Under the pieces are notes generated by a model, which saw only the letters and a program-made list of their open reading frames with translations, did no database searches and was not told where the DNA came from. From Erysipelotrichaceae bacterium (lineage in GTDB: Bacteria; Bacillota_I; Bacilli_A; Erysipelotrichales; Erysipelotrichaceae), in the NCBI GenBank assembly GCA_030694975.1, contig JAUYTU010000018.1, forward strand, positions 62,001 through 126,000: a stretch of DNA of 64,000 nucleotides, in the 5' to 3' direction. Shown here one piece after another: positions 1-64,000 of the stretch (position 1 is the first letter of the stretch; every line of letters starts with the position of its first letter). The position numbers and the translations under genes were made by a program.

Positions 1-359
1 TGGCCATCTTGGTCGGTATTTTGACTCCGATTTTGAGCTCATTGCTGACGGGGATGCCTGTGATATTTCCGGTACTGCCATTTATGATTTTAGAATTAGG
101 TACCTATGCGGCCGGAACATCGCTGTTATATCGAACGTTCAAATGGAATGTTTACATTTCACTCATGGTAACCATGATTTTAGGAAGAATCATGGCAATG
201 GCCGCGGTTTGGGCTCTGGTCAATTATACGACCGCCAAACTACCCAATCCGTTTATTTTTATTACAGGTGCGATCACGCAGGGAATCCCGGGCATTATTA
301 TTCAATTGTTATTAATTCCACCCATCGTGCTCTTGTTAAGAAAACGCAAACTCATATGA
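1..359 (+). CDS. ECF transporter S component, 3' part
   Basis: The open frame enters from the left edge (codons in frame from base 3), so the N-terminus is missing. The visible 118 residues are almost wholly hydrophobic, with about three membrane segments and a basic tail (LLLRKRKLI). The stretch GILTPILSSLLTGMP followed by a Gly/Ala/Pro-rich helix is typical of ECF-type vitamin-uptake S components (Pfam ECF_trnsprt group). Such proteins bind a small substrate in the membrane and pair with a shared EcfT/EcfA module; none of that module is in view. The BioY signature is not apparent, so I do not name a substrate. The gene ends at a hairpin shared with the convergent DUF1893 gene. Confidence 0.7.
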   Translation, partial: AILVGILTPILSSLLTGMPVIFPVLPFMILELGTYAAGTSLLYRTFKWNVYISLMVTMILGRIMAMAAVWALVNYTTAKLPNPFIFITGAITQGIPGIIIQLLLIPPIVLLLRKRKLI

Positions 360-360
360 A

Positions 361-384
361 AAAATGACGGGACTCCGTCATTTT
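361..384. terminator. Bidirectional terminator between the ECF gene and DUF1893 gene
   Basis: A 10-bp stem, AAAATGACGG paired with CCGTCATTTT around the loop GACT, has A/T runs on both sides. It can terminate both converging genes. Confidence 0.8.
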
Positions 385-387
385 AAT

Positions 388-813
388 CTACTTATTCGCC
401 ATCAGCACTGCAATTTTCTGTAACAGCAACTGATATCCTTGTTGGGCATCTTCTACATCAACGACGGTTTGTTCCATCGGACACAGACCGTTTTTTTCAT
501 TATTCTTGATATAGGCAACAGTTCGGTCATAACTGAAATCAATGGTTTGATTGGATAAAAATTGCAAGGCATTTTCACTGATAATCGGGGTGTAGAGTTT
601 TTTAATCTTAGCAACGACCATTAGCATCGCTGCCGCTTTTCCTACCACTTTGTCAACCACCACACCATCCTCAAGCAACTCTGGATTTTCGCGAAGCCAT
701 TTGATCCACGGTCGTATTCCCTTCAGATTGGAAGTCAACACATGATCGCCTTTACTGACGACACAGACGATATCATCCGTATTCAATAATGATTTCATTT
801 CTTCAATGTTCAT
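388..813 (-). CDS. DUF1893 family protein (TM1506-like)
   Basis: A 141-residue soluble protein of the usual length for DUF1893. The conserved core VVDKVVGKAAAMLMV lies near residues 75-90, and a single Cys occurs in the GLCPME segment near residue 110. The family has a cytidine-deaminase-like fold known from structure, but its function is not established. It lies downstream of fabF on the same strand but has its own consensus promoter, so it need not be part of the lipid operon. The start is the first ATG and has only a weak GAGGG ribosome binding site. Confidence 0.75.
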   Translation of the reverse strand: MNIEEMKSLLNTDDIVCVVSKGDHVLTSNLKGIRPWIKWLRENPELLEDGVVVDKVVGKAAAMLMVVAKIKKLYTPIISENALQFLSNQTIDFSYDRTVAYIKNNEKNGLCPMEQTVVDVEDAQQGYQLLLQKIAVLMANK

Positions 814-837
814 ACGATCCCTCGTTCTTTAGTTATC

Positions 838-866
838 ATTATAATGAATATCACAACCATGGTCAA
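838..866 (-). promoter_or_regulatory. Sigma-A promoter of the DUF1893 gene
   Basis: On the minus strand, TTGACC (861-866) and a perfect TATAAT (838-843) are separated by 17 bp. The -10 box lies 24 bp upstream of the start codon. Confidence 0.85.
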
Positions 867-882
867 TTAACAAAAAAACCTT

Positions 883-2112
883 TTATTCATGAATCCATTT
901 CTTAACAATCAATGAAACATTGTGCCCGCCAAACCCAAGATTATTACACATGGCATAATGGATGTCAGAATTTCGTTTCACCGTGATGACATCAAGATCG
1001 CATTGAGGATCTTGATTTACCAGATGAATGGTCGGTGGTAACCAACCAGTTAACAGTGATTTAATACAAAATATAGTTTCAACAGCTCCGCAGGCTCCTA
1101 AAAGATGTCCGATGTGAGACTTCGTTGAGGAAACCGGTACCCGATAGGATTGAAAGACTTGGTTGATTGCGATGGATTCCGTTTTGTCATTAAGCGGTGT
1201 CGAAGTACCATGAGCATTGATATAACCGATATTTTCACATGATATCTTTGCTTCCTCAAGTGCAATATTCATGGCCTTAACGATGCCCGCCCCATCTTCA
1301 CTAGGTGCTGTCATATGATAAGCATCACAGGCACTGCCGTATCCCACGATTTCCGCATATATTTCAGCATTACGATTTAGGGCATGTTCAAGCTCTTCGA
1401 CGATGAGTGCTCCGGCACCTTCGCCCATCACAAATCCGGAACGATCAACATCGAAAGGAATACTCGCGCGCTGGATATCGGAGCTTTCATTGAGGGCTCG
1501 CATAGCCATAAAGCCACCGACGCCTAAGGGTGTAATCGATGCTTCACTGGCTCCGGCAATCATCAGATCTTGTTGACCGTATTTGATGCGATGGAAAGCC
1601 TCACCAATTGAACTTGTTCCGGCAGCACATCCGGTCACCACACACGAACACTCGCCCATTGCCTGATGATCAATGGCAACGATGCCTGCCGCAAGGTTGA
1701 CGAGGGTCATGGGTATAAAAAACGGCGATACCCGACTGACACCTTTGGTAATCATATTTTCCATGGCTCTTTCAAAGGAGCCGATACCGCCGATACCGGT
1801 CGACATAATGACGCCAAAGCGGTCTTTATTGATTACATCAATGTTCAAATGTGAATGTTGTATGGCTATTTTTGATGCGATACGCGCAAATTGAGTATAG
1901 CGGTCATTGAATTTCAGCTCACGCGCACTGAAAAAATCTTCCATGATTAAATCGTTGACTTGTGCCGCTAATTTTACTTTATAGTCGGATAAATCAAAGG
2001 ATGTGATGGGGTGGATTGCGCAATCCCCTTGAAGTATACGATCATATACCTGATCCACATCATGTCCCAACGGTGTAACCAAGCCCATTCCAGTAATTAC
2101 GACTCTTCGCAT
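883..2112 (-). CDS. fabF: 3-oxoacyl-[ACP] synthase II
   Basis: This is the elongating beta-ketoacyl-ACP synthase of type II fatty-acid synthesis, which condenses malonyl-ACP with an acyl chain. At 409 residues it has normal family length. The catalytic triad is visible: Cys162 in VVTGCAAGTSS, one His in NAHGTSTPLND (about residue 300) and the other in KSHIGHLLGA (about residue 337). The start is preceded by AGGAGG at good spacing. It is the last gene of the acpP-accB-accCD-accA-fabF operon, 10 bp after accA. Cytosolic. No fabD, fabG, fabH or fabZ is in the window, so the rest of the cycle must be encoded elsewhere. Confidence 0.96.
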   Translation of the reverse strand: MRRVVITGMGLVTPLGHDVDQVYDRILQGDCAIHPITSFDLSDYKVKLAAQVNDLIMEDFFSARELKFNDRYTQFARIASKIAIQHSHLNIDVINKDRFGVIMSTGIGGIGSFERAMENMITKGVSRVSPFFIPMTLVNLAAGIVAIDHQAMGECSCVVTGCAAGTSSIGEAFHRIKYGQQDLMIAGASEASITPLGVGGFMAMRALNESSDIQRASIPFDVDRSGFVMGEGAGALIVEELEHALNRNAEIYAEIVGYGSACDAYHMTAPSEDGAGIVKAMNIALEEAKISCENIGYINAHGTSTPLNDKTESIAINQVFQSYRVPVSSTKSHIGHLLGACGAVETIFCIKSLLTGWLPPTIHLVNQDPQCDLDVITVKRNSDIHYAMCNNLGFGGHNVSLIVKKWIHE

Positions 2113-2122
2113 TTTTGCCTCC

Positions 2123-2938
2123 TCATTCGATGGTTCCGATTTGACGGAATTTCTGATAGCGGTGTTCTAATAATTCATCGGTGGTCATGGCTGAGAATTT
2201 GTCCAAATAGGATTGAATCGTTTTCTTGCATTGATCCGCGACTTTATCCAGATCCATATGAGAGCCAATCAGCGTCTCTTCAATGATCTCATCAACGATT
2301 CCTTGTTCAAATAGATCGGCGGCGGTAAGTTTGATGATTTCTGCGGCAAGAGGTGCTTTGCTTTCATCTTTCCATAAGATACTGGCAAAACCTTCGGGGG
2401 ATAATACGGAGTATATAGAGTTTTCCAGCATGATGATGGCATCCGCAACACTGAGCGCCAAAGCCCCGCCGCTGCCACCTTCAGAAAGTACCAAAGCGAT
2501 GATGGGAACCCGAAGGGAAGAGAATAGTTGCAGGCATTGGGCGATGGCTGTGGCTTGTCCGCGTTGTTCTGCTTGTGGTCCGGGGTAGGCTCCGGGAGTA
2601 TCAATCAAAGTCAGTATTGGTCGATTGAACTTCTGTGCCTGCATTGCCAGACGCATGGCCTTGCGATAGCCTTCAGGATGCATCATCCCAAAGTTGGACT
2701 TACGATTTTCATCGGCATTACGACCTTTGTTTTGGGCTAAAACGGTTATTGGTTTTCCCTGAAAATAGCCGATTCCTGCAAGCAGTGCCGGATCATCACC
2801 AAAGACGCGATCACCTTTGATTTCAATGAAACCATCGATCAGCCTTGGCAGAAAATCAATGGCTTTGGGACGGTTGGGATGTCTTGCCCGTGCAACCCGA
2901 TCCCAAGCATTGACGTAAGGTCGTACGTGTTCATTCAT
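2123..2938 (-). CDS. accA: Acetyl-CoA carboxylase carboxyltransferase subunit alpha
   Basis: AccA forms the carboxyltransferase with AccD and moves the carboxyl group from biotin to acetyl-CoA, giving malonyl-CoA. The 271-residue protein shows the GDRVFGDDPALLAGIG segment near residues 43-58, LIDTPGAYPG near 110, and the oxyanion-hole region SEGGSGGALAL near 150. It is shorter than the roughly 320-residue E. coli AccA because it lacks the N-terminal helical extension, as is common in Bacillota. Its ATG overlaps the accC-accD stop by 8 nt, indicating translational coupling and presumably matched amounts. Confidence 0.95.
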   Translation of the reverse strand: MNEHVRPYVNAWDRVARARHPNRPKAIDFLPRLIDGFIEIKGDRVFGDDPALLAGIGYFQGKPITVLAQNKGRNADENRKSNFGMMHPEGYRKAMRLAMQAQKFNRPILTLIDTPGAYPGPQAEQRGQATAIAQCLQLFSSLRVPIIALVLSEGGSGGALALSVADAIIMLENSIYSVLSPEGFASILWKDESKAPLAAEIIKLTAADLFEQGIVDEIIEETLIGSHMDLDKVADQCKKTIQSYLDKFSAMTTDELLEHRYQKFRQIGTIE

Positions 2939-5063
2939 ATGATTCCCTCCGATGCATATTTAACAGATTTGAAAGTGTCTTCTTCAGATTCCGGCGATCG
3001 ACAATCATGTCCAAAAAGCCGTGCTCCAGTAAATATTCAGCGGTTTGAAATTCTTCCGGTAGAGTTTCTTTGATGGTTTTCTCAATCACCCGTTTACCCG
3101 CAAAGCCGATCAGAGCTTTTGGTTCACTGATCAGGATATCAGCCAACATCGCAAAGCTAGCTGTGACACCGCCGGTGGTTGGGTCGGTAAATACGGAAAT
3201 GGTGAGTCCGCCGGTTTGATCAAAACGGTTAAGAGCAGCGGCTGTTTTGGCCATTTGCATTAAGGAGATGATGCCTTCTTGCATGCGTGCACCTCCCGAT
3301 GCACAGATGATAATCAGCGGACAGCTCATGTCCAAGGCTGTTTCGATCAGTCGGGTAATCTTATCACCAACCACATGACCCATGCTTCCCATCATAAAGG
3401 AAGCATCCAACACAGCGATACACACGGTGTGACCGCCAAGTTTACCAAGTCCGCAGATGACGGCCTCGTTGAGTCCGGTGGCGGTCTTCGCAATTTTGAG
3501 TTTTTCTTCATATCCCAAAAAAGCATTATATTTAGTACTTTGAGCATGTGCATCAATCTCAACGAATGAATCCGAATCCATCAAATCTGCGACACGCCGG
3601 GTCGCGCTTAATCGAAAGTGATGTCTGCAGTATTCACATACATTTTGATGTTCGCTTAGCTGCTTGGACAAAAGAGGATGTTGGCATTGCGGGCAAACAG
3701 AAATGCTATTTTGCTGATTTTTGTCTTTGTCTTGCCACTGGGCAAATGTATGTTCAAACAGTTCGCTGGTATAGTTTCCTTTGGTGAAACCATCACCATG
3801 AAGAGTATAGCGCAAGAAATCAAGGTTGGTACCCATCCCTTCAATGGATGTCTGATTCAATGCCTCTTTCAGATGGAGCAACGCTTGCTCGCGGGTATTG
3901 CCCCACCCAATCACTTTTGCGATCAGCGAATCGTAATGTACGGGTACACTGTAACCTTCAAAAAGCGCGGTATCGATACGCACATGATTTAATTTCGGAA
4001 AGGTAACTTTCGTTATAATACCTGCTGAGGGTAACAATCCATTTTTATCATCCTGTGCATTGATCCGACATTCAATCGCATATCCGTTGATTTGAATGTC
4101 CTCTTGTTTAAATGAAATTGGGATACCGTTAGCCGCTAGAATCTGTTGCTCAACGATGTCAATGCCGGTTATCATTTCAGAAAGTGGATGTTCCACTTGG
4201 ATTCTTGGATTGATTTCCATAAAATATACTTTGTCATCGCTATCCAGTAAAAACTCAAAGGTAGCAACATTGTTAAGGTGGATATGTTTAGCGATCATTA
4301 AGGCATAATCAAGGACCAATCTGTGCGTCATCGGATCAATCGAAGAGAAAGGAGCTTCCTCGATAAACTTTTGAAAATGGGATTGAAGTGTGCAGTTACG
4401 ACTGGATAAATGAACCACATTCTGATGTTGATCCGCTAATATCTGTACTTCAATGTGTCGACTTTCAGCAATGTACTTTTCTAAGGTAAGAGCTAGGTAT
4501 CCTTGCGATTGAAGGCGTTTTAACACGGTTTCAAGTTCATGTTCTTGGTTTACGATACAAACGCCTCGTCCTCCGCCACCGACGGCAGGTTTGACGATCA
4601 GCGGATAACCGATGAGCGCAGCACTTAAAAGGGCAGACTCCATGTTGTCAATAGAGTTGAAATCACCTTCAATGACCGGAATTGAAAGGGAAGAAACAAT
4701 TTTTTTTAGCGAATTCTTATGACTTATGTGCTGAAGAACCGTGGAATCAGGACCGATAAAGATCAATCCGCAGTCTTCCACTCGTTTGGCAAATGTTGCA
4801 CTTTCACTTAGAAAACCATACCCGGGGTGCAAAGCATCGCAATGAGTGAGCATCGCAGCTTCACACAGATGGTCCATATTCATATAACTAAGTGCAGCCA
4901 CATCCGGCCCGATACATACGGATTCATCCGCAAGTTTAACAGCCGGTGATTCTTTATCACATAAGGAATAAGCGACTACCGTTTGGATGCCCATTTTTTT
5001 GCACGTTGAAAGAATGCGCAACGCAATTTCACCGCGGTTAGCAATCAGACATTTGTTAATCAT
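2931..5063 (-). CDS. accC-accD: Fused biotin carboxylase / carboxyltransferase beta (AccC-AccD)
   Basis: One uninterrupted 710-residue frame carries two acetyl-CoA carboxylase subunits that are normally separate. Residues 1 to about 440 are biotin carboxylase: MINKCLIANRGEIALRIL at the N-terminus, the ATP-grasp loop GGGGRGV, and the EINPRIQVEHPLSE catalytic segment. A linker of about 15 polar residues follows. Residues 457-710 are AccD, with its CPQC...CEYC zinc ribbon and the crotonase-like core ASGGARMQEG and TGGVTASFAML. The start chosen is the ATG at 5063, because upstream in-frame Met codons lie inside accB and the protein family begins at MINK. It overlaps accB by 8 nt. Both halves keep their key residues, so this looks like a working fusion rather than a decayed gene. 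Confidence 0.93.
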   Translation of the reverse strand: MINKCLIANRGEIALRILSTCKKMGIQTVVAYSLCDKESPAVKLADESVCIGPDVAALSYMNMDHLCEAAMLTHCDALHPGYGFLSESATFAKRVEDCGLIFIGPDSTVLQHISHKNSLKKIVSSLSIPVIEGDFNSIDNMESALLSAALIGYPLIVKPAVGGGGRGVCIVNQEHELETVLKRLQSQGYLALTLEKYIAESRHIEVQILADQHQNVVHLSSRNCTLQSHFQKFIEEAPFSSIDPMTHRLVLDYALMIAKHIHLNNVATFEFLLDSDDKVYFMEINPRIQVEHPLSEMITGIDIVEQQILAANGIPISFKQEDIQINGYAIECRINAQDDKNGLLPSAGIITKVTFPKLNHVRIDTALFEGYSVPVHYDSLIAKVIGWGNTREQALLHLKEALNQTSIEGMGTNLDFLRYTLHGDGFTKGNYTSELFEHTFAQWQDKDKNQQNSISVCPQCQHPLLSKQLSEHQNVCEYCRHHFRLSATRRVADLMDSDSFVEIDAHAQSTKYNAFLGYEEKLKIAKTATGLNEAVICGLGKLGGHTVCIAVLDASFMMGSMGHVVGDKITRLIETALDMSCPLIIICASGGARMQEGIISLMQMAKTAAALNRFDQTGGLTISVFTDPTTGGVTASFAMLADILISEPKALIGFAGKRVIEKTIKETLPEEFQTAEYLLEHGFLDMIVDRRNLKKTLSNLLNMHRRESYE

Positions 5064-5466
5064 GGCAACGGATACAAATGATGGGCTGATGATATTCCAC
5101 CATACCGCCATCGTCAACGTTGATATGAGTGATGACACCATCAAAAGGTGCTTTGATTTCATTGAACACTTTCATCGTTTCAATGACACAAAGAATTTCG
5201 TTCTTTTTAACATATTTTCCAACGGTGACTAACGGTTCGCAATCTTGGGTCATTCGGATATAAAAAGTTCCGACCAAGGGTGAATGGATCCAATGCGATT
5301 CACCGCTGGGTCGCAGTTCTTTCAACTCTTTTTGTGAAATTGAAGAACTGACCGGTTCAAGCGGTTTTTGCATGGAAATCTTCATTTTTCCGATGGTGAT
5401 TTCAAGCTGTTGAAGCGATGATTGCTCAAAAGTCTTGATAAGTCTGTTGATTTTTCTGATCTTCAC
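5056..5466 (-). CDS. accB: Biotin carboxyl carrier protein of acetyl-CoA carboxylase
   Basis: A 136-residue carrier that swings biotin between biotin carboxylase and carboxyltransferase. The biotinyl domain occupies about residues 58-134. The biotin-accepting Lys is K99 in VIETMKVFNEI; family members usually have EAMKM, so the Ala-to-Thr and Met-to-Val changes are mild. An N-terminal helix and a Ser/Pro-rich linker precede it, as in other bacterial AccB. The start is GTG, preceded by a run of seven G (5471-5477) that must serve as the ribosome binding site. It lies 21 bp after acpP and overlaps the AccC-AccD start. Confidence 0.94.
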   Translation of the reverse strand: MKIRKINRLIKTFEQSSLQQLEITIGKMKISMQKPLEPVSSSISQKELKELRPSGESHWIHSPLVGTFYIRMTQDCEPLVTVGKYVKKNEILCVIETMKVFNEIKAPFDGVITHINVDDGGMVEYHQPIICIRCHD

Positions 5467-5487
5467 AAAACCCCCCCGACAAACAGA

Positions 5488-5718
5488 TTAGCTCTTTGTC
5501 TTTGATTCAATAGCAAAAACGACATCTTGAAATGTTCTCAAATCCTTTAATTCTTCGTTGTGAAACTGAATATCAAATTCACCTTCAAGTTCAAGGATGA
5601 GTTCTAAAGTGGTCAGTGAATCCAATAATAAATCTTCTTTCAATCGTGCATTCAAGGTCAGACGATTTCTGTCAATCTGCGTAACTTCGCTAAATACCTG
5701 TCTGATTTTATCGATCAT
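5488..5718 (-). CDS. acpP: Acyl carrier protein
   Basis: A 76-residue acidic carrier of normal ACP length. The phosphopantetheine-accepting serine is S34 in LLLDSLTTLEL (the family's DSL motif). The start is the ATG at 5718, which has AAGGAGG at good spacing; a longer upstream frame lacks one. It is the first gene of the acetyl-CoA carboxylase/fabF operon, so the operon pairs the acyl carrier with malonyl-CoA supply and the condensing enzyme. I could not find a convincing -35/-10 pair in the divergent gap to the CAP gene. Confidence 0.94.
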   Translation of the reverse strand: MIDKIRQVFSEVTQIDRNRLTLNARLKEDLLLDSLTTLELILELEGEFDIQFHNEELKDLRTFQDVVFAIESKTKS

Positions 5719-5874
5719 ACGGCCTCCTTGGCTGATATTATGAGATTGTTTGTCAAGTTGATAATAAATTGATATTGTCTGCATTTTTTCTTACTCTCAT
5801 TCTATCCTTTTTGTAATTCCATTTCAATGACTCAATTACCAAAGGTGAATATTGGCGGATGGTAAAAAAATTCA

Positions 5875-5903
5875 TTAAGAAATGGGAGGTTTTGTGTTAT
5901 GAT
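5875..5903 (+). promoter_or_regulatory. Possible promoter of the Big2/CAP gene
   Basis: TTAAGA (5875-5880) and TATGAT (5898-5903) are 17 bp apart, and the GTG start lies 39 bp further on. The -35 box matches consensus at four of six positions. Confidence 0.45.
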
Positions 5904-5942
5904 AGGGTCGAAAAATTGTTTACAAACGGGGAGGTGAGTGTC

Positions 5943-7250
5943 GTGCGAAAATGGCTGATTTGGTTAACAGCAATCCTAGGATCACTGTGGATAGTATCAA
6001 CTTTTCAAACGCCTTTACTTGAACTTTTCTCACTATCTCGTGTCAACGTATTGGAATTATCAAAGACAACCTGTGATTCATTAGCCACCACCGATATTCA
6101 TGCTTCTTGCCTGTCCGTAGGACAATATCCTGAAAGTCTGATTGAAGGGGAAACCTTCCGTTTGACCTTCAGTGACCCGAAAGGAAATTCGGTCGCCAGT
6201 GGATTTACATACACAAGTTCACAAGCACAAGTAGCATCGATTGATGCCAACGGACGGATAAAAGCACTTTCAACGGGAGTGTCAATGATAATTATTGAAC
6301 ATAATTCAGGATTTAAAGCGAGTTTTGATCTGACAGTCGAACCTAAAGTTACGGTCATCCTTGAAGATTTTAAAATTGCTTTGATTAATACACGCAAAAC
6401 AATTACACAGGGCGATGTATTCACGATCAGTGTCAAATTAAATCCAAACCGTTTTTCAGATGTATCTTATACTTCATCCGATATTTCCATTGCCTCCATC
6501 GATAAAAACGGTACGATTCGTGCACTTTTGCCTGGCAAAGTGACCATCAAAGCAACGGTTGAAGGAAAATCGGCTTCCTTTGTTTTGGAAGTTTTAAAGA
6601 AAAACGAATTAATAAAACTTCAGTCTCTTCAAATCAGTGTTGCCTCTTCGACCATGGAAATATCGACATCACAGTTGCTTTCAACTAAGAAATCACCGTC
6701 GGATGCCAATGAAACCATTGAGTTTGAAAGCAGTGATCCATCGGTATTGACCGTGTCATCCACGGGAAAAGTTACCGCTAAAGCGGTTGGCTCAGCAACC
6801 GTGACCGTGAGAAATTCGTCGAATACGATCAAATCTTCTGTAACGATCCGTGTTGTCAGTTCTTTAGATGTCGAGCGAATGATTAGAGATGTGGTCCGAT
6901 TGACCAATGAGGAAAGAGTTAAGGCCGGATTGCCCGCGCTTGCCTATAACAACGTTCTTGAAGAAGGAGCGATGATTCGGGCGCAGGAAATCATAGTGAA
7001 TTTTTCTCATACCCGACCGGATGGATCGAAGTTTTATTCCGTGTTTGATGGAAGCTATGCTTTCAGTGCTATGGGAGAAAATCTTGCGGCCGGTTTCAAT
7101 ACAGCCGCATCTGTGGTGGATGGCTGGATGAATTCTGAAGTTCATCGTGCGAATATACTTAAAGAGGTGTACACGCAAATTGGTATCGGCATCAAAAAAG
7201 ATGAGGAAGGTCGTATTTATTGGGTACAGATCTTTGCTGATCCCCAATAA
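5943..7250 (+). CDS. Secreted or membrane-anchored protein with three Big2 repeats and a CAP domain
   Basis: A 435-residue extracytoplasmic protein. It has an N-terminal hydrophobic segment (WLIWLTAILGSLWIV) acting as signal peptide or anchor. Three bacterial Ig-like (Big2) repeats follow at about residues 65-145, 150-225 and 235-310, each ending in an A/V-S-I/V-D-x-x-G-x-I/V-x-A type motif. A CAP/SCP domain lies at about 320-435 with the expected His in NFSHTRPDG, Glu in MGENLAAG and the EVHRANIL motif. CAP proteins of this bacterial type are common on Gram-positive surfaces; their activity is mostly unknown. I chose the GTG at 5943 because GGGGAGGTGAG sits just before it. The stop overlaps the next gene's ATG by one base, so the two are co-translated. 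Confidence 0.82.
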   Translation: MRKWLIWLTAILGSLWIVSTFQTPLLELFSLSRVNVLELSKTTCDSLATTDIHASCLSVGQYPESLIEGETFRLTFSDPKGNSVASGFTYTSSQAQVASIDANGRIKALSTGVSMIIIEHNSGFKASFDLTVEPKVTVILEDFKIALINTRKTITQGDVFTISVKLNPNRFSDVSYTSSDISIASIDKNGTIRALLPGKVTIKATVEGKSASFVLEVLKKNELIKLQSLQISVASSTMEISTSQLLSTKKSPSDANETIEFESSDPSVLTVSSTGKVTAKAVGSATVTVRNSSNTIKSSVTIRVVSSLDVERMIRDVVRLTNEERVKAGLPALAYNNVLEEGAMIRAQEIIVNFSHTRPDGSKFYSVFDGSYAFSAMGENLAAGFNTAASVVDGWMNSEVHRANILKEVYTQIGIGIKKDEEGRIYWVQIFADPQ

Positions 7251-8797
7251 TGATAGAAAAAAATCAAAAAGAAATTGAACTAAAAAATCTGACGCAGACG
7301 TTGGTATCGATTGGTTCAGTCGTTAACAGCGAAGGTGAAAAGGTTTTGGCTGATAAGATTTTTGAGATCTTATCCGGTTTTGAGGTATTCAAAAGAAATC
7401 CCGAACACTTGCGAATTTGTCCGGTCAAAGACGACTCACTTCATCGATATTCCATTATAGCGTTAGTTAAAAAATCGGATGTATCGAACACCCTTTTGGG
7501 AATCGGTCATTTTGACACGGTCGGTATTGAGGATTATGGTGATTTGAAGCCTTTTGCCCTTGATTCTGAAGAGCTTCCGGTTCAAATGAAGAAGAATATG
7601 GCTGATTTAGAAGTACAACATGACTTGGATGATCCGGATTATCTGTTTGGTCGAGGAACATTGGACATGAAAAGCGGAATCGCTATTTGGCTGACATTGC
7701 TCCATGATGTGTCCTTAGCATCTTCCGATAAGAATCTGTTGGTTTGTTTGGTGTGTGATGAAGAAGGAAATTCGAAGGGAATGATCGATGCAATTCCATA
7801 TATTCAACAGATGAAGGACGATTTTCATTTGGATATACTTTCAGCGATCGATACGGACTATACCTCCCCTCAGTTTACGGGTGATACGCGCAAGTTTTTA
7901 TATGGAGGCACCATCGGGAAAATCTTGGTTCAGTATCTGTGCATCGGGAAAGAAGCGCATGCCGGTGACCCCTATGCCGGTATCGATGCCAATCAACTGG
8001 TCAGTGCGTTGATTGAAGAAATCAATATGAATCCAACGTATTGTGATGAGAATAAATTGGATGTTACCGTACCACCGATCACATTGACAGTTAAAGACGA
8101 TAAACAACAATATTCCGTTCAAACAGCCAAAACCGCTTCCGTTGCTTTCAATGTTACGACTCTTGGTCGAAGTATTGAACGGTGGGAAGAGATGTTTATC
8201 AAAGCCGCACAGAAAGCTATGGACCATGTCATTGATAAGCTTAATAAAAGTTATCGGGAATATACGGGATTAAAGGGTATTGATTACGTGCCACTTCCAT
8301 GGAAGGTGAATGTAAACACCTTTCAAATGGATTCAATTGTTAATCTTTCATTGGAGGTAAATGAGGACGAACGCGACTTCAGCTTACGGTGGGTGAAGCA
8401 ACAGTATCTAAGTTATCCACATCCTCAAATCGTGCTGTTTTTGTCCATGCCATACTATCCCCACCACACCTTGGATACAAACAATCCAAAACATCGGCAG
8501 TTTATTTCTGACATTCAGCGATGTGCACTTGGCTATACGTTTTTACCCTACTATCCCTACATTTCTGATTTAAGTTTTGTCAGTCGAGCAAATCCAATGG
8601 ATGTATCAGCGATTCGACGTTTAATTCCCGGATATGATAAACTCAATCGCATCGATTGGCCGACGTTGGATATGCTTGATATCCCGATGATCAATATCGG
8701 ACCATGGGGAAAAGATGCCCATAAATTCACGGAAAGAGTGCATGTTCCTTCGATTTATTCGGTATACGTGATTTTATTTAACTACTTACTCATGTGA
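7250..8797 (+). CDS. M20 family metallopeptidase, RocB-like
   Basis: A 515-residue cytosolic hydrolase of the M20/M25/M40 zinc peptidase family, closest in layout to RocB of arginine-utilization loci. Metal-site motifs are visible: GHFDTVG near residue 86, the GRGTLDMKSG segment near 134 and CDEEGNSKG near 168. The dimerisation domain follows, with the AHAGDPYAGIDAN segment. RocB is long for an M20 enzyme and this protein shares that length. Substrate is not predictable. Its ATG shares a base with the stop of the CAP gene, an unusual coupling between a surface protein and a cytosolic peptidase. Confidence 0.8.
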   Translation: MIEKNQKEIELKNLTQTLVSIGSVVNSEGEKVLADKIFEILSGFEVFKRNPEHLRICPVKDDSLHRYSIIALVKKSDVSNTLLGIGHFDTVGIEDYGDLKPFALDSEELPVQMKKNMADLEVQHDLDDPDYLFGRGTLDMKSGIAIWLTLLHDVSLASSDKNLLVCLVCDEEGNSKGMIDAIPYIQQMKDDFHLDILSAIDTDYTSPQFTGDTRKFLYGGTIGKILVQYLCIGKEAHAGDPYAGIDANQLVSALIEEINMNPTYCDENKLDVTVPPITLTVKDDKQQYSVQTAKTASVAFNVTTLGRSIERWEEMFIKAAQKAMDHVIDKLNKSYREYTGLKGIDYVPLPWKVNVNTFQMDSIVNLSLEVNEDERDFSLRWVKQQYLSYPHPQIVLFLSMPYYPHHTLDTNNPKHRQFISDIQRCALGYTFLPYYPYISDLSFVSRANPMDVSAIRRLIPGYDKLNRIDWPTLDMLDIPMINIGPWGKDAHKFTERVHVPSIYSVYVILFNYLLM

Positions 8798-8851
8798 AAT
8801 AATGATACTAAATGAAATTTGTGAATTTTCGAATAAAATACAACGTAAGAG

Positions 8852-8860
8852 TGATAAAAT
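8852..8860 (+). promoter_or_regulatory. Possible extended -10 of the LytS-LytTR operon
   Basis: TGATAAAAT matches an extended -10 (TGn plus TAAAAT) 20 bp before the preferred ATG. No good -35 box is present. Confidence 0.35.
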
Positions 8861-8880
8861 AGACTGGGCAGGTGAAATAT

Positions 8881-10563
8881 ATGTTTCCTAACATTCTCAG
8901 CAACATCGTTGTCAACATCGCCATTTTGATGATCATCGGATATCTGATGCCACGCGCATCCTTTTTCCGCAAGACCATCTTTGAACATCAGAAGCGAACC
9001 AGGGAGAAAATCGTACTGGGTCTGATCTTTGGTGCCATCGGTATCTTGGCAACTTATACCGGAATCCGAATCAATGGGGCGATCGTGAACACGCGTGTCA
9101 TCGGTGTTATTGCGGGAGGCTTTTTGGGTGGTCCGCTGGTCGGCATTATTGCGGGCTTAACCGCCGGTTTGCATCGCTATGCGATTGATATTAACGGTTT
9201 TACCGGATTGGCCTGTGCCGTATCGACCATTACCGAAGGACTCATTGGCGGGTTTATGTATACGCGGGTCCGTTCGAGCCGAAATAAATATCGAATCGTA
9301 TTTGCGACGACCTTTATCGCTGAAATTCTTCAGATGATTATTATCTTACTGATTGCTCGACCCTTTGGGGATGCGGTGGAATTGGTGAGAATCATCGCTT
9401 TGCCAATGATCATTTTAAATTCCATCGGTGTCGTTGTCTTTCTTGAAAGTATGTACTCCGTACAACGTTCATTGGATCAACACTCCGCTGTCCATATGAA
9501 ATTAGCCTTTGATTTAGCTCAGATGTGTTTGCCTTACTTACGTAAAGGGATGCATCATGTTGAAAGTATGGCAGAAAGTGCGAAGATCATTTATAAAAAT
9601 ATTGATGCCACCGCTGTATTAATCACAAACAATGAAAAAGTACTGGCAAATGCCGGTGAGAATATTGAAGATTTACCGCAGTTTCCGGTCATATTTCATT
9701 ATGAGTTTCAACGTTGCATGATCAAAAAGAAAACCATTATGTTAACGGAAGATGATTTACGTAAATATCAGATGAATCATACGTTTAAACGGGTGTTGAT
9801 CGCACCGTTGATGCGCAGCGACCAAGTCATCGGTACTTTGGCGATTTGTGACAAAAAGTTTAAAGAGAAATTAGAAGCTGACCGTGAATTCATCAATGGC
9901 TTGAGCAGTCTGTTTTCATCACAGTTGGAACTTTCGGAAATTGACAATCAGAAAAAACTGCTGGAAAAAGCCGAATTACGGGCGTTACAGTATCAGATTA
10001 ATCCGCACTTTCTGTTCAATGCGTTAAATACGATCAGTGCCTATTGTCGGGAAAATCCGGATCGTGCTCGCACATTGCTTTTGGCACTTTCTTCTTACTT
10101 TCGAAATACGTTATCCACACATAAAGAAATGGTTGATATACATGAAGAAATCGAACACGTACTTTCTTATTTGGAGATTGAAAAAGCCCGTTTTGAGGAT
10201 CGTTTACAAGTGAACATTAATGTCAGTCCGGACTTGCACTTTTTGGTTCCTAATTTTATCGTTCAGCCGTTGATTGAAAATGCGATCAAGCATGGAATGA
10301 AGAGCCCGTTGCTTGTGGTGGATGTTAAGATCGAGGAGAAAAAGGAAGGATTATCTATTACAATCAGTGATAATGGTGGTGGAATTCAAAAGCACATCGT
10401 TGAAAAACTTTATAGTGGTAATCATGATAAAGATAAAATCGGCTTAGCAAATACGCATCATCGCTTAAAGAGTATATATCCCAACAATGTAGGTCTGGTA
10501 ATTGAGAGCAAACCGGCCTTAGGTACGCGGATTTCCATGCTTATTCCGCGGGCAGGTCTATGA
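8881..10563 (+). CDS. LytS-family sensor histidine kinase
   Basis: A 560-residue membrane kinase with the LytS/BtsS/YpdA layout. Several N-terminal membrane helices (5TM-5TMR-LYT domain, about residues 1-175) precede a GAF-like domain (about 200-335). The His_kinase domain carries the phospho-accepting His in QINPHFLFNALNTI (about 380), and an HATPase domain has the NAIKHG N-box and DNGGG motif. E. coli relatives BtsS and YpdA sense pyruvate. The ATG at 8881 has AGGTGA five bases upstream; a GTG at 8872 would add three residues and overlaps that site. The response regulator starts one base after the stop, and a CstA-type transporter follows. Confidence 0.9.
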   Translation: MFPNILSNIVVNIAILMIIGYLMPRASFFRKTIFEHQKRTREKIVLGLIFGAIGILATYTGIRINGAIVNTRVIGVIAGGFLGGPLVGIIAGLTAGLHRYAIDINGFTGLACAVSTITEGLIGGFMYTRVRSSRNKYRIVFATTFIAEILQMIIILLIARPFGDAVELVRIIALPMIILNSIGVVVFLESMYSVQRSLDQHSAVHMKLAFDLAQMCLPYLRKGMHHVESMAESAKIIYKNIDATAVLITNNEKVLANAGENIEDLPQFPVIFHYEFQRCMIKKKTIMLTEDDLRKYQMNHTFKRVLIAPLMRSDQVIGTLAICDKKFKEKLEADREFINGLSSLFSSQLELSEIDNQKKLLEKAELRALQYQINPHFLFNALNTISAYCRENPDRARTLLLALSSYFRNTLSTHKEMVDIHEEIEHVLSYLEIEKARFEDRLQVNINVSPDLHFLVPNFIVQPLIENAIKHGMKSPLLVVDVKIEEKKEGLSITISDNGGGIQKHIVEKLYSGNHDKDKIGLANTHHRLKSIYPNNVGLVIESKPALGTRISMLIPRAGL

Positions 10564-10564
10564 T

Positions 10565-11284
10565 ATGAGAATTCTGATTGTAGATGATGAGCGCATTGCG
10601 CGTAGTGAGCTCAAATTTTTAATTAAAGAAGCTCAACAGGATATCTCAATTTTAGAAGCTGACAGTGTTGAAAGCGCATTGGGATTATTGGAGAATGTAT
10701 CCATCGATGGTGCATTTTTGGATATGCAGCTGCCCGATGGAACCGGGTTGGATATTGGAAAGTTCATTGCTGATAAGATGGAAGGTAATATACCGATTGT
10801 GTTTTCAACCGCTTATGAATATTATGCAATCGATGCTTTCAGTGTCAGCGCACTTGATTATGTTATGAAACCTTTCCGTAAAGTTGAAGTCTTGCGGGCG
10901 TTGAGCCGGATGACGAAGAAACAAACAATCACACCGCTGGCCATGGGTCCCAATGAGAAACTGACCGTGAGCAGCCATGATAAAGTCATCGTGCTGAATA
11001 TTCCGGATATTTGTTATATCACGCCGGTGGAGCGTCATTCGGTGGTTTATACAAAACGTGGTGAGTTTACCACGCATCAGAGTTTGGATGTTTTGGAAGA
11101 ACGTCTGAAAAACTATGGGTTTATGCGGGTTCAGCGCAGTTACATCGTCAATCTGAACATGATCAATGAGATTGTTCCATGGTTTAACAATACGGTTGGA
11201 ATCAAACTGAGCGGATTTAGCAATCAGGTGATTCCGGTGAGCCGACAAAAGGTAAGTCAGCTGAAATCGATTTTTGAATTTTAA
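10565..11284 (+). CDS. LytTR-family response regulator
   Basis: A 239-residue regulator. The receiver domain occupies residues 1-118, with the acidic pocket DDE near residue 7, phospho-acceptor Asp in FLDMQLPDG (about 54), Thr/Ser in FSTAYE and Lys in VMKPF. A LytTR DNA-binding domain (about 135-238) includes the RVQRSYIVNL core. It is the partner of the LytS kinase just upstream. By analogy with BtsR and YpdB, which activate pyruvate-transporter genes next to or near them, the likely target is the CstA gene 111 bp downstream, whose promoter has a poor -35. Confidence 0.92.
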   Translation: MRILIVDDERIARSELKFLIKEAQQDISILEADSVESALGLLENVSIDGAFLDMQLPDGTGLDIGKFIADKMEGNIPIVFSTAYEYYAIDAFSVSALDYVMKPFRKVEVLRALSRMTKKQTITPLAMGPNEKLTVSSHDKVIVLNIPDICYITPVERHSVVYTKRGEFTTHQSLDVLEERLKNYGFMRVQRSYIVNLNMINEIVPWFNNTVGIKLSGFSNQVIPVSRQKVSQLKSIFEF

Positions 11285-11317
11285 AACGGGATTTATGTAT
11301 TTCATCCCGTTTTTTTT
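11285..11317 (+). terminator. Terminator after the LytTR regulator gene
   Basis: AACGGGAT and ATCCCGTT pair around an 11-nt loop and run into eight T residues. Confidence 0.85.
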
Positions 11318-11331
11318 ACATTTCGGACAAA

Positions 11332-11364
11332 TGAAAGCGTTATCAATGCAACGAAATATATAAT
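11332..11364 (+). promoter_or_regulatory. cre site and -10 box of the cstA-like gene
   Basis: TGAAAGCGTTATCA (11332-11345) matches the CcpA cre consensus TGWNANCGNTNWCA at every fixed position. It covers the place where a -35 box would lie relative to the TATAAT at 11359-11364. The -35 region itself is poor, as expected for an activator-dependent promoter, so LytTR activation and CcpA control may meet here. Confidence 0.7.
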
Positions 11365-11394
11365 TAGAGTGTCCAATTCAAAAGGAGGATAATT

Positions 11395-12822
11395 ATGATT
11401 ACATTTTTTGTTGCACTAGGTTTATTACTGGTTGGCTACCTCACTTACGGTGTACTTGTTGAAAAAGTATTCCGTCCAGATGATCGTCCGACTCCGGCTT
11501 CTGAACTAGAAGATGGCGTTGACTTTGTGCCGATGAAGACTTGGAGAATCTTCTTGGTTCAATTACTGAACATCGCTGGTTTAGGTCCGATCTTCGGCGC
11601 AATCGCCGGTGCATTATGGGGACCGGTCGTCTTCTTGTGGATCGTCTTCGGTACGATTTTTGCCGGAGCTGTTCATGACTTCTTATCAGGTATGATTTCC
11701 ATCCGTCATAAAGGCGCAAGTATTTCGGAAATCGTTGGCATTTACCTGGGACCACAAATGAAGTTTGTCATGCGTATCTTCTCGGTTATATTGTTAGTTT
11801 TGGTGGGTACCGTCTTTATGACTGGTCCTGCCGGTCTGTTGGCAAGATTGACTCCTGACTTTATGACCCGCAATTTTTGGTTGGTTATTGTATTAATTTA
11901 TTATTTCTTAGCTACTGTCTTACCAATCGATCAGTTGATTGGCCGTATTTATCCGCTTTTCGGTGCCGCACTAATCATTATGGCTGTAGGTATTGGTGGT
12001 GGTATCATTTTCACAGGTGTCCCGATGGCCGAGTTGACATTTGCGAATTTGCATCCGAGTAATCTTCCGATTTGGCCGTTAATGTTTATAACTGTAGCAT
12101 GCGGAGCTATCTCCGGATTCCATGCAACCCAATCTCCAATGATGGCACGATGCCTGACTTCAGAAAAACACGGTCGTACCGTATTCTATGGTGCGATGGT
12201 TGCTGAAGGGGTAATCGCATTGATTTGGGCTGCTGCTGGTGTAGCATTCTATCAGTCGACCGGTGGTCTTGCTATTGCTTTAAAAGAATATGGTGGAGCA
12301 GCCGGTGTTGTTTATGATATTTCATTCAAATTGTTAGGACCTGTCGGTGGTGTATTAGCGATGATCGGTGTTATCGCTTGTCCGATTACTTCCGGCGATA
12401 CCGCGTTCCGTTCCGCTCGTTTAACACTGGCTGACTGGTTTGGCTTAGAACAAAAATCAAATGTTAAGCGTTTATTGCTTGCTGTTCCGTTGTTGGCAGT
12501 CGGTGGTATGTTGACTTTAATTGACTTTAACATTATCTGGCGTTACTTTGCTTGGTCCAACCAAACATTAGCTATGATCGCTCTTTGGGCAGGCGCAATG
12601 TACTTGGTAAAACAAAAAGCGAACTTCTGGATTGCGGCTGTACCGGCAACCTTCATGAGTGCTGTTACGGTAACGTACATTCTACAAGCTCCAGAAGGAC
12701 TAAAATTGCCTACTACGATTTCATATCCAGGCGGTTTAATCTTCGCAGCCGTTTGCTTAGGATTGTTCTTATTCAAAGCCGGTGTTATCGGTGGTAAAGC
12801 CCCGGTCACTGTCAAAGAGTAG
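11395..12822 (+). CDS. CstA-family transporter (probable pyruvate/peptide carrier)
   Basis: A 475-residue protein with about a dozen membrane segments. The CstA signature is visible in LLNIAGLGPIFGAIAGALWG and the loop GAVHDFLSGMISIRHKG (residues about 55-105), then SGFHATQSPMMARC near 240. It is the short CstA form; E. coli CstA and BtsT are about 700 residues. BtsT is a pyruvate/proton symporter controlled by a LytS/LytTR pair, and the same gene types are adjacent here, which favours pyruvate. An AAAGGAGG ribosome binding site precedes the ATG. A terminator separates it from the 2-hydroxyacid oxidase gene. Confidence 0.88.
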   Translation: MITFFVALGLLLVGYLTYGVLVEKVFRPDDRPTPASELEDGVDFVPMKTWRIFLVQLLNIAGLGPIFGAIAGALWGPVVFLWIVFGTIFAGAVHDFLSGMISIRHKGASISEIVGIYLGPQMKFVMRIFSVILLVLVGTVFMTGPAGLLARLTPDFMTRNFWLVIVLIYYFLATVLPIDQLIGRIYPLFGAALIIMAVGIGGGIIFTGVPMAELTFANLHPSNLPIWPLMFITVACGAISGFHATQSPMMARCLTSEKHGRTVFYGAMVAEGVIALIWAAAGVAFYQSTGGLAIALKEYGGAAGVVYDISFKLLGPVGGVLAMIGVIACPITSGDTAFRSARLTLADWFGLEQKSNVKRLLLAVPLLAVGGMLTLIDFNIIWRYFAWSNQTLAMIALWAGAMYLVKQKANFWIAAVPATFMSAVTVTYILQAPEGLKLPTTISYPGGLIFAAVCLGLFLFKAGVIGGKAPVTVKE

Positions 12823-12847
12823 ATTCGTCATAGCTTAATATTTTCAA

Positions 12848-12874
12848 AAAGGTTGGCGACAACCTTTCTTTTTT
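12848..12874 (+). terminator. Terminator after the cstA-like gene
   Basis: AAAGGTTG and CAACCTTT pair around a GCGA loop, followed by a T-rich tract. Confidence 0.85.
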
Positions 12875-12890
12875 AACAGAGGGAGAATGT

Positions 12891-13913
12891 ATGGCTACAT
12901 TTGAAGAAATAAAAATTTCTGCGAAGAATAACATGAGTATATGCAAAATGTGCAAGGCATGTAATGGTGAGACTTGTCGCGGTTGGACACCGGGTCCCGG
13001 TGGAAAGGGCAGCGGTTCATCCTTTGTGCGCAATGTCGCAATGCTCAGACAGGTCACATTGAATATGAAGGTGTTGCGTGATGATGTAGAAGTTGACAGT
13101 TCGTTTGAATTCTTTGGCAGTCAACTGGTTGCACCAATCATGGCCGCACCGATTGCCAATGTTAAAATCAATTACGGATCTTCTGTTGATGAAATGTCCT
13201 ATTTAAATGCGTTGGGTCATGGCTGTAAACTAGCCGGTCTGTTGGCATTCTTGGGAGATGGGGCTAATCGGGAAGCGTTTGAAATGCCGCTAAATCTACA
13301 TAGAGAACTTCCGGATTACACAGTGATGACCATTAAGCCGTGGCTGTTAGAACAAGTATTCGCGAAAATCAGTGAAGTCAAGGCCTGCTCACCCAAGGCG
13401 ATCGCAATGGATGTGGATGCGGCCGGTTTGATATTGTTAAAACAAATGGGGGTCCCGGTGGCTTATAAAACCGTGGAGGATCTGCGAAAGATCAAAGAAT
13501 TTGCCAATGTGCCATTTATTGTCAAAGGGGTTATGACAGTTGAAGATGCAAAGGTGGCCATTGATGCCGGTGCGGATGCCCTTGTGGTGTCCAATCATGG
13601 GGGAAGAGTGCTGGATGATTGTGAATCCACCATCGAAGTACTTGAAGAGATATCAAATTTCGTAAACAAGCGTCTGAAAGTCTATGTGGATGGGGGCTTC
13701 CGCAGTGGAGCGGATGTGTTTAAAGCCTTGGCATTAGGGGCAGATGCCGTACTGATCGGTCGGCCGTTCAGTCATATGGCGATTGGCGGACTTGAAGAAG
13801 GTGTCACAATGTATGCCAATAAGTTAGTCAATGAGTTCAAGGAGTGTATGCGGATGACCGGATGTTTAACATTAGAAGATATCCGACGCAACTGTGTTAA
13901 CGTTCATTTCTAG
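12891..13913 (+). CDS. FMN-dependent 2-hydroxyacid oxidase/dehydrogenase (lactate oxidase-like)
   Basis: A 340-residue TIM-barrel enzyme of the glycolate/lactate oxidase family. Visible family motifs are PIMAAPIANV near residue 85, the FMN phosphate/Lys region PFIVKGVMTVEDA near 205, the catalytic SNHGGRVLD (His and Arg) near 232, and DGGFRSGADVFKALALGADAVLIGRPF near 265. It has an unusual Cys-rich N-terminus, CKMCKACNGETC (residues 19-30), absent from classical lactate oxidase, which could bind metal or iron-sulfur. Such short forms occur in anaerobes. The likely reaction is lactate or another 2-hydroxyacid to the 2-oxoacid. Its place behind the probable pyruvate carrier fits that, but substrate and electron acceptor are inferred. 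Confidence 0.85.
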   Translation: MATFEEIKISAKNNMSICKMCKACNGETCRGWTPGPGGKGSGSSFVRNVAMLRQVTLNMKVLRDDVEVDSSFEFFGSQLVAPIMAAPIANVKINYGSSVDEMSYLNALGHGCKLAGLLAFLGDGANREAFEMPLNLHRELPDYTVMTIKPWLLEQVFAKISEVKACSPKAIAMDVDAAGLILLKQMGVPVAYKTVEDLRKIKEFANVPFIVKGVMTVEDAKVAIDAGADALVVSNHGGRVLDDCESTIEVLEEISNFVNKRLKVYVDGGFRSGADVFKALALGADAVLIGRPFSHMAIGGLEEGVTMYANKLVNEFKECMRMTGCLTLEDIRRNCVNVHF

Positions 13914-13918
13914 AAACT

Positions 13919-13953
13919 AGCCAAGCGATGAAAGCAAATCGCTTGGCTTTTTT
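13919..13953 (+). terminator. Terminator after the 2-hydroxyacid oxidase gene
   Basis: An 11-bp stem, AGCCAAGCGAT with ATCGCTTGGCT, is followed by a run of T. Confidence 0.92.
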
Positions 13954-14050
13954 ATGAAACTTGACCGTTAAATCTTGTATCTCATTACTTTTATGATTCT
14001 GTAAATCGCAGTTTGTGATATTATATACTGTGTAAATCGAAGGTGATCAA

Positions 14051-16018
14051 ATGATTCAGACGAAACGACCGGAATCCAGTCTTGTTGATATTTTGTCAAT
14101 GATCGGATTCTATTTTGTATCTATCATGTTTCTGGAAGGATTTTTAAAGGCAAATACACTTCTTTCAGTTCAACTTCCGGGAGTTTTCTTTTCGTTGCTG
14201 TTTTCGATATCGATTTCGGCTTTTTTAACATTGATTACAGCAATATCAGGCAAAATGCAACGTTGGATCATGGGCTTTTTCATTGTACTTATCTGCATAA
14301 TCTATGGGAGTCAGCTGTTCTATTTCAGTTTCTTTAAGACCTTTTACCCCGTCTATTCCATGCTTAACGGAGCGCAGGTCGGTGAGTTCTATCGCGAGAT
14401 CCTTGCTGTACTCATTGAACATTTCCTTTGGCTGCCGGTATTGTTTTCTCCTCTTATGGTTTTTTTGATCAGTAAAAATAAATTGCCGATTCTGGTTGTT
14501 AAAAGAGAATTGATATACCTTTTAGTCAGTTTCTCATTTTTCTTTCATGTGATCGGACTATTAACAATTAACTTTGGATCTCAGGAAAATGGTTCGCCAT
14601 ATGATGCTTACTATTATCATGAATATCCGATTGATTCAATACGTCAGTTGGGATTACTGACGAGCTTTCGGATTGATGTTAAACGTATGATTATCGAAAT
14701 CTTGCCGTTTATAGATAACATGGAACGCGATCCAGGAGTTATTGTTGATCCCAACGATCCCGATGATCCAAAAGAGGAAATTGAGTATAACATATTGGAA
14801 ATCGATTGGATGAAATTAATTGAAATGGCGGACAGTGATACACTTAAAGATATGCATAACTATTTTTCCATTGTTCGGCCAACCAATAAGAATAAAATGA
14901 CCGGAATCTATGAAGGATATAACTTAATATTGATTACTGCGGAAGGGTTCTCACATTATGCGGTTCGTGAAGATACGACGCCGACTTTATATCACATGGC
15001 CAATAACGGCTATGTGTTTAATAACTTTTACAATCCGATTTGGGGAGTAACCACTTCGGATGGCGAATATGTGGCGACTACCGGACTGATTCCTAAAGCC
15101 GGAGTATGGAGTATGCCAGTTTCCGGTGAAAACTCTATGCCTTACACGATGGGCAATCACTTGCGTCCATTGGGCTATAAAACGATGGCTTTTCATAATC
15201 ATACGTACAATTATTACAAGCGGGATATTTCACATCCAAACATGGGCTATGACTATTATGGGATTGGAAAAGGATTGGATATGGAAAACCGTTGGCCTCG
15301 GTCGGATTTACAAATGATGGAAATCACAGTCGATCGCTATATTGACAGTCAGCCGTTTCATACGTATTACATGACAGTGAGCGGGCATTTGCTCTACACT
15401 TTTACCGGAAATTCAATGGCATCGAAGAATAAGACTTTTGTTGAAAATCTTCCTTATTCGAGTAATGTTCGGGCCTATTTAGCAACGCAGGTCGAGTTTG
15501 ATCGGGCGATGGAATATTTGCTTAGCCGTTTGCGTGAGGCGGGGGTTGCAGATAAGACGTTGATTGCGATCAGTGCTGATCACTATCCTTATGGTTTACA
15601 ACCGGAAGAAATCAATGAATTGGCGGGGTATACGGTAGATTCTACGTTTGAGTTGTATCGCAGTCAGTTTATACTGTATGTGGATGGAATGGAAAAGCCG
15701 GTGGTCATTGACAAACCGGTGTCATCGCTGGATATTATTCCGACGATTGCCAACTTAATGGGCTTGGAATATGACTCAAGATTGTATATGGGTCAGGATA
15801 TGTTTTCTGATAATCAGCCATTGATTATCTTCGTTGATCGCAGTTTCATTACTGAAAAAGGGCGTTACAGTACAAAGTCGAAGACGTTCTATTGGAATGA
15901 CGGTTTTAAGGAAGATGAGGCATACGTGAAGAACATGATCAAGTATGTGAATGCGAAATTTTACTACTCTGCGAAAATATTGGAACAGGATTATTATCAG
16001 GTTGTTTTTGGAAAATGA
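14051..16018 (+). CDS. LTA synthase-like membrane sulfatase/phosphoglycerol transferase
   Basis: A 655-residue protein with about five membrane helices in the first 190 residues and an extracellular sulfatase-fold domain from about residue 275. The family's active-site elements are recognisable: the metal Glu in ITAEGFSH, the nucleophile Thr in WGVTTSDGEY, and the metal Asp-His pair in SADHYPYG. A low-complexity acidic stretch (about residues 236-250, rich in D, P and N) links the two parts. LtaS-type enzymes move glycerol phosphate from phosphatidylglycerol onto lipoteichoic acid or a glycolipid primer outside the cell. Whether this is the main LTA synthase or a paralogue acting on another polymer cannot be told. 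AAGGTGATC precedes the ATG. Single-gene unit, with terminators on both sides. Confidence 0.88.
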   Translation: MIQTKRPESSLVDILSMIGFYFVSIMFLEGFLKANTLLSVQLPGVFFSLLFSISISAFLTLITAISGKMQRWIMGFFIVLICIIYGSQLFYFSFFKTFYPVYSMLNGAQVGEFYREILAVLIEHFLWLPVLFSPLMVFLISKNKLPILVVKRELIYLLVSFSFFFHVIGLLTINFGSQENGSPYDAYYYHEYPIDSIRQLGLLTSFRIDVKRMIIEILPFIDNMERDPGVIVDPNDPDDPKEEIEYNILEIDWMKLIEMADSDTLKDMHNYFSIVRPTNKNKMTGIYEGYNLILITAEGFSHYAVREDTTPTLYHMANNGYVFNNFYNPIWGVTTSDGEYVATTGLIPKAGVWSMPVSGENSMPYTMGNHLRPLGYKTMAFHNHTYNYYKRDISHPNMGYDYYGIGKGLDMENRWPRSDLQMMEITVDRYIDSQPFHTYYMTVSGHLLYTFTGNSMASKNKTFVENLPYSSNVRAYLATQVEFDRAMEYLLSRLREAGVADKTLIAISADHYPYGLQPEEINELAGYTVDSTFELYRSQFILYVDGMEKPVVIDKPVSSLDIIPTIANLMGLEYDSRLYMGQDMFSDNQPLIIFVDRSFITEKGRYSTKSKTFYWNDGFKEDEAYVKNMIKYVNAKFYYSAKILEQDYYQVVFGK

Positions 16019-16021
16019 TTT

Positions 16022-16042
16022 ACAGGCGAAAGCCTGTTTTTT
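16022..16042 (+). terminator. Terminator after the LTA synthase-like gene
   Basis: ACAGGC and GCCTGT pair around a GAAA loop, followed by a T run. Confidence 0.88.
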
Positions 16043-16123
16043 AGTTTGCATTGTATCGTGTGCAAAATTTAGTCTGACATAAAATATTGGAATTTGTTAA
16101 AATGGTAGAAAGGGGGGATTCTC

Positions 16124-18187
16124 ATGCAACTTTGGTCGTTAGATACCCGTTGTACGACGATGCTCAACTTGTTGCTCACGCATCATGACTACGTTTCGAT
16201 TGTTGAAGTGGCGAAGACGCTGAATGTTTCCCGTCGCAGCATCTATTATGATTTAAATAAAATCAATGAGTGGTTAGAAACTCATCAAGTATCATTCATC
16301 CAAGTCGAGCGTAGCAGAGGCTTGATTTTATCATCTTCCCAACGGGAGAAAATCAGTGAACTGCTAACCAGTGACATCGAACATGTTTATTACTTTTTAC
16401 AACCCAAAGAGCGCACTCAACTGATTCTTTGCTCACTGTTGGGCCAGTTTGAACCGGTTTTTGTGGATTACTTTTGTCAAATATGTGATGTCAGTCGTAA
16501 CACTGCTTTTAATGACTTAAAAACCGTTCGACAGAAGTTAAATAAGTATGAACTTGAACTGATTTTTGAACCGCATACCGGCTATCGCGTTGATGGTTCT
16601 TTGATTATGCAACGAGCCTTGTTTTTGTACTATTTTGAACCGATTATTCCGATATTACAAAATCGTGCGATACCAGGTTTTCATTTGCTTAATTTTTACG
16701 ATTTTGAAGAAGTCGAACAAATTATGAAACAATTGAAAAAGGTGGAAGAAAGACTTCATACCAATTATGTCAGCGGAATGATTTTTTCGTTGAGCACGTT
16801 GATCAATAATATCATCAAGCGCAAGGAATCCATTGTTATCGATGAAGTCGATGCTGAGGAAATAACACAGTCTCAGGAATTTCAGTTGGTGAAGATTCAT
16901 TTTCCACAGCTCAACAGCAATGAGCAGATTTATTTGGCCATGCACTTATTAGGTTCGCGGGTTCAGGTGCCGACGAAAATCGAACAGACAGAAGATGCTA
17001 TTGAATTAGCGCGTCAGTTAGTTACGGATTTCGAACTATTGGCTTGTATTAACTTTGATGACAAAGATCAACTGATTTCCATGATTGCTCATCACTTGAA
17101 GATGTCTATTTACCGCTATAAATACGGGATTCAGATCGGTAATCCATTAATGGCCGATATTCGAACCAGTTACCCGGATTTGTTTGATCTTACAGTCAAA
17201 GCAGCACGAGGCATCAAGAAGAAATTGGGAGTACCGATTCCGGATGCGGAAATCGCTTATATTACGATGCATTTTGGCGGTTTTTTACGGCAAAAGAACA
17301 TCAGTGTAACCAGTCGAATTTTATTGGTATGTCCCAACGGAATCTCTACGGCGAACATGTTAAAGGGGGAAGTGGAATCACTGCATCCCAACATTGAAGT
17401 TGTGGGGATCGTACCGGTTGAAAAAATCGAGCAGTACCTATCAAGCATCGATTTTATCATTTCGACGGTTGATGTCAATACAACCGTTCCTGTGATTCGA
17501 GTCAATCCGATCATTTCAGAGGAAGATCGTTTACGCATATTGTCAAGAGTTGCGCGAAGCAGTACCTCAAAGTTGAAAAGCAATCAGATCACGATGGAGA
17601 AAATCGTTAAGATTGTGGGTCAGTATCTTAATGATGATCAGTTGGAGCGGATCATTCTGGAACTTCAACCGCTGTTTGGCTCTTTTGAAACCGGGGACAG
17701 ACGTAAAACGATGTCCATTCGGTTGAGTGATGTGTTAACGCCTACGCGTGTACAAGTGTTGCATAAAGTGAAGGATTGGCGCAGTGCGCTTACCATCGCC
17801 TCAGCACCCTTGATAGACGAAAAAGTGATTAATGAAAGCTACATTGATGCAATGATTGCGAACGTTGAGTACTACGGTCCATATATCGTCATAGCACCGT
17901 ACCTGGCGTTGGGTCATGCACTGCCGAGTGATGGGGTCAATGCGTTGGGTGTATCCGTGCTAAAGCTGGAGGAAGATGTCTTTTTTGAAGATCGTCCGGT
18001 TTCCGTCGTTATGATTTTAGCGCCGATTGACAAGCGCAGTCACTTGGGAATTATGAAAGATATTATGGACCTGTTCAATGACGGACAGTTTGTTTCAGAT
18101 TTGAGTGATTACAAAATGCCTCAGCCGATTTATGAGTTGATTGTCAATCGAAAGAAAGATGAAGAGGATGAAGTATATGGCGATTAG
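16124..18187 (+). CDS. PRD-containing transcriptional activator with EIIB-like and EIIA domains
   Basis: A 687-residue regulator of the MtlR/LicR/BglG-type group. Domain order: HTH_11 (about residues 8-65, NVSRRSIYYDLNKINEWL), Mga-type HTH (about 85-170, DVSRNTAFNDLKTVRQKL), two PTS regulation domains (about 180-290 and 295-405), an EIIB-like domain with its Cys in LLVCPNGISTA (about 407), and an EIIA domain with the phosphorylatable His in LALGHALPSDG (about 603). Such proteins are DNA-binding activators tuned by PTS phosphorylation. The obvious target is the ascorbate-type PTS/transketolase operon starting at 19304. The stop overlaps the next gene. Confidence 0.9.
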   Translation: MQLWSLDTRCTTMLNLLLTHHDYVSIVEVAKTLNVSRRSIYYDLNKINEWLETHQVSFIQVERSRGLILSSSQREKISELLTSDIEHVYYFLQPKERTQLILCSLLGQFEPVFVDYFCQICDVSRNTAFNDLKTVRQKLNKYELELIFEPHTGYRVDGSLIMQRALFLYYFEPIIPILQNRAIPGFHLLNFYDFEEVEQIMKQLKKVEERLHTNYVSGMIFSLSTLINNIIKRKESIVIDEVDAEEITQSQEFQLVKIHFPQLNSNEQIYLAMHLLGSRVQVPTKIEQTEDAIELARQLVTDFELLACINFDDKDQLISMIAHHLKMSIYRYKYGIQIGNPLMADIRTSYPDLFDLTVKAARGIKKKLGVPIPDAEIAYITMHFGGFLRQKNISVTSRILLVCPNGISTANMLKGEVESLHPNIEVVGIVPVEKIEQYLSSIDFIISTVDVNTTVPVIRVNPIISEEDRLRILSRVARSSTSKLKSNQITMEKIVKIVGQYLNDDQLERIILELQPLFGSFETGDRRKTMSIRLSDVLTPTRVQVLHKVKDWRSALTIASAPLIDEKVINESYIDAMIANVEYYGPYIVIAPYLALGHALPSDGVNALGVSVLKLEEDVFFEDRPVSVVMILAPIDKRSHLGIMKDIMDLFNDGQFVSDLSDYKMPQPIYELIVNRKKDEEDEVYGD

Positions 18188-19190
18188 AGCGTTGATTATC
18201 GATATTGATGGAACGTTGATAGATAAGCGCACACACCGCTTACCGCAGAGTGCGGTTGCATCGATCAAGCATTTGCGAAAGTCGGATATTAAAGTAATTT
18301 TGGCTACGGGAAGAACGCATTACTCAATCGATCGTGCGTTGATTTCGGCGATTGTGCCAGATTATGTCGTGTCGATCAATGGTGCGGTTTGTCAGGACAA
18401 AGCAGGAAATGTGATCGGTGAAATTCAAATTCAAAAAGATTTGGTCGAACATTTTTTGCGTTGGGCTAAAGATCATCAGTTGGAACATGCTTTTCATATG
18501 GATCATAAAACGCTGGTTTATCAGGGGGAGAAACTGAAAAAGAAACTGATCAAGCTGATTGGTCATTCGAGCAGCGCGGTGGAAAGTGTTGACCAAAAGG
18601 AACACTTGGATCATCCGGTTTTTAATATGATCGTCTTGGATGCGTCACTGGCGATGGTGAAATCCTTTGTTTCGAAACATCCATCCCTGCGCTATGATGA
18701 ATTTGATTCGGGTAGTTTTGATATTTTCAATAAGTCAGTCAATAAGGCGAACGGTTGTAATGTGGCATTGAAGGCGTTGAATATTTCTTGGGATGAGGTG
18801 ATGGCGTTGGGGGATAATACCAATGACATCGAAATGTTAAAGAAAGCGAACGTGGGATATGTGGTAAAAGGGGGACATCCGGACATTTATACATTGGGAC
18901 TTCCATTGACCGACGAGCCGTTGAAAGACGGTTTGGCGAAAGCTTTGGGTAAAGAGGGGTTGGTACCCACGGAGAAGAATCTGATGTTGTTGGATTCGGA
19001 TGAAGTATTGGTACGGATGAATGGTTCGCGTGTTAAGATTTCGACGTTGATATCCGCAGCGTTTGCGGTTGCCTCGCTAAATGAGTGGATGATCAAAGGG
19101 TTTACGTCGAATTTCGGACTGTACATTGCGCTTTCACTGATCATGGCACTCATGGCTTATTTGGCATATCGAAAGAAAAAGAGGGCATAG
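18177..19190 (+). CDS. Cof-type HAD phosphatase with a C-terminal membrane anchor
   Basis: A 337-residue protein. Residues 1 to about 265 are a Cof/IIB HAD phosphatase: nucleophile motif DIDGTLIDK (about 9-17), ATGRT motif II, and GDNTNDIEML motif III/IV near 206. About 70 extra residues follow, ending in one or two hydrophobic stretches (about 285-300 and 308-328) and the basic tail YRKKKRA, so it is probably membrane-tethered with the catalytic domain inside. Ordinary Cof proteins end near residue 270. The ATG at 18177 was chosen because GAGGATG precedes it; it overlaps the regulator's end by 11 nt. Substrate unknown, presumably a sugar phosphate. Confidence 0.83.
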   Translation: MAIRALIIDIDGTLIDKRTHRLPQSAVASIKHLRKSDIKVILATGRTHYSIDRALISAIVPDYVVSINGAVCQDKAGNVIGEIQIQKDLVEHFLRWAKDHQLEHAFHMDHKTLVYQGEKLKKKLIKLIGHSSSAVESVDQKEHLDHPVFNMIVLDASLAMVKSFVSKHPSLRYDEFDSGSFDIFNKSVNKANGCNVALKALNISWDEVMALGDNTNDIEMLKKANVGYVVKGGHPDIYTLGLPLTDEPLKDGLAKALGKEGLVPTEKNLMLLDSDEVLVRMNGSRVKISTLISAAFAVASLNEWMIKGFTSNFGLYIALSLIMALMAYLAYRKKKRA

Positions 19191-19207
19191 TACATTTTTG
19201 CACAAAT

Positions 19208-19236
19208 CAACGTGAAAACGTTGTTCTTCTGTTTTT
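19208..19236 (+). promoter_or_regulatory. Hairpin with T-rich tail and cre-like sequence upstream of the PTS operon
   Basis: CAACGT and ACGTTG pair around GAAA and a T-rich stretch follows, which could terminate the regulator-phosphatase transcript. The same bases include TGAAAACGTTGT (from 19213), a cre-like sequence that departs from consensus in its last two positions. I cannot decide between the two. Confidence 0.4.
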
Positions 19237-19244
19237 CGGACGAA

Positions 19245-19265
19245 TCCTATACGATATAAATAGGA
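19245..19265 (+). promoter_or_regulatory. Inverted repeat upstream of the PTS EIIA gene (possible operator)
   Basis: TCCTAT and ATAGGA flank a 9-bp AT-rich centre containing TATAAA, about 40-60 bp before the EIIA start. It could be the binding site of the PRD activator encoded upstream and overlap the -10 box. Confidence 0.35.
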
Positions 19266-19303
19266 ATTGTCCTCCAAACAAAAAATGAAAGGGAGGAAGG
19301 CAT

Positions 19304-19744
19304 GTGGAAGAAATGATTCAACAAAAGAATATTCGGATCATCGATGAGGTAGCTGACTGGAAAGAGGCTATTTCGCAGGCAGTAATGCCTTTGATTGAAA
19401 ATGGTTATGTGGAAACTCGTTATGTGGATAGTATCATCGAAAATACGGAAAAGTTTGGTCCGTATTACGTGATCGCTCCTAACATTGCTCTGCCTCATGC
19501 GCGTCCTGAACAAGGGGTTTTAAAGAAACAGCTAGGAATATTGCTGCTTCGTCATCCAATCAAATTTTCGCAAGATGGATTTGATGTTCGCTTACTGATT
19601 ACATTGGCCGCATCCGATAGTGAGTCTCATCTTCAGACACTGTCTAAGTTGTCTGATATTCTGGGTGATGATGATCGTATCGGTAAGATATTAGGCGCTT
19701 CGAGTGTTGAGGAGATTTACCGGCTTTTCACGCTCGGGTATTAG
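19304..19744 (+). CDS. PTS EIIA component, ascorbate/mannitol type
   Basis: A 146-residue cytosolic phosphocarrier of the PTS EIIA-2 family. The phosphorylated His lies in NIALPHARPEQG (about residue 65). It takes phosphate from HPr and passes it to the EIIB encoded at 21214. The start is GTG at 19304 with GGGAGG at good spacing; the next in-frame ATG is too far from that site, and an overlapping ATG at 19302 is out of frame. It is first in the EIIA-EIIC-EIIB-transketolase operon. It resembles the EIIA domain of the upstream PRD regulator, suggesting shared ancestry. Confidence 0.93.
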   Translation: MEEMIQQKNIRIIDEVADWKEAISQAVMPLIENGYVETRYVDSIIENTEKFGPYYVIAPNIALPHARPEQGVLKKQLGILLLRHPIKFSQDGFDVRLLITLAASDSESHLQTLSKLSDILGDDDRIGKILGASSVEEIYRLFTLGY

Positions 19745-19790
19745 TACAAGGGGAAATTGTACGTAGTAACAAAAGGAGGTAAATTGTTAC
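19744..19790 (+). promoter_or_regulatory. Two consecutive hairpins, the second with the EIIC ribosome binding site in its loop
   Basis: GTACAA (19744-19749) pairs with TTGTAC (19757-19762). GTAACAA (19766-19772) pairs with TTGTTAC (19784-19790), leaving the Shine-Dalgarno AAGGAGG in an 11-nt loop and ending directly before the ATG at 19791. The arrangement could display or regulate the EIIC ribosome binding site. Confidence 0.55.
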
Positions 19791-21152
19791 ATGGAATCTG
19801 TATTAGTGTTTATTCAGGATGTGTTATCCACTCCAGCATTGCTCATTGGTTTAATGGCATTGATCGGTTTAGTTGCTCAAGGTCGTCCGATTGAAGAAGT
19901 CATTAAAGGAACGTTGAAAACGATTCTTGGCTTCGTTATCATCGGTGCCGGCGCAGGAATCTTAGTTGGTGCATTGAATTATTTCGGTGTATTGTTCAAC
20001 TTTGCTTTCGGTGTTCAAGGTGTTGTACCGAACAACGAAGCGATCGTGTCTTTGGCATTAAATGAGTATGCCCAAGCTACAGCATTGATTATGGCATTCG
20101 GTATGGTTGCCAATATCTTGCTTGCCCGTTTCTCGAAATGGAAATATATCTTCCTGACGGGTCATCACACACTGTATATGGCTGCTTTGATTGCTGTTGT
20201 TTTATCGGTTGGCGGTTTAGAAGGCTGGCAGTTAATTCTGGCTGGATCCGCTCTGTTAGGCTTTACAATGGTGTTCTTTCCGGCTTTGGCACAAAAAACC
20301 ATGGTCAAGATTACCGGTGAAGAGTCGATTGCGTTTGGTCACTTTGGTACTTTAGGTTATGTTTTCTCTGCTTGGTTGGGTTCGATTTTCGGTAAAGGAT
20401 CGAAATCCACAGAAGAAATTAAATTCCCGAAACGCTTATCGTTCTTACGCGATACTTCCGTAGCGATTGCATTGACCATGTTTCTGTTCTTCGTCCTTGT
20501 TTCGGTCATTGCTTCCTTTAAAGAAGGTTTTGATCCGGCAATGACTACAGGTATTAACTGGTTCTTGTTCTCGGTAATCCAATCTCTTACATTTGCGGGC
20601 GGTGTTTATATCGTCTTGGCCGGTGTTCGTTTATTAATCGCTGAAATCGTTCCTGCCTTCAAAGGTATTTCGGAAAAAATCGTTCCGGATGCTAAGCCGG
20701 CTTTGGACTGTCCAATCGTATTCCCGTTTGCTGAAAATGCTGTTTTAATTGGTTTCCTGGTTTCATTTGCGGGCGGTCTGATTGGTTTAGGAATCCTGAT
20801 TGCATTGGGTGGTACTTTGGCATTGCCGTTGATTCTTCCGGGCGTTATTCCTCACTTTTTCACCGGCGCTACCGCAGGTGTCTTTGGAAATGCTACCGGT
20901 GGTCGTAGAGGTGCAGTCATTGGTGCACTCGGAAATGGTTTATTGATTACCTTCTTACCTGCACTCTTAATGCCGGTTCTCGGAACGTTGGGTTTTGCAA
21001 ATACCACATTCTCTGATTCTGACTTTACAGCTGTAGGTATTGTTATGGGTAATGTTGCTAATTACATTCAAGGTTATGGATTATTGGCTGTTTCCTTGCT
21101 GATTTTCGTAGCTCCGATTATAATAACTCTTGTACAACCAAAGAAAGCTTAG
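19791..21152 (+). CDS. PTS EIIC component, UlaA/SgaT family
   Basis: A 453-residue membrane permease with about ten to eleven hydrophobic segments, matching the length and pattern of the ascorbate-family EIIC (UlaA). Recognisable parts are ARFSKWKYIFLTGHHTLYMA (about 104-123) and the EIIC re-entrant regions rich in Gly, Ala and Pro. It carries the substrate across the membrane while EIIB phosphorylates it. UlaA proteins import L-ascorbate in E. coli, but the family is broader. No ulaD, ulaE or ulaF is nearby, so the true substrate is open. Confidence 0.92.
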   Translation: MESVLVFIQDVLSTPALLIGLMALIGLVAQGRPIEEVIKGTLKTILGFVIIGAGAGILVGALNYFGVLFNFAFGVQGVVPNNEAIVSLALNEYAQATALIMAFGMVANILLARFSKWKYIFLTGHHTLYMAALIAVVLSVGGLEGWQLILAGSALLGFTMVFFPALAQKTMVKITGEESIAFGHFGTLGYVFSAWLGSIFGKGSKSTEEIKFPKRLSFLRDTSVAIALTMFLFFVLVSVIASFKEGFDPAMTTGINWFLFSVIQSLTFAGGVYIVLAGVRLLIAEIVPAFKGISEKIVPDAKPALDCPIVFPFAENAVLIGFLVSFAGGLIGLGILIALGGTLALPLILPGVIPHFFTGATAGVFGNATGGRRGAVIGALGNGLLITFLPALLMPVLGTLGFANTTFSDSDFTAVGIVMGNVANYIQGYGLLAVSLLIFVAPIIITLVQPKKA

Positions 21153-21161
21153 TTATAATAA

Positions 21162-21186
21162 GGTGAAGAGCACTATGCTCTTCACC
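21162..21186 (+). promoter_or_regulatory. Strong intercistronic hairpin between EIIC and EIIB genes
   Basis: GGTGAAGAGCA and TGCTCTTCACC form an 11-bp stem around a 3-nt loop. No T run follows, so it is unlikely to be a full terminator. It may stabilise the upstream mRNA or set the ratio of the PTS subunits. Confidence 0.6.
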
Positions 21187-21213
21187 ATCATTTATTTGAT
21201 AAGGAGGTAGACT

Positions 21214-21510
21214 GTGTCGATTAAGAAAATCATGTGTGCCTGCGGAAGTGGGTTGGGGTCTTCATTTCTGGTTGAAATGAATGTCAAGAAAGTATTAAAA
21301 AAATTAGGTGTAGAAGGTGTTGAAGTCGCCCATGGCGCTGCAACCGATGTCTACAAAGGGTCAGCTGATGTATTTGTCTGCGGTAAGGATATGTACAATA
21401 TTTTATCCGCTTATGGTCCGTGTGTGACCTTGACCAATATTATATCGATGGCTGAGCTTGAAGAAAAATTAGGTGCATATCTTAAAGAAGTTGGTGTTAT
21501 CGAAGGATAA
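21214..21510 (+). CDS. PTS EIIB component, ascorbate type
   Basis: A 98-residue cytosolic phosphocarrier. The phosphorylated Cys is in the P-loop-like segment KIMCACGSGLGSS near residues 5-17; the second Cys of the pair fits the C-x-x-G-x-G pattern. Residues AATDVYKGSADVFVC follow the expected EIIB-lactate/ascorbate fold. The start is GTG with AAGGAGG upstream. It completes the EIIA-EIIC-EIIB system. Confidence 0.93.
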   Translation: MSIKKIMCACGSGLGSSFLVEMNVKKVLKKLGVEGVEVAHGAATDVYKGSADVFVCGKDMYNILSAYGPCVTLTNIISMAELEEKLGAYLKEVGVIEG

Positions 21511-21518
21511 CACCTTTT
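21493..21518 (+). promoter_or_regulatory. Hairpin over the EIIB stop codon (possible attenuator)
   Basis: GGTGTTATC and GATAACACC pair around GAAG, followed by TTTT. The EIIB stop lies in the stem, so translation would disrupt it. It may lower transcription into the transketolase genes when the PTS mRNA is not translated. Confidence 0.5.
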
Positions 21519-21539
21519 CAAATAAACAGGAGGAATCGT

Positions 21540-22382
21540 ATGTCAGAGAATTTATCATTGTTTTCGGCGCAAATCCGTTTGGAAACATGCAAGATGCTAG
21601 CTCATCGCGGATTTGGTCATTTGGGTGGAGCACTCTCCATCGTAGAGACACTGTCGGTGTTGTATGGCGAGAAGATGAACATCGACCCAAAACAACCCAA
21701 TTGGCCAGGAAGAGATTATTTTGTGTTGTCAAAAGGTCATGCCGGTCCGTCTTATTATTCGACACTCGCGTTGAAAGGTTATTTCCCGTTGGAAGTTTTA
21801 AATACATTGAATGAAAATGGCACGAATCTGCCATCGCATCCCGATCGCTTAAAGACGATCGGTGTCGATGCAACGACCGGATCTTTGGGTCAGGGAATTT
21901 CGATTGCTGTCGGTATTGCGAAAGCACTCAAACTGGACAACAAGTCAAACAAAGTTTATTCGATCGTTGGTGACGGTGAGTGCAATGAAGGCCAGGTATG
22001 GGAAGCCTTTCAGTTTGCGGCTCATCAGAAGTTGGATAATTTACTCGTTTTCATCGATGAAAATCATAAGCAGTTGGATGGTCTGACAGTGGATATCAAT
22101 AATCCTTTTGATTTAAGGGCGAAGATGGAAGCCTTCGGTTTCTATGCACTAAGAGTGGATGGAGCGGATGAGAAGGCAATTTCTGAGGCGATTGATGATT
22201 GCTTCGCTCATCCAGGGCAGGCGTTATGCATTGTCTTAGACACCGTCAAAGGTCAGGGTGTCGAGTTCTTTGAGAAACTGTTTGATAATCATCACATCCG
22301 TTTTGCAACGGAGAGTAAGGCGGAGTTGGATAAGGCGATCGTTGATTTAGAAGATTTGGTATCGAAGGGAGGTGTCCGATAA
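21540..22382 (+). CDS. Transketolase, N-terminal subunit
   Basis: A 280-residue subunit carrying the thiamine-pyrophosphate pyrophosphate-binding half of transketolase. The motif GDGECNEGQVWEAF (GDG-N type) lies near residue 145, and SKGHAGPSYY near 64 and GSLGQGISIAVG near 117 are family marks. The catalytic half is encoded by the next gene. Together they exchange two-carbon units between ketose and aldose phosphates. Its position behind an ascorbate-type PTS suggests that the imported substrate is turned into a pentose phosphate. Confidence 0.94.
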   Translation: MSENLSLFSAQIRLETCKMLAHRGFGHLGGALSIVETLSVLYGEKMNIDPKQPNWPGRDYFVLSKGHAGPSYYSTLALKGYFPLEVLNTLNENGTNLPSHPDRLKTIGVDATTGSLGQGISIAVGIAKALKLDNKSNKVYSIVGDGECNEGQVWEAFQFAAHQKLDNLLVFIDENHKQLDGLTVDINNPFDLRAKMEAFGFYALRVDGADEKAISEAIDDCFAHPGQALCIVLDTVKGQGVEFFEKLFDNHHIRFATESKAELDKAIVDLEDLVSKGGVR

Positions 22383-23335
22383 TGGCTATCGTATTTGCGA
22401 AAGAACAAAAACCGATTGAGATGCGGGCGGTTTATCAGAATGCGCTGTTTGACATATTAAAAGACAATGCGAATGTTGTGGTGATGGATGCTGATTTGGT
22501 TGGAGCTTCCGGTATGGCAAACGTGTTTAGAGAATTTCCGGAGCAGTGTATCAATATGGGAATCAGTGAGGCCAATATGATCGGTGCAGCTGCGGGAATG
22601 TCACTGTTAGGGAAAGTTCCGATTATTCATACCTTTGCGCCTTTTGCGACGCGGCGGGTGTATGATCAGCTATATCTTTCCGGAGCTTATCAAAAAGCAA
22701 ATTTGCGGATTTATGGTTCTGATCCCGGGTTTACTTCGGGTCATAACGGCGGTACGCATACGTCTGTGGAAGATTTGGCTTTAATGCGGGCGATGCCAAC
22801 CGCTACCGTTTTAGCTCCGGCCGATGCAACGCAGTTTGCCTGGTTGCTGAAGGAAACATCCAAACGTTACGGTATTTTCTATCTTCGTGCCAGCAGAAAA
22901 GGTTTAATGGATGTTTATGATCCTTCATCGACGTTTGAAATCGGTAAAGGTGTGGTTCTTTCGGAAGGGTCGGATGTTGTGATTTTTGCGATTGGGGAAA
23001 TGATTGCAGAAGCACTGAAAGCAAAGGAAGTACTTGAGAAAGTCGGTATGAGTGTTGCGGTGGTGGATATGTTTACAGTCAAACCCATCGATACGGATTT
23101 GGTGAAACGGATGATTGTGGGGAAGAAAGTCGTTATTACAGCAGAGAATCATTCGAAAATCGGTGGTTTGGGCAGCGCCATTGCGGAAATCATGGCTGAA
23201 GAGGGCAGTGGTGTTCCGTTGCGTCGGGTGGCAATCAATGATCGTTTCGGCGAAGTCGGTTTGCCGGACTACCTTCAAAAGATTTATGGACTAACAGTGG
23301 AAAATATCATTCATGCTGTCAAAGAGGCACTTTAA
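22382..23335 (+). CDS. Transketolase, C-terminal subunit
   Basis: A 317-residue subunit with the pyrimidine-binding and C-terminal domains. MDADLVGASG near residue 33, the TPP-activating Glu in NMGISEANMIGAAAG (about 63), and SGHNGGTHTSVEDL near 119 are visible. Its ATG shares one base with the stop of the N-terminal subunit gene, giving tight coupling of the two halves. A terminator follows. Confidence 0.94.
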   Translation: MAIVFAKEQKPIEMRAVYQNALFDILKDNANVVVMDADLVGASGMANVFREFPEQCINMGISEANMIGAAAGMSLLGKVPIIHTFAPFATRRVYDQLYLSGAYQKANLRIYGSDPGFTSGHNGGTHTSVEDLALMRAMPTATVLAPADATQFAWLLKETSKRYGIFYLRASRKGLMDVYDPSSTFEIGKGVVLSEGSDVVIFAIGEMIAEALKAKEVLEKVGMSVAVVDMFTVKPIDTDLVKRMIVGKKVVITAENHSKIGGLGSAIAEIMAEEGSGVPLRRVAINDRFGEVGLPDYLQKIYGLTVENIIHAVKEAL

Positions 23336-23340
23336 CTGAT

Positions 23341-23363
23341 AAGAGATGGAAACATCTCTTTTT
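23341..23363 (+). terminator. Terminator after the transketolase genes
   Basis: AAGAGATG and CATCTCTT pair around GAAA, followed by a short T run. Confidence 0.8.
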
Positions 23364-23372
23364 ATGAGATAA

Positions 23373-23424
23373 GTAATATATTACATAAATGTGTTGACAA
23401 ACCTATTTAAATGTAATATATTAC
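23373..23424 (+). promoter_or_regulatory. Promoter and twin operators of the MarR-flavoprotein operon
   Basis: Two identical 12-bp perfect palindromes, GTAATATATTAC, lie at 23373-23384 and 23413-23424, start to start 40 bp. Between them is TTGACA (23394-23399), 17 bp from TATATT (23417-23422), which is inside the second palindrome. A dimer bound at the second site would cover the -10 box; this looks like autorepression by the MarR protein encoded next. Confidence 0.8.
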
Positions 23425-23443
23425 CTATTGAAAGAGGTGCACC

Positions 23444-23908
23444 ATGAAACGATTTCCTCATATTCCCGATCGAGAATACGCTTTCGGAATCATCTTCAAT
23501 GTAGCAAACTTGTGTCAGTCGGTGCTTGATCATCACTTGGCTCCGTATGACATCACGACGAAACAATGGTATCTATCCGTAATCGTCAATGCGTTATTTA
23601 CATCGCCGCCGCAAATTTCCGATGTTGCCAAAGTGATGAACACAAGTCATCAGAATATTAAAGTGATTGCGGACAAACTTGAGAAGAAGGGGCATTTGGT
23701 TTTCGTGCCCGATGAGTCAGATCAGCGCAAAGTACGCCTCAAAATGACGGAGCAAAGTGTAGCTTTTTGGGAAAATCTTAGCCCACAAAGTGAAACTGCC
23801 ATGGAGAGTATCTTTTCGGGAATTGAACCCGACCAATTAAGCATGTTTTGTGACACGTTAACAAAGATGCTCGACAATCTGGATCGAATGAAGGAGAATG
23901 GAAAATGA
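23444..23908 (+). CDS. MarR-family transcriptional regulator
   Basis: A 154-residue winged-helix regulator. The recognition helix region is SDVAKVMNTSHQNIKVIADKL (about 57-77) and the wing is DESDQRKVRLKMTE (about 88-101). It probably binds the two palindromes upstream and controls its own operon with the two redox genes that follow. An AAAGAGGTG ribosome binding site precedes the ATG. Ligand unknown; MarR proteins in such settings often answer to phenolic or quinone compounds or oxidants. Confidence 0.88.
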   Translation: MKRFPHIPDREYAFGIIFNVANLCQSVLDHHLAPYDITTKQWYLSVIVNALFTSPPQISDVAKVMNTSHQNIKVIADKLEKKGHLVFVPDESDQRKVRLKMTEQSVAFWENLSPQSETAMESIFSGIEPDQLSMFCDTLTKMLDNLDRMKENGK

Positions 23909-24291
23909 AGAATGTATTTAAAATTATTATGTGGGTTTTTTTAGGAGTCATGGTCATCGGCTTTAGCTTTATGCTTTTCTTAGGGAAAGATTTAGAATCA
24001 GCGACGAACATCGAAGTGCTACCGATTGATCTCAGTGTGTTTGCGGATGGGGACTATCAAGGCGATTATGATCATGGACGTTTCAGTAATACGGTGGTGG
24101 TTACTATAAAGGATAGGGAAATCGTGGATATCCAATTTACCAAGACGGTTGATTTTGACTGGCCGGCAGTTCGTGAAGCACTGAAAGATGCGGTCATAGA
24201 CAGGCAGAATATTGATATTGATACGATCACCGAGGCTACCGCAACTTCGAAGGCGTATTTGAAGTCGATTGAAAAGGCGCTTCGACCATGA
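23905..24291 (+). CDS. Membrane-anchored FMN-binding domain protein
   Basis: A 128-residue protein with one N-terminal hydrophobic anchor (IIMWVFLGVMVIGFSFMLFL) and an FMN-binding domain (about residues 45-126). DGDYQGDYDHG opens the domain. The segment TITEATATSKAYLKSI matches the family's D-x-x-T/S-G-A-T-S/T pattern, in which a Thr takes FMN covalently, though Gly is replaced by Glu. The flavin would sit outside the membrane. It overlaps marR by 4 nt and the flavodoxin gene by 4 nt, so all three are one operon. Confidence 0.8.
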   Translation: MKNVFKIIMWVFLGVMVIGFSFMLFLGKDLESATNIEVLPIDLSVFADGDYQGDYDHGRFSNTVVVTIKDREIVDIQFTKTVDFDWPAVREALKDAVIDRQNIDIDTITEATATSKAYLKSIEKALRP

Positions 24292-24770
24292 GTACCGCGA
24301 TCATCTATGCGTCGACGTATGGAAGTACAAAAAGGGTGGCGGAAACTATTCAAAAAAGCATCCCTGGCTCATCAGTATTCGATGTTAAGAAAGATAAGTT
24401 AGATTTATCTTCATTTGATACCGTTATTCTGGGTTCCAGTATCTACATCGGTCAGATTGATAAGCAGATGAAGAACTTCTTGAAAACCAATGGCGAGACA
24501 ATAAAAGGTAAAAAACGGGGTATATATTTGTGTTGCGGATTTGAAGAGAATTTGCAGACGTATCTGGATGCCAATTTCGATAAAGAACTGGTGGAAAGAG
24601 TTGTGGTTATGACTATGGGAGGTGAAATGGATGTACAAAAAATGAGTTTTGCCCATAAGATGATTACGCGTATGGTTCAAAAGTCAGAACAAGGGAAAAA
24701 CAGGGAAGTCGTCCTTCATCTTGAAAAAGCGGAGGAATTTGTAAGACGATTGTTCAGTCAGACGGAATAA
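24288..24770 (+). CDS. Flavodoxin domain protein
   Basis: A 160-residue protein of the flavodoxin family, closest to the HemG/menaquinone-dependent protoporphyrinogen oxidase-like group. The FMN phosphate loop is YASTYGSTKRVAETI (about 7-21), and the ILGSSIYIGQ segment near 50 contributes to the flavin site. It probably passes electrons in the cytosol, while its operon partner is a membrane flavoprotein. A terminator follows. Confidence 0.85.
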   Translation: MSTAIIYASTYGSTKRVAETIQKSIPGSSVFDVKKDKLDLSSFDTVILGSSIYIGQIDKQMKNFLKTNGETIKGKKRGIYLCCGFEENLQTYLDANFDKELVERVVVMTMGGEMDVQKMSFAHKMITRMVQKSEQGKNREVVLHLEKAEEFVRRLFSQTE

Positions 24771-24784
24771 CCTCCGTCTTTTTT
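24760..24784 (+). terminator. Terminator after the flavodoxin gene
   Basis: AGACGGA and TCCGTCT pair around a 6-nt loop, followed by a T run. Confidence 0.88.
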
Positions 24785-24785
24785 A

Positions 24786-24794
24786 TGCTATAAT
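24786..24794 (+). promoter_or_regulatory. Extended -10 promoter of pepF
   Basis: TGCTATAAT is a perfect extended -10 box, 20 bp before the ATG. The -35 region falls inside the preceding terminator and is poor. Confidence 0.6.
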
Positions 24795-24813
24795 ATTCTG
24801 AGTGAGGTAAATT

Positions 24814-26622
24814 ATGGAACAAAAAAAAGATATTCCTTTACGCAGTGAGATACGTTTGGAAGATACGTGGAATCTGACGCCGATTTATGCGGATGATGCC
24901 GCTTGGGAAGCAGACTTTGCGGATGTGGATACCCGCGGAGTGAAAGCAGCTGATTTTCAAGGTCGTTTGGGTGAGAGTGCTCAAGTCCTGTTGGATGCCA
25001 TCAAATTTCAAGAAGATATTTTTTATAAGGTGGGTTTGCTTTATGTTTATGCCCATTTGAATTTTGATACCGATACAACCCATGATCATTATCAGGGAAT
25101 GTTTAGTCGGATTGAAAGTCTTTATGCAAAGACCGGTGCGGCTTTCTCTTATGTTCGTTCGGAACTGATGGAGATTGATGAGTCTGTGATTTGGGGATTT
25201 GTTGAGGAAAAAGCAGAACTGAAAATCTACAAGCATGAATTTGAGCAGATGTTTGCCAAGCGTGCTTACATACTGTCTGATAAAGAAGAGCGCATCTTAG
25301 CGGAGGGCAGTGAAGTGTTCTCAGCACCATCAACGATTTTTGGAATGTTGAACAATGCAGATTTGAAGTTGCCGTTGGTCAAGGGTGAAGATGGTGAAGA
25401 TACTCAACTTTCCCATGGCCGTTATGCACTGTTTTTAGAATCGCGTATCCGTGAGATCCGTCGTGGCGCATTTATGGGTATGTATCATACGTATCGTGAT
25501 TTGAAGAATACCTTCGCTTCGACGTTGAGCAGTATGATCAAAGCTCATAATTTCAATGCCCGTATTCGTGGCTATGAATCGGCGCGTCATGCGGCACTCT
25601 TTGCCAATGCGATACCGGAATCGGTGTATGATTCTTTAGTTGAGGCCGTGAATTCACGATTGGACTTGATGCATCGTTATGTTGAATTACGTAAGCATAT
25701 ACTCAAGCTGGATGATATTGCGATGTATGATTTGTATACGCCGTTGGTTGAGGAAATCGATGTGAAGTTCACGTATGAAGATGCTAAGTCATTGATTTTG
25801 GAAGGTTTGGCGGTGTTAGGTGAGGAGTATCAGGCGATTTTGAAGGAAGCCTTTGAATCGCGTTGGATTGATATCAATGAAAACAAGGGCAAGCGCAGCG
25901 GTGCTTATTCCTCCGGAACTTATGGGACTTCACCGTATATCCTAATGAACTGGCAAGACAACATTGACAATGTATTTACCTTGGCTCATGAACTTGGTCA
26001 CAGTGTTCACAGTTATATGACACGCAAATATCAGCCGTTTGTTTATGGTGATTATTCGATTTTCTTGGCGGAAGTCGCTTCGACGACCAATGAGATCTTA
26101 TTGACGGATTTCATGTTAAAGAAGTTCGAAGATCCGAAAATTAAAGCGTATCTGATTAATCATTATTTGGATGGCTTTAAGGGTACGGTTTTCCGTCAGA
26201 CTCAATTTGCGCAGTTTGAGCATTTGATTCATGATGCTCAACAAAACGGCACGGCTCTGACTGCTGATTTCTTTACGAAGAACTACTTTGAGCTTAATAA
26301 GAAGTATTATGGCGAACAGATGACCTATGATGAGGAGATCGGCTTTGAATGGGCTCGTATCCCGCATTTTTACTATAATTATTATGTGTATCAATATGCG
26401 ACCGGTTTCTCGGCGGCTTCGGCGTTGAGTGCGAAGATCCTCAATGAAGGTCCGGAAGCAATTGAAGCTTATTTGAATTATCTGAAGTCGGGTAGCAGTG
26501 ATGTGCCGATTGAAGTGTTGAAGAAGGCTGGTGTCGATATGACGAGCAATCAGGCGACCAAAGATGCACTGGGGGTGTTTGAGGATCGTTTGAAACAATT
26601 GGAAGAAATCTTGTTGAAATAG
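24814..26622 (+). CDS. pepF: Oligoendopeptidase F (M3B zinc metallopeptidase)
   Basis: A 602-residue cytosolic metallopeptidase of full family length. The zinc motif is LAHELGHSVHSYM near residue 392 (HExxH), with the downstream metal Glu in FLAEVASTTNEILL about 25 residues on. The substrate-binding Tyr/His region is ARIPHFYYNYYVYQYATGF near 515. PepF cleaves peptides of about 7-17 residues and helps in peptide use and turnover of secreted peptides. It is a single-gene unit with its own promoter and terminator. Confidence 0.95.
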   Translation: MEQKKDIPLRSEIRLEDTWNLTPIYADDAAWEADFADVDTRGVKAADFQGRLGESAQVLLDAIKFQEDIFYKVGLLYVYAHLNFDTDTTHDHYQGMFSRIESLYAKTGAAFSYVRSELMEIDESVIWGFVEEKAELKIYKHEFEQMFAKRAYILSDKEERILAEGSEVFSAPSTIFGMLNNADLKLPLVKGEDGEDTQLSHGRYALFLESRIREIRRGAFMGMYHTYRDLKNTFASTLSSMIKAHNFNARIRGYESARHAALFANAIPESVYDSLVEAVNSRLDLMHRYVELRKHILKLDDIAMYDLYTPLVEEIDVKFTYEDAKSLILEGLAVLGEEYQAILKEAFESRWIDINENKGKRSGAYSSGTYGTSPYILMNWQDNIDNVFTLAHELGHSVHSYMTRKYQPFVYGDYSIFLAEVASTTNEILLTDFMLKKFEDPKIKAYLINHYLDGFKGTVFRQTQFAQFEHLIHDAQQNGTALTADFFTKNYFELNKKYYGEQMTYDEEIGFEWARIPHFYYNYYVYQYATGFSAASALSAKILNEGPEAIEAYLNYLKSGSSDVPIEVLKKAGVDMTSNQATKDALGVFEDRLKQLEEILLK

Positions 26623-26644
26623 GCGCACTGCGCCTTTTCTTTTG
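26621..26644 (+). terminator. Terminator after pepF
   Basis: AGGCGC and GCGCCT pair around a 3-nt loop, followed by TTTTCTTTT. Confidence 0.82.
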
Positions 26645-26657
26645 TTGCAAAATCGCC

Positions 26658-26694
26658 TTGACTTTGATAAAGTGAAATTGGATACAGAATCCAA
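26658..26694 (+). promoter_or_regulatory. Possible promoter and inverted repeat before citXG
   Basis: TTGACT (26658-26663) is a good -35, but the box 17 bp later (GATACA) is weak. An inverted repeat, TTGGAT and ATCCAA (26678-26694), overlaps it. A weak -10 with an overlapping palindrome fits a regulated promoter, perhaps a site for the GntR protein encoded at 30510. Confidence 0.4.
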
Positions 26695-26704
26695 AAAGGT
26701 AACT

Positions 26705-27970
26705 ATGAGTAAGCTTCTTGAGGAACGTGAGTTTCGTGCCAGTTTTCAAAAGCAGATCTGCGCAGAATATCCTTTTCCCTTGGTTATAATCAAGGCCAAT
26801 ATGCTAGGCGAGGATAAGCGCAGTCTGATTCAGACCATCGTGGTTTGCGAGGGTTATTTTGCGTTGAAGAAGTTAAATTTGAAGAATATATTAACTACGT
26901 ATACCCTCGAAGGTCTAATTTTCTATATAAGTATTGATTTACCCATTGAACAGCTAAAGCGAATTTGTGTGGATATCGAAGAAAACCATCCGTTGGGAAG
27001 GTTGATGGATATTGATGTAATGACTGTCCATTTTCAAATTTCAAGAAGAGATTTGAACTTGGATTCACGAAGTTGTTTCTTATGTGATGAGGTTGCTTAT
27101 GTCTGTGTGCGTGAACAAACGCATTCAATCTCAGATATTGAAACGTACATTATCGATACATTTAAAAAATATCTACGAACAAACATTAACCATAAGCGCT
27201 GGCAGCGGTTGATTCAGACTGCGTTAATCGGAGAGTTGATAAAGCCGTTGGGATACGGTTGTGTAACATTGGGTGATCAAGGCAGTCATAAGGATATGGA
27301 TGCTTTGTTGTTTATCGATAGTGCGCGAATTGTGAGTGAAGAAATCTCGAAAGCACATCCATTCTCAGAAAATTTTGATCAGCTTCGTGAAGTTGGGAAA
27401 ATCGCAGAAAAGAGAATGTTCGAGATGACTCGTGGTGTCAATACTCATAAAGGCGCTATCTTTCTGCTATTGCTGGTGATGGCGGGTTTACAACATCCCG
27501 ATCCAGTGAGTCATATCTCTTTCTTATCTGAGGACATACTCTCTGATTTTGAGGGTGATGATGGAAGTCATGGCATGCGCTTATATAAAGAACATGGCAT
27601 TACCGGGATCCGTGGTTTAGCCAAAGAAGGGTTTTCTGATCTATTTACCAGAACTTACCCATATTATCGTTCACATTCCATCGATGAAACCTTTTTATGG
27701 CTCATCGGTGAAAATCCGGATACAACGCTGATGTATCGGGGCGGACAATCGTTGTATAATGAGTGTAGAGAAAAAGCGAAGCAGATTGAAAATGTTGATG
27801 ATCGGATTGAGTTTGACCGCTGGATGAAAATTCAAGGTCTGAGTCCCGGTGGCAGTGCGGATATGTTAAGTGCAATCTTATTGATCGATTGTTATTGGTG
27901 GATTATGGAGGAAACAAATGATGAACCGACCCACAAAAACCGGTATCGCCGGTACCTTGGAATCGAATGA
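26705..27970 (+). CDS. citXG: Fused CitX-CitG: citrate lyase holo-ACP synthase and prosthetic-group precursor synthase
   Basis: A 421-residue fusion. Residues 1 to about 150 are CitX, which attaches the phosphoribosyl-dephospho-CoA group to CitD (LLEEREFRASFQKQ and DIDVMTVHFQISRRDL are recognisable). The rest is CitG, which makes the triphosphoribosyl-dephospho-CoA precursor from ATP and dephospho-CoA (TRGVNTHKGAIF, EGDDGSHGMRLYKEHGITG and SPGGSADMLSA segments). CitXG fusions are known, for example in Haemophilus. I start at the ATG at 26705, which has AAAAGGT upstream; the frame's earlier Met lies in the preceding terminator. Its 3' end overlaps citD by 53 nt. Confidence 0.93.
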   Translation: MSKLLEEREFRASFQKQICAEYPFPLVIIKANMLGEDKRSLIQTIVVCEGYFALKKLNLKNILTTYTLEGLIFYISIDLPIEQLKRICVDIEENHPLGRLMDIDVMTVHFQISRRDLNLDSRSCFLCDEVAYVCVREQTHSISDIETYIIDTFKKYLRTNINHKRWQRLIQTALIGELIKPLGYGCVTLGDQGSHKDMDALLFIDSARIVSEEISKAHPFSENFDQLREVGKIAEKRMFEMTRGVNTHKGAIFLLLLVMAGLQHPDPVSHISFLSEDILSDFEGDDGSHGMRLYKEHGITGIRGLAKEGFSDLFTRTYPYYRSHSIDETFLWLIGENPDTTLMYRGGQSLYNECREKAKQIENVDDRIEFDRWMKIQGLSPGGSADMLSAILLIDCYWWIMEETNDEPTHKNRYRRYLGIE

Positions 27971-28187
27971 CTGTCAAGTCACTGTCGAACCAACCAACGA
28001 TGATTCTTTGGTTATTCAGATTGAAAGTGTCGTGAAAGCACGTTTTGGCAAGCAAATCGAAATGGCTGTGATGGACACATGTAAGCAACTCGAACTTGTG
28101 GGAGCTACTGTCTTTGTCGATGATAAAGGTGCGCTTGATTTTACAATCAAAGCACGCGTAGAAACGGCGGTGAAGCGCAGCTTATGA
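27918..28187 (+). CDS. citD: Citrate lyase acyl carrier protein (gamma subunit)
   Basis: An 89-residue carrier of the citrate lyase complex. The prosthetic-group Ser is S16 in TKTGIAGTLESNDCQVTV; the family motif is G-T-x-E-S-S/N-D. It lacks the DSL motif of fatty-acid ACP. The start has GGAGG six bases upstream; a second Met directly follows, so the start could be one codon later. It overlaps citXG (53 nt) and citE (4 nt). Confidence 0.95.
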   Translation: MMNRPTKTGIAGTLESNDCQVTVEPTNDDSLVIQIESVVKARFGKQIEMAVMDTCKQLELVGATVFVDDKGALDFTIKARVETAVKRSL

Positions 28188-29035
28188 GTATTCGCTCTGC
28201 TCTTTTTGTGCCCGGCAATTCCGCGGCTATGGTCTTAAGTTCGCCGATATTGGATGCGGATGCGATCATTTTGGATTGTGAAGATGCCATTGCGATGGCT
28301 TCGAAGGATAGTGCATCTCTTTTAATAAAACATACGCTCATGCAATTACCGCGACGTCAGAAAGAATTCTGGGTTCGGATCAATCCGTTGGGCAGTGATT
28401 TTTTTGTAGATGATTTAAACAATATATTGCCATCACTACCTGATGCGCTGTTGATCCCGAAAGCGGATGGGGATAATTGGGATGAAATCATTGCTTCGAT
28501 TGAGAAAGTGGAGAATAAATTTGATCTTATTCCTGTAGATTTGATTGCGCTGATCGAAAGTGCGAAGGGCGTAATGACTTGTGAGAAACTTGCACGTCAT
28601 CCGCGTACAAAGGGGTTTTTGTTGGGTGGGGAAGACTTTGCTTCAGATATGGGTATTGCCCGTCGTGAGGATAATAGGGAGTTGCTCTTTTCGAGATATC
28701 AGGTCGTGACGTGGGCAAAAGCGTTTAAATTGCTTTGCTTGGACACACCGTACACCGACATCGACAATCTCGAGGGATTTAAGTTGGATTGCGAATTTTC
28801 TGCGTCCATCGGTTTTGACGGTAAGGCGTGTATTCATCCGCTTCAGGCAGAAGTGGCAAATGTTGTATATTCGGTCAGCGATGATCAAATCAGGTGGGCG
28901 AAAGAAGTGTTGGATGAAACCAAGAAGCAAAGTGTCGGTGTGTTTTCTTTTAAGGGAAAGATGATCGATCGACCCGTTATTATGAGAGCGGAGCAGACCA
29001 TTGAAAAAGCGAAGAAATGGGGGTTGTTGCGATGA
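28184..29035 (+). CDS. citE: Citrate lyase subunit beta (citryl-ACP lyase)
   Basis: A 283-residue TIM-barrel subunit that splits citryl-ACP into oxaloacetate and acetyl-ACP. Visible motifs: SALFVPGNS at the N-terminus, DAIILDCEDAI (Mg-binding Asp/Glu, about 24-34), the Arg in FWVRINPL, LIALIESAKGV, GGEDFASDMG and KACIHPLQ near 218. Overlaps both neighbours by 4 nt. Confidence 0.96.
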   Translation: MSIRSALFVPGNSAAMVLSSPILDADAIILDCEDAIAMASKDSASLLIKHTLMQLPRRQKEFWVRINPLGSDFFVDDLNNILPSLPDALLIPKADGDNWDEIIASIEKVENKFDLIPVDLIALIESAKGVMTCEKLARHPRTKGFLLGGEDFASDMGIARREDNRELLFSRYQVVTWAKAFKLLCLDTPYTDIDNLEGFKLDCEFSASIGFDGKACIHPLQAEVANVVYSVSDDQIRWAKEVLDETKKQSVGVFSFKGKMIDRPVIMRAEQTIEKAKKWGLLR

Positions 29036-30531
29036 GATATGAACCGAAATTACCCTATCAATATATTGAAAGTTATGAGCCGCGGACGTATCAGGAGAAT
29101 AAGACTTCACGAGTGAATCACGAAGTCAGAAAAGTTGAAGATATGGATCAGCTCTTTGATATGATTCAATTGAAAGATGGCATGACGATATCCTTCCATC
29201 ATCATTTGCGCAACGGCGATGCGGTGATGAATCTGATTATGGATGAGATTATCAAACGAAATCTCAGAGATATCACCGTGGCCGCATCGTCGGTGTTTCC
29301 CATCCATACATCCTTGGCTACGGCCATCGAACGTGGTGTTGTAACACAAGTCGTGGCAGCCTATATGTCCGGTGCAGTGGCGGATGTGGTGAGTAAAGGG
29401 AAGTGTCTTTATCCATGCGTCATGCAGACCCATGGCGGTAGAGCGTTGAGTATTGAATCCGGTAAACTGAAGATCGATGTGGCATTTATTGCTTCTCCGG
29501 CGATGGATAAGTCCGGCAATATCAGCGGACGTCAGGGTAAGGCAGCGTGTGGATCGTTGGGTTATGCGATTGCGGATGCCCATTATGCGGAGATGGTTGT
29601 GGCGATTACGGATACGATTGAGCCGTTGAATGCTTTCGATATACCGAAAGAATGTGTGGATGTGATGCTTCACGTGGATTCTATTGGGGATCCAAAGGGG
29701 ATTGTTTCCGGGACGACGCGTATAACCAAAGATCCGGTCGGATTAGCCATTGCTAAGCGCACCATTGAATTGATGGATGCGGTTGGATATATCAAAGACG
29801 GTTTGAGCTTTCAGACGGGTGCCGGAGGGATTTCGTTGGCGGTTGCGGCTCAGTTGCATCAGAAGTTAAGTCAAAATAAAATCAAGGGTTCATTTGCTTC
29901 CGGAGGTATTACCGGTTATCTTGTTGATATGTTTGAGGAAGGTCTGTTTGAGAAGTTATACGATGTGCAATGCTTTGATTTAGCTGCAGTTGCTTCGATT
30001 CAAAAGAATGAGAATCATTTTGCGATCAGTGCATCCCAATATGGCAATCCCTATAATCCAAAGAACATTGTTGATCAATTGGATGTGGTGATTCTAGGTG
30101 CATCGGAAATCGACTTGAATTTTAATGTCAATGTGACGACCGGCTTTGATCATCGGATCTTGGGTGGTTCTGGCGGACATGCGGATACGGCCTTCGGCAG
30201 TAAGTTTGCGATCATCGTATCTAAATTGGTGAGTTCGCGGATTTCGGTGGTGGTTGATCAGGTGACGACGATTACAACGCCGGGTCAAACGATAGATGCC
30301 TTAGTGACGGATTATGGCATTGCTATTCATCCGCGTCATAGTGAACTAATTGAGCAATTGAAAAAAACCACGCGGTTATCGGTGGTTTCGATGAAGGAAT
30401 TGTTGGATACGGCCAATGAGTTGTGCGGTTTACCACAGTCTGTGTTGCCACAAGAGAAAATCGTGGCACTGATGGAGTACCGGGATCTGAGTGTGATTGA
30501 TGTGATCCGTCAGAGTGAGATTCCGTTGTAA
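29032..30531 (+). CDS. citF: Citrate lyase subunit alpha (citrate:acetyl-ACP transferase)
   Basis: A 499-residue CoA-transferase-like subunit that exchanges citrate for acetate on the acyl carrier. HHHLRNGDAVMNL near residue 62 and FQTGAGGISLAVAAQ near 263 mark the family. The start is the ATG at 29032, overlapping the citE stop; the earlier Met in the frame lies inside citE. Its last 22 bases overlap the 3' end of the convergent GntR gene. Confidence 0.96.
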   Translation: MRYEPKLPYQYIESYEPRTYQENKTSRVNHEVRKVEDMDQLFDMIQLKDGMTISFHHHLRNGDAVMNLIMDEIIKRNLRDITVAASSVFPIHTSLATAIERGVVTQVVAAYMSGAVADVVSKGKCLYPCVMQTHGGRALSIESGKLKIDVAFIASPAMDKSGNISGRQGKAACGSLGYAIADAHYAEMVVAITDTIEPLNAFDIPKECVDVMLHVDSIGDPKGIVSGTTRITKDPVGLAIAKRTIELMDAVGYIKDGLSFQTGAGGISLAVAAQLHQKLSQNKIKGSFASGGITGYLVDMFEEGLFEKLYDVQCFDLAAVASIQKNENHFAISASQYGNPYNPKNIVDQLDVVILGASEIDLNFNVNVTTGFDHRILGGSGGHADTAFGSKFAIIVSKLVSSRISVVVDQVTTITTPGQTIDALVTDYGIAIHPRHSELIEQLKKTTRLSVVSMKELLDTANELCGLPQSVLPQEKIVALMEYRDLSVIDVIRQSEIPL

Positions 30532-31169
30532 AGTTTATCGAAATGTTCAATGATGGCATCACGAGATGAGATGATGTGTTCACTGACCAATTCGATGATT
30601 TTGATTTCATCTCTAGCATTCATCGCTTCAAGAAGTTTCTTATGATCGTCAATCGAACGTTGCATCGCTTCAGAGAAGTAGAGCAGAGTCAACGATGTGA
30701 TCCCTCGCCATAAGTAAGCACAGGTGGATTGCAAGGCCGCATTATCGGCCAATCGCCATATTTCGCGGTGGAATTCATCATTAAGTCTACTGTAACGATG
30801 GCGATCAATGGATTCATCCAAGGACTCGCTTTGGCCCAAGATATTTTGCATGGTCTTGTAATCCGTGCATTTGCGTGAAGCTTGTAACGTGATTTCAGTT
30901 TCAATGAGTATACGCGTATCAAAGTGGTCGGTTAAGGTTTTCTTGGACATCCCCAACACCAAGACGCGTTTGTTGGGAAGGATGGATATGAATCCTTCGG
31001 CTTCGAGCATAAAAAAGGCTTCACGGATCGGCATGCGCGATACCTGATATCTTGTCGCAATGGTTTCTTGGCGAATTTGTTCGCCGATGGCCAATTGACC
31101 CGTAAAAATTTCGTGTCTGAGTTTAAGGGCGACTTGGTCGCGTATCGAGGTTTGTTGTATTTCGAGCAT
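30510..31169 (-). CDS. GntR-family regulator, FCD (FadR-like) subfamily, probable citrate-gene regulator
   Basis: A 219-residue regulator. The winged HTH is at about residues 10-72 (GEQIRQETIATRYQVSRMPIREAFFMLEAEGF). The C-terminal FCD domain (about 80-205) has the metal/ligand residues in RLNDEFHREIWRLA and LWRGITSL. It sits between citF and the malic-enzyme gene, converging on the first and diverging from the second. CitO of Enterococcus faecalis, a GntR/FCD citrate-responsive regulator, has a comparable neighbourhood; the match in function here is inferred. Confidence 0.85.
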   Translation of the reverse strand: MLEIQQTSIRDQVALKLRHEIFTGQLAIGEQIRQETIATRYQVSRMPIREAFFMLEAEGFISILPNKRVLVLGMSKKTLTDHFDTRILIETEITLQASRKCTDYKTMQNILGQSESLDESIDRHRYSRLNDEFHREIWRLADNAALQSTCAYLWRGITSLTLLYFSEAMQRSIDDHKKLLEAMNARDEIKIIELVSEHIISSRDAIIEHFDKLYNGISL

Positions 31170-31191
31170 AGGTTTCCCGTCCTTATGTTTT

Positions 31192-31224
31192 ATTGTAACC
31201 TAGTGAGGTTGAGGTTTCAACCTC
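31192..31224 (-). promoter_or_regulatory. Promoter of the GntR gene with overlapping palindromes
   Basis: On the minus strand TTGAAA (31215-31220) and TACAAT (31192-31197) are 17 bp apart. GAGGTTGA and TCAACCTC (31205-31224, 4-bp centre) form an inverted repeat over the -35 box and spacer; AACCT and AGGTT (31197-31210) form a second, overlapping one. This is a likely operator controlling both the regulator and the divergent malic-enzyme gene. Confidence 0.7.
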
Positions 31225-31247
31225 GTGGTATAAAAGGAGAAAAAATT

Positions 31248-32423
31248 ATGTCAACTATTTATGAGCGTTCATTAGTTAAGCATATGGAGTGGAAGGGTAA
31301 GATTGAGACTCGTTTAAAAATGGAGGTCAATACTACGGATGATTTATCGTTGGCGTATTCACCGGGGGTGGCTCAGCCGTGTCGGGAAATCGCGAAAAAT
31401 AAAGAAGCCGTTTATGATTATACGTGGAAGGGCAATACGGTAGCCGTGGTTACCGATGGCACAGCGGTTTTAGGTTTGGGAGATATCGGTCCGGAAGCGG
31501 CGTTGCCGGTCATGGAGGGGAAGGCCCTTTTGTTTAAGAAGTTTGGCGGTGTCGATGCGATTCCGATTTGTTTGGATACCAAAGACCCTCAGGAAATTAT
31601 CAATATTGTCAAAGCCATGGCTCCGGGTTTTGGCGGATTTAACTTAGAAGATATTTCGGCCCCGCGCTGTGTAACCATTGAGCGGGCATTAATTGAACTG
31701 TTGGATGTGCCGGTCTTTCATGATGATCAGCACGGTACGGCGATTGTGGTTATTGCGGGATTAATTAATTCGTGCAAACTGATTGGCAAGCGTCCGGAAG
31801 ATTTGGTGGTTGTGGTGTCGGGTGCCGGTGCAGCGGGAAGTTCAATTGTGCGGATGTTGAATGCTTTTGGCGTTAAGGACATATTGGTATTCAATAGCCG
31901 AGGTGTGATTACCAAGGAAGATGATGCGAAATATGATTTCCTTCAAAAAGAAATCGCGCATATGTCCAATAAGGATCATCGCAGGGTCACATTGAAAGAA
32001 GCGATGGTGGACAGTGATGTATTTATCGGGGTGAGTGTTGCCAATATTCTGACTGCTGAGATGGTGGCTTCGATGAATAAGGATGCGATCGTGTTTGCGA
32101 TGGCCAATCCTGATCCGGAGATTCCTTACGATGATGCTAAGGCCGCCGGTGCTCGAATCGTCGGTACCGGTCGCAGTGATTTTCCGAATCAGGTGAACAA
32201 TGTGTTGGCGTTTCCGGGATTGTTTAAGGGAGCGTTGGCGGTTCGGGCTAAAAAGATCAGTGAGGAAATGAAGATGGCTGCGGCTGTCGGGATTGCCTCT
32301 CTGTTAAAAGAAGAGGAGTTGAATGATGATTATATCATTCCAAGTCCTTTTGATCCGCGGGTAGCGGATGCGGTTGCTCAAGCGGTCAGTGAGCAAGCCA
32401 TCAAGCAAAATCTGATTCGATAA
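31248..32423 (+). CDS. NAD(P)-dependent malic enzyme family protein (malate or oxaloacetate decarboxylase)
   Basis: A 391-residue short-form bacterial malic enzyme. [12 protein letters not shown] near residue 37, [14 protein letters not shown] near 70, the catalytic Lys in [16 protein letters not shown] near 91, metal residues in LEDISAPR and FHDDQHGTA, the Rossmann loop GAGAAGSS near 194 and FPGLFKGAL near 322 are all present. It oxidatively decarboxylates malate to pyruvate; members in citrate loci (CitM) act as soluble oxaloacetate decarboxylases, which would finish citrate breakdown here. AAAAGGAGA precedes the ATG at 31248. Confidence 0.93.
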
Positions 32424-32428
32424 AGCAC

Positions 32429-32456
32429 AAAAGGGCGTGAGCCCTTTTAGTTTTTC
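32429..32456 (+). terminator. Terminator after the malic-enzyme gene
   Basis: AAAAGGGC and GCCCTTTT pair around GTGA, followed by a T-rich stretch. It reaches into the 3' end of the convergent gene. Confidence 0.82.
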
Positions 32457-32983
32457 TTAAATAGTCCGTAAGCGATGACGCCCGTATAAAAGAACAGATA
32501 CGCTTGAAAAGCCGCCATCGTAAAGAGGTATTCGCCTTGATAGTTGGCGAAGATAATGAAGACAAAGCTGATGATCGTTAACAATCCGAAGGTCATCAGT
32601 TTGTTTCTCAGTTTTGACTTGTCTTCATTGATTTGAACACTAAGCCAACTGACGTTTTTGGCATCTTCGGCTTTAACGGTTACTTCGGGCAGTTTTTTGA
32701 GGAAATAAATCCGATACAAGACTTCGGATGCGACCAGTCCGCCGATAGCGGTCAATGCGGCGACCCACCAGTCAATGGACAGGACACTGAATCCGACGAT
32801 ATAAACAAACAATGCTAATAGAAAGCGAAGGGAAAAATTGCGTAGAAAGTTCAGATCTTTCTGTCCGATCTGATAGCCTTTTTTGGTAAAGCGGTCAACA
32901 TATACATAGCGTTTGCGCTTGTCTATAAATATGCTGAGCGTGGCAAGTGCGCGGGTTTGCTCCGGGGTTACGTTTTTTGTCAT
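32447..32983 (-). CDS. Small four-helix membrane protein of unknown function
   Basis: A 178-residue protein that I do not recognise. A polar N-terminal region of about 50 residues is followed by two hydrophobic helices (about 52-70 and 72-95), a charged stretch (about 100-125) and two more helices (about 128-148 and 152-172), with the tail GLFKKN. The ATG at 32983 has AAGGAG upstream; earlier in-frame Met codons have none. It has its own consensus promoter, divergent from the lipoprotein gene at 33074. Confidence 0.7.
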   Translation of the reverse strand: MTKNVTPEQTRALATLSIFIDKRKRYVYVDRFTKKGYQIGQKDLNFLRNFSLRFLLALFVYIVGFSVLSIDWWVAALTAIGGLVASEVLYRIYFLKKLPEVTVKAEDAKNVSWLSVQINEDKSKLRNKLMTFGLLTIISFVFIIFANYQGEYLFTMAAFQAYLFFYTGVIAYGLFKKN

Positions 32984-33008
32984 CTTCTTCTCCTTAAGTG
33001 ATGTAATC

Positions 33009-33037
33009 ATTATAACGAATATCCGTAAGTTGCTCAA
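33009..33037 (-). promoter_or_regulatory. Promoter of the small membrane protein gene
   Basis: On the minus strand TTGAGC (33032-33037) and a perfect TATAAT (33009-33014) are 17 bp apart. Confidence 0.82.
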
Positions 33038-33045
33038 TACAAATG

Positions 33046-33054
33046 TGATATACT
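33046..33054 (+). promoter_or_regulatory. Extended -10 of the lipoprotein gene at 33074
   Basis: TGATATACT is an extended -10 box 19 bp before the ATG. It lies just beyond the -35 box of the divergent promoter, so the two may interfere. Confidence 0.5.
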
Positions 33055-33073
33055 GAAGTCGGAGGTTATACCT

Positions 33074-33313
33074 ATGAAAAAAACACTATTACTAATACTT
33101 GCTTTTGTATTTATTTTATCTGGATGTAATGTTCAGATCATCGATACGACGTGGAAATATGATAAAGCTTATATCAATGTCGGAAACGAAACCATCATTT
33201 GTGAGGTCAGTTCTTGGAAGGACTATGAGAACAGCGATATGCTTCAAGTGCGCTGTAAGGATGGTCGCAGCTTTTTAGGTCACAGTTCGTCCATAATTCT
33301 TGTTGACGAATAA
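33074..33313 (+). CDS. Small lipoprotein of unknown function
   Basis: A 79-residue protein with a clear lipoprotein signal: charged MKKT, hydrophobic core, lipobox ILSGC with the modified Cys at 18. The mature part of about 60 residues has two more Cys (in TIICEV and QVRCKD) that could pair. A GGAGG ribosome binding site precedes the ATG. The next gene starts right after the stop. Function unknown. Confidence 0.75.
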   Translation: MKKTLLLILAFVFILSGCNVQIIDTTWKYDKAYINVGNETIICEVSSWKDYENSDMLQVRCKDGRSFLGHSSSIILVDE

Positions 33314-33314
33314 T

Positions 33315-33881
33315 ATGTATCTAGCGGTGGCTGATCAACAAATTGCGGTTAATATTGTGCGCCAGAAACGTAGAAGTCTGACCATTCAAGTCAAAAATGG
33401 TCAGATTTTTGTCATGGCGCCACTTTTGATGAGCGAACATACGATTCTTGGATATCTTGTCAAGAAAATGCGATGGATCAAAAACCGACTAGCTCAAGCT
33501 TCCTTGCCAGAGTTTGATTTTGATCAGGGTTATGTTTTTCTGTTTGGCGTTAAAACACCGATTTTGAAAAATCAGAAAAAGCTAGACATTGATTCGACCT
33601 ATTTGCTGGAGCGATGTATCTTCTGGCAGAATTATCTCAATCTTTATCCGAAGAAGGTCAATACCAAAATGATGATGCGTAGTTGGGGACGTTGCTCTGC
33701 TTCCGGTACGATTACGTTGAATGCACGTCTGGTCCATTATGATAAGCGATTTATCGATGCGGTAATCGTGCATGAATTGGTTCATCTCAATCATATGAAT
33801 CATTCGAAGTCTTTTAAGGAAGCGGTGGTTGAGGCACTTCCTGAATACAAAGTGTGGATTAAACTGAACCGACTTTCCTAA
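33315..33881 (+). CDS. YgjP-like (DUF45) metal-dependent hydrolase
   Basis: A 188-residue protein of the YgjP/DUF45 family. The zinc motif is VHELVHLNHMNHSKSF near residue 150 (HExxH plus a third His), after the conserved MRSWGRCSASGTITLN segment. E. coli YgjP has been described as a UTP pyrophosphatase, but the fold is zincin-like and the role is not settled. No clear ribosome binding site precedes the ATG at 33315; it lies one base after the lipoprotein stop, so translation is probably coupled. A TTG at 33300 in frame is an alternative start. Confidence 0.82.
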   Translation: MYLAVADQQIAVNIVRQKRRSLTIQVKNGQIFVMAPLLMSEHTILGYLVKKMRWIKNRLAQASLPEFDFDQGYVFLFGVKTPILKNQKKLDIDSTYLLERCIFWQNYLNLYPKKVNTKMMMRSWGRCSASGTITLNARLVHYDKRFIDAVIVHELVHLNHMNHSKSFKEAVVEALPEYKVWIKLNRLS

Positions 33882-33893
33882 CCTTAAGAAATA

Positions 33894-33922
33894 TTGAATC
33901 AAAAATGATTTTATGCTAAATT
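33894..33922 (+). promoter_or_regulatory. Promoter of the lipoprotein gene at 33949
   Basis: TTGAAT and TAAATT are 17 bp apart, with TGC before the -10 box. Confidence 0.65.
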
Positions 33923-33948
33923 GAAGTTACTACTGGGGGGTAACCATC

Positions 33949-34557
33949 ATGAAAAAATACATTCTAATTCTAATTCTTATTTCACTATTTGCTTTGAGCG
34001 GATGTGTAATCATCCAACCAACATCTCAGAAATACGTGGTTTATGAGATGGAGAATGATCGTACTTTAAAAATGCGATTTGAAAAAGGATCGGATGACCG
34101 CATTGAAACGATCATGTTTCGCATCGTCCGTAACAGTGTCGACCTTCGTGAGGAAGGCGATACCGATGATGAAGTGGCATATGACCGTTTAGTTGAATTG
34201 TATGAAAGTGATGTTGCTTATTTTAAGGACTTACCGGATGTCTTTGTGTCCAATCGAACACCCGACATTGCCAATCTCAAAGGTGTGGATGGATTTGCGA
34301 TTTCCATCTATGTTTCGGATGATTTCAAACCCACCGCCCAACAAAGCGGTTGGGATGTCAGTTATGCACTGACGATCGTTGCGGACTTTACCGATGATAT
34401 GGATGGTCAATCGATTGCGAAAGTCTTGAGTTATGTGGGACTTGATAACAATGCGTGGACCGGCAAGCAACTTTCCTTCAATAAGATCAGCAAATCGCAG
34501 AGTTTTCTGTTCTTTGATGTTATTAAAGAAGGTGAAAGAGCTGAGTTTACTGACTAA
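33949..34557 (+). CDS. Lipoprotein of unknown function
   Basis: A 202-residue protein with a lipoprotein signal: MKKY, a hydrophobic core and lipobox ALSGC (Cys at 19). The mature part is acidic and has no domain I recognise. An overlapping strong GGGGGG ribosome binding site is present. Own promoter and terminator. It resembles its neighbour at 34699 only in being a lipoprotein. Confidence 0.75.
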   Translation: MKKYILILILISLFALSGCVIIQPTSQKYVVYEMENDRTLKMRFEKGSDDRIETIMFRIVRNSVDLREEGDTDDEVAYDRLVELYESDVAYFKDLPDVFVSNRTPDIANLKGVDGFAISIYVSDDFKPTAQQSGWDVSYALTIVADFTDDMDGQSIAKVLSYVGLDNNAWTGKQLSFNKISKSQSFLFFDVIKEGERAEFTD

Positions 34558-34567
34558 TAAGTTGTAC

Positions 34568-34597
34568 AAGTGATTTCCGGTTGGAAGTCACTTTTTT
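34568..34597 (+). terminator. Terminator after the lipoprotein gene
   Basis: AAGTGA-TTCC and GGAA-TCACTT pair with one mismatch around GGTT, followed by a T run. Confidence 0.82.
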
Positions 34598-34632
34598 CAA
34601 TCAAAGAAAAACAATGAAATATGAAATTTAAA

Positions 34633-34660
34633 TTGATTTTCATTGGTGTTTTGATATGAT
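34633..34660 (+). promoter_or_regulatory. Promoter of the lipoprotein gene at 34699
   Basis: TTGATT and TATGAT are 16 bp apart. Confidence 0.6.
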
Positions 34661-34698
34661 TTACACAACCAATCAATTGAATTTCGGGGGAAAAACAT

Positions 34699-35700
34699 AT
34701 GAACAAAGCGATTAAACTCATCCTTCTGGTATCAACGCTTTTTTTAACATTGGGCGGATGTGGAGCAAGTGTTCAAAAACAACAGCTTGAAGAGGATATT
34801 CTGCGAAATGCTTTTCTGATTCGAAATTCATATACGGTTAAAACCTTTGAGGAAGTTGAGCGTGTAAAAGAAGGTGACAGACTACGAGTGACCTTCAATA
34901 TTGCCTTGCAATGGGATAAGGCAAGCATGGAAGGAACAGCCAAACTTGAATATCTTTTAAGGGACAACAAGTACAGTTTCATTAAGAGTGAGGTTGAAGT
35001 TACCAAGCTGATTCCGAAAGTTGAGTTTGATCTTCATAAGATTCAAACGTTAATTAAAGATCGCATAAGAAACGGATTGATTGTTGAGACCAAGAAAATT
35101 ACAGGTGACCTGCCCATCGAAGTAGTCAACGTTACAAAGTTAAGTGACACCCAACAAAAAATCGAGGTCACAGAGAAATTTAACGATGAGATATGGAGTT
35201 ATCAGGCCAATTATCAGGTTCTTGCCAACTTCTCAATCGACAAGTATTGGGAGTATCAGCTAATCGATGCAACTGTAATTGAAAAAGTTGATTGGAATGG
35301 AGATTATCGGATCGTTTTTGATAATCCTGAGAATTTCAGTGATTACGGTGAACGACAGAATAACTATAAAGTCAATGAAGTTATCAATCTTTCGATCAGT
35401 GGAGAATATTCACTCAAACAACGATTCACATTTACCAACGATAATGATATGACCGTTGAGGTTCTTGAAATCAATGATGATTGTCAAAGCTCATTAATCA
35501 AAGATGGAGTGAACCTTCAAATTAGACCCATCCATTTTAATGTCATACATCTCAATCAATCCCCAAGAAGACTTAGATTGCCACTCAATGAGCGAGTATA
35601 TCTGAATGTCTCGTATGACTATTGGATGGATTACTCGAATTTGCGTTTTATGGCAGATAATTCATATGATATGTATGCGACGATGACGAAAATAAAATGA
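34699..35700 (+). CDS. Lipoprotein of unknown function
   Basis: A 333-residue lipoprotein with lipobox TLGGC (Cys at 21). The mature part alternates hydrophobic and charged residues in beta-strand-like fashion and is rich in Asn, Asp and Lys. I see no known domain. GGGGG precedes the ATG. It ends at the hairpin shared with the convergent ABC exporter operon. Confidence 0.75.
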   Translation: MNKAIKLILLVSTLFLTLGGCGASVQKQQLEEDILRNAFLIRNSYTVKTFEEVERVKEGDRLRVTFNIALQWDKASMEGTAKLEYLLRDNKYSFIKSEVEVTKLIPKVEFDLHKIQTLIKDRIRNGLIVETKKITGDLPIEVVNVTKLSDTQQKIEVTEKFNDEIWSYQANYQVLANFSIDKYWEYQLIDATVIEKVDWNGDYRIVFDNPENFSDYGERQNNYKVNEVINLSISGEYSLKQRFTFTNDNDMTVEVLEINDDCQSSLIKDGVNLQIRPIHFNVIHLNQSPRRLRLPLNERVYLNVSYDYWMDYSNLRFMADNSYDMYATMTKIK

Positions 35701-35712
35701 TCAAATAAAATG

Positions 35713-35741
35713 AAAACTGCGCCGATTTGGCGCAGTGTTTT
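35713..35741. terminator. Bidirectional terminator between the lipoprotein and ABC exporter genes
   Basis: ACTGCGCC and GGCGCAGT pair around GATTT, with A-rich and T-rich flanks on both sides. Confidence 0.85.
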
Positions 35742-35742
35742 A

Positions 35743-37581
35743 TTATGCTGAAGTAAACTCAAACTGACTCTGATACAACTGAGCATAGAAGCCGCTCTTC
35801 GCCATCAGTTCAGCGTGAGTACCTTGTTCGATAACCGAACCCTGATTAATGACCAGAATATTATCCGCATCTCGAATAGTGGACAATCGGTGAGCAATGA
35901 TGAAACTGGTTCTGCCGCGCATCAGTTTGCTCATCGCTTTTTGAATGAGCACTTCCGTACGCGTATCGACTGAGCTGGTCGCTTCATCGAGGATCAGAAT
36001 CGCCGGATCGGCCAGGAAGGCACGCGCAATCGTAAGCAACTGCTTCTGACCGGCCGAGATGTTACTGGCTTCCTCATTGATGACCATATCATAACCATCC
36101 GGTAGGGTCTTAATGAAGTGATCGGCCTTCGCATTGTCCGCGGCACGGACGATTTCCTCGAAGGTTGCGTCATGGTTAGAGAAAGCGATGTTTTCACGGA
36201 TCGATCCGTTGAACAGCCAAGTGTCCTGAAGCACCATGCCGAAGATCTTACGCAAATCTTTGCGTTTTAAATCGCGGATATCAACGCCGTCAATCTTAAT
36301 ACTACCCTGATTCACATCATAGAAGCGCATGAGCAAGTTGATTAAGGTGGTCTTACCGGCTCCGGTCGGACCGACGATTGCAATGCGCTGTCCCGGCTTG
36401 ACATCAATGTTTAACTGTTGGATAAACACATTGTCCGGTGAGTAGCCGAAGGAAACATTTTCAAAGGTAACCGATCCTTCGACTTGTTCGAGCGTAGCTG
36501 GATTTGTGCTTTCTTTGGGTTCTTCATCTTCATCCAAAAACTCAAACACCCGTTCCGCCGCAGCGACCGTGGATTGTAAAACATTGGCAATTTGGGCGGT
36601 CTGATTGATCGGTTGAGAGAAGTTGCGTGTATATTGAATAAACGATTGAATATCACCGACCCGGATTTTTCCGTCAACGACCAGATAACCACCCAATACC
36701 ACCACCGCCACATAGGACAAGTTGGATATAAAGGAAATGATTGGCATCATCATGCCCGAAATAAACTCTGCTTTCCAGGTGGTTTCGGTGAGGGAGTCAC
36801 TGAGCTTATCAAACTTCTCGATCGAACGCTTTTCGGCGTTGAAAGCTTTGACGATGCTGTGAGCCCCGAAGTTTTCTTCAATCATGCCATTGAGCTCACC
36901 CAGTTTGGCGGCGCGCTGACGGAAGTAGTTTTGTCCGACCTTCACGATCGCTCCAATCAATATCAAACTGACCGGCAAACTGATCAAAGAAATCATGGTC
37001 ATGGGAACATTGATGGTTAACATCATAATAAGAATACCGATGACCGTGGTTACGGATGTCACTACCGAAGTTACGGATTGTTGTAAGGAATTGGCAATGG
37101 TATCGACGTCGTTGGTAATACGGCTCAATATATCCCCAAAAGGTTCACTATCGTAATATTTTAAGGGAACCTTACTGATCTTCTCCGTAATCAACCGGCG
37201 AAATGCATATGTAATCTTCTGAGCTACACCGGCCATCAAAAAGGATTGAAAATAGGTAAAGGCGGAGGATGCGATATACAGAGCTAACATAATCAATAGC
37301 ATCGAAGATACATAATCCATATCAATGGAAGCTCCTGGAACGCCCATGGCCATCATTATCGCACCTTCAAAAATCTTTGATGTGATATCTCCTAAAAGTC
37401 GCGGTGAGAAAATCGCAAAGATCGTTCCGGCGATGGCCAGCAAGAATATAAAGATCAACTGAAGCCAGTAATCCGAGGAAAAACGGACAAGACGCATCAA
37501 GGTCGACTTAAAGTTTTTTGCCTTGGCTCCGCCTTGCATCGCCATCATCGGACCACCGCCCATGCGTGGACCGCGCGTCAT
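35743..37581 (-). CDS. ABC exporter half-transporter, second subunit of a heterodimer
   Basis: A 612-residue fused permease-ATPase. A polar, Gly/Met-rich N-terminus precedes six membrane helices (about 35-325) and an ATPase domain (about 370-605). Walker A is GPTGAGKT. Walker B LILDEATSSVD has the catalytic Glu, so this subunit supplies the active Walker side. Its signature is NISAGQ, not the usual LSGGQ. It overlaps the partner gene by 4 nt (ATGA). The pair matches heterodimeric multidrug exporters such as BmrCD, LmrCD and TM287/288. Substrate unknown. Confidence 0.92.
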   Translation of the reverse strand: MTRGPRMGGGPMMAMQGGAKAKNFKSTLMRLVRFSSDYWLQLIFIFLLAIAGTIFAIFSPRLLGDITSKIFEGAIMMAMGVPGASIDMDYVSSMLLIMLALYIASSAFTYFQSFLMAGVAQKITYAFRRLITEKISKVPLKYYDSEPFGDILSRITNDVDTIANSLQQSVTSVVTSVTTVIGILIMMLTINVPMTMISLISLPVSLILIGAIVKVGQNYFRQRAAKLGELNGMIEENFGAHSIVKAFNAEKRSIEKFDKLSDSLTETTWKAEFISGMMMPIISFISNLSYVAVVVLGGYLVVDGKIRVGDIQSFIQYTRNFSQPINQTAQIANVLQSTVAAAERVFEFLDEDEEPKESTNPATLEQVEGSVTFENVSFGYSPDNVFIQQLNIDVKPGQRIAIVGPTGAGKTTLINLLMRFYDVNQGSIKIDGVDIRDLKRKDLRKIFGMVLQDTWLFNGSIRENIAFSNHDATFEEIVRAADNAKADHFIKTLPDGYDMVINEEASNISAGQKQLLTIARAFLADPAILILDEATSSVDTRTEVLIQKAMSKLMRGRTSFIIAHRLSTIRDADNILVINQGSVIEQGTHAELMAKSGFYAQLYQSQFEFTSA

Positions 37582-39308
37582 GCTAATTCCTCCTTACTCA
37601 GCTGCGAAGCAGCAATTTCCAGATAGACCGGACATTCTTCTAACAACTGATGATGCGTGCCGCTACCGACAATCGCACCGTTTTCCAACACGATGATCTG
37701 ATCGGCATGGCGAATCGTACTGACGCGCTGACCGACAATCAATACGGTCGCATCGGCCAATTTATCTTTGAGCGCTTTACGCAATAAAGCATCGGTTTTA
37801 TAATCCAAGGCTGAAAAACTATCATCAAAGATGTATATTTCCGGCTTCTTCGCTAAGGCTCGGGCAATGGACAAGCGTTGTTTCTGACCACCCGACACAT
37901 TGGTTGCGCCTTGAGCAATCAGATACTCCAATCCTTCAGCTTTCTCCGCTATAATCTCCTTGGCTTGAGCGATGTCTAACGCTTCAGAAATATCTTCATC
38001 TTTCGCATTGACCGTTCCATAGCGGATATTACTGTCAATCGTACCCGAGAACAATACACCTTTTTGGGGGATGTAGCCGATTTTATCGCGTAGCGTTGTT
38101 TGTTTATAATCGCGAATGTCGATTCCGTCGACTTTGATCGAACCGCCCGTAACATCGTAGAACCTGGGAATCAGGTTGACAATGGTGGACTTACCGGAAC
38201 CGGTCGAACCGATAAAAGCGGTGGTCGTGCCGGCTTTGGCCGTAAAGGATATATCGCGAAGCACATCTTCCTGAGCATCGGGATAGCGGAAGTAGACGTT
38301 TTCAAACGTGATTTCACCACACAGCGAACAGTCATTGGTCTTCGGATCTTCGGGATCGTTGATAATGGGTTCAATCGCCAAGACCTCCGCAATGCGCTTA
38401 CCACTGACGGCGGCGCGGGGATACATAATGAAGGCCATGGATAACATAACAAAGGAGAACAACATGGAGGTTGCATATTGAATAAAGGCCAACATGTCAC
38501 CGACATTCAATGTTCCGGCATTGATGCGATCCGCACCGACCCACACGATCAGAATGGTAGACAAGCTCATGATCAATAGGATGCCCGGAAACATAAAGGA
38601 CATGATTTGTTGAAGAATGGTGTTATTGACCCGAACTTCCTCACTGATTTCATGAAACTTTTCTTCTTGAGTAGGTTGGGCGTTGAAAGCCCGAATGACC
38701 CGGATTCCGGTCAGGTTTTCACGCGCCGCCAGATTCAGTTTGTCGATCAATGTCTGAACGACTTTATAGCGCGGCGTCACTAAGGTGAACAGGGTCACAA
38801 TCATAAAGACGAGCAGGGGTATGACCACTGCGAAAATCCAAGACATGGATGCGTTAAGTGCATACGCTTTGGAAAAGCCGATGATCGCATACAATGGAGC
38901 CGCAATCATCATTCTTAGCATCATGGTAATGATCATCTGAACCTGTTGAACATCGTTGGTATTGCGGGTGATCAGGGATGCGGTGGTTACTTTTTCAAAT
39001 TCGATGAGCGAGAAGTTTTCGATTTTAACGAATAAATCTTTTCGTAAGCGATTGGACAGACTTGCACCGATGCGAGCGGAGATAAGGCTCACCAAAATGG
39101 CCAACACTGTGACCGCAAAGGCAATCAGTAACATCTGCATACCGATCTCTATGATCAAAGAAACATCTTTGGTCAGAATTCCTTCATTGATAATCCGACT
39201 CATATAGTCCGGTAATTCGAGTTCAAGTAGGGTTTGTGAGAAAACCAAACCGAAAATCAGCGGTATCTGCCACCAGTAATATTTTAAATAACTAAATACT
39301 TTCTTCAT
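37578..39308 (-). CDS. ABC exporter half-transporter, first subunit of a heterodimer (degenerate Walker B)
   Basis: A 576-residue permease-ATPase with six helices (about 15-310) and an ATPase domain (about 335-570). Walker A is GSTGSGKS and the signature NVSGGQ is close to canonical. Walker B reads IFDDSFSALD, with Asp where the catalytic Glu should be. This is the hallmark of the non-hydrolysing site in heterodimeric exporters; it would pair with the off-consensus NISAGQ of the partner, while the partner's Glu pairs with this subunit's signature. An AAGGAG precedes the ATG, which lies inside the marR 3' end. Confidence 0.92.
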   Translation of the reverse strand: MKKVFSYLKYYWWQIPLIFGLVFSQTLLELELPDYMSRIINEGILTKDVSLIIEIGMQMLLIAFAVTVLAILVSLISARIGASLSNRLRKDLFVKIENFSLIEFEKVTTASLITRNTNDVQQVQMIITMMLRMMIAAPLYAIIGFSKAYALNASMSWIFAVVIPLLVFMIVTLFTLVTPRYKVVQTLIDKLNLAARENLTGIRVIRAFNAQPTQEEKFHEISEEVRVNNTILQQIMSFMFPGILLIMSLSTILIVWVGADRINAGTLNVGDMLAFIQYATSMLFSFVMLSMAFIMYPRAAVSGKRIAEVLAIEPIINDPEDPKTNDCSLCGEITFENVYFRYPDAQEDVLRDISFTAKAGTTTAFIGSTGSGKSTIVNLIPRFYDVTGGSIKVDGIDIRDYKQTTLRDKIGYIPQKGVLFSGTIDSNIRYGTVNAKDEDISEALDIAQAKEIIAEKAEGLEYLIAQGATNVSGGQKQRLSIARALAKKPEIYIFDDSFSALDYKTDALLRKALKDKLADATVLIVGQRVSTIRHADQIIVLENGAIVGSGTHHQLLEECPVYLEIAASQLSKEELA

Positions 39309-39756
39309 TGAAATTCTCCTTCGGTTGGTTTGATAAGATTTGATTGGCCTTTTCCATTAATTGTAATAACAGCACAAAATCATCTTGCATCTGATCTTTG
39401 AGCATGTCAATTTGCTTTTGATACATACTGCAATTGGCCAAGAAGGCTTCCATGGCTTTCTGTTGAATCACGATGCGCGTTTTACGGCGGTCGATGGAAT
39501 CAAACTGTCGGGTGATATACCCCATTTTTTCCAGTTGATTGAGAATTGGGGTGATCGCAGGTCGGGATAAGTTGAGTACTTTACTGATTTGTGAGGGAAA
39601 GGGGGAACTTTTATTTTGCTCGACAAAATGAGCAATCATCATCAGCACCATGATCTCACTGGGTCTCAAATTGCTTTGTTTGGGACGTGGTTTGAAATTG
39701 TACATAAAACGATGGATCACTTCGGTGTTTTTGTCTTTATGGAATTTATGAAACAT
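39292..39756 (-). CDS. MarR-family regulator of the ABC exporter
   Basis: A 154-residue winged-helix protein. The recognition region is ISKVLNLSRPAITPILNQLEKM (in part, about 57-78) and the wing DSIDRRKTRIVI follows. It is first in a three-gene operon with the two exporter genes (17-nt overlap), so it most likely represses the pump until a ligand binds. The ATG at 39756 has GGAGGTGG upstream; a TTG four codons earlier is inside that site. Confidence 0.88.
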   Translation of the reverse strand: MFHKFHKDKNTEVIHRFMYNFKPRPKQSNLRPSEIMVLMMIAHFVEQNKSSPFPSQISKVLNLSRPAITPILNQLEKMGYITRQFDSIDRRKTRIVIQQKAMEAFLANCSMYQKQIDMLKDQMQDDFVLLLQLMEKANQILSNQPKENFNEESI

Positions 39757-39770
39757 GTCCACCTCCAATA

Positions 39771-39831
39771 TAGTTAAATAAACTTAACTATTAATCACTA
39801 TGTATTATACTCCTGTGTTAATAATTGTCAA
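39771..39831 (-). promoter_or_regulatory. Promoter and operator of the marR-ABC exporter operon
   Basis: On the minus strand a perfect TTGACA (39826-39831) and perfect TATAAT (39804-39809) are 16 bp apart. The inverted repeat TAGTTAA and TTAACTA (39771-39790, 6-bp centre) lies just downstream of the start of transcription, a usual place for a MarR roadblock operator. Confidence 0.82.
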
Positions 39832-39861
39832 ACAAATAACTCATAGGATATTTTAGTCAGT

Positions 39862-39890
39862 TTGACATCATCAGGAATTTGTTCTATACT
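39862..39890 (+). promoter_or_regulatory. Promoter of the manganese riboswitch and P-type ATPase gene
   Basis: A perfect TTGACA (39862-39867) lies 17 bp from TATACT (39885-39890). Confidence 0.85.
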
Positions 39891-39896
39891 TTCTTT

Positions 39897-40002
39897 GTTA
39901 AAGGGAGTAAACACCCCAGTGGTACAGTGTTCGTCAACACGGCGTAAAGCCCGGATACTGTGTGAAGCTTGAGACTTTATCAACGGGTATAGTCTTTTTT
40001 TA
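39897..40002 (+). ncRNA. yybP-ykoY (manganese) riboswitch with terminator
   Basis: The leader opens with TAAAGGGAGTA (39899-39909), has GTTCGTCAACAC (about 39928-39940) and a GGC-GTAAA-GCC hairpin, then GACTTTA (39973-39979). These fit the yybP-ykoY pattern of AAAGGGGAGUAG at the 5' end, a CGUCAA loop and a closing strand that pairs with the start. TAAAG at the start can pair with CTTTA (39975-39979); the same bases instead pair with TATAGTC (39988-39994) to form a terminator with seven T. Ligand binding would favour the first pairing and let transcription reach the ATPase gene. Confidence 0.85.
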
Positions 40003-40020
40003 TATTAAAGAGGAGATAAA

Positions 40021-42594
40021 ATGGAAAACGAAAAACCATGGCATACGTTATCGATTGAGGAAACCGTTAAGGACACCAATGTCCAACAGGGATTAAGTGA
40101 AAGTGAAGCCAAAGAGCGGCTGACAACGTTTGGTTATAATCAGTTGGATGCGGCGAAGAAAAAGAACTTTTTGATTACGATTCTTGATCAGTTTAAAGAT
40201 GTGATGATTATTATACTGATTATTGCGGCTGTTATCAGCGGCGTTTTAGGTGAAGTTGTTGATGCGGCCATCATCATGGCGATTGTTATCGTCAATGCCA
40301 TTTTGGGATATGTTCAGGAAGCGAAAGCGGAAAACGCATTGAAAGCCCTTGAAGATTTATCTGCGCCAACATCGCGGGTCATGCGTGATGGCGTGGAAAC
40401 CGTCATTACCAAGAACTTAGTCGTTCCAGGGGATATTCTTATATTAGAGACCGGCGACTTAGTGAATGCGGATATGCGTCTGATCAAGACAAGCAGTCTT
40501 CAAATCCAAGAATCTTCTTTAACAGGGGAGTCTGTGCCGGTAACGAAAGATGCCGCAAACATTATTGAAGCGAATTCGCCGTTGGGCGATCGTTTGAATA
40601 TGGCCTATGCTTCCGGTCAGGTGACGTATGGACGTGGTATCGGTTTGGTTACGGCGACCGGTATGAACACGGAGGTCGGTCGCATTGCGACGATGCTTAA
40701 TAAAAGTGAGAACGAACTGACACCTTTACAAAAGCAGTTAAATCAGTTGGGTAAAGTGTTGGGAATCGTGGCCATACTGGCGTGCGGTGCGATATTTTTC
40801 ATCGGAGTCCTCGAAGGCAAAGAACCGTTTGAAATGTTTTTAACCGCCGTATCCTTGGCGGTAGCCATTATTCCGGAAAGTCTGCCAACGGTTTCGACGA
40901 TCGTGCTGGCTTTGGGTGTTTCGCGGATGGTTGAGCGCAATGCCATTATCAAAACGTTGCCATCGGTAGAAACTTTAGGTTCGACGACGGTTATTTGTTC
41001 CGATAAAACCGGTACGCTAACGCAAAATAAGATGAAAGTCGTACGCACATGGGTGAGCAATGATCAACATTTAGAGACGTTGGCTTTGGCCAATCGTTTG
41101 TGCAATGATTCGCGTCAGGTCGATGGTGTTTGGGTTGGTGATCCAACGGAGACAGCACTGGCGGATTGGGCGAATGAATCGATTAATGAGGAAACCTTAA
41201 AACAGTATCCGCGCATTGCGGAAGTACCGTTTGATTCCGGTCGTAAACGTATGACGACGGTTCATAACTATAAAGAAGAAACGTTGGCTTATATCAAAGG
41301 CGGGGTCGATGAGATTTTAAATGTTTCAACTCATATATTGGATAATGACAATATTCGTGCAATCAATGAAGAGGATAAGAAAACGATTCATCATCAGAAT
41401 CAGACGATGGCACAGGATGCTTTGCGTGTATTGGCCGCCGCATATAAAGTTGTCAATGGTGAAGTTGTTGATGGCGATATGAATTTGGAGAGCGATGCGG
41501 TATTTATCGGTTTGACCGGTATGATTGACCCACCGCGTCCCGAAGTGAAAGAAGCGATTGTGAAGTGTAAGCAAGCCGGTATTGATGTGGTGATGATTAC
41601 CGGAGACCATGCCTTGACCGCCAAGGCGATTGGCAGGGAAATCGGTTTGTTAACGGATGATATGTCCGTTATCAGCGGTGTCGATTTGGATGCGATGAGC
41701 GACGATGATTTGTTTAATCAGGTGAAGGAAATCGGTGTGTATGCCCGTGTATCACCGGAACATAAAATGCGCATCATCTCCGCGTTCAAACGTCATGGCG
41801 ATATAGTCGCGATGACGGGCGATGGGGTCAATGATGCTCCGGCTTTGAAAAAAGCGGATATCGGTGCGGCGATGGGAATCGTGGGTACTGAAGTTGCGAA
41901 AAGTGCGGCGGATATGGTTTTGACCGATGATAACTTTGCGACGGTGGTCGCAGCGGTTGAAGAGGGTCGTCGTATTCGGGATAATATTACCAAAGCGATC
42001 TCTTATTTGCTGAGCTGCAATGCCGGCGAACTGTTTGTGCTGTTGTTAGCGGTTGTGCTTAACTGGCCGCTACCGCTATTGGCTATCCATATTCTTTGGA
42101 TTAATTTAGTAACAGATTCACTTCCGGCGTTAGCGCTGGGTGTCGATCCGGCTCAAGAAGGGATTATGAGTCGTAAACCCGACACATCAAAGTCATTGAT
42201 GGGTAAATCGATGGTCATTCGGATCTTATTGGGTGGCACAATGATTGGCGCGGTGACGACGGTAGCTTTCTTGTTAGGCAATCAAATAAACATTGAAAGT
42301 GGCCGTACCATGGCCTTCTCAGTGCTTGGATTCTCTCAGTTATTCTACTCTCTCTATGTGCATTCCGGTCATATGACCTTGTTTAAATCCCTATTTACCA
42401 ATAAGTACTTATGGTTGGCAATTATCGTGAATATGGCGATGATGTTTGGGGTCCTACTTATCCCGCCGATTCAAAACATATTTAAGCTGACTTCGGTAAG
42501 TCTGGAGAATTGGGGTTGGATCATGGGGTTATCTTTGATACCGCTAGTATTATTTGAGGCTTGGAAGTTAGTATTCAATCGAACCGCTGAATAA
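40021..42594 (+). CDS. P-type (P2A) cation ATPase, probable Mn2+/Ca2+ exporter
   Basis: An 857-residue membrane pump of SERCA/PMR1 layout: about ten membrane helices, actuator motif LTGES near residue 175, phosphorylation motif SDKTGTLT (Asp about 329), the KGGVDE nucleotide region near 423 and the hinge GDGVNDAPALK near 600. The M4 metal site reads AIIPESLPT, with Ser where most relatives have Gly. P2A pumps export Ca2+ or Mn2+. The manganese-type riboswitch directly upstream points to Mn2+ export, as with YoaB of Lactococcus lactis. AGAGGAGA precedes the ATG; a terminator overlaps the stop. Confidence 0.92.
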   Translation: MENEKPWHTLSIEETVKDTNVQQGLSESEAKERLTTFGYNQLDAAKKKNFLITILDQFKDVMIIILIIAAVISGVLGEVVDAAIIMAIVIVNAILGYVQEAKAENALKALEDLSAPTSRVMRDGVETVITKNLVVPGDILILETGDLVNADMRLIKTSSLQIQESSLTGESVPVTKDAANIIEANSPLGDRLNMAYASGQVTYGRGIGLVTATGMNTEVGRIATMLNKSENELTPLQKQLNQLGKVLGIVAILACGAIFFIGVLEGKEPFEMFLTAVSLAVAIIPESLPTVSTIVLALGVSRMVERNAIIKTLPSVETLGSTTVICSDKTGTLTQNKMKVVRTWVSNDQHLETLALANRLCNDSRQVDGVWVGDPTETALADWANESINEETLKQYPRIAEVPFDSGRKRMTTVHNYKEETLAYIKGGVDEILNVSTHILDNDNIRAINEEDKKTIHHQNQTMAQDALRVLAAAYKVVNGEVVDGDMNLESDAVFIGLTGMIDPPRPEVKEAIVKCKQAGIDVVMITGDHALTAKAIGREIGLLTDDMSVISGVDLDAMSDDDLFNQVKEIGVYARVSPEHKMRIISAFKRHGDIVAMTGDGVNDAPALKKADIGAAMGIVGTEVAKSAADMVLTDDNFATVVAAVEEGRRIRDNITKAISYLLSCNAGELFVLLLAVVLNWPLPLLAIHILWINLVTDSLPALALGVDPAQEGIMSRKPDTSKSLMGKSMVIRILLGGTMIGAVTTVAFLLGNQINIESGRTMAFSVLGFSQLFYSLYVHSGHMTLFKSLFTNKYLWLAIIVNMAMMFGVLLIPPIQNIFKLTSVSLENWGWIMGLSLIPLVLFEAWKLVFNRTAE

Positions 42595-42605
42595 GCGGTT
42601 TTTTT
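42582..42605 (+). terminator. Terminator after the P-type ATPase gene
   Basis: AACCGCT and AGCGGTT pair around GAATA and run into T; the left arm is in the coding end. Confidence 0.88.
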
Positions 42606-42641
42606 GTTAAAATGACTTGTTAGACCCTAAAGTTTCAAATA

Positions 42642-42670
42642 TTGACTAGCAAAATAGTGCATGCTATAAT
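42642..42670 (+). promoter_or_regulatory. Strong promoter of the secreted-protein/membrane-protein pair
   Basis: TTGACT and a perfect TATAAT are 17 bp apart, with TGC before the -10 box. It is one of the best promoters in the window. Confidence 0.85.
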
Positions 42671-42688
42671 TTTCTGGGAGGATAGTTC

Positions 42689-43234
42689 ATGAAAATAATA
42701 CTAAAAAAGTCGTTTTGTCTTGTTGTTTCTTTTTTTTATTTGTTTTTTTCTGTTGTTCAGACGAATGCAAGTACGTATGTTAATACTGTATCAGGTTATT
42801 CATATCGTCTTTTTCCGGAGTATACAACAATTAAGGTGCCTAAATCAGTTACTTCAAACAATGAAATTGTAATTAAGTTGAATCAAGCAACGACTGAAAC
42901 TAATAGAATCAAGTTTGCCGAATCTGTTATTGAATTAAAGAGCAATGAAGTAAAACTTGCAAATACGGCAGGATCTTCCGCAGTTTCTGGTATAATTACC
43001 ATCATTATATCATCAGTGTTTCCACCCACAGCTATTGCTGGACTATTAGCTACACTTGGTTATAGTGTAGCTGTTCAAAACATTGGTGTCGAGATAAAAA
43101 AATACCAGAATTATGCGAATCTTTATTATAATTCTTTGTATCCTTATCGCCAAATTGCGCCTGATCCGACTTGCTATTTCAATGGATATGTATGGATGTG
43201 TCCATTTGGTCAAATGGAGATAAGTCATGATTAG
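42689..43234 (+). CDS. Secreted protein of unknown function with a Gly/Ala-rich hydrophobic segment
   Basis: A 181-residue protein I do not recognise. It has a signal peptide (KKSFCLVVSFFYLFFSVVQ, likely cleavage after QTNA near residue 27), then about 70 polar residues with many Thr, Val, Asn and Lys. Residues about 95-132 are hydrophobic and Gly/Ala/Ser-rich with a central PP, like a membrane-inserting hairpin. A Tyr-rich tail with two Cys (DPTCYFNGYVWMCPFG) follows. GGGAGG precedes the ATG. The gene is visibly more AT-rich than its flanks. It overlaps the next gene by 8 nt. A pore-forming or bacteriocin-like role is possible but only a guess. Confidence 0.65.
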   Translation: MKIILKKSFCLVVSFFYLFFSVVQTNASTYVNTVSGYSYRLFPEYTTIKVPKSVTSNNEIVIKLNQATTETNRIKFAESVIELKSNEVKLANTAGSSAVSGIITIIISSVFPPTAIAGLLATLGYSVAVQNIGVEIKKYQNYANLYYNSLYPYRQIAPDPTCYFNGYVWMCPFGQMEISHD

Positions 43235-43472
43235 TTCTTTATTGATATTTGGTGATCTCTGGACAAGGATTAGCGATATTGGATTCTTAATCTTGTTTAA
43301 TATTGCAATATTATTGTTTATGATTTTATTTTTTGGTTGGAAGTACATTTTTAAGAAGAACAATTTAAGAAAATGGGAAAGAGAAGTTTGGTTATTAATC
43401 GTAATATTTACCATTATTGCTTTAGGAACTTTTGTGAAAATTTATTTTGATTTTCCTGAATTTTTTAGTTAG
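43227..43472 (+). CDS. Small two-helix membrane protein of unknown function
   Basis: An 81-residue protein with two hydrophobic helices (about 14-38 and 52-71) separated by a basic loop, FKKNNLRKWERE. It overlaps the secreted-protein gene by 8 nt (ATGATTAG) and has GGAGAT upstream inside that gene. Size, topology and coupling are like those of immunity or accessory proteins of secreted toxins, but no sequence family is recognisable. AT-rich like its partner. Confidence 0.6.
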   Translation: MISSLLIFGDLWTRISDIGFLILFNIAILLFMILFFGWKYIFKKNNLRKWEREVWLLIVIFTIIALGTFVKIYFDFPEFFS

Positions 43473-43514
43473 AAATATGTAACTTAAGAGATTGGCACAT
43501 GTGGTTAACACCAA

Positions 43515-43695
43515 TAAGTTAAATTTGACTATGTCATTTCCCGTGATAAGGATATGATTGGCAAGGCAGATCGTTCCATCATTCTGCTTGATATTAGTCA
43601 AACATCAACTTACTATCAATATTTCTGTGCTTAGAATTCAACTTATTTACATTTAACTATATGGAATCATGCACGGGACAACGTATAAATGACAT
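43515..43695. repeat. Decayed DNA with nested inverted repeats
   Basis: ATGTCATTT (43531-43539) is matched inverted by AAATGACAT (43687-43695); CCCGTG (43540-43545) by CACGGG (43672-43677); AGTTAAAT (43518-43525) by ATTTAACT (43651-43658). The outer repeats enclose about 165 bp. This may be the remnant of a small mobile element or a large imperfect hairpin. No transposase is recognisable. Confidence 0.45.
43521..43634 (+). pseudogene. Possible gene fragment of unknown origin
   Basis: A 37-codon open stretch without a start or ribosome binding site ends in TAG. It reads KFDYVISRDKDMIGKADR at its beginning and its base composition is less AT-rich than the surroundings. Stops lie directly upstream in frame. 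It may be a relic of a lost gene, but chance cannot be excluded. Confidence 0.25.
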
Positions 43696-43729
43696 GAAAA
43701 ATAGAAAGTTCGAACTGAACTTTCTATTT
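43695..43729 (-). terminator. Terminator of rqcH
   Basis: A 12-bp stem, AAATAGAAAGTT with AACTTTCTATTT, overlaps the stop codon; on the minus strand it runs into TTTTT. Confidence 0.85.
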
Positions 43730-45352
43730 CCTTTGCAACCACGACTGAATCAGACTTGCATCCGGATCAATAAAGATTGTTTTATAGTTTGAGATCCTTA
43801 CCAAACCGGCAACCGATTTAGGGATCTTTTTTATGTTTTTGACTTGCGTGTAATTCACCGGCACACTGGAAGAGTGGCGGGCTTTGGAGTAGTAGGCGGC
43901 TAAGTGAGCGGATGCCCGGATAACCTCTTCATCAAAGTTATCGGTCTGGACAATGACATGTGCGCCATGAGTATCCTTGGCATGAAACCACCAATCATCC
44001 TTTCTGCCGAGTTTGAAGGAGAGAAAGTCGTTTTGAAGGTTGTTTTTACCGACATAGATCGTGGTATGGTCATTGAATTTGATGGTTAAGTAGTTGGGCT
44101 TGATTTCCTTTTGTTTTCGAATCTTCGACACCACGGCTGGCATATAACCGCGTTTCGCAAGTTCTTGGCGGATTTCCTTGGCGTCTTGCACATCCGCAAT
44201 TTCGAGTTGTTGTTGGAGGGCTTCGAAATACGTGATTTCCTCTTGGCACAAATCGATTTGATTTTGAATGTGTGGCTGACCGCTGTGACCTTTTTGATAC
44301 TTTTGAAACAGTTTCTTCGCGTTGGCTTTGACATCCAATTTAGGGTCAAGGGGAATCGTAATCATTCCTTCGCCATCAAAACGTTCGAATGTAACTTCTT
44401 TTGCGCCTTTCGTGACTTGTTGAGGGTAGGTGTACAGATAGTCACCCATCTCACGCCACTTCTCACAGTCCAACGCTTCATCCAAGGCGTGATACAATTT
44501 AGGTAACTTCGCTTTATATTTCTTCAACTCGCGGTTAACCAGTTTGAAACTGTCGCCGGTCTGTTGTTTGATGCGTTCTTTCTGTTCGGACTGATAATAC
44601 ACTTCATCCAGTCCTTGCATCAGCGGATAGGAAATGGAGGGAAGTTGCTTGTGTGTCAGTGGGATGCAATGAAAAAGATGATGATCAATGACGAAAAGTT
44701 GATTGCTTGATTGTATTTCTTTGAAGATATCGTTAAAGGTTTGACCTTTTTGCATACGATACTGAATCTCAGCTGACAGAATTGGTGATATCCCGTGATA
44801 GCTCTTGGAAAAGTCGAGGTGAGCATCTTCGGTATCACTTTGAAAGGGATCTTCCTTATCTCCGGCATCCGGTAGCTTATAAATCGCGCCGGGTTGAATG
44901 GTCCGCTTGGTATTTTCAAAAGGTGGAATCCGTTTGAGCGCATCCAAAATCCGATCTTCCTCAAGTAAGATTACATTGGCATATTTTCCCATCAGTTCAA
45001 CCGCAATGGTTCGTGTAGTTAAATCACCTAAGTCATTACGAGTCTCAACACTCAGATGAACGATGCGGTCATAACCGATCTGCTCGATTTGTTTAATCAA
45101 GCCGCCTTCAATGTGCTTGCGCAACAACATGACAAAATGACTTGGTTCTTCTGGAGTACTGTAAGGCATATCTGAAAATTGCAGGCGGTTGTACACCGAA
45201 TGGCAAGATATAATCAGATTGTATTTCTTGTGGTTAAAGCATTGGAAAATGATTTCCGTCTGCGATACCTGATAGATTTTATTGATGCGCAGTGGCAATG
45301 CCATCTTTAACTGAATTGTCAACCGGTTTAAAAGTATACCATCCAAAGCCAT
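43724..45352 (-). CDS. rqcH: RqcH / NFACT family protein (fibronectin-binding protein A homologue)
   Basis: A 542-residue NFACT protein of full length. The N-terminal NFACT-N domain (about 1-200) has the conserved Asp-Arg pair in IGYDRIVHL. HhH and long coiled-coil regions (about 210-410) follow, then NFACT-R (about 425-530) with DDWWFHAKDTHGAHVI. RqcH binds stalled 50S subunits with peptidyl-tRNA and adds C-terminal Ala tails for protein quality control; older annotations call it fibronectin-binding. The ATG at 45352 is supported by an AGGA site and by family alignment; an upstream frame start lies before the promoter. Confidence 0.93.
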   Translation of the reverse strand: MALDGILLNRLTIQLKMALPLRINKIYQVSQTEIIFQCFNHKKYNLIISCHSVYNRLQFSDMPYSTPEEPSHFVMLLRKHIEGGLIKQIEQIGYDRIVHLSVETRNDLGDLTTRTIAVELMGKYANVILLEEDRILDALKRIPPFENTKRTIQPGAIYKLPDAGDKEDPFQSDTEDAHLDFSKSYHGISPILSAEIQYRMQKGQTFNDIFKEIQSSNQLFVIDHHLFHCIPLTHKQLPSISYPLMQGLDEVYYQSEQKERIKQQTGDSFKLVNRELKKYKAKLPKLYHALDEALDCEKWREMGDYLYTYPQQVTKGAKEVTFERFDGEGMITIPLDPKLDVKANAKKLFQKYQKGHSGQPHIQNQIDLCQEEITYFEALQQQLEIADVQDAKEIRQELAKRGYMPAVVSKIRKQKEIKPNYLTIKFNDHTTIYVGKNNLQNDFLSFKLGRKDDWWFHAKDTHGAHVIVQTDNFDEEVIRASAHLAAYYSKARHSSSVPVNYTQVKNIKKIPKSVAGLVRISNYKTIFIDPDASLIQSWLQRK

Positions 45353-45377
45353 AAATGTGTCCTGCTTTCCAAAAAAC

Positions 45378-45386
45378 ATTATAACA
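45378..45386 (-). promoter_or_regulatory. Extended -10 promoter of rqcH
   Basis: On the minus strand TGTTATAAT is an extended -10 with a perfect TATAAT at 45378-45383. It diverges from the gmk promoter immediately beside it. Confidence 0.6.
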
Positions 45387-45389
45387 TAT

Positions 45390-45418
45390 TTGACATCGTG
45401 GGTGGTTGTGAGTATCAT
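45390..45418 (+). promoter_or_regulatory. Promoter of gmk
   Basis: A perfect TTGACA and TATCAT are 17 bp apart. The predicted transcript start, about 45425, lies downstream of the first in-frame ATG (45421). Confidence 0.75.
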
Positions 45419-45438
45419 TAATGAAAGGACCGGTGATT

Positions 45439-46017
45439 ATGATGAAAAGAGGCCTTTTAGTCGTATTGAGCGGACCAAGCGGGGTGGGCAAAGGCACCAT
45501 CCGTGACTTGTTCATCCGTCGACCTGAATTAAACTTAACTTTCTCGATATCGATGGCAACCCGCAACAAACGGGCGATGGAGACGGACGGTGTCGATTAT
45601 TATTTTGTGAGCAAAGAGCGCTTTGAGAGTGCGATTGCCAATGATGAGTTGCTTGAATGGGCAGAATTTGTCGGTAACTTCTACGGAACGCCGTTGGCCG
45701 AGGTTGAGCGTTTGCGTCAACAGGGCAAAAACGTACTGTTAGAGATCGAAGTTCAGGGAGCTATCCAGATTAAAGAAAAATGTCCGGATGCCCTAACGAT
45801 CTTCATCGTTCCGCCCAGTATGGATGAGTTGGAGCGTCGCATTCGCGGACGTCGCAGTGAACCGGAAGAGATTGTTCAGCAACGTCTGAACAAGGCATCC
45901 AAAGAGATGGAACTGACCGGGCAATATCGTTATGTGGTATGTAACGAAGACCCACAGTTGGCCGCCGATATCATATCGGTCATCATCAAACGTCACATGG
46001 AAGTGGTTAATGGTTAG
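45439..46017 (+). CDS. gmk: Guanylate kinase
   Basis: A 192-residue kinase that phosphorylates GMP to GDP with ATP. P-loop SGPSGVGKGT near residue 10, the GMP-binding SMATRNKRAMETDGVDYYFV near 38 (usually S-x-T-T-R), and the lid RIRGRRSE near 135 are visible. I start at 45439 because the promoter places transcription start after the earlier ATG at 45421, and AAAGGA lies 9 bases before. In most Bacillota rpoZ follows gmk; here priA follows directly. Confidence 0.93.
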   Translation: MMKRGLLVVLSGPSGVGKGTIRDLFIRRPELNLTFSISMATRNKRAMETDGVDYYFVSKERFESAIANDELLEWAEFVGNFYGTPLAEVERLRQQGKNVLLEIEVQGAIQIKEKCPDALTIFIVPPSMDELERRIRGRRSEPEEIVQQRLNKASKEMELTGQYRYVVCNEDPQLAADIISVIIKRHMEVVNG

Positions 46018-46028
46018 CCACTTTTTTT
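46001..46028 (+). terminator. Terminator after gmk
   Basis: AAGTGG and CCACTT pair around an 11-nt loop that includes the stop codon, followed by seven T. Confidence 0.72.
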
Positions 46029-46029
46029 G

Positions 46030-46058
46030 TTCGGACAAGCGATACAGTAGTGTATAAT
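46030..46058 (+). promoter_or_regulatory. Probable promoter of priA
   Basis: A perfect TATAAT at 46053-46058 has a weak TTCGGA 17 bp upstream. Confidence 0.5.
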
Positions 46059-46076
46059 AGATGCAGGGGGAACCGT

Positions 46077-48215
46077 ATGTACTATATTGACGTTTGGGTT
46101 GAACATCCGTTGGGATTAGACGCACCGCTGACCTATCGGTGTCCTTTTGAGCATGTCGAAAAAGGCATGCGCGTCACCGTTTCCCTCAACCGCCAAGCCG
46201 TCGTCGGAATCGTCAGTAACGTGAATGTAAAGGTACCTGAGGGAATCGATGTCAAAGATGTTTTATCGGTTCTTGATGAAGAACCCGTCATCAATGAAGA
46301 ATTGAATGAGCTTGCTTTATGGATGGCGATTGACACCTTATGCGACCCCATTCTGTGCTATAAAACCATCTTACCGCCGGTATTGAAACCACAATCATCG
46401 TCCCAAAAAGCGAAGATCGAGAAATGGCTGATCGCGGTTGAGGGAGAGTTTGAGTTAACATTGAAACAACGCGAAATCGTTGATGAGATTTTGCTTTCTG
46501 GCGAAGTTTTGTACTCAACCGTCAAATCCGCCTCTATTCGCGATAAACTGATCGAAAAAGGAGCACTGCGTATTGAAGTGCGTGAAGTTACCTACCGCAA
46601 AAGTTTGAAAAAGGGTTCAGAATCGTCACTTATCCTTTCGGATGCCCAACGCACCGTCGTTGATGGAATCGACTTGAATGAAACTAGTGTCAACTGTATA
46701 TTCGGAGCTACCGGCAGCGGAAAAACCGAAATATACATGCGGATCGCTGATAAAGTACTTACGCTGGGTAAGCAGGTGATTTTGCTTGTTCCCGAAATAT
46801 CCCTCACCCCCCAAATGCTCGATCGCTTTTACAAGCGCTTTGGGGATGATATCATCGTCTATCACTCCCACTTAACGCCTCAACAACGTTACATCCAGTA
46901 CATGCGCGCTAAGAACCAACAGGCATCGATTGCGATCGGAACACGCTCTGCCATCTTTTTGCCCTTTGAAAACTTGGGTTGCATCATCCTCGATGAAGAA
47001 CACGATAGCAGTTTCAAACAAGACAAAGCACCGTTCTACCATGCCCGTGACATCGCGATTCATCGAGGCGAAACCTTTCAATGTCCGGTGATTTTGGGAT
47101 CAGCGACCCCGGCGATGGAAACGTATGCGCGTGCCTTAAAAGGGGTTTATCGACTGTTTACCTTAAATCAACGCATTACCAGTGATATGGCCAAAGTGAC
47201 TTTGGTCGATACCCGTCAGCTGTTGCGTCAACGCAAAAACAACGAACTGAGCGAGGTCTTGCTTGAGGGGATAAAATCGCGTCTTGAACTTAAACAACAA
47301 GTCATCCTGTTGCTCAATCGCAGGGGATATATGCCCATACTAACCTGTAAACAATGTGATTCGGTAGCCATGTGTCCCAATTGCGATGTATCCCTGGCCT
47401 ATCATAAAGCCGGCCAGAAAGCCACGTGTCATGTGTGTGGTTACACGCAGATCAAACTGGTATGCACCGCGTGTGGCAGTACACAGTGGCAGGGATCGGG
47501 ATTTGCGACTCAACGACTGGAAGAACAATTGAAAACTCAATTTCCATCCGCACGAATCTTGCGCATGGATGCTGATACGACCCGCAAGACCGACGGTCAT
47601 GCGACTCTTCTTAATGCCTTTGCCAAAGGTGAGGCTGATATATTGTTAGGAACACAGATGATAGCCAAGGGATTGGACATACCCAATGTGACCCTGGTCG
47701 GCATCTTACAAGGGGACGCAGCGTTGGGACGACCGGACTATCGCAGCATTGAGAATACCTTTGCGATGATGGTTCAGGCTGCCGGACGCAGCGGTCGCTC
47801 GACTCTGGGTGGTGAAGTCATCATTCAGGCCTTCGATGTGCGTCACTACGCCGTACAATATGCCCGCAATCAGGATTATGTTTCCTTCTTCAATCACGAA
47901 ATGAAATATCGTCATCAGGGTCAGTACCCGCCGTATACCTATCTGATAGCTATTACAGTGTCCGATGAGGATTGGGATAAAGCTCGTAGTTTGGCGGTCG
48001 ATGTTGCATCACGCTGCCGGAGTGATGAGTCTTTTAAAACCCTGGGACCCGCCGATTTAGGTAAAATCAAAGGGAAGTTCCGCTTTCGGATCGTTTGTAA
48101 AGGCAAAGATCTTGTGGGGATGAAATCATTTGTCCGACAAGAAATTATGCCTGTTAAACGTAAGAGCGGAAAAACGCAGATCAGTATCAATGTATCGCCC
48201 ATGGGCTTGCAGTAA
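46077..48215 (+). CDS. priA: Primosomal protein N' (replication restart helicase)
   Basis: A 712-residue 3'-5' DNA helicase. The N-terminal DNA-binding domain begins YYIDVWVEHPLG. The helicase core has Walker A GATGSGKTE near residue 213 and DEAH-like LDEEHD near 308. Eight zinc-binding Cys occur in the CKQCDSVAMCPNCD / CHVCG / CTACGS cluster near 425-470. It reloads the replisome at stalled forks. The ATG at 46077 follows GGGGGAA; an earlier in-frame Met lies at the promoter. Confidence 0.95.
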   Translation: MYYIDVWVEHPLGLDAPLTYRCPFEHVEKGMRVTVSLNRQAVVGIVSNVNVKVPEGIDVKDVLSVLDEEPVINEELNELALWMAIDTLCDPILCYKTILPPVLKPQSSSQKAKIEKWLIAVEGEFELTLKQREIVDEILLSGEVLYSTVKSASIRDKLIEKGALRIEVREVTYRKSLKKGSESSLILSDAQRTVVDGIDLNETSVNCIFGATGSGKTEIYMRIADKVLTLGKQVILLVPEISLTPQMLDRFYKRFGDDIIVYHSHLTPQQRYIQYMRAKNQQASIAIGTRSAIFLPFENLGCIILDEEHDSSFKQDKAPFYHARDIAIHRGETFQCPVILGSATPAMETYARALKGVYRLFTLNQRITSDMAKVTLVDTRQLLRQRKNNELSEVLLEGIKSRLELKQQVILLLNRRGYMPILTCKQCDSVAMCPNCDVSLAYHKAGQKATCHVCGYTQIKLVCTACGSTQWQGSGFATQRLEEQLKTQFPSARILRMDADTTRKTDGHATLLNAFAKGEADILLGTQMIAKGLDIPNVTLVGILQGDAALGRPDYRSIENTFAMMVQAAGRSGRSTLGGEVIIQAFDVRHYAVQYARNQDYVSFFNHEMKYRHQGQYPPYTYLIAITVSDEDWDKARSLAVDVASRCRSDESFKTLGPADLGKIKGKFRFRIVCKGKDLVGMKSFVRQEIMPVKRKSGKTQISINVSPMGLQ

Positions 48216-48226
48216 GGAGGAAATTT

Positions 48227-49471
48227 ATGATCGCAAGAGAAGAAGCTTATCACATACTTACGCAAGTCGTCGTCCATAAACAATACGCCAATTTGCTGTT
48301 AAAAAATTGCAAAGGGGATCCGGTGGATATGCCGCTGATCACACGCATTGTCTATGGCACATTGCAACATTACCGTTATCTTGAATATCAGTGGAGCGAC
48401 CTTGTCAGTAAGCGTCCACCCGAAGAAATTGTGGTCCTTATTAGTATGTCCGTGTATCAACGTTACATGATGGACAAAATCCCGCCGTATGCCATTATCA
48501 ACGAGGCGGTCAGTATTGCCAAAAAGAATCTCAAAGGGCAATATGCCGGTTTGGTTAATGCGATTTTGCGTCAGGTATTGACCCGTCACAGCCGTCCGGT
48601 ATTTATGGAAAACAAAGCCGAGCAACTCGCCATCGAGACCAGTCATCCGGTATGGTTGGTACATATGTGGCGTAAGCAGTTGGGCGATGAAGCCACGGAG
48701 ACCATCTGTCATAAAAACAACCTGACACCGCCTTTGTATGTGCGGGTAAATACGCTTTTGTCGGATATGGATGAAGTAATGAAATCTGAATTGTTTACTG
48801 TATCCGATGAGAAGTTAGGATCATTGATCGCATTGCCAAAAGTTGTCAAACACGAGATCTTTACTTCCGGAAAAGTCATGATTCAAGACGAAAACAGTCA
48901 GCGCGTGTGTGTATTTGCGGATGTAAAACCTGGTGAGAAGGTGTTGGATGTGTGCAGTGCCCCAGGAACCAAAACCGTTCAGTTAGCTGCCATGATGCAA
49001 AATCAGGGTAGTATCTTAGCGTTGGACATTCACTCGCACCGCATCAAACTGGTCGAACAGTTGATTGAAAAAAGCGGAGCGACCATCATTGAGACGAAAG
49101 TAGCGGACGCGACCAACTTACCTCAATCGATTAAAGAATCGTTGTTTGATACGGTTCTGATTGATGCACCATGCAGCGGACTGGGTGTATTGCGTCGCAA
49201 ACCGGACATCAAAATGACGATTCAACCGGCGGATCTGGATGGCATTCAGAAACTTCAAGAGTCGATCCTGAATGAGACAAGTTCTTGTGTTAAGGTTGGC
49301 GGTCATTTGGTGTATGCGACCTGTACGATCAATAAAAAGGAAAATCAATTGCAAGTCCAAAGTTTCCTTTCAACGCATCCTCAGTTTGAGTTGGTCGACC
49401 AACAACAATATTTGCCTCATCAAAACGATGGTGATGGATTTTATATGGCAAAACTTATCAGAGTGCAATAA
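48227..49471 (+). CDS. rsmB: 16S rRNA (cytosine967-C5)-methyltransferase
   Basis: A 414-residue enzyme. An N-terminal NusB-like RNA-binding domain (about 1-130) is followed by a SAM-dependent methyltransferase domain. Motif I is DVCSAPGTKT near residue 243; motif IV DAPCSGLG near 309 has one catalytic Cys and motif VI ATCTINKKEN near 362 has the other. It follows priA by 11 bp with AAGGAGG. The formyltransferase gene fmt, usually between priA and rsmB in this cluster, is absent. Confidence 0.94.
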   Translation: MIAREEAYHILTQVVVHKQYANLLLKNCKGDPVDMPLITRIVYGTLQHYRYLEYQWSDLVSKRPPEEIVVLISMSVYQRYMMDKIPPYAIINEAVSIAKKNLKGQYAGLVNAILRQVLTRHSRPVFMENKAEQLAIETSHPVWLVHMWRKQLGDEATETICHKNNLTPPLYVRVNTLLSDMDEVMKSELFTVSDEKLGSLIALPKVVKHEIFTSGKVMIQDENSQRVCVFADVKPGEKVLDVCSAPGTKTVQLAAMMQNQGSILALDIHSHRIKLVEQLIEKSGATIIETKVADATNLPQSIKESLFDTVLIDAPCSGLGVLRRKPDIKMTIQPADLDGIQKLQESILNETSSCVKVGGHLVYATCTINKKENQLQVQSFLSTHPQFELVDQQQYLPHQNDGDGFYMAKLIRVQ

Positions 49472-49499
49472 TTATGGTAAAATATGCTTTGGTGATGCA

Positions 49500-50537
49500 A
49501 TGAAAACACTTTATGACTACACCTATGACCAATTGGGTGAGCTGATGCTTGAAATTGGTGAAAAGAAATATCGCGGTCAACAGCTCTTTGAATGGCTATA
49601 TCGCAAACGCGTCACAGCTTTTGATGATATGAGTGATATTTCGGTAAAATTGAAAATCTGGCTAAATGAACATGTGCAACTGTCACCGATCACGCTGAAA
49701 ACGCGTCAGGTCGCGGCCGATGGCACAGTGAAATATTTGTTTGCGATGGAAGATGGAGCTCTGTGTGAAACGGTGCTGATGCACTACAGTTACGGTAAAA
49801 GCCTGTGTGTCTCCTCGCAAATCGGCTGCAACATGGGTTGCACTTTTTGTGCATCCGGCTTACTGAAAAAAACCCGCAACCTAAGCAGCGGGGAAATGGT
49901 GGCACAAGTACTCTTTGTTCAGCAGGAGTTGGATAAAGAGCAGGAAAGAGTCAGTCATGTGGTTGTGATGGGAACGGGCGAACCGTTTGATAACTATGAC
50001 AACGTCTTACGCTTTCTCTACACCATCAATCATGACCGTGGTTTGGCCATCGGTGCTCGCCATCTGACCGTATCGACTTGTGGCTTGGTGGATGGTATCC
50101 GTAAGTTTGCGCTTGAACCGATTCAAGTCAATCTGGCGATCTCTCTTCATGCACCCAATGATGAGCTTCGAAGCAAACTTATGCCGATCAATCAGGCACA
50201 TCCATTGGACAAACTGATGGAAGCCATGGATTATTATATGTCCAAATCCAACCGTCGGATTACCTATGAGTACATCTTATTACAAGGTGTCAATGATTCA
50301 GATGTTCATGCCCGTCAGTTGGCGGATTTGATTCGGGGTCAAAATGCCTATGTCAACTTAATTCCTTACAATCCCGTGGATGAACACGGATTTAGAAAAG
50401 TCGGGGTCAAAGAAGCGTTGCGTTTCTATGATCAGTTGCATAAAGCCGGCGTAAAATGTACGCTGCGCCAGGAGCATGGAGCCGATATTGATGCGGCTTG
50501 TGGCCAATTACGAGCGAAACATGAAAGGACACGATGA
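49500..50537 (+). CDS. rlmN: 23S rRNA (adenine2503-C2) / tRNA(A37) methyltransferase, radical SAM
   Basis: A 345-residue radical SAM enzyme. The [4Fe-4S] motif is GCNMGCTFCASG near residue 105 (CxxxCxxC). MGTGEPFDNYDNV near 158 is typical, and the methyl-carrying Cys is in the C-terminal KCTLRQEHGADIDAACGQLR. The ATG at 49500 follows GGTGAT; upstream in-frame Met codons are inside rsmB. A possible internal promoter (TTATCA at 49455, TAAAAT at 49478) lies just upstream. Next gene starts one base after its stop. Confidence 0.94.
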   Translation: MKTLYDYTYDQLGELMLEIGEKKYRGQQLFEWLYRKRVTAFDDMSDISVKLKIWLNEHVQLSPITLKTRQVAADGTVKYLFAMEDGALCETVLMHYSYGKSLCVSSQIGCNMGCTFCASGLLKKTRNLSSGEMVAQVLFVQQELDKEQERVSHVVVMGTGEPFDNYDNVLRFLYTINHDRGLAIGARHLTVSTCGLVDGIRKFALEPIQVNLAISLHAPNDELRSKLMPINQAHPLDKLMEAMDYYMSKSNRRITYEYILLQGVNDSDVHARQLADLIRGQNAYVNLIPYNPVDEHGFRKVGVKEALRFYDQLHKAGVKCTLRQEHGADIDAACGQLRAKHERTR

Positions 50538-50538
50538 C

Positions 50539-51276
50539 ATGAACATTGCCGGAGCTACCGATTGCGGCTATATCCGCTCCACCAATCAAGACTGTTATGT
50601 CATTCAACGCATCGAGGATGCGGTTTTAGCTGTGGTTTGCGATGGAATCGGTGGCGCGAGGGCCGGCGATGTCGCATCTTCGATTTCCTGTAAACTCATG
50701 GATGAAGCCTTTGTTAAAAAAATACGCTTTTTGAATAATGATGATGTCAGAGCCTGGTTGAACTTAGCCATCGCTGAAGTCAATCAACACATTGTCAGTC
50801 TATCGCGTCATGTGGAGGACTATCAAGGCATGGGAACGACCATGGTTGCGGTTGTTTTTTCAAAAGACGGTATGATTGCAGCCAATGTCGGAGACAGTCG
50901 GATTTATGGTGTGAATCAACAGCTGGTTCAGTTAAGTGATGATCATTCATTGGTCAATGAGTTGGTCAAACTGGGTAAGGTTAAAAAAGAAGAAGCCAGT
51001 AAACATCCCAATCGCAATATGCTGACCAATGCCATTGGTATCGGCATGCAAATCGATATCGATATATTTGATGTAGATAATGATTTTGACATGATACTGC
51101 TATGCTCAGATGGTGTTCATGGATACATCGAGGAATCAGATATACTGAATACGGTTCATTCAAACCGTGAAGTTCAAGAAAAAGTGAATGTTCTGATCGG
51201 CTTAGCGAACAATGCCGGCGGATATGACAACTCGACCGTCATCTTAGTTGATTTGCGAGGTGATGAACATGAGTGA
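50539..51276 (+). CDS. stp: PP2C-type serine/threonine phosphatase, PrkC partner
   Basis: A 245-residue PPM phosphatase (also called prpC). Metal-binding motifs are visible: TNQDCYVI near residue 16, VVCDGIGGARAGD near 36, GDSRIYG near 120, CSDGVHGY near 193 and GGYDNSTVILVDL at the end. It reverses the signalling of the PASTA kinase encoded next, whose start overlaps by 8 nt. The start chosen has AAAGGA upstream; it lies one base after the rlmN stop. Confidence 0.93.
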   Translation: MNIAGATDCGYIRSTNQDCYVIQRIEDAVLAVVCDGIGGARAGDVASSISCKLMDEAFVKKIRFLNNDDVRAWLNLAIAEVNQHIVSLSRHVEDYQGMGTTMVAVVFSKDGMIAANVGDSRIYGVNQQLVQLSDDHSLVNELVKLGKVKKEEASKHPNRNMLTNAIGIGMQIDIDIFDVDNDFDMILLCSDGVHGYIEESDILNTVHSNREVQEKVNVLIGLANNAGGYDNSTVILVDLRGDEHE

Positions 51277-52927
51277 AATGATTAAAAACCGCTATATGAT
51301 CGTTTCGCGATTGGGCGAAGGTGGGATGGCCGATGTATATCTGGCGGTTGATACCTTACTTAATCGTGAAGTGGCTATTAAAGTTTTGCGTGGAGAACTA
51401 TCGACCGATCATGTTTCGTTGTTGCGTTTTAAACGCGAAGCCAATGCGGCGAGTACCTTAAATCATCCCAACATCGTTGAAATCTATGATGTCGGGGAAG
51501 AAGCCGGCAAACATTTTATCGTAATGGAAGTGGTGAGGGGGAAAACCTTAAAACAGCTCATTTCTCAGCGTGGCGCGATGGAAAAAGAGGAAGCTTTGGC
51601 CATCATGAAACAGCTGATAGTAGCAGTATCGGAAGCACATCGCAAAAATATCATTCACCGCGACATTAAACCGCAAAATGTTTTGATTAAGGATGATGGA
51701 ACCGTTAAGATCACGGATTTCGGTATCGCCTTGGCTCAAGATGCCATGCAGCTGACTCAGACCGATGCTGTTATGGGTTCCGTTCATTATTTGGCACCGG
51801 AATGCGCACGGGGAGAAGCCGCAAGTAATCAAAGTGATGTTTACTCTTTGGGAATCGTATTATACGAGTTGTTGCGTGGTGATGTTCCTTTTACCGGTGA
51901 AGCACCTGTTCAGATTGCCATTAAGCATATGCGCGAGGATATACCGAGTATACGCGAATTCAATCCGACCTTGCCTCAGTCGTTGGAGAATATCATTATT
52001 AAAGCGACGGCGAAAAATAAATTGCTGCGCTATCAATCGGCGAAGGATATGTCCGATGACTTACTGACTTGTCTGAGTGCGGCTCGTGCAAAAGAAGCGA
52101 AAGTGATCTTTGTCGATGATGATGCCGAAGGGTCAACCACCGTGATCAATCAGGTTGCGACCTCTGAACCGGTCGTTGAATCAAAGTCGACCTTTGCTAC
52201 CGTTTCGGCAGCTTTGACAATCAGTGCGTTGGTTATCCTGATTGGTTTTGCGATATTTACGATGTTCAATCCGGGAACCATTGAGAGTCGTTATACCAAT
52301 GTTCCGGATTTGTCCGGTTTGAATTACAGTGAAGCTAAACTTGCTTTAGAAGAGAAAGGTCTGACTCTTTCCAGCAATGTTCTATATACACTGACCGAAG
52401 ATATCCAGGCGGGCAAAATTATCTCGTTCACTCCGACCTTTGGTACTCAGGTTGAAAAAGGATCCCTGGTTACCATTACCGTTTCTGAGGGAATTTACTA
52501 TGTAGTTGCTGATTTTACCACAAAAACCCTTGAGGAAGCCCGTGCAATGTTATCCGGTACGCGGATTACGATTCGTAGTGAAAACGAACCATCACTAACC
52601 GTGACTCCGGGAACGATCATCCGTCAGGAGTTGTTGTTGGCAGGGGATAAACTTGATCCAAGGCGCTCCTATGAAATAAAGCTGGTGGTCGCTTCTTATG
52701 TTGAATGGGTCGTTCCGCAATCCATTATCGGAATGGGTATTGGTGAAGCTTCCCGAATGATTGAAGAGTTGGGATTAAAAGTGATGACAGTTAAATTGTC
52801 AACGGCTGAATTAAGCGAAGAAGAACTGGCTAAAATTGTATATAACGTTGTAGAGTCTGTTTCACCGGGTGTTGGCAGTCTGTATATTCAGTACGAAGAT
52901 TCTACTGTCATTTTGTATTATTACTAA
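51269..52927 (+). CDS. prkC: PASTA-domain serine/threonine protein kinase
   Basis: A 552-residue membrane kinase. The kinase domain (about 8-275) has LGEGGMADVY, VAIKVL, the catalytic loop HRDIKPQN and DFGIA. One membrane helix lies near 312-333. Outside are three PASTA domains (about 345-412, 413-480 and 481-550), which in relatives bind muropeptides or lipid II. It controls cell-wall and division functions together with the phosphatase. GAGGTGAT precedes the ATG. Confidence 0.94.
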   Translation: MSEMIKNRYMIVSRLGEGGMADVYLAVDTLLNREVAIKVLRGELSTDHVSLLRFKREANAASTLNHPNIVEIYDVGEEAGKHFIVMEVVRGKTLKQLISQRGAMEKEEALAIMKQLIVAVSEAHRKNIIHRDIKPQNVLIKDDGTVKITDFGIALAQDAMQLTQTDAVMGSVHYLAPECARGEAASNQSDVYSLGIVLYELLRGDVPFTGEAPVQIAIKHMREDIPSIREFNPTLPQSLENIIIKATAKNKLLRYQSAKDMSDDLLTCLSAARAKEAKVIFVDDDAEGSTTVINQVATSEPVVESKSTFATVSAALTISALVILIGFAIFTMFNPGTIESRYTNVPDLSGLNYSEAKLALEEKGLTLSSNVLYTLTEDIQAGKIISFTPTFGTQVEKGSLVTITVSEGIYYVVADFTTKTLEEARAMLSGTRITIRSENEPSLTVTPGTIIRQELLLAGDKLDPRRSYEIKLVVASYVEWVVPQSIIGMGIGEASRMIEELGLKVMTVKLSTAELSEEELAKIVYNVVESVSPGVGSLYIQYEDSTVILYYY

Positions 52928-52936
52928 GGAGAATGC

Positions 52937-53803
52937 ATGCCAAAAGCCAGAATCATTAAAATAATCTCAAATCAATATACCGTGTTTACCGAAGATGGTG
53001 AGCGACTTTTGGCCATAGCCATGGGCAAGCTCCGTCTTAAAAAATCACCGGTCGTCGGCGATTGGGTTCAAGTCGATAGACTGGAGGACAAATGGGGAAT
53101 TCAGCTGGTTGAAGAACGCTTTAATGAGCTTACCCGACCATTGATTGCCAATGTCGATAAGGCGATGATTGTTACCTCCCTGATACAACCGGATTTTTCA
53201 CCGATTCTGCTCGATCGATTGATCTTTTTGATCAGTTATGCCAACATCGTCCCTGTCATCGTTGTGACCAAATGTGACTTATTACCGAAGGATGATCCGG
53301 TGTATCAGATCATCGCCGAATATCAGAAAGCTGATTATCAAGTGCTTTTTACCGGTCGGGATATGCCGGTGGATAATATTATGGCTGCATTAAAAGGGAA
53401 GGTGACGGTGTTGACCGGGCAAAGCGGTGCCGGTAAGTCATCGTTGATTAATCGGATTGACGGATCTTTTGAGTTGATCACCCAGGAAATTTCCAAGGCG
53501 TTGGGCCGTGGCAAACACACCACCCGTCATAGTGAATTGCATTATGTAGCTGAAGGTTGGGTTGCGGATACACCGGGGTTTTCGTCCCTTGATTTTTCGA
53601 TGATCGATAAAGACATCTTCCGTTGGATCGTACCGGACTTTAAGCCATACATGGGAAAATGCAAATTTCGTAACTGTATGCACGAAAATGAGCCGGGATG
53701 TGCCGTTAAGGAAGCTGTCAGTAAAAATGAAGTGTCTAAAATCCGTTATGAAAATTATGTGGAATGTTTAAAAATGATTGAGGAAGAGAGGAAACCGTTA
53801 TGA
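52937..53803 (+). CDS. rsgA: Ribosome small-subunit-dependent GTPase A
   Basis: A 288-residue circularly permuted GTPase that helps mature the 30S subunit. After an OB fold (about 1-65), the G motifs run in permuted order: TKCDLLPK (G4) near 115, GQSGAGKSSLIN (G1) near 160, DTPGFSSL (G3) near 210. The zinc-binding C-terminus has CKFRNCMHENEPGC. AAGGAGA precedes the ATG. Overlaps rpe by 4 nt. Confidence 0.95.
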   Translation: MPKARIIKIISNQYTVFTEDGERLLAIAMGKLRLKKSPVVGDWVQVDRLEDKWGIQLVEERFNELTRPLIANVDKAMIVTSLIQPDFSPILLDRLIFLISYANIVPVIVVTKCDLLPKDDPVYQIIAEYQKADYQVLFTGRDMPVDNIMAALKGKVTVLTGQSGAGKSSLINRIDGSFELITQEISKALGRGKHTTRHSELHYVAEGWVADTPGFSSLDFSMIDKDIFRWIVPDFKPYMGKCKFRNCMHENEPGCAVKEAVSKNEVSKIRYENYVECLKMIEEERKPL

Positions 53804-54450
53804 CCATCATTGCTCCATCGGTTTTATCACTGGATTACAGCAAATTTGAAAATCAGATGTCGGATTTGCATGCTTCAAAGGCTCAATGGCTTCATTTCGA
53901 TGTCATGGACGGACATTTTGTGCCGAATCTGACCTTTGGTCCGGATATATTAAAAGCGTTTCGTAAGGCTTCGCATTTGTTTCTGGACGTCCATCTGATG
54001 GTGGAAGATCCGGAATTCTTTTCGGATGTATTCATGGATGCCGGTGCACAGATGATTACCTTTCATACAGAAGCTCTAAATCATGACTCAACTCACATTC
54101 TGGCATTGATCAAGAAAATTAAGGGTAGGGGAGTTCAGGTGGGCCTGAGTGTCAAACCAAAAACACCGGTCGAAATTTTGTTTCCATATATTAATGAGGT
54201 GGATATGTTTTTAATCATGTCAGTAGAACCGGGTTTTGGTGGTCAGTCATTTATCCCTCAATCACTTGAGAAAATTTCCGCTTTGAGAACTCTGATCGAT
54301 CAATCTCAATCGTCGGCACTCATTGAGGTTGACGGCGGTATCAACAGTCATACCGGAAGTTTATGCAAACAAGCCGGAGCCAATGTACTGGTTGCGGGCA
54401 GTTACATATTTAAAGACGATATTATTGCGGCTGTGGAGAGTTTATGGTAA
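53800..54450 (+). CDS. rpe: Ribulose-phosphate 3-epimerase
   Basis: A 216-residue TIM-barrel enzyme that converts ribulose-5-phosphate to xylulose-5-phosphate. Motifs: APSVLSLDYSKFENQM at the start, FDVMDGHFVPNLTFGPD near 31, LDVHLMVEDP near 65, MSVEPGFGGQSF near 140 and IEVDGGI near 172 (catalytic Asp). It links the pentose phosphate pathway to the split transketolase at 21.5 kb only by function, not by position. Confidence 0.95.
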   Translation: MTIIAPSVLSLDYSKFENQMSDLHASKAQWLHFDVMDGHFVPNLTFGPDILKAFRKASHLFLDVHLMVEDPEFFSDVFMDAGAQMITFHTEALNHDSTHILALIKKIKGRGVQVGLSVKPKTPVEILFPYINEVDMFLIMSVEPGFGGQSFIPQSLEKISALRTLIDQSQSSALIEVDGGINSHTGSLCKQAGANVLVAGSYIFKDDIIAAVESLW

Positions 54451-55040
54451 AAGCACTGTTGGTCGCCTCGTTGGCAAAACATATACCCACGGATCATTTT
54501 GACTTTGTCATTGGTGTCGATCGAGGTGCTTTGATATGTGTGCAAAAGGGAATGATCATGGACTTGGCCATCGGTGATTTTGATTCAGTTTCAAAAGAAG
54601 AGCTTGAAATAATTGGTTTACATAGCAAAAAAATCGTGATGTTGGATGTTATCAAAGATGTTACCGATTCTCAGGCGGCGATGGCTTATGTAGAGTCGTT
54701 TGATGAGGTGGTTTTGTGTGGCGGATTGGGGGGGCGCATTGATCATCAATTGATCAATATCGGCTTAGTCAGAAATGACATTCGATTGAGTCTATGGGAT
54801 GAAAATCATTTGATGTATACGGTAATCGGCGATAAAATCATAAAAAAAGCGGGATACCGCTATTTGTCACTGTTTGCCTGTGAATCCTCCATTGTTCATT
54901 TGAGTGGTGTGAAATATCCTTTGAACAGCCGAAGTATCAATGAAGATGATTTGTATTTGGTGAGCAATGAAATCATTGAAGAAGAAGCTTATCTGTCTGT
55001 CAAGGGTAAAGTATTGATCATCCAAAGCAATGATGCATAA
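54444..55040 (+). CDS. thiN: Thiamine pyrophosphokinase
   Basis: A 198-residue enzyme that makes thiamine pyrophosphate from thiamine and ATP. GVDRGA near residue 24, IGDFDSVSKEE near 46, CGGLGGRIDHQLINI near 93 and a C-terminal beta domain with SVKGKVLI are visible. It overlaps rpe by 7 nt and ends the gmk-to-thiN gene row. Transketolase, encoded in this window, needs its product. Confidence 0.93.
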   Translation: MVKALLVASLAKHIPTDHFDFVIGVDRGALICVQKGMIMDLAIGDFDSVSKEELEIIGLHSKKIVMLDVIKDVTDSQAAMAYVESFDEVVLCGGLGGRIDHQLINIGLVRNDIRLSLWDENHLMYTVIGDKIIKKAGYRYLSLFACESSIVHLSGVKYPLNSRSINEDDLYLVSNEIIEEEAYLSVKGKVLIIQSNDA

Positions 55041-55067
55041 AAAAAACGGTTGACACCGTTTGTTTTT
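55037..55067. terminator. Bidirectional terminator between thiN and rpmB
   Basis: AAACGGT and ACCGTTT pair around TGAC, with an A run on the left and a T-rich run on the right. Confidence 0.85.
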
Positions 55068-55068
55068 A

Positions 55069-55260
55069 TTAGGCAGCTTGCTGGGCTTTTAGTGATTTTA
55101 AGGCGCGGGCGGAAATACGGATTTTTTGCGGCTTTCCATCGACCATCACTTTAACTTTTTGCAGGTTAACATTCCATTTCCGACGTGTAGCACGCAGTGA
55201 ATGTGAACGTTTGTTTCCAGATAATGCCTTCTTACCGGATACGGCGCATACTCTTGACAT
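55069..55260 (-). CDS. rpmB: 50S ribosomal protein L28
   Basis: A 63-residue basic ribosomal protein. [19 protein letters not shown] at the N-terminus and [10 protein letters not shown] and [10 protein letters not shown] later match bacterial L28. Only one Cys remains of the zinc pattern, as in other zinc-independent forms. AAAGGGGGG precedes the ATG. It is transcribed against the thiN row, with its own promoter. Confidence 0.96.
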
Positions 55261-55298
55261 ACCGTAACCCCCCTTTCTTGTCTTATTTGTGCTTGTAA

Positions 55299-55327
55299 AC
55301 TATATCATAGCTCTATTTAAAATGCAA
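55299..55327 (-). promoter_or_regulatory. Promoter of rpmB
   Basis: On the minus strand TTGCAT (55322-55327) and TATAGT (55299-55304) are 17 bp apart. Confidence 0.75.
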
Positions 55328-55435
55328 GTAAAAACCGTACGATTTCGACCATGATTTCAGCTTCGTTTTTACCATCGTTAACCCTGGATTTGATACGTTG
55401 AGTTGCATAAAAATCTTTTTTATCAAGAGCATTTG

Positions 55436-55444
55436 TGCTATGAT
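55436..55444 (+). promoter_or_regulatory. Extended -10 promoter of ftsA
   Basis: TGCTATGAT is an extended -10 box, 33 bp before the ftsA ATG. No clear -35. Confidence 0.5.
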
Positions 55445-55477
55445 GTACTCGTATGGTTGTGGGAGGATTTAATAGCT

Positions 55478-56731
55478 ATGGAAAAACAACTTCTGGCGGC
55501 TGTTGAAATTGCCGATCACGAAATCCGTCTGATTGTAGCGGAAATCTATAACACCCGTCTGCAGATTCTGAAGACGGAAAGAGTCGAATGTTCGGGTTAT
55601 AACGGCAAAGAGATCACCAGTGAAAAAGATATCGTAAATAGTCTCAAGCGGGCTGTTGAGAATGCTTCGAAAAATATCGGTGCATCGATTCAACAAGTCC
55701 TTTTGTTAGTTCCTTCGATTGATTTTAAGCGAGTCATGCGCCGGGTAACCGGTGAGGTTGCCAATCTGGCTACTGGCATTTCGCTCAACGATATTCAACG
55801 GGCATATGCCAGCGTACTGCGTATGGAATATGAACCGGATTTGGAAGTTATCAACGTTATGGTAACCAAATACATTGTAAACGGTATTAATATGAAGAAA
55901 GCACCGATACATGAATCGGCAGAACACTTTGTTATGGAAACCGAAGTGTATCTGGCAAACCGTGATTTGGCGTATGGACTTGCGGCTTGTGTCGAAAAGG
56001 CAGGTTTAGGAATCATTGACATCGTATTGGATGCCTTTGGTTTAGCAAAAGAAGCCTCCTTATTGGAGCAGTCTGCGGATGAAGTCATTATTGCCATTCG
56101 ATTAGAAAAATTAATGACTCATCTTTGTCTGTATTCCGGCTCAAAACTGCTTAGTTCAGAAATTTTGGACACAGGATTTGGTGATTGGATCGGCAAAGTC
56201 AAAGAAACTTTTGATGTTCCGTTGGATGTGGCCAGCCGATTGATGATTTATAACTGCCGCTGTGATGGTGTTGTGCCATCCGATGCACCGATTTATATGT
56301 GGTCGCAAAACGGTCAGACACATACTTGCTCTTTAGCGCAATTGATGGATGCTTTATGGCCATCGATCAAAGCATGGATCGTGGAGGTCAATAAAACCTG
56401 CGAACCGATTATAGCAGCGAAGCGGGCATCGGTGGTAATTACCGGTGAAGGAGCGATTATTCAGGGTTTAAATCAGGCTTTACAGCTTGCTCTTGCAACC
56501 CGGGTTAATTTATATATCCCCGAAACATTGGGTGTACGTAATGGATCGTTTACGGCTTTGCTTGGAGCGTTCTATATGTATAAAGATTTGGAAGTCTGGC
56601 GTCGCAAGACGGCGGGAAGTATAAACCTGTTTGAATTTAATGCGATGATATCTGCCCGTAAAGGCAAGGATGGTTCCGGTGAGGAAACATTCCCTAAACG
56701 GTTAAAGGGTATATTTGAAACGAAGAAATAA
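55478..56731 (+). CDS. ftsA: Cell division protein FtsA
   Basis: A 417-residue actin-like protein that ties FtsZ to the membrane. [18 protein letters not shown] at the N-terminus is the first phosphate-binding strand, [13 protein letters not shown] near 328 matches the adenosine motif, and a terminal amphipathic helix ([13 protein letters not shown]) would bind the membrane. Sequence between is divergent from model FtsA; the DTGFGDW segment near 231 is the second phosphate loop. The ATG at 55478 follows GGGAGGA. ftsZ lies 17 bp downstream. No mur or ftsQ genes precede it. Confidence 0.87.
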
Positions 56732-56748
56732 CGTCCGGAGGATCGACA

Positions 56749-57813
56749 ATGAACGAAGATAAGTATCAACAAGTAGCCAAAATTAAAGTATTTGGAATCG
56801 GTGGAGCCGGTTGTAATGCTGTCAATCGCATGGTAGATGAAGGGTTGCAGGGCGTTGAATTTTATGTCTGTAATACCGATCTGCAAGTATTAAATGTCTC
56901 AATGGTCAAAAATAAGCTGATTTTAGGCAAAGAAACGACCAAGGGCTTAGGTGCCGGAGCAAATCCGGAAATCGGGCGTAAAGCTGCTATTGAAAGCGAA
57001 GAAGAAATCCGCGTCGCCATGACCGGTGCCGATATGGTATTTATTACCACCGGTTTGGGTGGCGGTACAGGTACGGGAGCTTCACCGCTGTTTGCCAAGG
57101 TCGCCAAAGAATGCGGCGCTTTGGTCGTCGGTATCGTGACCAAACCTTTTAGTTTCGAAGGTCGCAAGCGCATGGAACAAGCTTTGAAAGGTTTGGAAGA
57201 ACTGCGTGAACACGTCGATTCACTGATTATCGTTTCTAACAATCAGTTGTTGGAAGTGATCGGTCGTATACCGTTTGTGGAAGCCTTTAAAGAAGCGGAC
57301 AATGTCCTTCGTCAGGGCGTTCAAACCATTACGGACTTGATTGCGGTTCCGGCAATGATCAACTTAGACTTTGCGGATGTTCGTTCGGTCATGGAAGGTC
57401 AAGGCACGGCATTAATCGGTATCGGTATGGCTGCGGGGGATAATAAAGCTCAGGAAGCTGCTCAGCGTGCGATTACCTCGCCATTGCTTGAAGCACAGAT
57501 TCGTGGTGCGCGTAATGCCATCGTCAATGTGACCGGTGGGGAAAATATCACAATTTTCGATGCCAGTGATGCCGTGGAGTATATCCGCGATTCAGCCGGT
57601 GGGGATATCGATATTATATTTGGGGTTGCCATCAATGAGCAAATCGGCGATTCTATCATCGTTACGGTCATTGCGACCGGGTTTGATTTACCGAAAAACA
57701 ACGGCGTGGTTCAGCCGGTACAGTCAGCTGCGAAAGTCGTTGAAGTCATTAAAAATGAAAAACCGACACAGGAAGACGACGGAGATATCCCGGGATTCTT
57801 CAGGTCTAGATAA
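56749..57813 (+). CDS. ftsZ: Cell division protein FtsZ
   Basis: A 354-residue tubulin-like GTPase that forms the division ring. [16 protein letters not shown] near residue 13, the tubulin signature GGGTGTGAS near 106 (Ser replaces the usual final Ala), the T7 loop [11 protein letters not shown] near 205, and the C-terminal peptide DIPGFFRSR that binds FtsA are all present. The linker between core and tail is short (about 25 residues). TCCGGAGGA precedes the ATG. Confidence 0.97.
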
Positions 57814-57814
57814 C

Positions 57815-57833
57815 AGGGCGCAAGCCCTTTTTT
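57815..57833 (+). terminator. Terminator after ftsZ
   Basis: AGGGC and GCCCT pair around GCAA, followed by six T. Confidence 0.82.
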
Positions 57834-57846
57834 CATTGCATATGTT

Positions 57847-57875
57847 TTGTTTATTTATGTGAACATTGCTAGAAT
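57847..57875 (+). promoter_or_regulatory. Promoter of the unknown gene after ftsZ
   Basis: TTGTTT and TAGAAT are 17 bp apart, with TGC before the -10 box. Confidence 0.65.
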
Positions 57876-57893
57876 ACATTACAGGAGGAGATT

Positions 57894-58355
57894 ATGAAAC
57901 TTTTGTATGTAAAAGCTAGTATTTTCACGGCAAGCTATCGATGTACTCAAGTGCGTCAGCGGCTCATCCGGTTTATAAAACAAAACCCACCAACAGCGAT
58001 TGCGGTCAGCGGGATGCAAGACGGACTACAGTTAACAATGCATCAGTTTATCAAACAGCTCAATCATCCTGAGATTCGGATTCTGGATATACCGGGACAG
58101 TATCAGGTGAAGGAGACAGCAATCAATCTTTTTAGTAACTACTTATCTGCCGGTGAGCTTACGATCGTACCGATCGAAGGAACGGTTGCGGTCATTGAAA
58201 AAATCAATCGATGCAGAGTTTCTTATATGCTATTCGATATTTTTGCGGAAGAAGAATTTGCGGATTATAACGGGGAGTTGGATGATGCTCTAATTGAAGA
58301 ATTGACTCAATTGCTCAAACAAAGTGAAAATAAGCATAATGAGGGGTTAAATTAA
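57894..58355 (+). CDS. Hypothetical protein
   Basis: A 153-residue soluble protein I do not recognise. It looks mixed alpha/beta, with strands such as AIAVSG, IRILDIPG, LTIVPIEGTVAVIEK and YMLFDIF, and an acidic C-terminal helix. There is no signal or membrane segment. ACAGGAGGAG precedes the ATG, and it has its own promoter and terminator. It sits where sepF or ylmD-type genes often follow ftsZ, but I see no likeness to them. Confidence 0.7.
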   Translation: MKLLYVKASIFTASYRCTQVRQRLIRFIKQNPPTAIAVSGMQDGLQLTMHQFIKQLNHPEIRILDIPGQYQVKETAINLFSNYLSAGELTIVPIEGTVAVIEKINRCRVSYMLFDIFAEEEFADYNGELDDALIEELTQLLKQSENKHNEGLN

Positions 58356-58373
58356 CGGCAATGCCGTTTTTTT
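58354..58373 (+). terminator. Terminator after the hypothetical gene
   Basis: AACGGC and GCCGTT pair around AAT, followed by seven T. Confidence 0.85.
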
Positions 58374-58374
58374 C

Positions 58375-58398
58375 TGAAAAAAAGATCCCGTAGGATCG
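58375..58398 (-). terminator. Terminator of the Cof-type phosphatase gene
   Basis: On the minus strand GATCC and GGATC pair around a 4-nt loop and run into seven T. Confidence 0.75.
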
Positions 58399-58404
58399 AA
58401 TGTC

Positions 58405-59184
58405 TCAGATTAAGTTCAGTTCTTTACAGGCCAGAAAGATTCCGTCTTCCAACACTGAACGGGTCGTCAATGTAGCAATCTCTTTTAGGGAGACATTGCC
58501 ATTGCCCATAGCAACACTTATCTTTGCATGTCTAAACATTTCCATATCATTGAGTGAATCACCGAATGCAATATAGGATTCTGGTAACTGCCACAAATCG
58601 AGTATTTGTCGGATGCCGGTATATTTTGAATGAGAATTGCTGACGATATCCGCATAATGCGATTCTCCCGGCATAACCAACGTGCCTTCAAGATTCATAA
58701 ACTTCTGATAATCATAACCTTTCGGTGCATAAACCAAGATCATATCGACATCTTCGCCTTCGTATGCTTTCGCCCGCGAAGGGATGGGTAATTTGAAGAA
58801 TTCGTGGGATATCTTCACGCTTTCATCCGGTTCAAACCGCATGAAATCCGGTTGTCCTTTAAATTGAACATTAATACCATCTTCAATCACGATTTCCTCT
58901 ATCTTACGAATGACTTGGGGATCCATGACATAATGATATAAACATTGCTGATGAGCATCGTAGAGCTGCTGACCATTGCTAGTCACATAACCGTCCCATG
59001 CAATCATATCGGTGATGCCGGTTTGTTGGCACGCCTCAAAATTTCTTCCGGTTGCGATCGCGATTTTATATCCTTTTTGCTTCAATATTTTTAAAGTTTC
59101 AATGGTAGAGGGTGGCACCACATGCGATTTTGTGTCAAGCAAGGTTCCGTCAACATCGAAGAATAGGGCTTTTATAGGTTTCAT
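58405..59184 (-). CDS. Cof-type HAD phosphatase
   Basis: A 259-residue cytosolic phosphatase of normal Cof length. Nucleophile motif FFDVDGTLLDTKSH (about 8-21), motif II IATGRNFEA, and motif III/IV FGDSLNDMEM near 207. Relatives act on sugar phosphates or FMN; the substrate here is unknown. Unlike the paralogue at 18177 it has no membrane tail. Confidence 0.92.
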   Translation of the reverse strand: MKPIKALFFDVDGTLLDTKSHVVPPSTIETLKILKQKGYKIAIATGRNFEACQQTGITDMIAWDGYVTSNGQQLYDAHQQCLYHYVMDPQVIRKIEEIVIEDGINVQFKGQPDFMRFEPDESVKISHEFFKLPIPSRAKAYEGEDVDMILVYAPKGYDYQKFMNLEGTLVMPGESHYADIVSNSHSKYTGIRQILDLWQLPESYIAFGDSLNDMEMFRHAKISVAMGNGNVSLKEIATLTTRSVLEDGIFLACKELNLI

Positions 59185-59315
59185 TGTGTTACCTCAAAGT
59201 AATTATACGATAAAAAAAACTCTTTACCACTAATTGAACGTTGTAAGCGATTACTTTTTTTCAAAGGGTAGAAAATGTGAAAAAACATAGTATACTTGTC
59301 TTGTCGGAGGACATT

Positions 59316-60035
59316 ATGAAACCAATTACAGACTTACATGTACACACGATTTCGAGCGGACATGCTTACAGCACCCTTTTGGAAATCGTACAATATGCCA
59401 AGAGCATCGGTTTGCCGATGGTCGGAATCAGTGATCATGCTCCGGGGATGCCCGGTGGTGCTCATTTATTTCATTTTTTCAATATGCGTATATTGCCCAA
59501 GGAAATCGATGGAGTTCGGGTATTGCGAGGCGTCGAAGTCAATATCATGGACCATCAGGGCACGATCGATGTCGATGAGCGATTGCTTCGCAAAACAGAT
59601 TATGCAATTGCATCCTTACACCCGCCATGCATTCCTTTTGGTGATATAAAATCGAATACCGAAGTGTTAATCAAAGTCATGGGCATTGAAGGTATTTCAA
59701 TCATTGGTCATCCGGATGACGATCGTTATCCGCTGGATTATGATGCTTTGGCACAGGCAGCCAATGAGCATCATGTATTGCTTGAAATCAACAATTCATC
59801 GATGAATGGGTTTTCCGCAAGGTCAAACAGTAAAATTGTTATCAAGCAATTGCTAGAAGCGTGCAAACGCCATCATACATATGTTATCTTCGGATCGGAT
59901 GCTCATATCAGTTTCGATGTCGGTAATTTTACCTATTGTAAGGAAATTGTCGAAGAATGTGACTTTCCGATGGAACTGGTCGTTAATCATCAGTCAGATA
60001 AGTTACAGCAGTTTTTACCTAAGATATTTGAATGA
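59316..60035 (+). CDS. PHP-domain phosphoesterase (YcdX-like)
   Basis: A 239-residue protein of the PHP family, with metal-binding motifs DLHVHTISSGHAYSTL (about 6-21), ISDHAPGMPGGAH near 45, ASLHPPC near 105, GHPDD near 136 and GSDAHISFDVG near 204. E. coli YcdX is a trinuclear zinc phosphatase. Substrate unknown. The ATG at 59316 has CGGAGG upstream; a GTG earlier in frame has none. Confidence 0.9.
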   Translation: MKPITDLHVHTISSGHAYSTLLEIVQYAKSIGLPMVGISDHAPGMPGGAHLFHFFNMRILPKEIDGVRVLRGVEVNIMDHQGTIDVDERLLRKTDYAIASLHPPCIPFGDIKSNTEVLIKVMGIEGISIIGHPDDDRYPLDYDALAQAANEHHVLLEINNSSMNGFSARSNSKIVIKQLLEACKRHHTYVIFGSDAHISFDVGNFTYCKEIVEECDFPMELVVNHQSDKLQQFLPKIFE

Positions 60036-60041
60036 TTACTT

Positions 60042-60065
60042 ACTCCGGGCATCCGGAGTTTTTTT
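60042..60065 (+). terminator. Terminator after the PHP gene
   Basis: ACTCCGG and CCGGAGT pair around GCAT, followed by seven T. Confidence 0.9.
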
Positions 60066-60067
60066 GA

Positions 60068-60094
60068 CAAAAAAGCGCGGTCATGGACCGCGCT
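60068..60094 (-). terminator. Terminator of the acyl-CoA dehydrogenase/Etf operon
   Basis: A 9-bp stem, AGCGCGGTC with GACCGCGCT, runs into a T-rich stretch on the minus strand. Confidence 0.9.
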
Positions 60095-60097
60095 GTA

Positions 60098-61105
60098 TTA
60101 GGACAAATGCAGGATTTTTTGAAGCTCTTCTTTTAATTTCGGTAAAATCAGTACGGCATCACCAACGATGCCGACGTGAGCGATTTGAAAGATTGCGGCA
60201 TTGGGATCACTGTTGATAGCAATGATGCACTCTGCTTTATCCATTCCCGCCGTATGCTGGACCGCTCCGGAAATTCCACAAGCTATATAGACCAATGGAC
60301 GAACTGTTTTGCCGGTCTGACCGACTTGTACATCTTTGCCAACAATGCCGGTTTCAACCAAACCACGGGAAGCACCGACTTCCGCGTTCAATACTTTCGC
60401 AAAGTCTTTGATTAAATCTAGATGCTTTGCCATCGAACGTCCGGCCGATACGATGATACGAGCCTTAGCGATGTCATTTGTTTTTGCCTGTTGAACTTCT
60501 CTTTTTAAAATTTCAACCCAGTCAACTTCATCGAATGTCGTCTCAAACACAACAACGTCACCGGCTTGTGCTTCAATTTCAGTTTTCTCAAACACATTGG
60601 GACGAATGGTCGCCATTTGCGGACGGAAATTCGGACACACGATCGTACCAAACAGATTACCGCCAAAAGCCGGACGAGTAACCAAAAGCAGAGAAGTATC
60701 GGAGGTCATATCCACTTCAATGATCGTAGCGTCGGCGGTTAAACCCGTGTCGACACGCGCCGCAACACGCGGTGCGATGTCACGTCCGATGACGGTAGCA
60801 CCAATCAGGAAACTGTCCGGAGCAAAGGCGCGGATAATATCGCTCAGAGCTTTGGACGTATGTTGGGTCGTGGCTTCTTTGAGTTTTTCATCTTGGCACA
60901 GAATAACTTTGTCAGCACCATAATTAAACAGAACGGATGTCAGATTTTCAACCTGATAGCCCGGTAAAACGGCGACCACATCGTGATTCATGCCTTTTTG
61001 AACGTATTGAGCCTTAAGTTTACGTGCTTCGCTTAATAACTGAAGACTGACCTCAGCGATAACGTTATTGCGTGTTTCGATAAACACGAAGATATCTTTT
61101 GTCAT
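60098..61105 (-). CDS. etfA: Electron transfer flavoprotein subunit alpha
   Basis: A 335-residue FAD-binding subunit. The N-terminal domain (about 1-190) includes GRDIAPRVAARVDTGLTADAT. The C-terminal FAD domain has VSAGRSM, GASRGLVETG, QVGQTGKTVRPLVYIACGISGAVQH and AINSDPNAAIF. With EtfB it passes electrons to or from the acyl-CoA dehydrogenase encoded upstream; in anaerobes such complexes can bifurcate electrons from NADH to ferredoxin and crotonyl-CoA. Whether this one does is not decided by sequence reading alone. Confidence 0.95.
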   Translation of the reverse strand: MTKDIFVFIETRNNVIAEVSLQLLSEARKLKAQYVQKGMNHDVVAVLPGYQVENLTSVLFNYGADKVILCQDEKLKEATTQHTSKALSDIIRAFAPDSFLIGATVIGRDIAPRVAARVDTGLTADATIIEVDMTSDTSLLLVTRPAFGGNLFGTIVCPNFRPQMATIRPNVFEKTEIEAQAGDVVVFETTFDEVDWVEILKREVQQAKTNDIAKARIIVSAGRSMAKHLDLIKDFAKVLNAEVGASRGLVETGIVGKDVQVGQTGKTVRPLVYIACGISGAVQHTAGMDKAECIIAINSDPNAAIFQIAHVGIVGDAVLILPKLKEELQKILHLS

Positions 61106-61116
61106 TGAATTTCTCC

Positions 61117-61896
61117 TTACTGAATATACGGAGCTAATGTGCTCAGTATCGCTTTTACAGCTTCATCACTACCGCCGTGAATCAGTTTGACTTCACTGGA
61201 CACCGGACGGGTAAAGGTCTTACGAACTTGTGTCGGTGAACCTTTAAGACCGATATCCTTAGCTTCTAACATCAATATTTGATTATTAACCATTTCGATC
61301 GGTTTATCGAAGGCTTCCCAACAGGAAGTAACATTCATAAAACGCAGATGATCCAATTGTTCCAAGGTGGTTAATAGGCAAGGGAAGCTGACTTTCAATG
61401 TCTCATCGAAATCTTCATAGTGCTTCTTAACGACAATGTAATCCGATGTGACTTCAACGATCTTACTGACATAGGTGATTTGGGGAATGTTCAGGCGCTC
61501 TGCGACTTGCGGTCCAACTTGAGCCGTATCGCCGTCAATGGCTTGACGTCCGGCAAAAATCAAATCCGGTTGAACTCTTTTAATGGCAGCGGCCAATGTA
61601 TTGGAGGTTGCCCATGTATCCGCACCGGCGAAAGCTGGGTCACTGATTAAAATTGCATGATCGACACCGCGTCCATAGCATTCTCTGAGCATGTTGGCTG
61701 CTTGCGGAGGTCCCATCGTGATGACGACAACTTCGGCACCATTGGACTTCTTGATTTTCAAAGCAGCTTCTAAAGCGCTGGTATCATCGGGGTTCATGAT
61801 TGAATCAACACCGTCACGAATCAGTGTTCCGGTCTCCTTGTCAATCAACATTTCCGTAGTATTGGGTACTTGTTTCATTAGTACGACGATTTTCAT
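61117..61896 (-). CDS. etfB: Electron transfer flavoprotein subunit beta
   Basis: A 259-residue subunit. KIVVLMKQVPNTTE at the N-terminus, INPDD-like SIMNPDDTSALEAAL near 34, and the FAD/AMP-binding AGRQAIDGDTAQVGPQVAE near 119 are typical. It lies 11 bp before etfA and 4 bp after the dehydrogenase gene, so the three are co-transcribed. Confidence 0.95.
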   Translation of the reverse strand: MKIVVLMKQVPNTTEMLIDKETGTLIRDGVDSIMNPDDTSALEAALKIKKSNGAEVVVITMGPPQAANMLRECYGRGVDHAILISDPAFAGADTWATSNTLAAAIKRVQPDLIFAGRQAIDGDTAQVGPQVAERLNIPQITYVSKIVEVTSDYIVVKKHYEDFDETLKVSFPCLLTTLEQLDHLRFMNVTSCWEAFDKPIEMVNNQILMLEAKDIGLKGSPTQVRKTFTRPVSSEVKLIHGGSDEAVKAILSTLAPYIQ

Positions 61897-61900
61897 TGTG

Positions 61901-63028
61901 TTACCTCAAGACCGAAGCGCTGATGACCATGCGTTGAACTTCGGATGTTCCTTCATAAATTTCAGTAATTTTGGCATCACGCATCATACGTTCTACCGGA
62001 TATTCACGGGTGTAACCATAACCACCGTATAACTGTACGGCCATCGTCGTCACGCTCATTGCGGTTTCCGATGCAAACAGCTTAGCCATCGCAGCTTCGG
62101 TCGAAAAACTCTTCTGTGTATCTTTGGCAACTGCAGCTCTATAGACCAAACAACGGGCTGCTTCGATTTGCGTAGCCATATCGGCTAATTTAAATTGCGT
62201 ATTTTGAAATTGACTGATGGATCGATTGAACTGTTTGCGGCTTTTTGTATAGGCGACCACTTCGTCCAAGGCTCCTTGAGCAATTCCCAGCGCTTGAGCT
62301 GCGATTCCGATACGTCCGCCATCAAGCGTTGACATGGCAATACCAAAGCCTTTACCCTCAGCGCCTAAACGGTTTTCAACCGGCACTTTCACGCGGTCAA
62401 ACATGAGTTCACACGTACTTGACCCGCGAATACCAAGTTTCTTTTCTTTTTTACCAACCGAAAATCCTGGCATATCTTTTTCAAGAATAAAGGCGGTAAT
62501 ACCTTTGGTGCCTTTGGAAATATCGGTCATAGCAAAGATAATATAAATATCGGCATATCCGGCATTGGTGATAAAGATTTTTGAGCCGGTGATTTCATAA
62601 TAACCGTCTTTAAGAATAGCGGTGGTTTTTTGTCCGGCCGCATCAGTTCCGGCGTTGGGTTCTGTTAATGCAAATGCCCCTAATTTTTCGCCTTTATTCA
62701 AAGGGACAAGATATTTCTGTTTTTGTTCTTCCGTACCATACGCATAAATCGGATGAGCTCCAAGAGATGTATGCGCGGACAAAATAACGCCGGTAGTTGC
62801 ACAGGCTTTGCTCAATTCTTCAACCGCAAGTACATAAGCCAGCGTATCCGCACCACTTCCGCCATATTTAGCAGGGAAGGGGATGCCCATCATTTTGGCA
62901 TTGACCATTTCCTTAACGGTTTCCACCGGAAACTCTTCTTCTTCATCGGTATATGCGGCAATCGGACGCACGATTTCCGTAGTAAACTGTTGATACAGTT
63001 TCTTTAATAACAAATGTTTTTCGTTCAT
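61901..63028 (-). CDS. Short-chain acyl-CoA dehydrogenase (butyryl-CoA dehydrogenase-like)
   Basis: A 375-residue FAD enzyme. [15 protein letters not shown] near residue 119 and [13 protein letters not shown] near 148 are family signatures; [21 protein letters not shown] near 226 and the catalytic Glu in [16 protein letters not shown] near 357 match butyryl-CoA dehydrogenase (Bcd). It probably reduces crotonyl-CoA-like substrates with EtfAB as partner. It lies 6 bp after maoC. The other butyrate genes (thl, hbd, but/ptb-buk) are not in the window. Confidence 0.93.
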
Positions 63029-63034
63029 AATTCC

Positions 63035-63457
63035 TCAATTCCTCGGTGGCATAACTTCAGCAATGCCGGTAATGACCATATCACCATTTTGATTAAATGC
63101 GGTAGTTTCAAGTTTGACGCGGTTTTTCTCTTCGTCTTTTTCCACGACCGTTACTTTAGCAGTAATAGTATCATTTAGATAGACAGGTTTTAAATACTTG
63201 ATGGATTGTCCCAGATAAATCGTACCTTCACCAGGTAGATCTGTTCCTAATATTGCGGAGAATAATGAAGCAATCAAATGTCCGTGACAAATGCGCTGTT
63301 TGAAGCGGGTAGCCGCCGCATATTCTTCGTTAAGATGAACGGGATTGTGATCGCCGCTTACTTCAGCGAAGCTTTCAACCTCAACGGATGTAAACATTTT
63401 CGTAAACTCTGCACTTTGACCGATGGTCAACTGTTGAATCGTTTTTCCTTGTTGCAT
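63035..63457 (-). CDS. MaoC-like (R)-specific enoyl-CoA hydratase
   Basis: A 140-residue hot-dog-fold enzyme. The hydratase-2 motif is complete: AEVSGDHNPVHLNEEYA near residue 32 (catalytic Asp and His) and RFKQRICHGHLIASLF near 53. It hydrates enoyl-CoA to the (R)-3-hydroxy form or runs in reverse. It is first in the operon with the acyl-CoA dehydrogenase and Etf, in the place where clostridial butyrate operons have crotonase. The ATG at 63457 has AAGGAGGT; the longer upstream frame starts within the promoter. Confidence 0.9.
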   Translation of the reverse strand: MQQGKTIQQLTIGQSAEFTKMFTSVEVESFAEVSGDHNPVHLNEEYAAATRFKQRICHGHLIASLFSAILGTDLPGEGTIYLGQSIKYLKPVYLNDTITAKVTVVEKDEEKNRVKLETTAFNQNGDMVITGIAEVMPPRN

Positions 63458-63494
63458 AGCAACCTCCTTAGAATGTGAATGACTCTTCATGTTT

Positions 63495-63530
63495 AATTTA
63501 TAGTATTGTGAACAAATTGTCAAGACAATT
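63495..63530 (-). promoter_or_regulatory. Promoter and operator of the maoC-acyl-CoA dehydrogenase-Etf operon
   Basis: On the minus strand a perfect TTGACA (63518-63523) and TAAATT (63495-63500) are 17 bp apart. The inverted repeat AATTGTC-AA-GACAATT (63515-63530) covers the -35 box, so a repressor bound there would block the promoter. The regulator is not identifiable. Confidence 0.75.
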
Positions 63531-63663
63531 GATAATAATATAACAAAGATGAAAAAAATTTCTTTTTAGATGGTTTGACCTGTAACACATAATTCATGTT
63601 TCGTCTTTTTTTAAGTGATGCGATTGCGTCCGAAGTTAAATTTATTAAATGTAAAGTTTAGTA

Positions 63664-63691
63664 TTGACAAACTTTTTATATATGATATTAT
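63664..63691 (+). promoter_or_regulatory. Promoter of the metN T-box leader
   Basis: A perfect TTGACA and TATTAT are 16 bp apart. The 130 bases to its left are AT-rich and hold nothing else I can identify beyond the maoC promoter. Confidence 0.75.
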
Positions 63692-63697
63692 TACACT

Positions 63698-63959
63698 CGT
63701 TAAATACATGGAAGAGAAAAAGTAGGAAGTGAACGTTTCACAGAGAGCCCGGTTGCTGAAAAAGGGTAGTCAGAAACTTCTGAACAATGGTCTTGGAGTA
63801 GCATACCGAAGGAATCCCTTAGGCTATGACGGATTCGCCCGTTAACGCGATAGAGTATAACCGGATTCCGGCGTACTTGAGAAGGTATATCTAGTGATAG
63901 GTATGCGAAAAAAGGTGGTAACACGAGTACTCTCGTCCTTTGCGGATGGGAGTTTTTTT
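63698..63959 (+). ncRNA. T-box leader, methionine-specific
   Basis: The leader has a Stem I with the AGAGAG and GGTTGCTGAAA elements. The specifier region is CTGAACAATGGTCTTGGAG, giving the codon ATG (63787-63789) in the usual place. The T-box proper, AAAGGTGGTAACACGAG (63911-63927), contains the TGGT bulge that pairs with the ACCA end of uncharged tRNA. The competing terminator ACTCTCGTCC/GGATGGGAGT with seven T ends at 63959. Uncharged tRNA-Met would stabilise the antiterminator and switch on the downstream methionine transporter. Confidence 0.9.
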
Positions 63960-63972
63960 ATTGGAGGTAACG

Positions 63973-64000
63973 ATGATCAGAATCGAGAATTTAACAAAAT
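63973..64000 (+). CDS. metN: Methionine ABC transporter ATP-binding protein, 5' end only
   Basis: Only nine codons (MIRIENLTK) are in the window; the gene continues past the right edge. The start has TTGGAGG upstream. MI-x-IENLTK is the usual beginning of MetN and other ABC ATPases. The methionine-specific T-box leader just upstream makes MetN the best identification. Confidence 0.7.

Follow-up and report, generated by a model that had tools for sequence, protein, structure and literature searches.

Sequence analysis of a 64,000-nucleotide stretch of DNA from an Erysipelotrichaceae bacterium (the window; positions 62,001 to 126,000 of contig JAUYTU010000018.1) raised the question whether biotin carboxylase (BC, AccC) and the carboxyltransferase beta subunit (CT-beta, AccD) are genuinely encoded as one polypeptide at this locus, and, if so, what such a protein would do for the cell. 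On the minus strand a single frame runs from an ATG at 5063 to a stop at 2931 and comprises 710 codons plus the stop, in which AccC is joined to AccD (Table 1), as the preliminary description had claimed. The domains of both enzymes are matched in this frame, with the Pfam families Biotin_carb_N at residues 1-109, CPSase_L_D2 at 116-316, Biotin_carb_C at 331-437, and Carboxyl_trans at 489-671, and with the NCBIfam accD model TIGR00515 at residues 445-706 (355 bits; cut-off 317). The linker, previously estimated at about 15 residues with a junction near 3695-3740, measures 13 residues and ends where the first zinc cysteine codon of the CT half starts, at 3695. The first approximately 32 residues of AccD, its N-terminal extension, are absent from the fused protein, and its 710 residues hold only BC and CT-beta; BCCP, complete CT, BT or central domains are not present. 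An alternative, longer frame reaches 5162, but begins inside accB2; the ATG at 5063 leaves an 8-nt overlap with the end of accB2.

Table 1. Coordinates of the fused gene, its neighbours and associated elements within the window.
Feature	Position	Strand	Characteristics
DUF1893 (TM1506) protein gene	388..813	(-)	Downstream of fabF2; syntenic; operon membership uncertain
fabF2, beta-ketoacyl-ACP synthase II	883..2112	(-)	TIGR03150, 541 bits (cut-off 494)
accA2, carboxyltransferase alpha	2123..2938	(-)	PF03255; NF004344 over cut-off
accCD fusion	2931..5063	(-)	BC, residues 1-443; 13-aa linker; AccD carboxyltransferase beta, 457-710
AccCD linker QDKDKNQQNSISV	3696..3734	(-)	Residues 444-456, between BC and first zinc cysteine codon
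accB2, biotin carboxyl carrier protein	5056..5466	(-)	Biotinylation motif ETMKV
acp2, acyl carrier protein	5488..5718	(-)	DSL site; AAGGAGG ahead of the ATG at 5718
Predicted sigma-70-type promoter, TTGAAA-17-TAGAAT	5799..5827	(-)	Upstream of acp2

The genome is a 42-contig assembly, and an assembly or sequencing error that erased a stop or shifted the frame at the junction could produce the appearance of a fusion. This explanation is considered extremely improbable, as a stop-free join with differing linkers is present in five of the seven genomes searched in the genus, the four other proteins being 74, 69, 68, and 62% identical to that of the window; the frame is open in all five, without stop or frameshift at the junction, which excludes chance or sequencing error. 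The two remaining genomes of the genus, each 79% complete, gave no fusion match, a tentative absence. Among the 315 genomes searched in the order, the fusion was found in none of the other 310, and no other fusion without a stop was detected in samples of the class (395 genomes) and the phylum (392 genomes). A six-frame scan of the loci identified single-frame fusions at the window locus and its genus relatives only. In the GTDB genome contigs, the best 80 loci included only two fusions, in uncultured Erysipelotrichaceae OKU21 (L057, the same place as G097) and in Firmicutes bacterium HGW-Firmicutes-10 (L058, the same place as G093). The 10 plasmid records among the matches listed all covered most of the query, each in two pieces, and a candidate further fusion, a partial match in G042, covers just the beginning of AccC where a contig ends, next to ordinary ACP and AccB genes. 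Full-length matches elsewhere (g106, g87, several Clostridia, and L131) were rejected as fusions, with in-frame accC and accD parted by one or two stops. Within the order, class, phylum, and GTDB-contig searches made, the fusion is restricted to one Erysipelotrichaceae genus, and all single chains recovered form one tree clade, with full support and a long branch.

Internal re-initiation at the BC/CT junction was rejected as well: the fused homologues share no conserved start codon with an accompanying ribosome site around the junction and the linker sequences differ, which makes production of a separate AccD by this route unlikely. A direct consequence of the fusion is that each CT-beta chain comes with one BC, in line with the proposed 1:1 ratio; the shape of the complex may, as suggested, differ too. 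The observation that both halves retain their active-site motifs was likewise borne out by the BC catalytic residues and the Cys4 zinc ribbon. The five fused proteins all retain the 14 BC catalytic positions that were checked, numbered according to the Pseudomonas aeruginosa enzyme (K116, K159, H209, E211, Q233, K238, E276, E288, N290, R292, Q294, V295, E296, and R338), which are also invariant across 106 comparison BCs (105 once one fragment of the fused gene in that set is excluded). In the CT half, 56 of the 57 positions with at least 95% conservation are kept in all five proteins. Every fused protein has other residues in place of the R234-R235-H236 triplet that directly precedes Q237-K238, and a conserved stretch is five residues shorter near position 188-193, so the kinetics of the BC half may be changed; A160P, M289I, and T291P are further changes at positions not known as catalytic. 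An inactive BC was considered, as visual inspection suggested degradation ahead of K238, and rejected, since the catalytic residues are kept and position 236 varies in ordinary BCs. An AlphaFold model of AccCD has a mean pLDDT of 82.8 with a well-folded BC part, whose TM-score against solved BCs is about 0.9 by target length, and the first 50 Foldseek matches to the model are biotin carboxylases and related carboxylases. Confidence is low at residues 450-453 and in parts of the CT half, which is modelled with lower confidence; CT-beta normally pairs with AccA.

The fused gene is the third in a minus-strand series, acp2-accB2-accCD-accA2-fabF2 (operon 2), in which adjacent genes overlap or almost touch; accA2 shares 8 nt with the end of accCD. 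AccB2 scores above the Pfam cut-off and carries the lysine motif, while its TIGR00531 score of 102.5 bits lies below the cut-off of 115.2. The promoter upstream of acp2 is aligned and largely conserved in five genomes, and the DUF1893 gene has a separate, good promoter match at 866-838. The surroundings are the same in four genomes (G000, which contains the window, G097, G007, and G095), with lipB, lipoyl protein, SDR, LarC-like, and ECF genes on one flank and SCP-like, M20, LytS/LytR, and CstA genes on the other. In locus L017 (7397-10360), the conserved cluster of lipB, a small lipoyl-domain protein, SDR, LarC-like, and ECF transporter genes converges on operon 2. Elsewhere in the window, inspection by eye recognized citrate lyase genes resembling CitE and CitF with, after them, a GntR-type regulator and malic enzyme (28184-30531), and a series encoding EtfA, EtfB, acyl-CoA dehydrogenase, and a MaoC-like hydratase (60098-63523).

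The preliminary description had implied a single, rearranged acetyl-CoA carboxylase, of which the fusion stands and the notion of a sole set does not: the fusion as the only acetyl-CoA carboxylase of the cell was rejected, because contig C37 of the same genome carries a complete set of separate AccB, AccC, AccD, and AccA. These genes belong to a full fatty-acid operon (operon 1) that follows birA, in the order ACP, AccB, AccC, AccD, AccA, FabH, two FabK-like reductases, FabD, FabG, and FabF, the genes from FabH to FabF being named by eye from the sequence and FabH being confirmed by family. In G097, FabZ-like and PlsC-like genes come next. FabH, FabK, FabD, and FabG are not in operon 2, and the proteins of the two operons share 38-59% identity; in view of the shared genes in identical order, operon 2 has the appearance of a divergent copy in which the first genes and FabF were retained. 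Genome-wide, the ACP-type domains number only three and no FabH-type match is stronger than that of the main operon, so no second full pathway is evident. A perfect palindrome, CTTTGATATTCAAAG, is located at the promoter of the main operon (L016, about 8090-8104; G000:C37:80089-80103) and also occurs in G097; it resembles FabT-type sites and does not appear upstream of operon 2. The palindrome CTTTGANNNTCAAAG was rejected as a regulon marker, since other perfect copies are found at unrelated genes.

Both operon 1 and most of the family members that were read have accC and accD overlapping by approximately 20 nt in different frames, so that a small indel together with loss of the extension would suffice to join them. 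Such a frame change, with loss of the approximately 32-residue N-terminal stretch of AccD, would be the simplest route to the fusion. Moreover, in some genera accC and accD already share a frame, interrupted by one or two stops, which makes fusion mechanically easy. A same-frame arrangement with a single intervening stop was observed in L137-L141, L071, L073, L078, and L131 (two stops in L140). Constraining the fused clade to group only with three copies of the genus itself cost 19.3 log units (p-AU 0.10), and a constraint uniting the fused proteins, the genus's own copies (OWN_G062 added), and two sister genomes cost 0.04 log units (p-AU 0.515). Neither grouping is rejected; the tree comparisons permit a duplication within the lineage without proving it. 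In the tree, the AccC of L083 (8001-10194), from a contig labelled Muribaculum (Bacteroidota), closely neighbours the one from Acetatifactor L081 (Lachnospiraceae); this contig is probably mis-binned.

Operon 2 changes faster than the housekeeping set. The housekeeping AccC of G000 and that of G097 share 98% identity, the fused BC halves 72%; for the remainder of operon 2 the identities are 80% (CT half), 86% (AccA2), 87% (FabF2), 64% (AccB2), and 72% (ACP2). AccB2 and ACP2 evolve fastest. This acceleration, and the two 79% complete genomes without a match, would fit a relaxed, decaying duplicate that stays open by chance without useful function. Such decay is improbable, as all five operon-2 genes are intact in four species despite near-saturated silent sites, the catalytic residues are invariant, the promoter is conserved, and dN/dS between G000 and G097 ranges from 0.06 to 0.21, values that are only rough because dS is close to saturation. 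As judged from these substitution patterns, operon 2 is less constrained than the housekeeping set but still under purifying selection.

The reading that we favour, with a probability of roughly 0.7, is that AccCD, AccB2, and AccA2 form a second active acetyl-CoA carboxylase, derived from a diverged copy of the fatty-acid operon in which accC became joined to accD. Its most likely role would be auxiliary, with an ACP and a condensing enzyme of its own and the remaining steps provided by the main pathway. In this scheme, the BC half of AccCD, tied 1:1 to CT-beta, would carboxylate the biotin on AccB2, which would hand the carboxyl group to a CT centre built from the fused CT-beta half and AccA2; malonyl-CoA would thus be generated beside the dedicated ACP2 and the condensing enzyme FabF2, and the FabD, FabG, FabZ, and FabK steps would be supplied from the main operon.

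Alternatively, the enzyme could be a specialised carboxylase that acts on another acyl-CoA, provides malonyl-CoA for octanoyl or lipoyl synthesis under specific conditions, or represents an inhibitor-insensitive version of the main enzyme. The ACP and FabF that travel with AccCD, the altered RRH segment, the syntenic lipB, lipoyl-domain protein, and SDR neighbours, and a promoter region without the ACTTTGATATTCAAAGT palindrome seen at the main operon are consistent with this possibility. It is nonetheless rather unlikely: the invariant CT positions match ordinary AccD, the lipB genes sit on the opposite strand and may be unrelated, and the function of the palindrome is unproven, with other exact copies at unrelated genes. 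Similarly doubtful is a lineage-specific, dedicated module for malonyl-CoA supply and condensation, in which the joined BC and CT-beta would serve the module's own ACP and FabF, with a new holoenzyme architecture and a product distinct from bulk membrane lipid, such as a precursor for lipoyl groups or an unusual acyl chain.

The favoured second carboxylase resembles the heteromeric bacterial enzyme in that all four components are present, with AccB2 and AccA2 separate, and in its B-C-D-A gene order, catalytic residues, and zinc ribbon. It differs in that AccC and AccD, two of the four polypeptides of that enzyme, share one chain, in that AccD is without its N-terminal extension, and in that the set exists beside a normal one; because of the shared chain, it is called a variant rather than a plain member of this type. 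Subunit fusions known from other bacteria include AccBC (BC with BCCP) and AccDA (beta with alpha CT), which likewise join adjacent acetyl-CoA carboxylase subunits, whereas the pair joined here is BC with CT-beta. Multidomain bacterial acyl-CoA carboxylases of another design, Saccharopolyspora SACE_4237 and the LCC type, have been described (PMC6491548). AccCD shares with these the combination of BC and CT activities in one chain; their chain holds BCCP and a complete CT together with a BT or central domain, whereas here CT-alpha and BCCP are separate and BT and central domains are lacking. In the open-access literature that was searched, no named AccC-AccD fusion was found.

The fusion is real and conserved, yet a variation on a familiar enzyme. 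It represents a pair that is absent from the literature searched and that probably arose where accC and accD overlap. The multi-subunit acetyl-CoA carboxylase of bacteria tends to dissociate during purification; a natural BC-CT-beta fusion, which fixes one connection and the ratio, offers a manageable sample and limits how far apart BC and CT can be placed in the holoenzyme. Finally, it exemplifies an apparent duplicate operon that is free to vary while the normal set meets the essential need.
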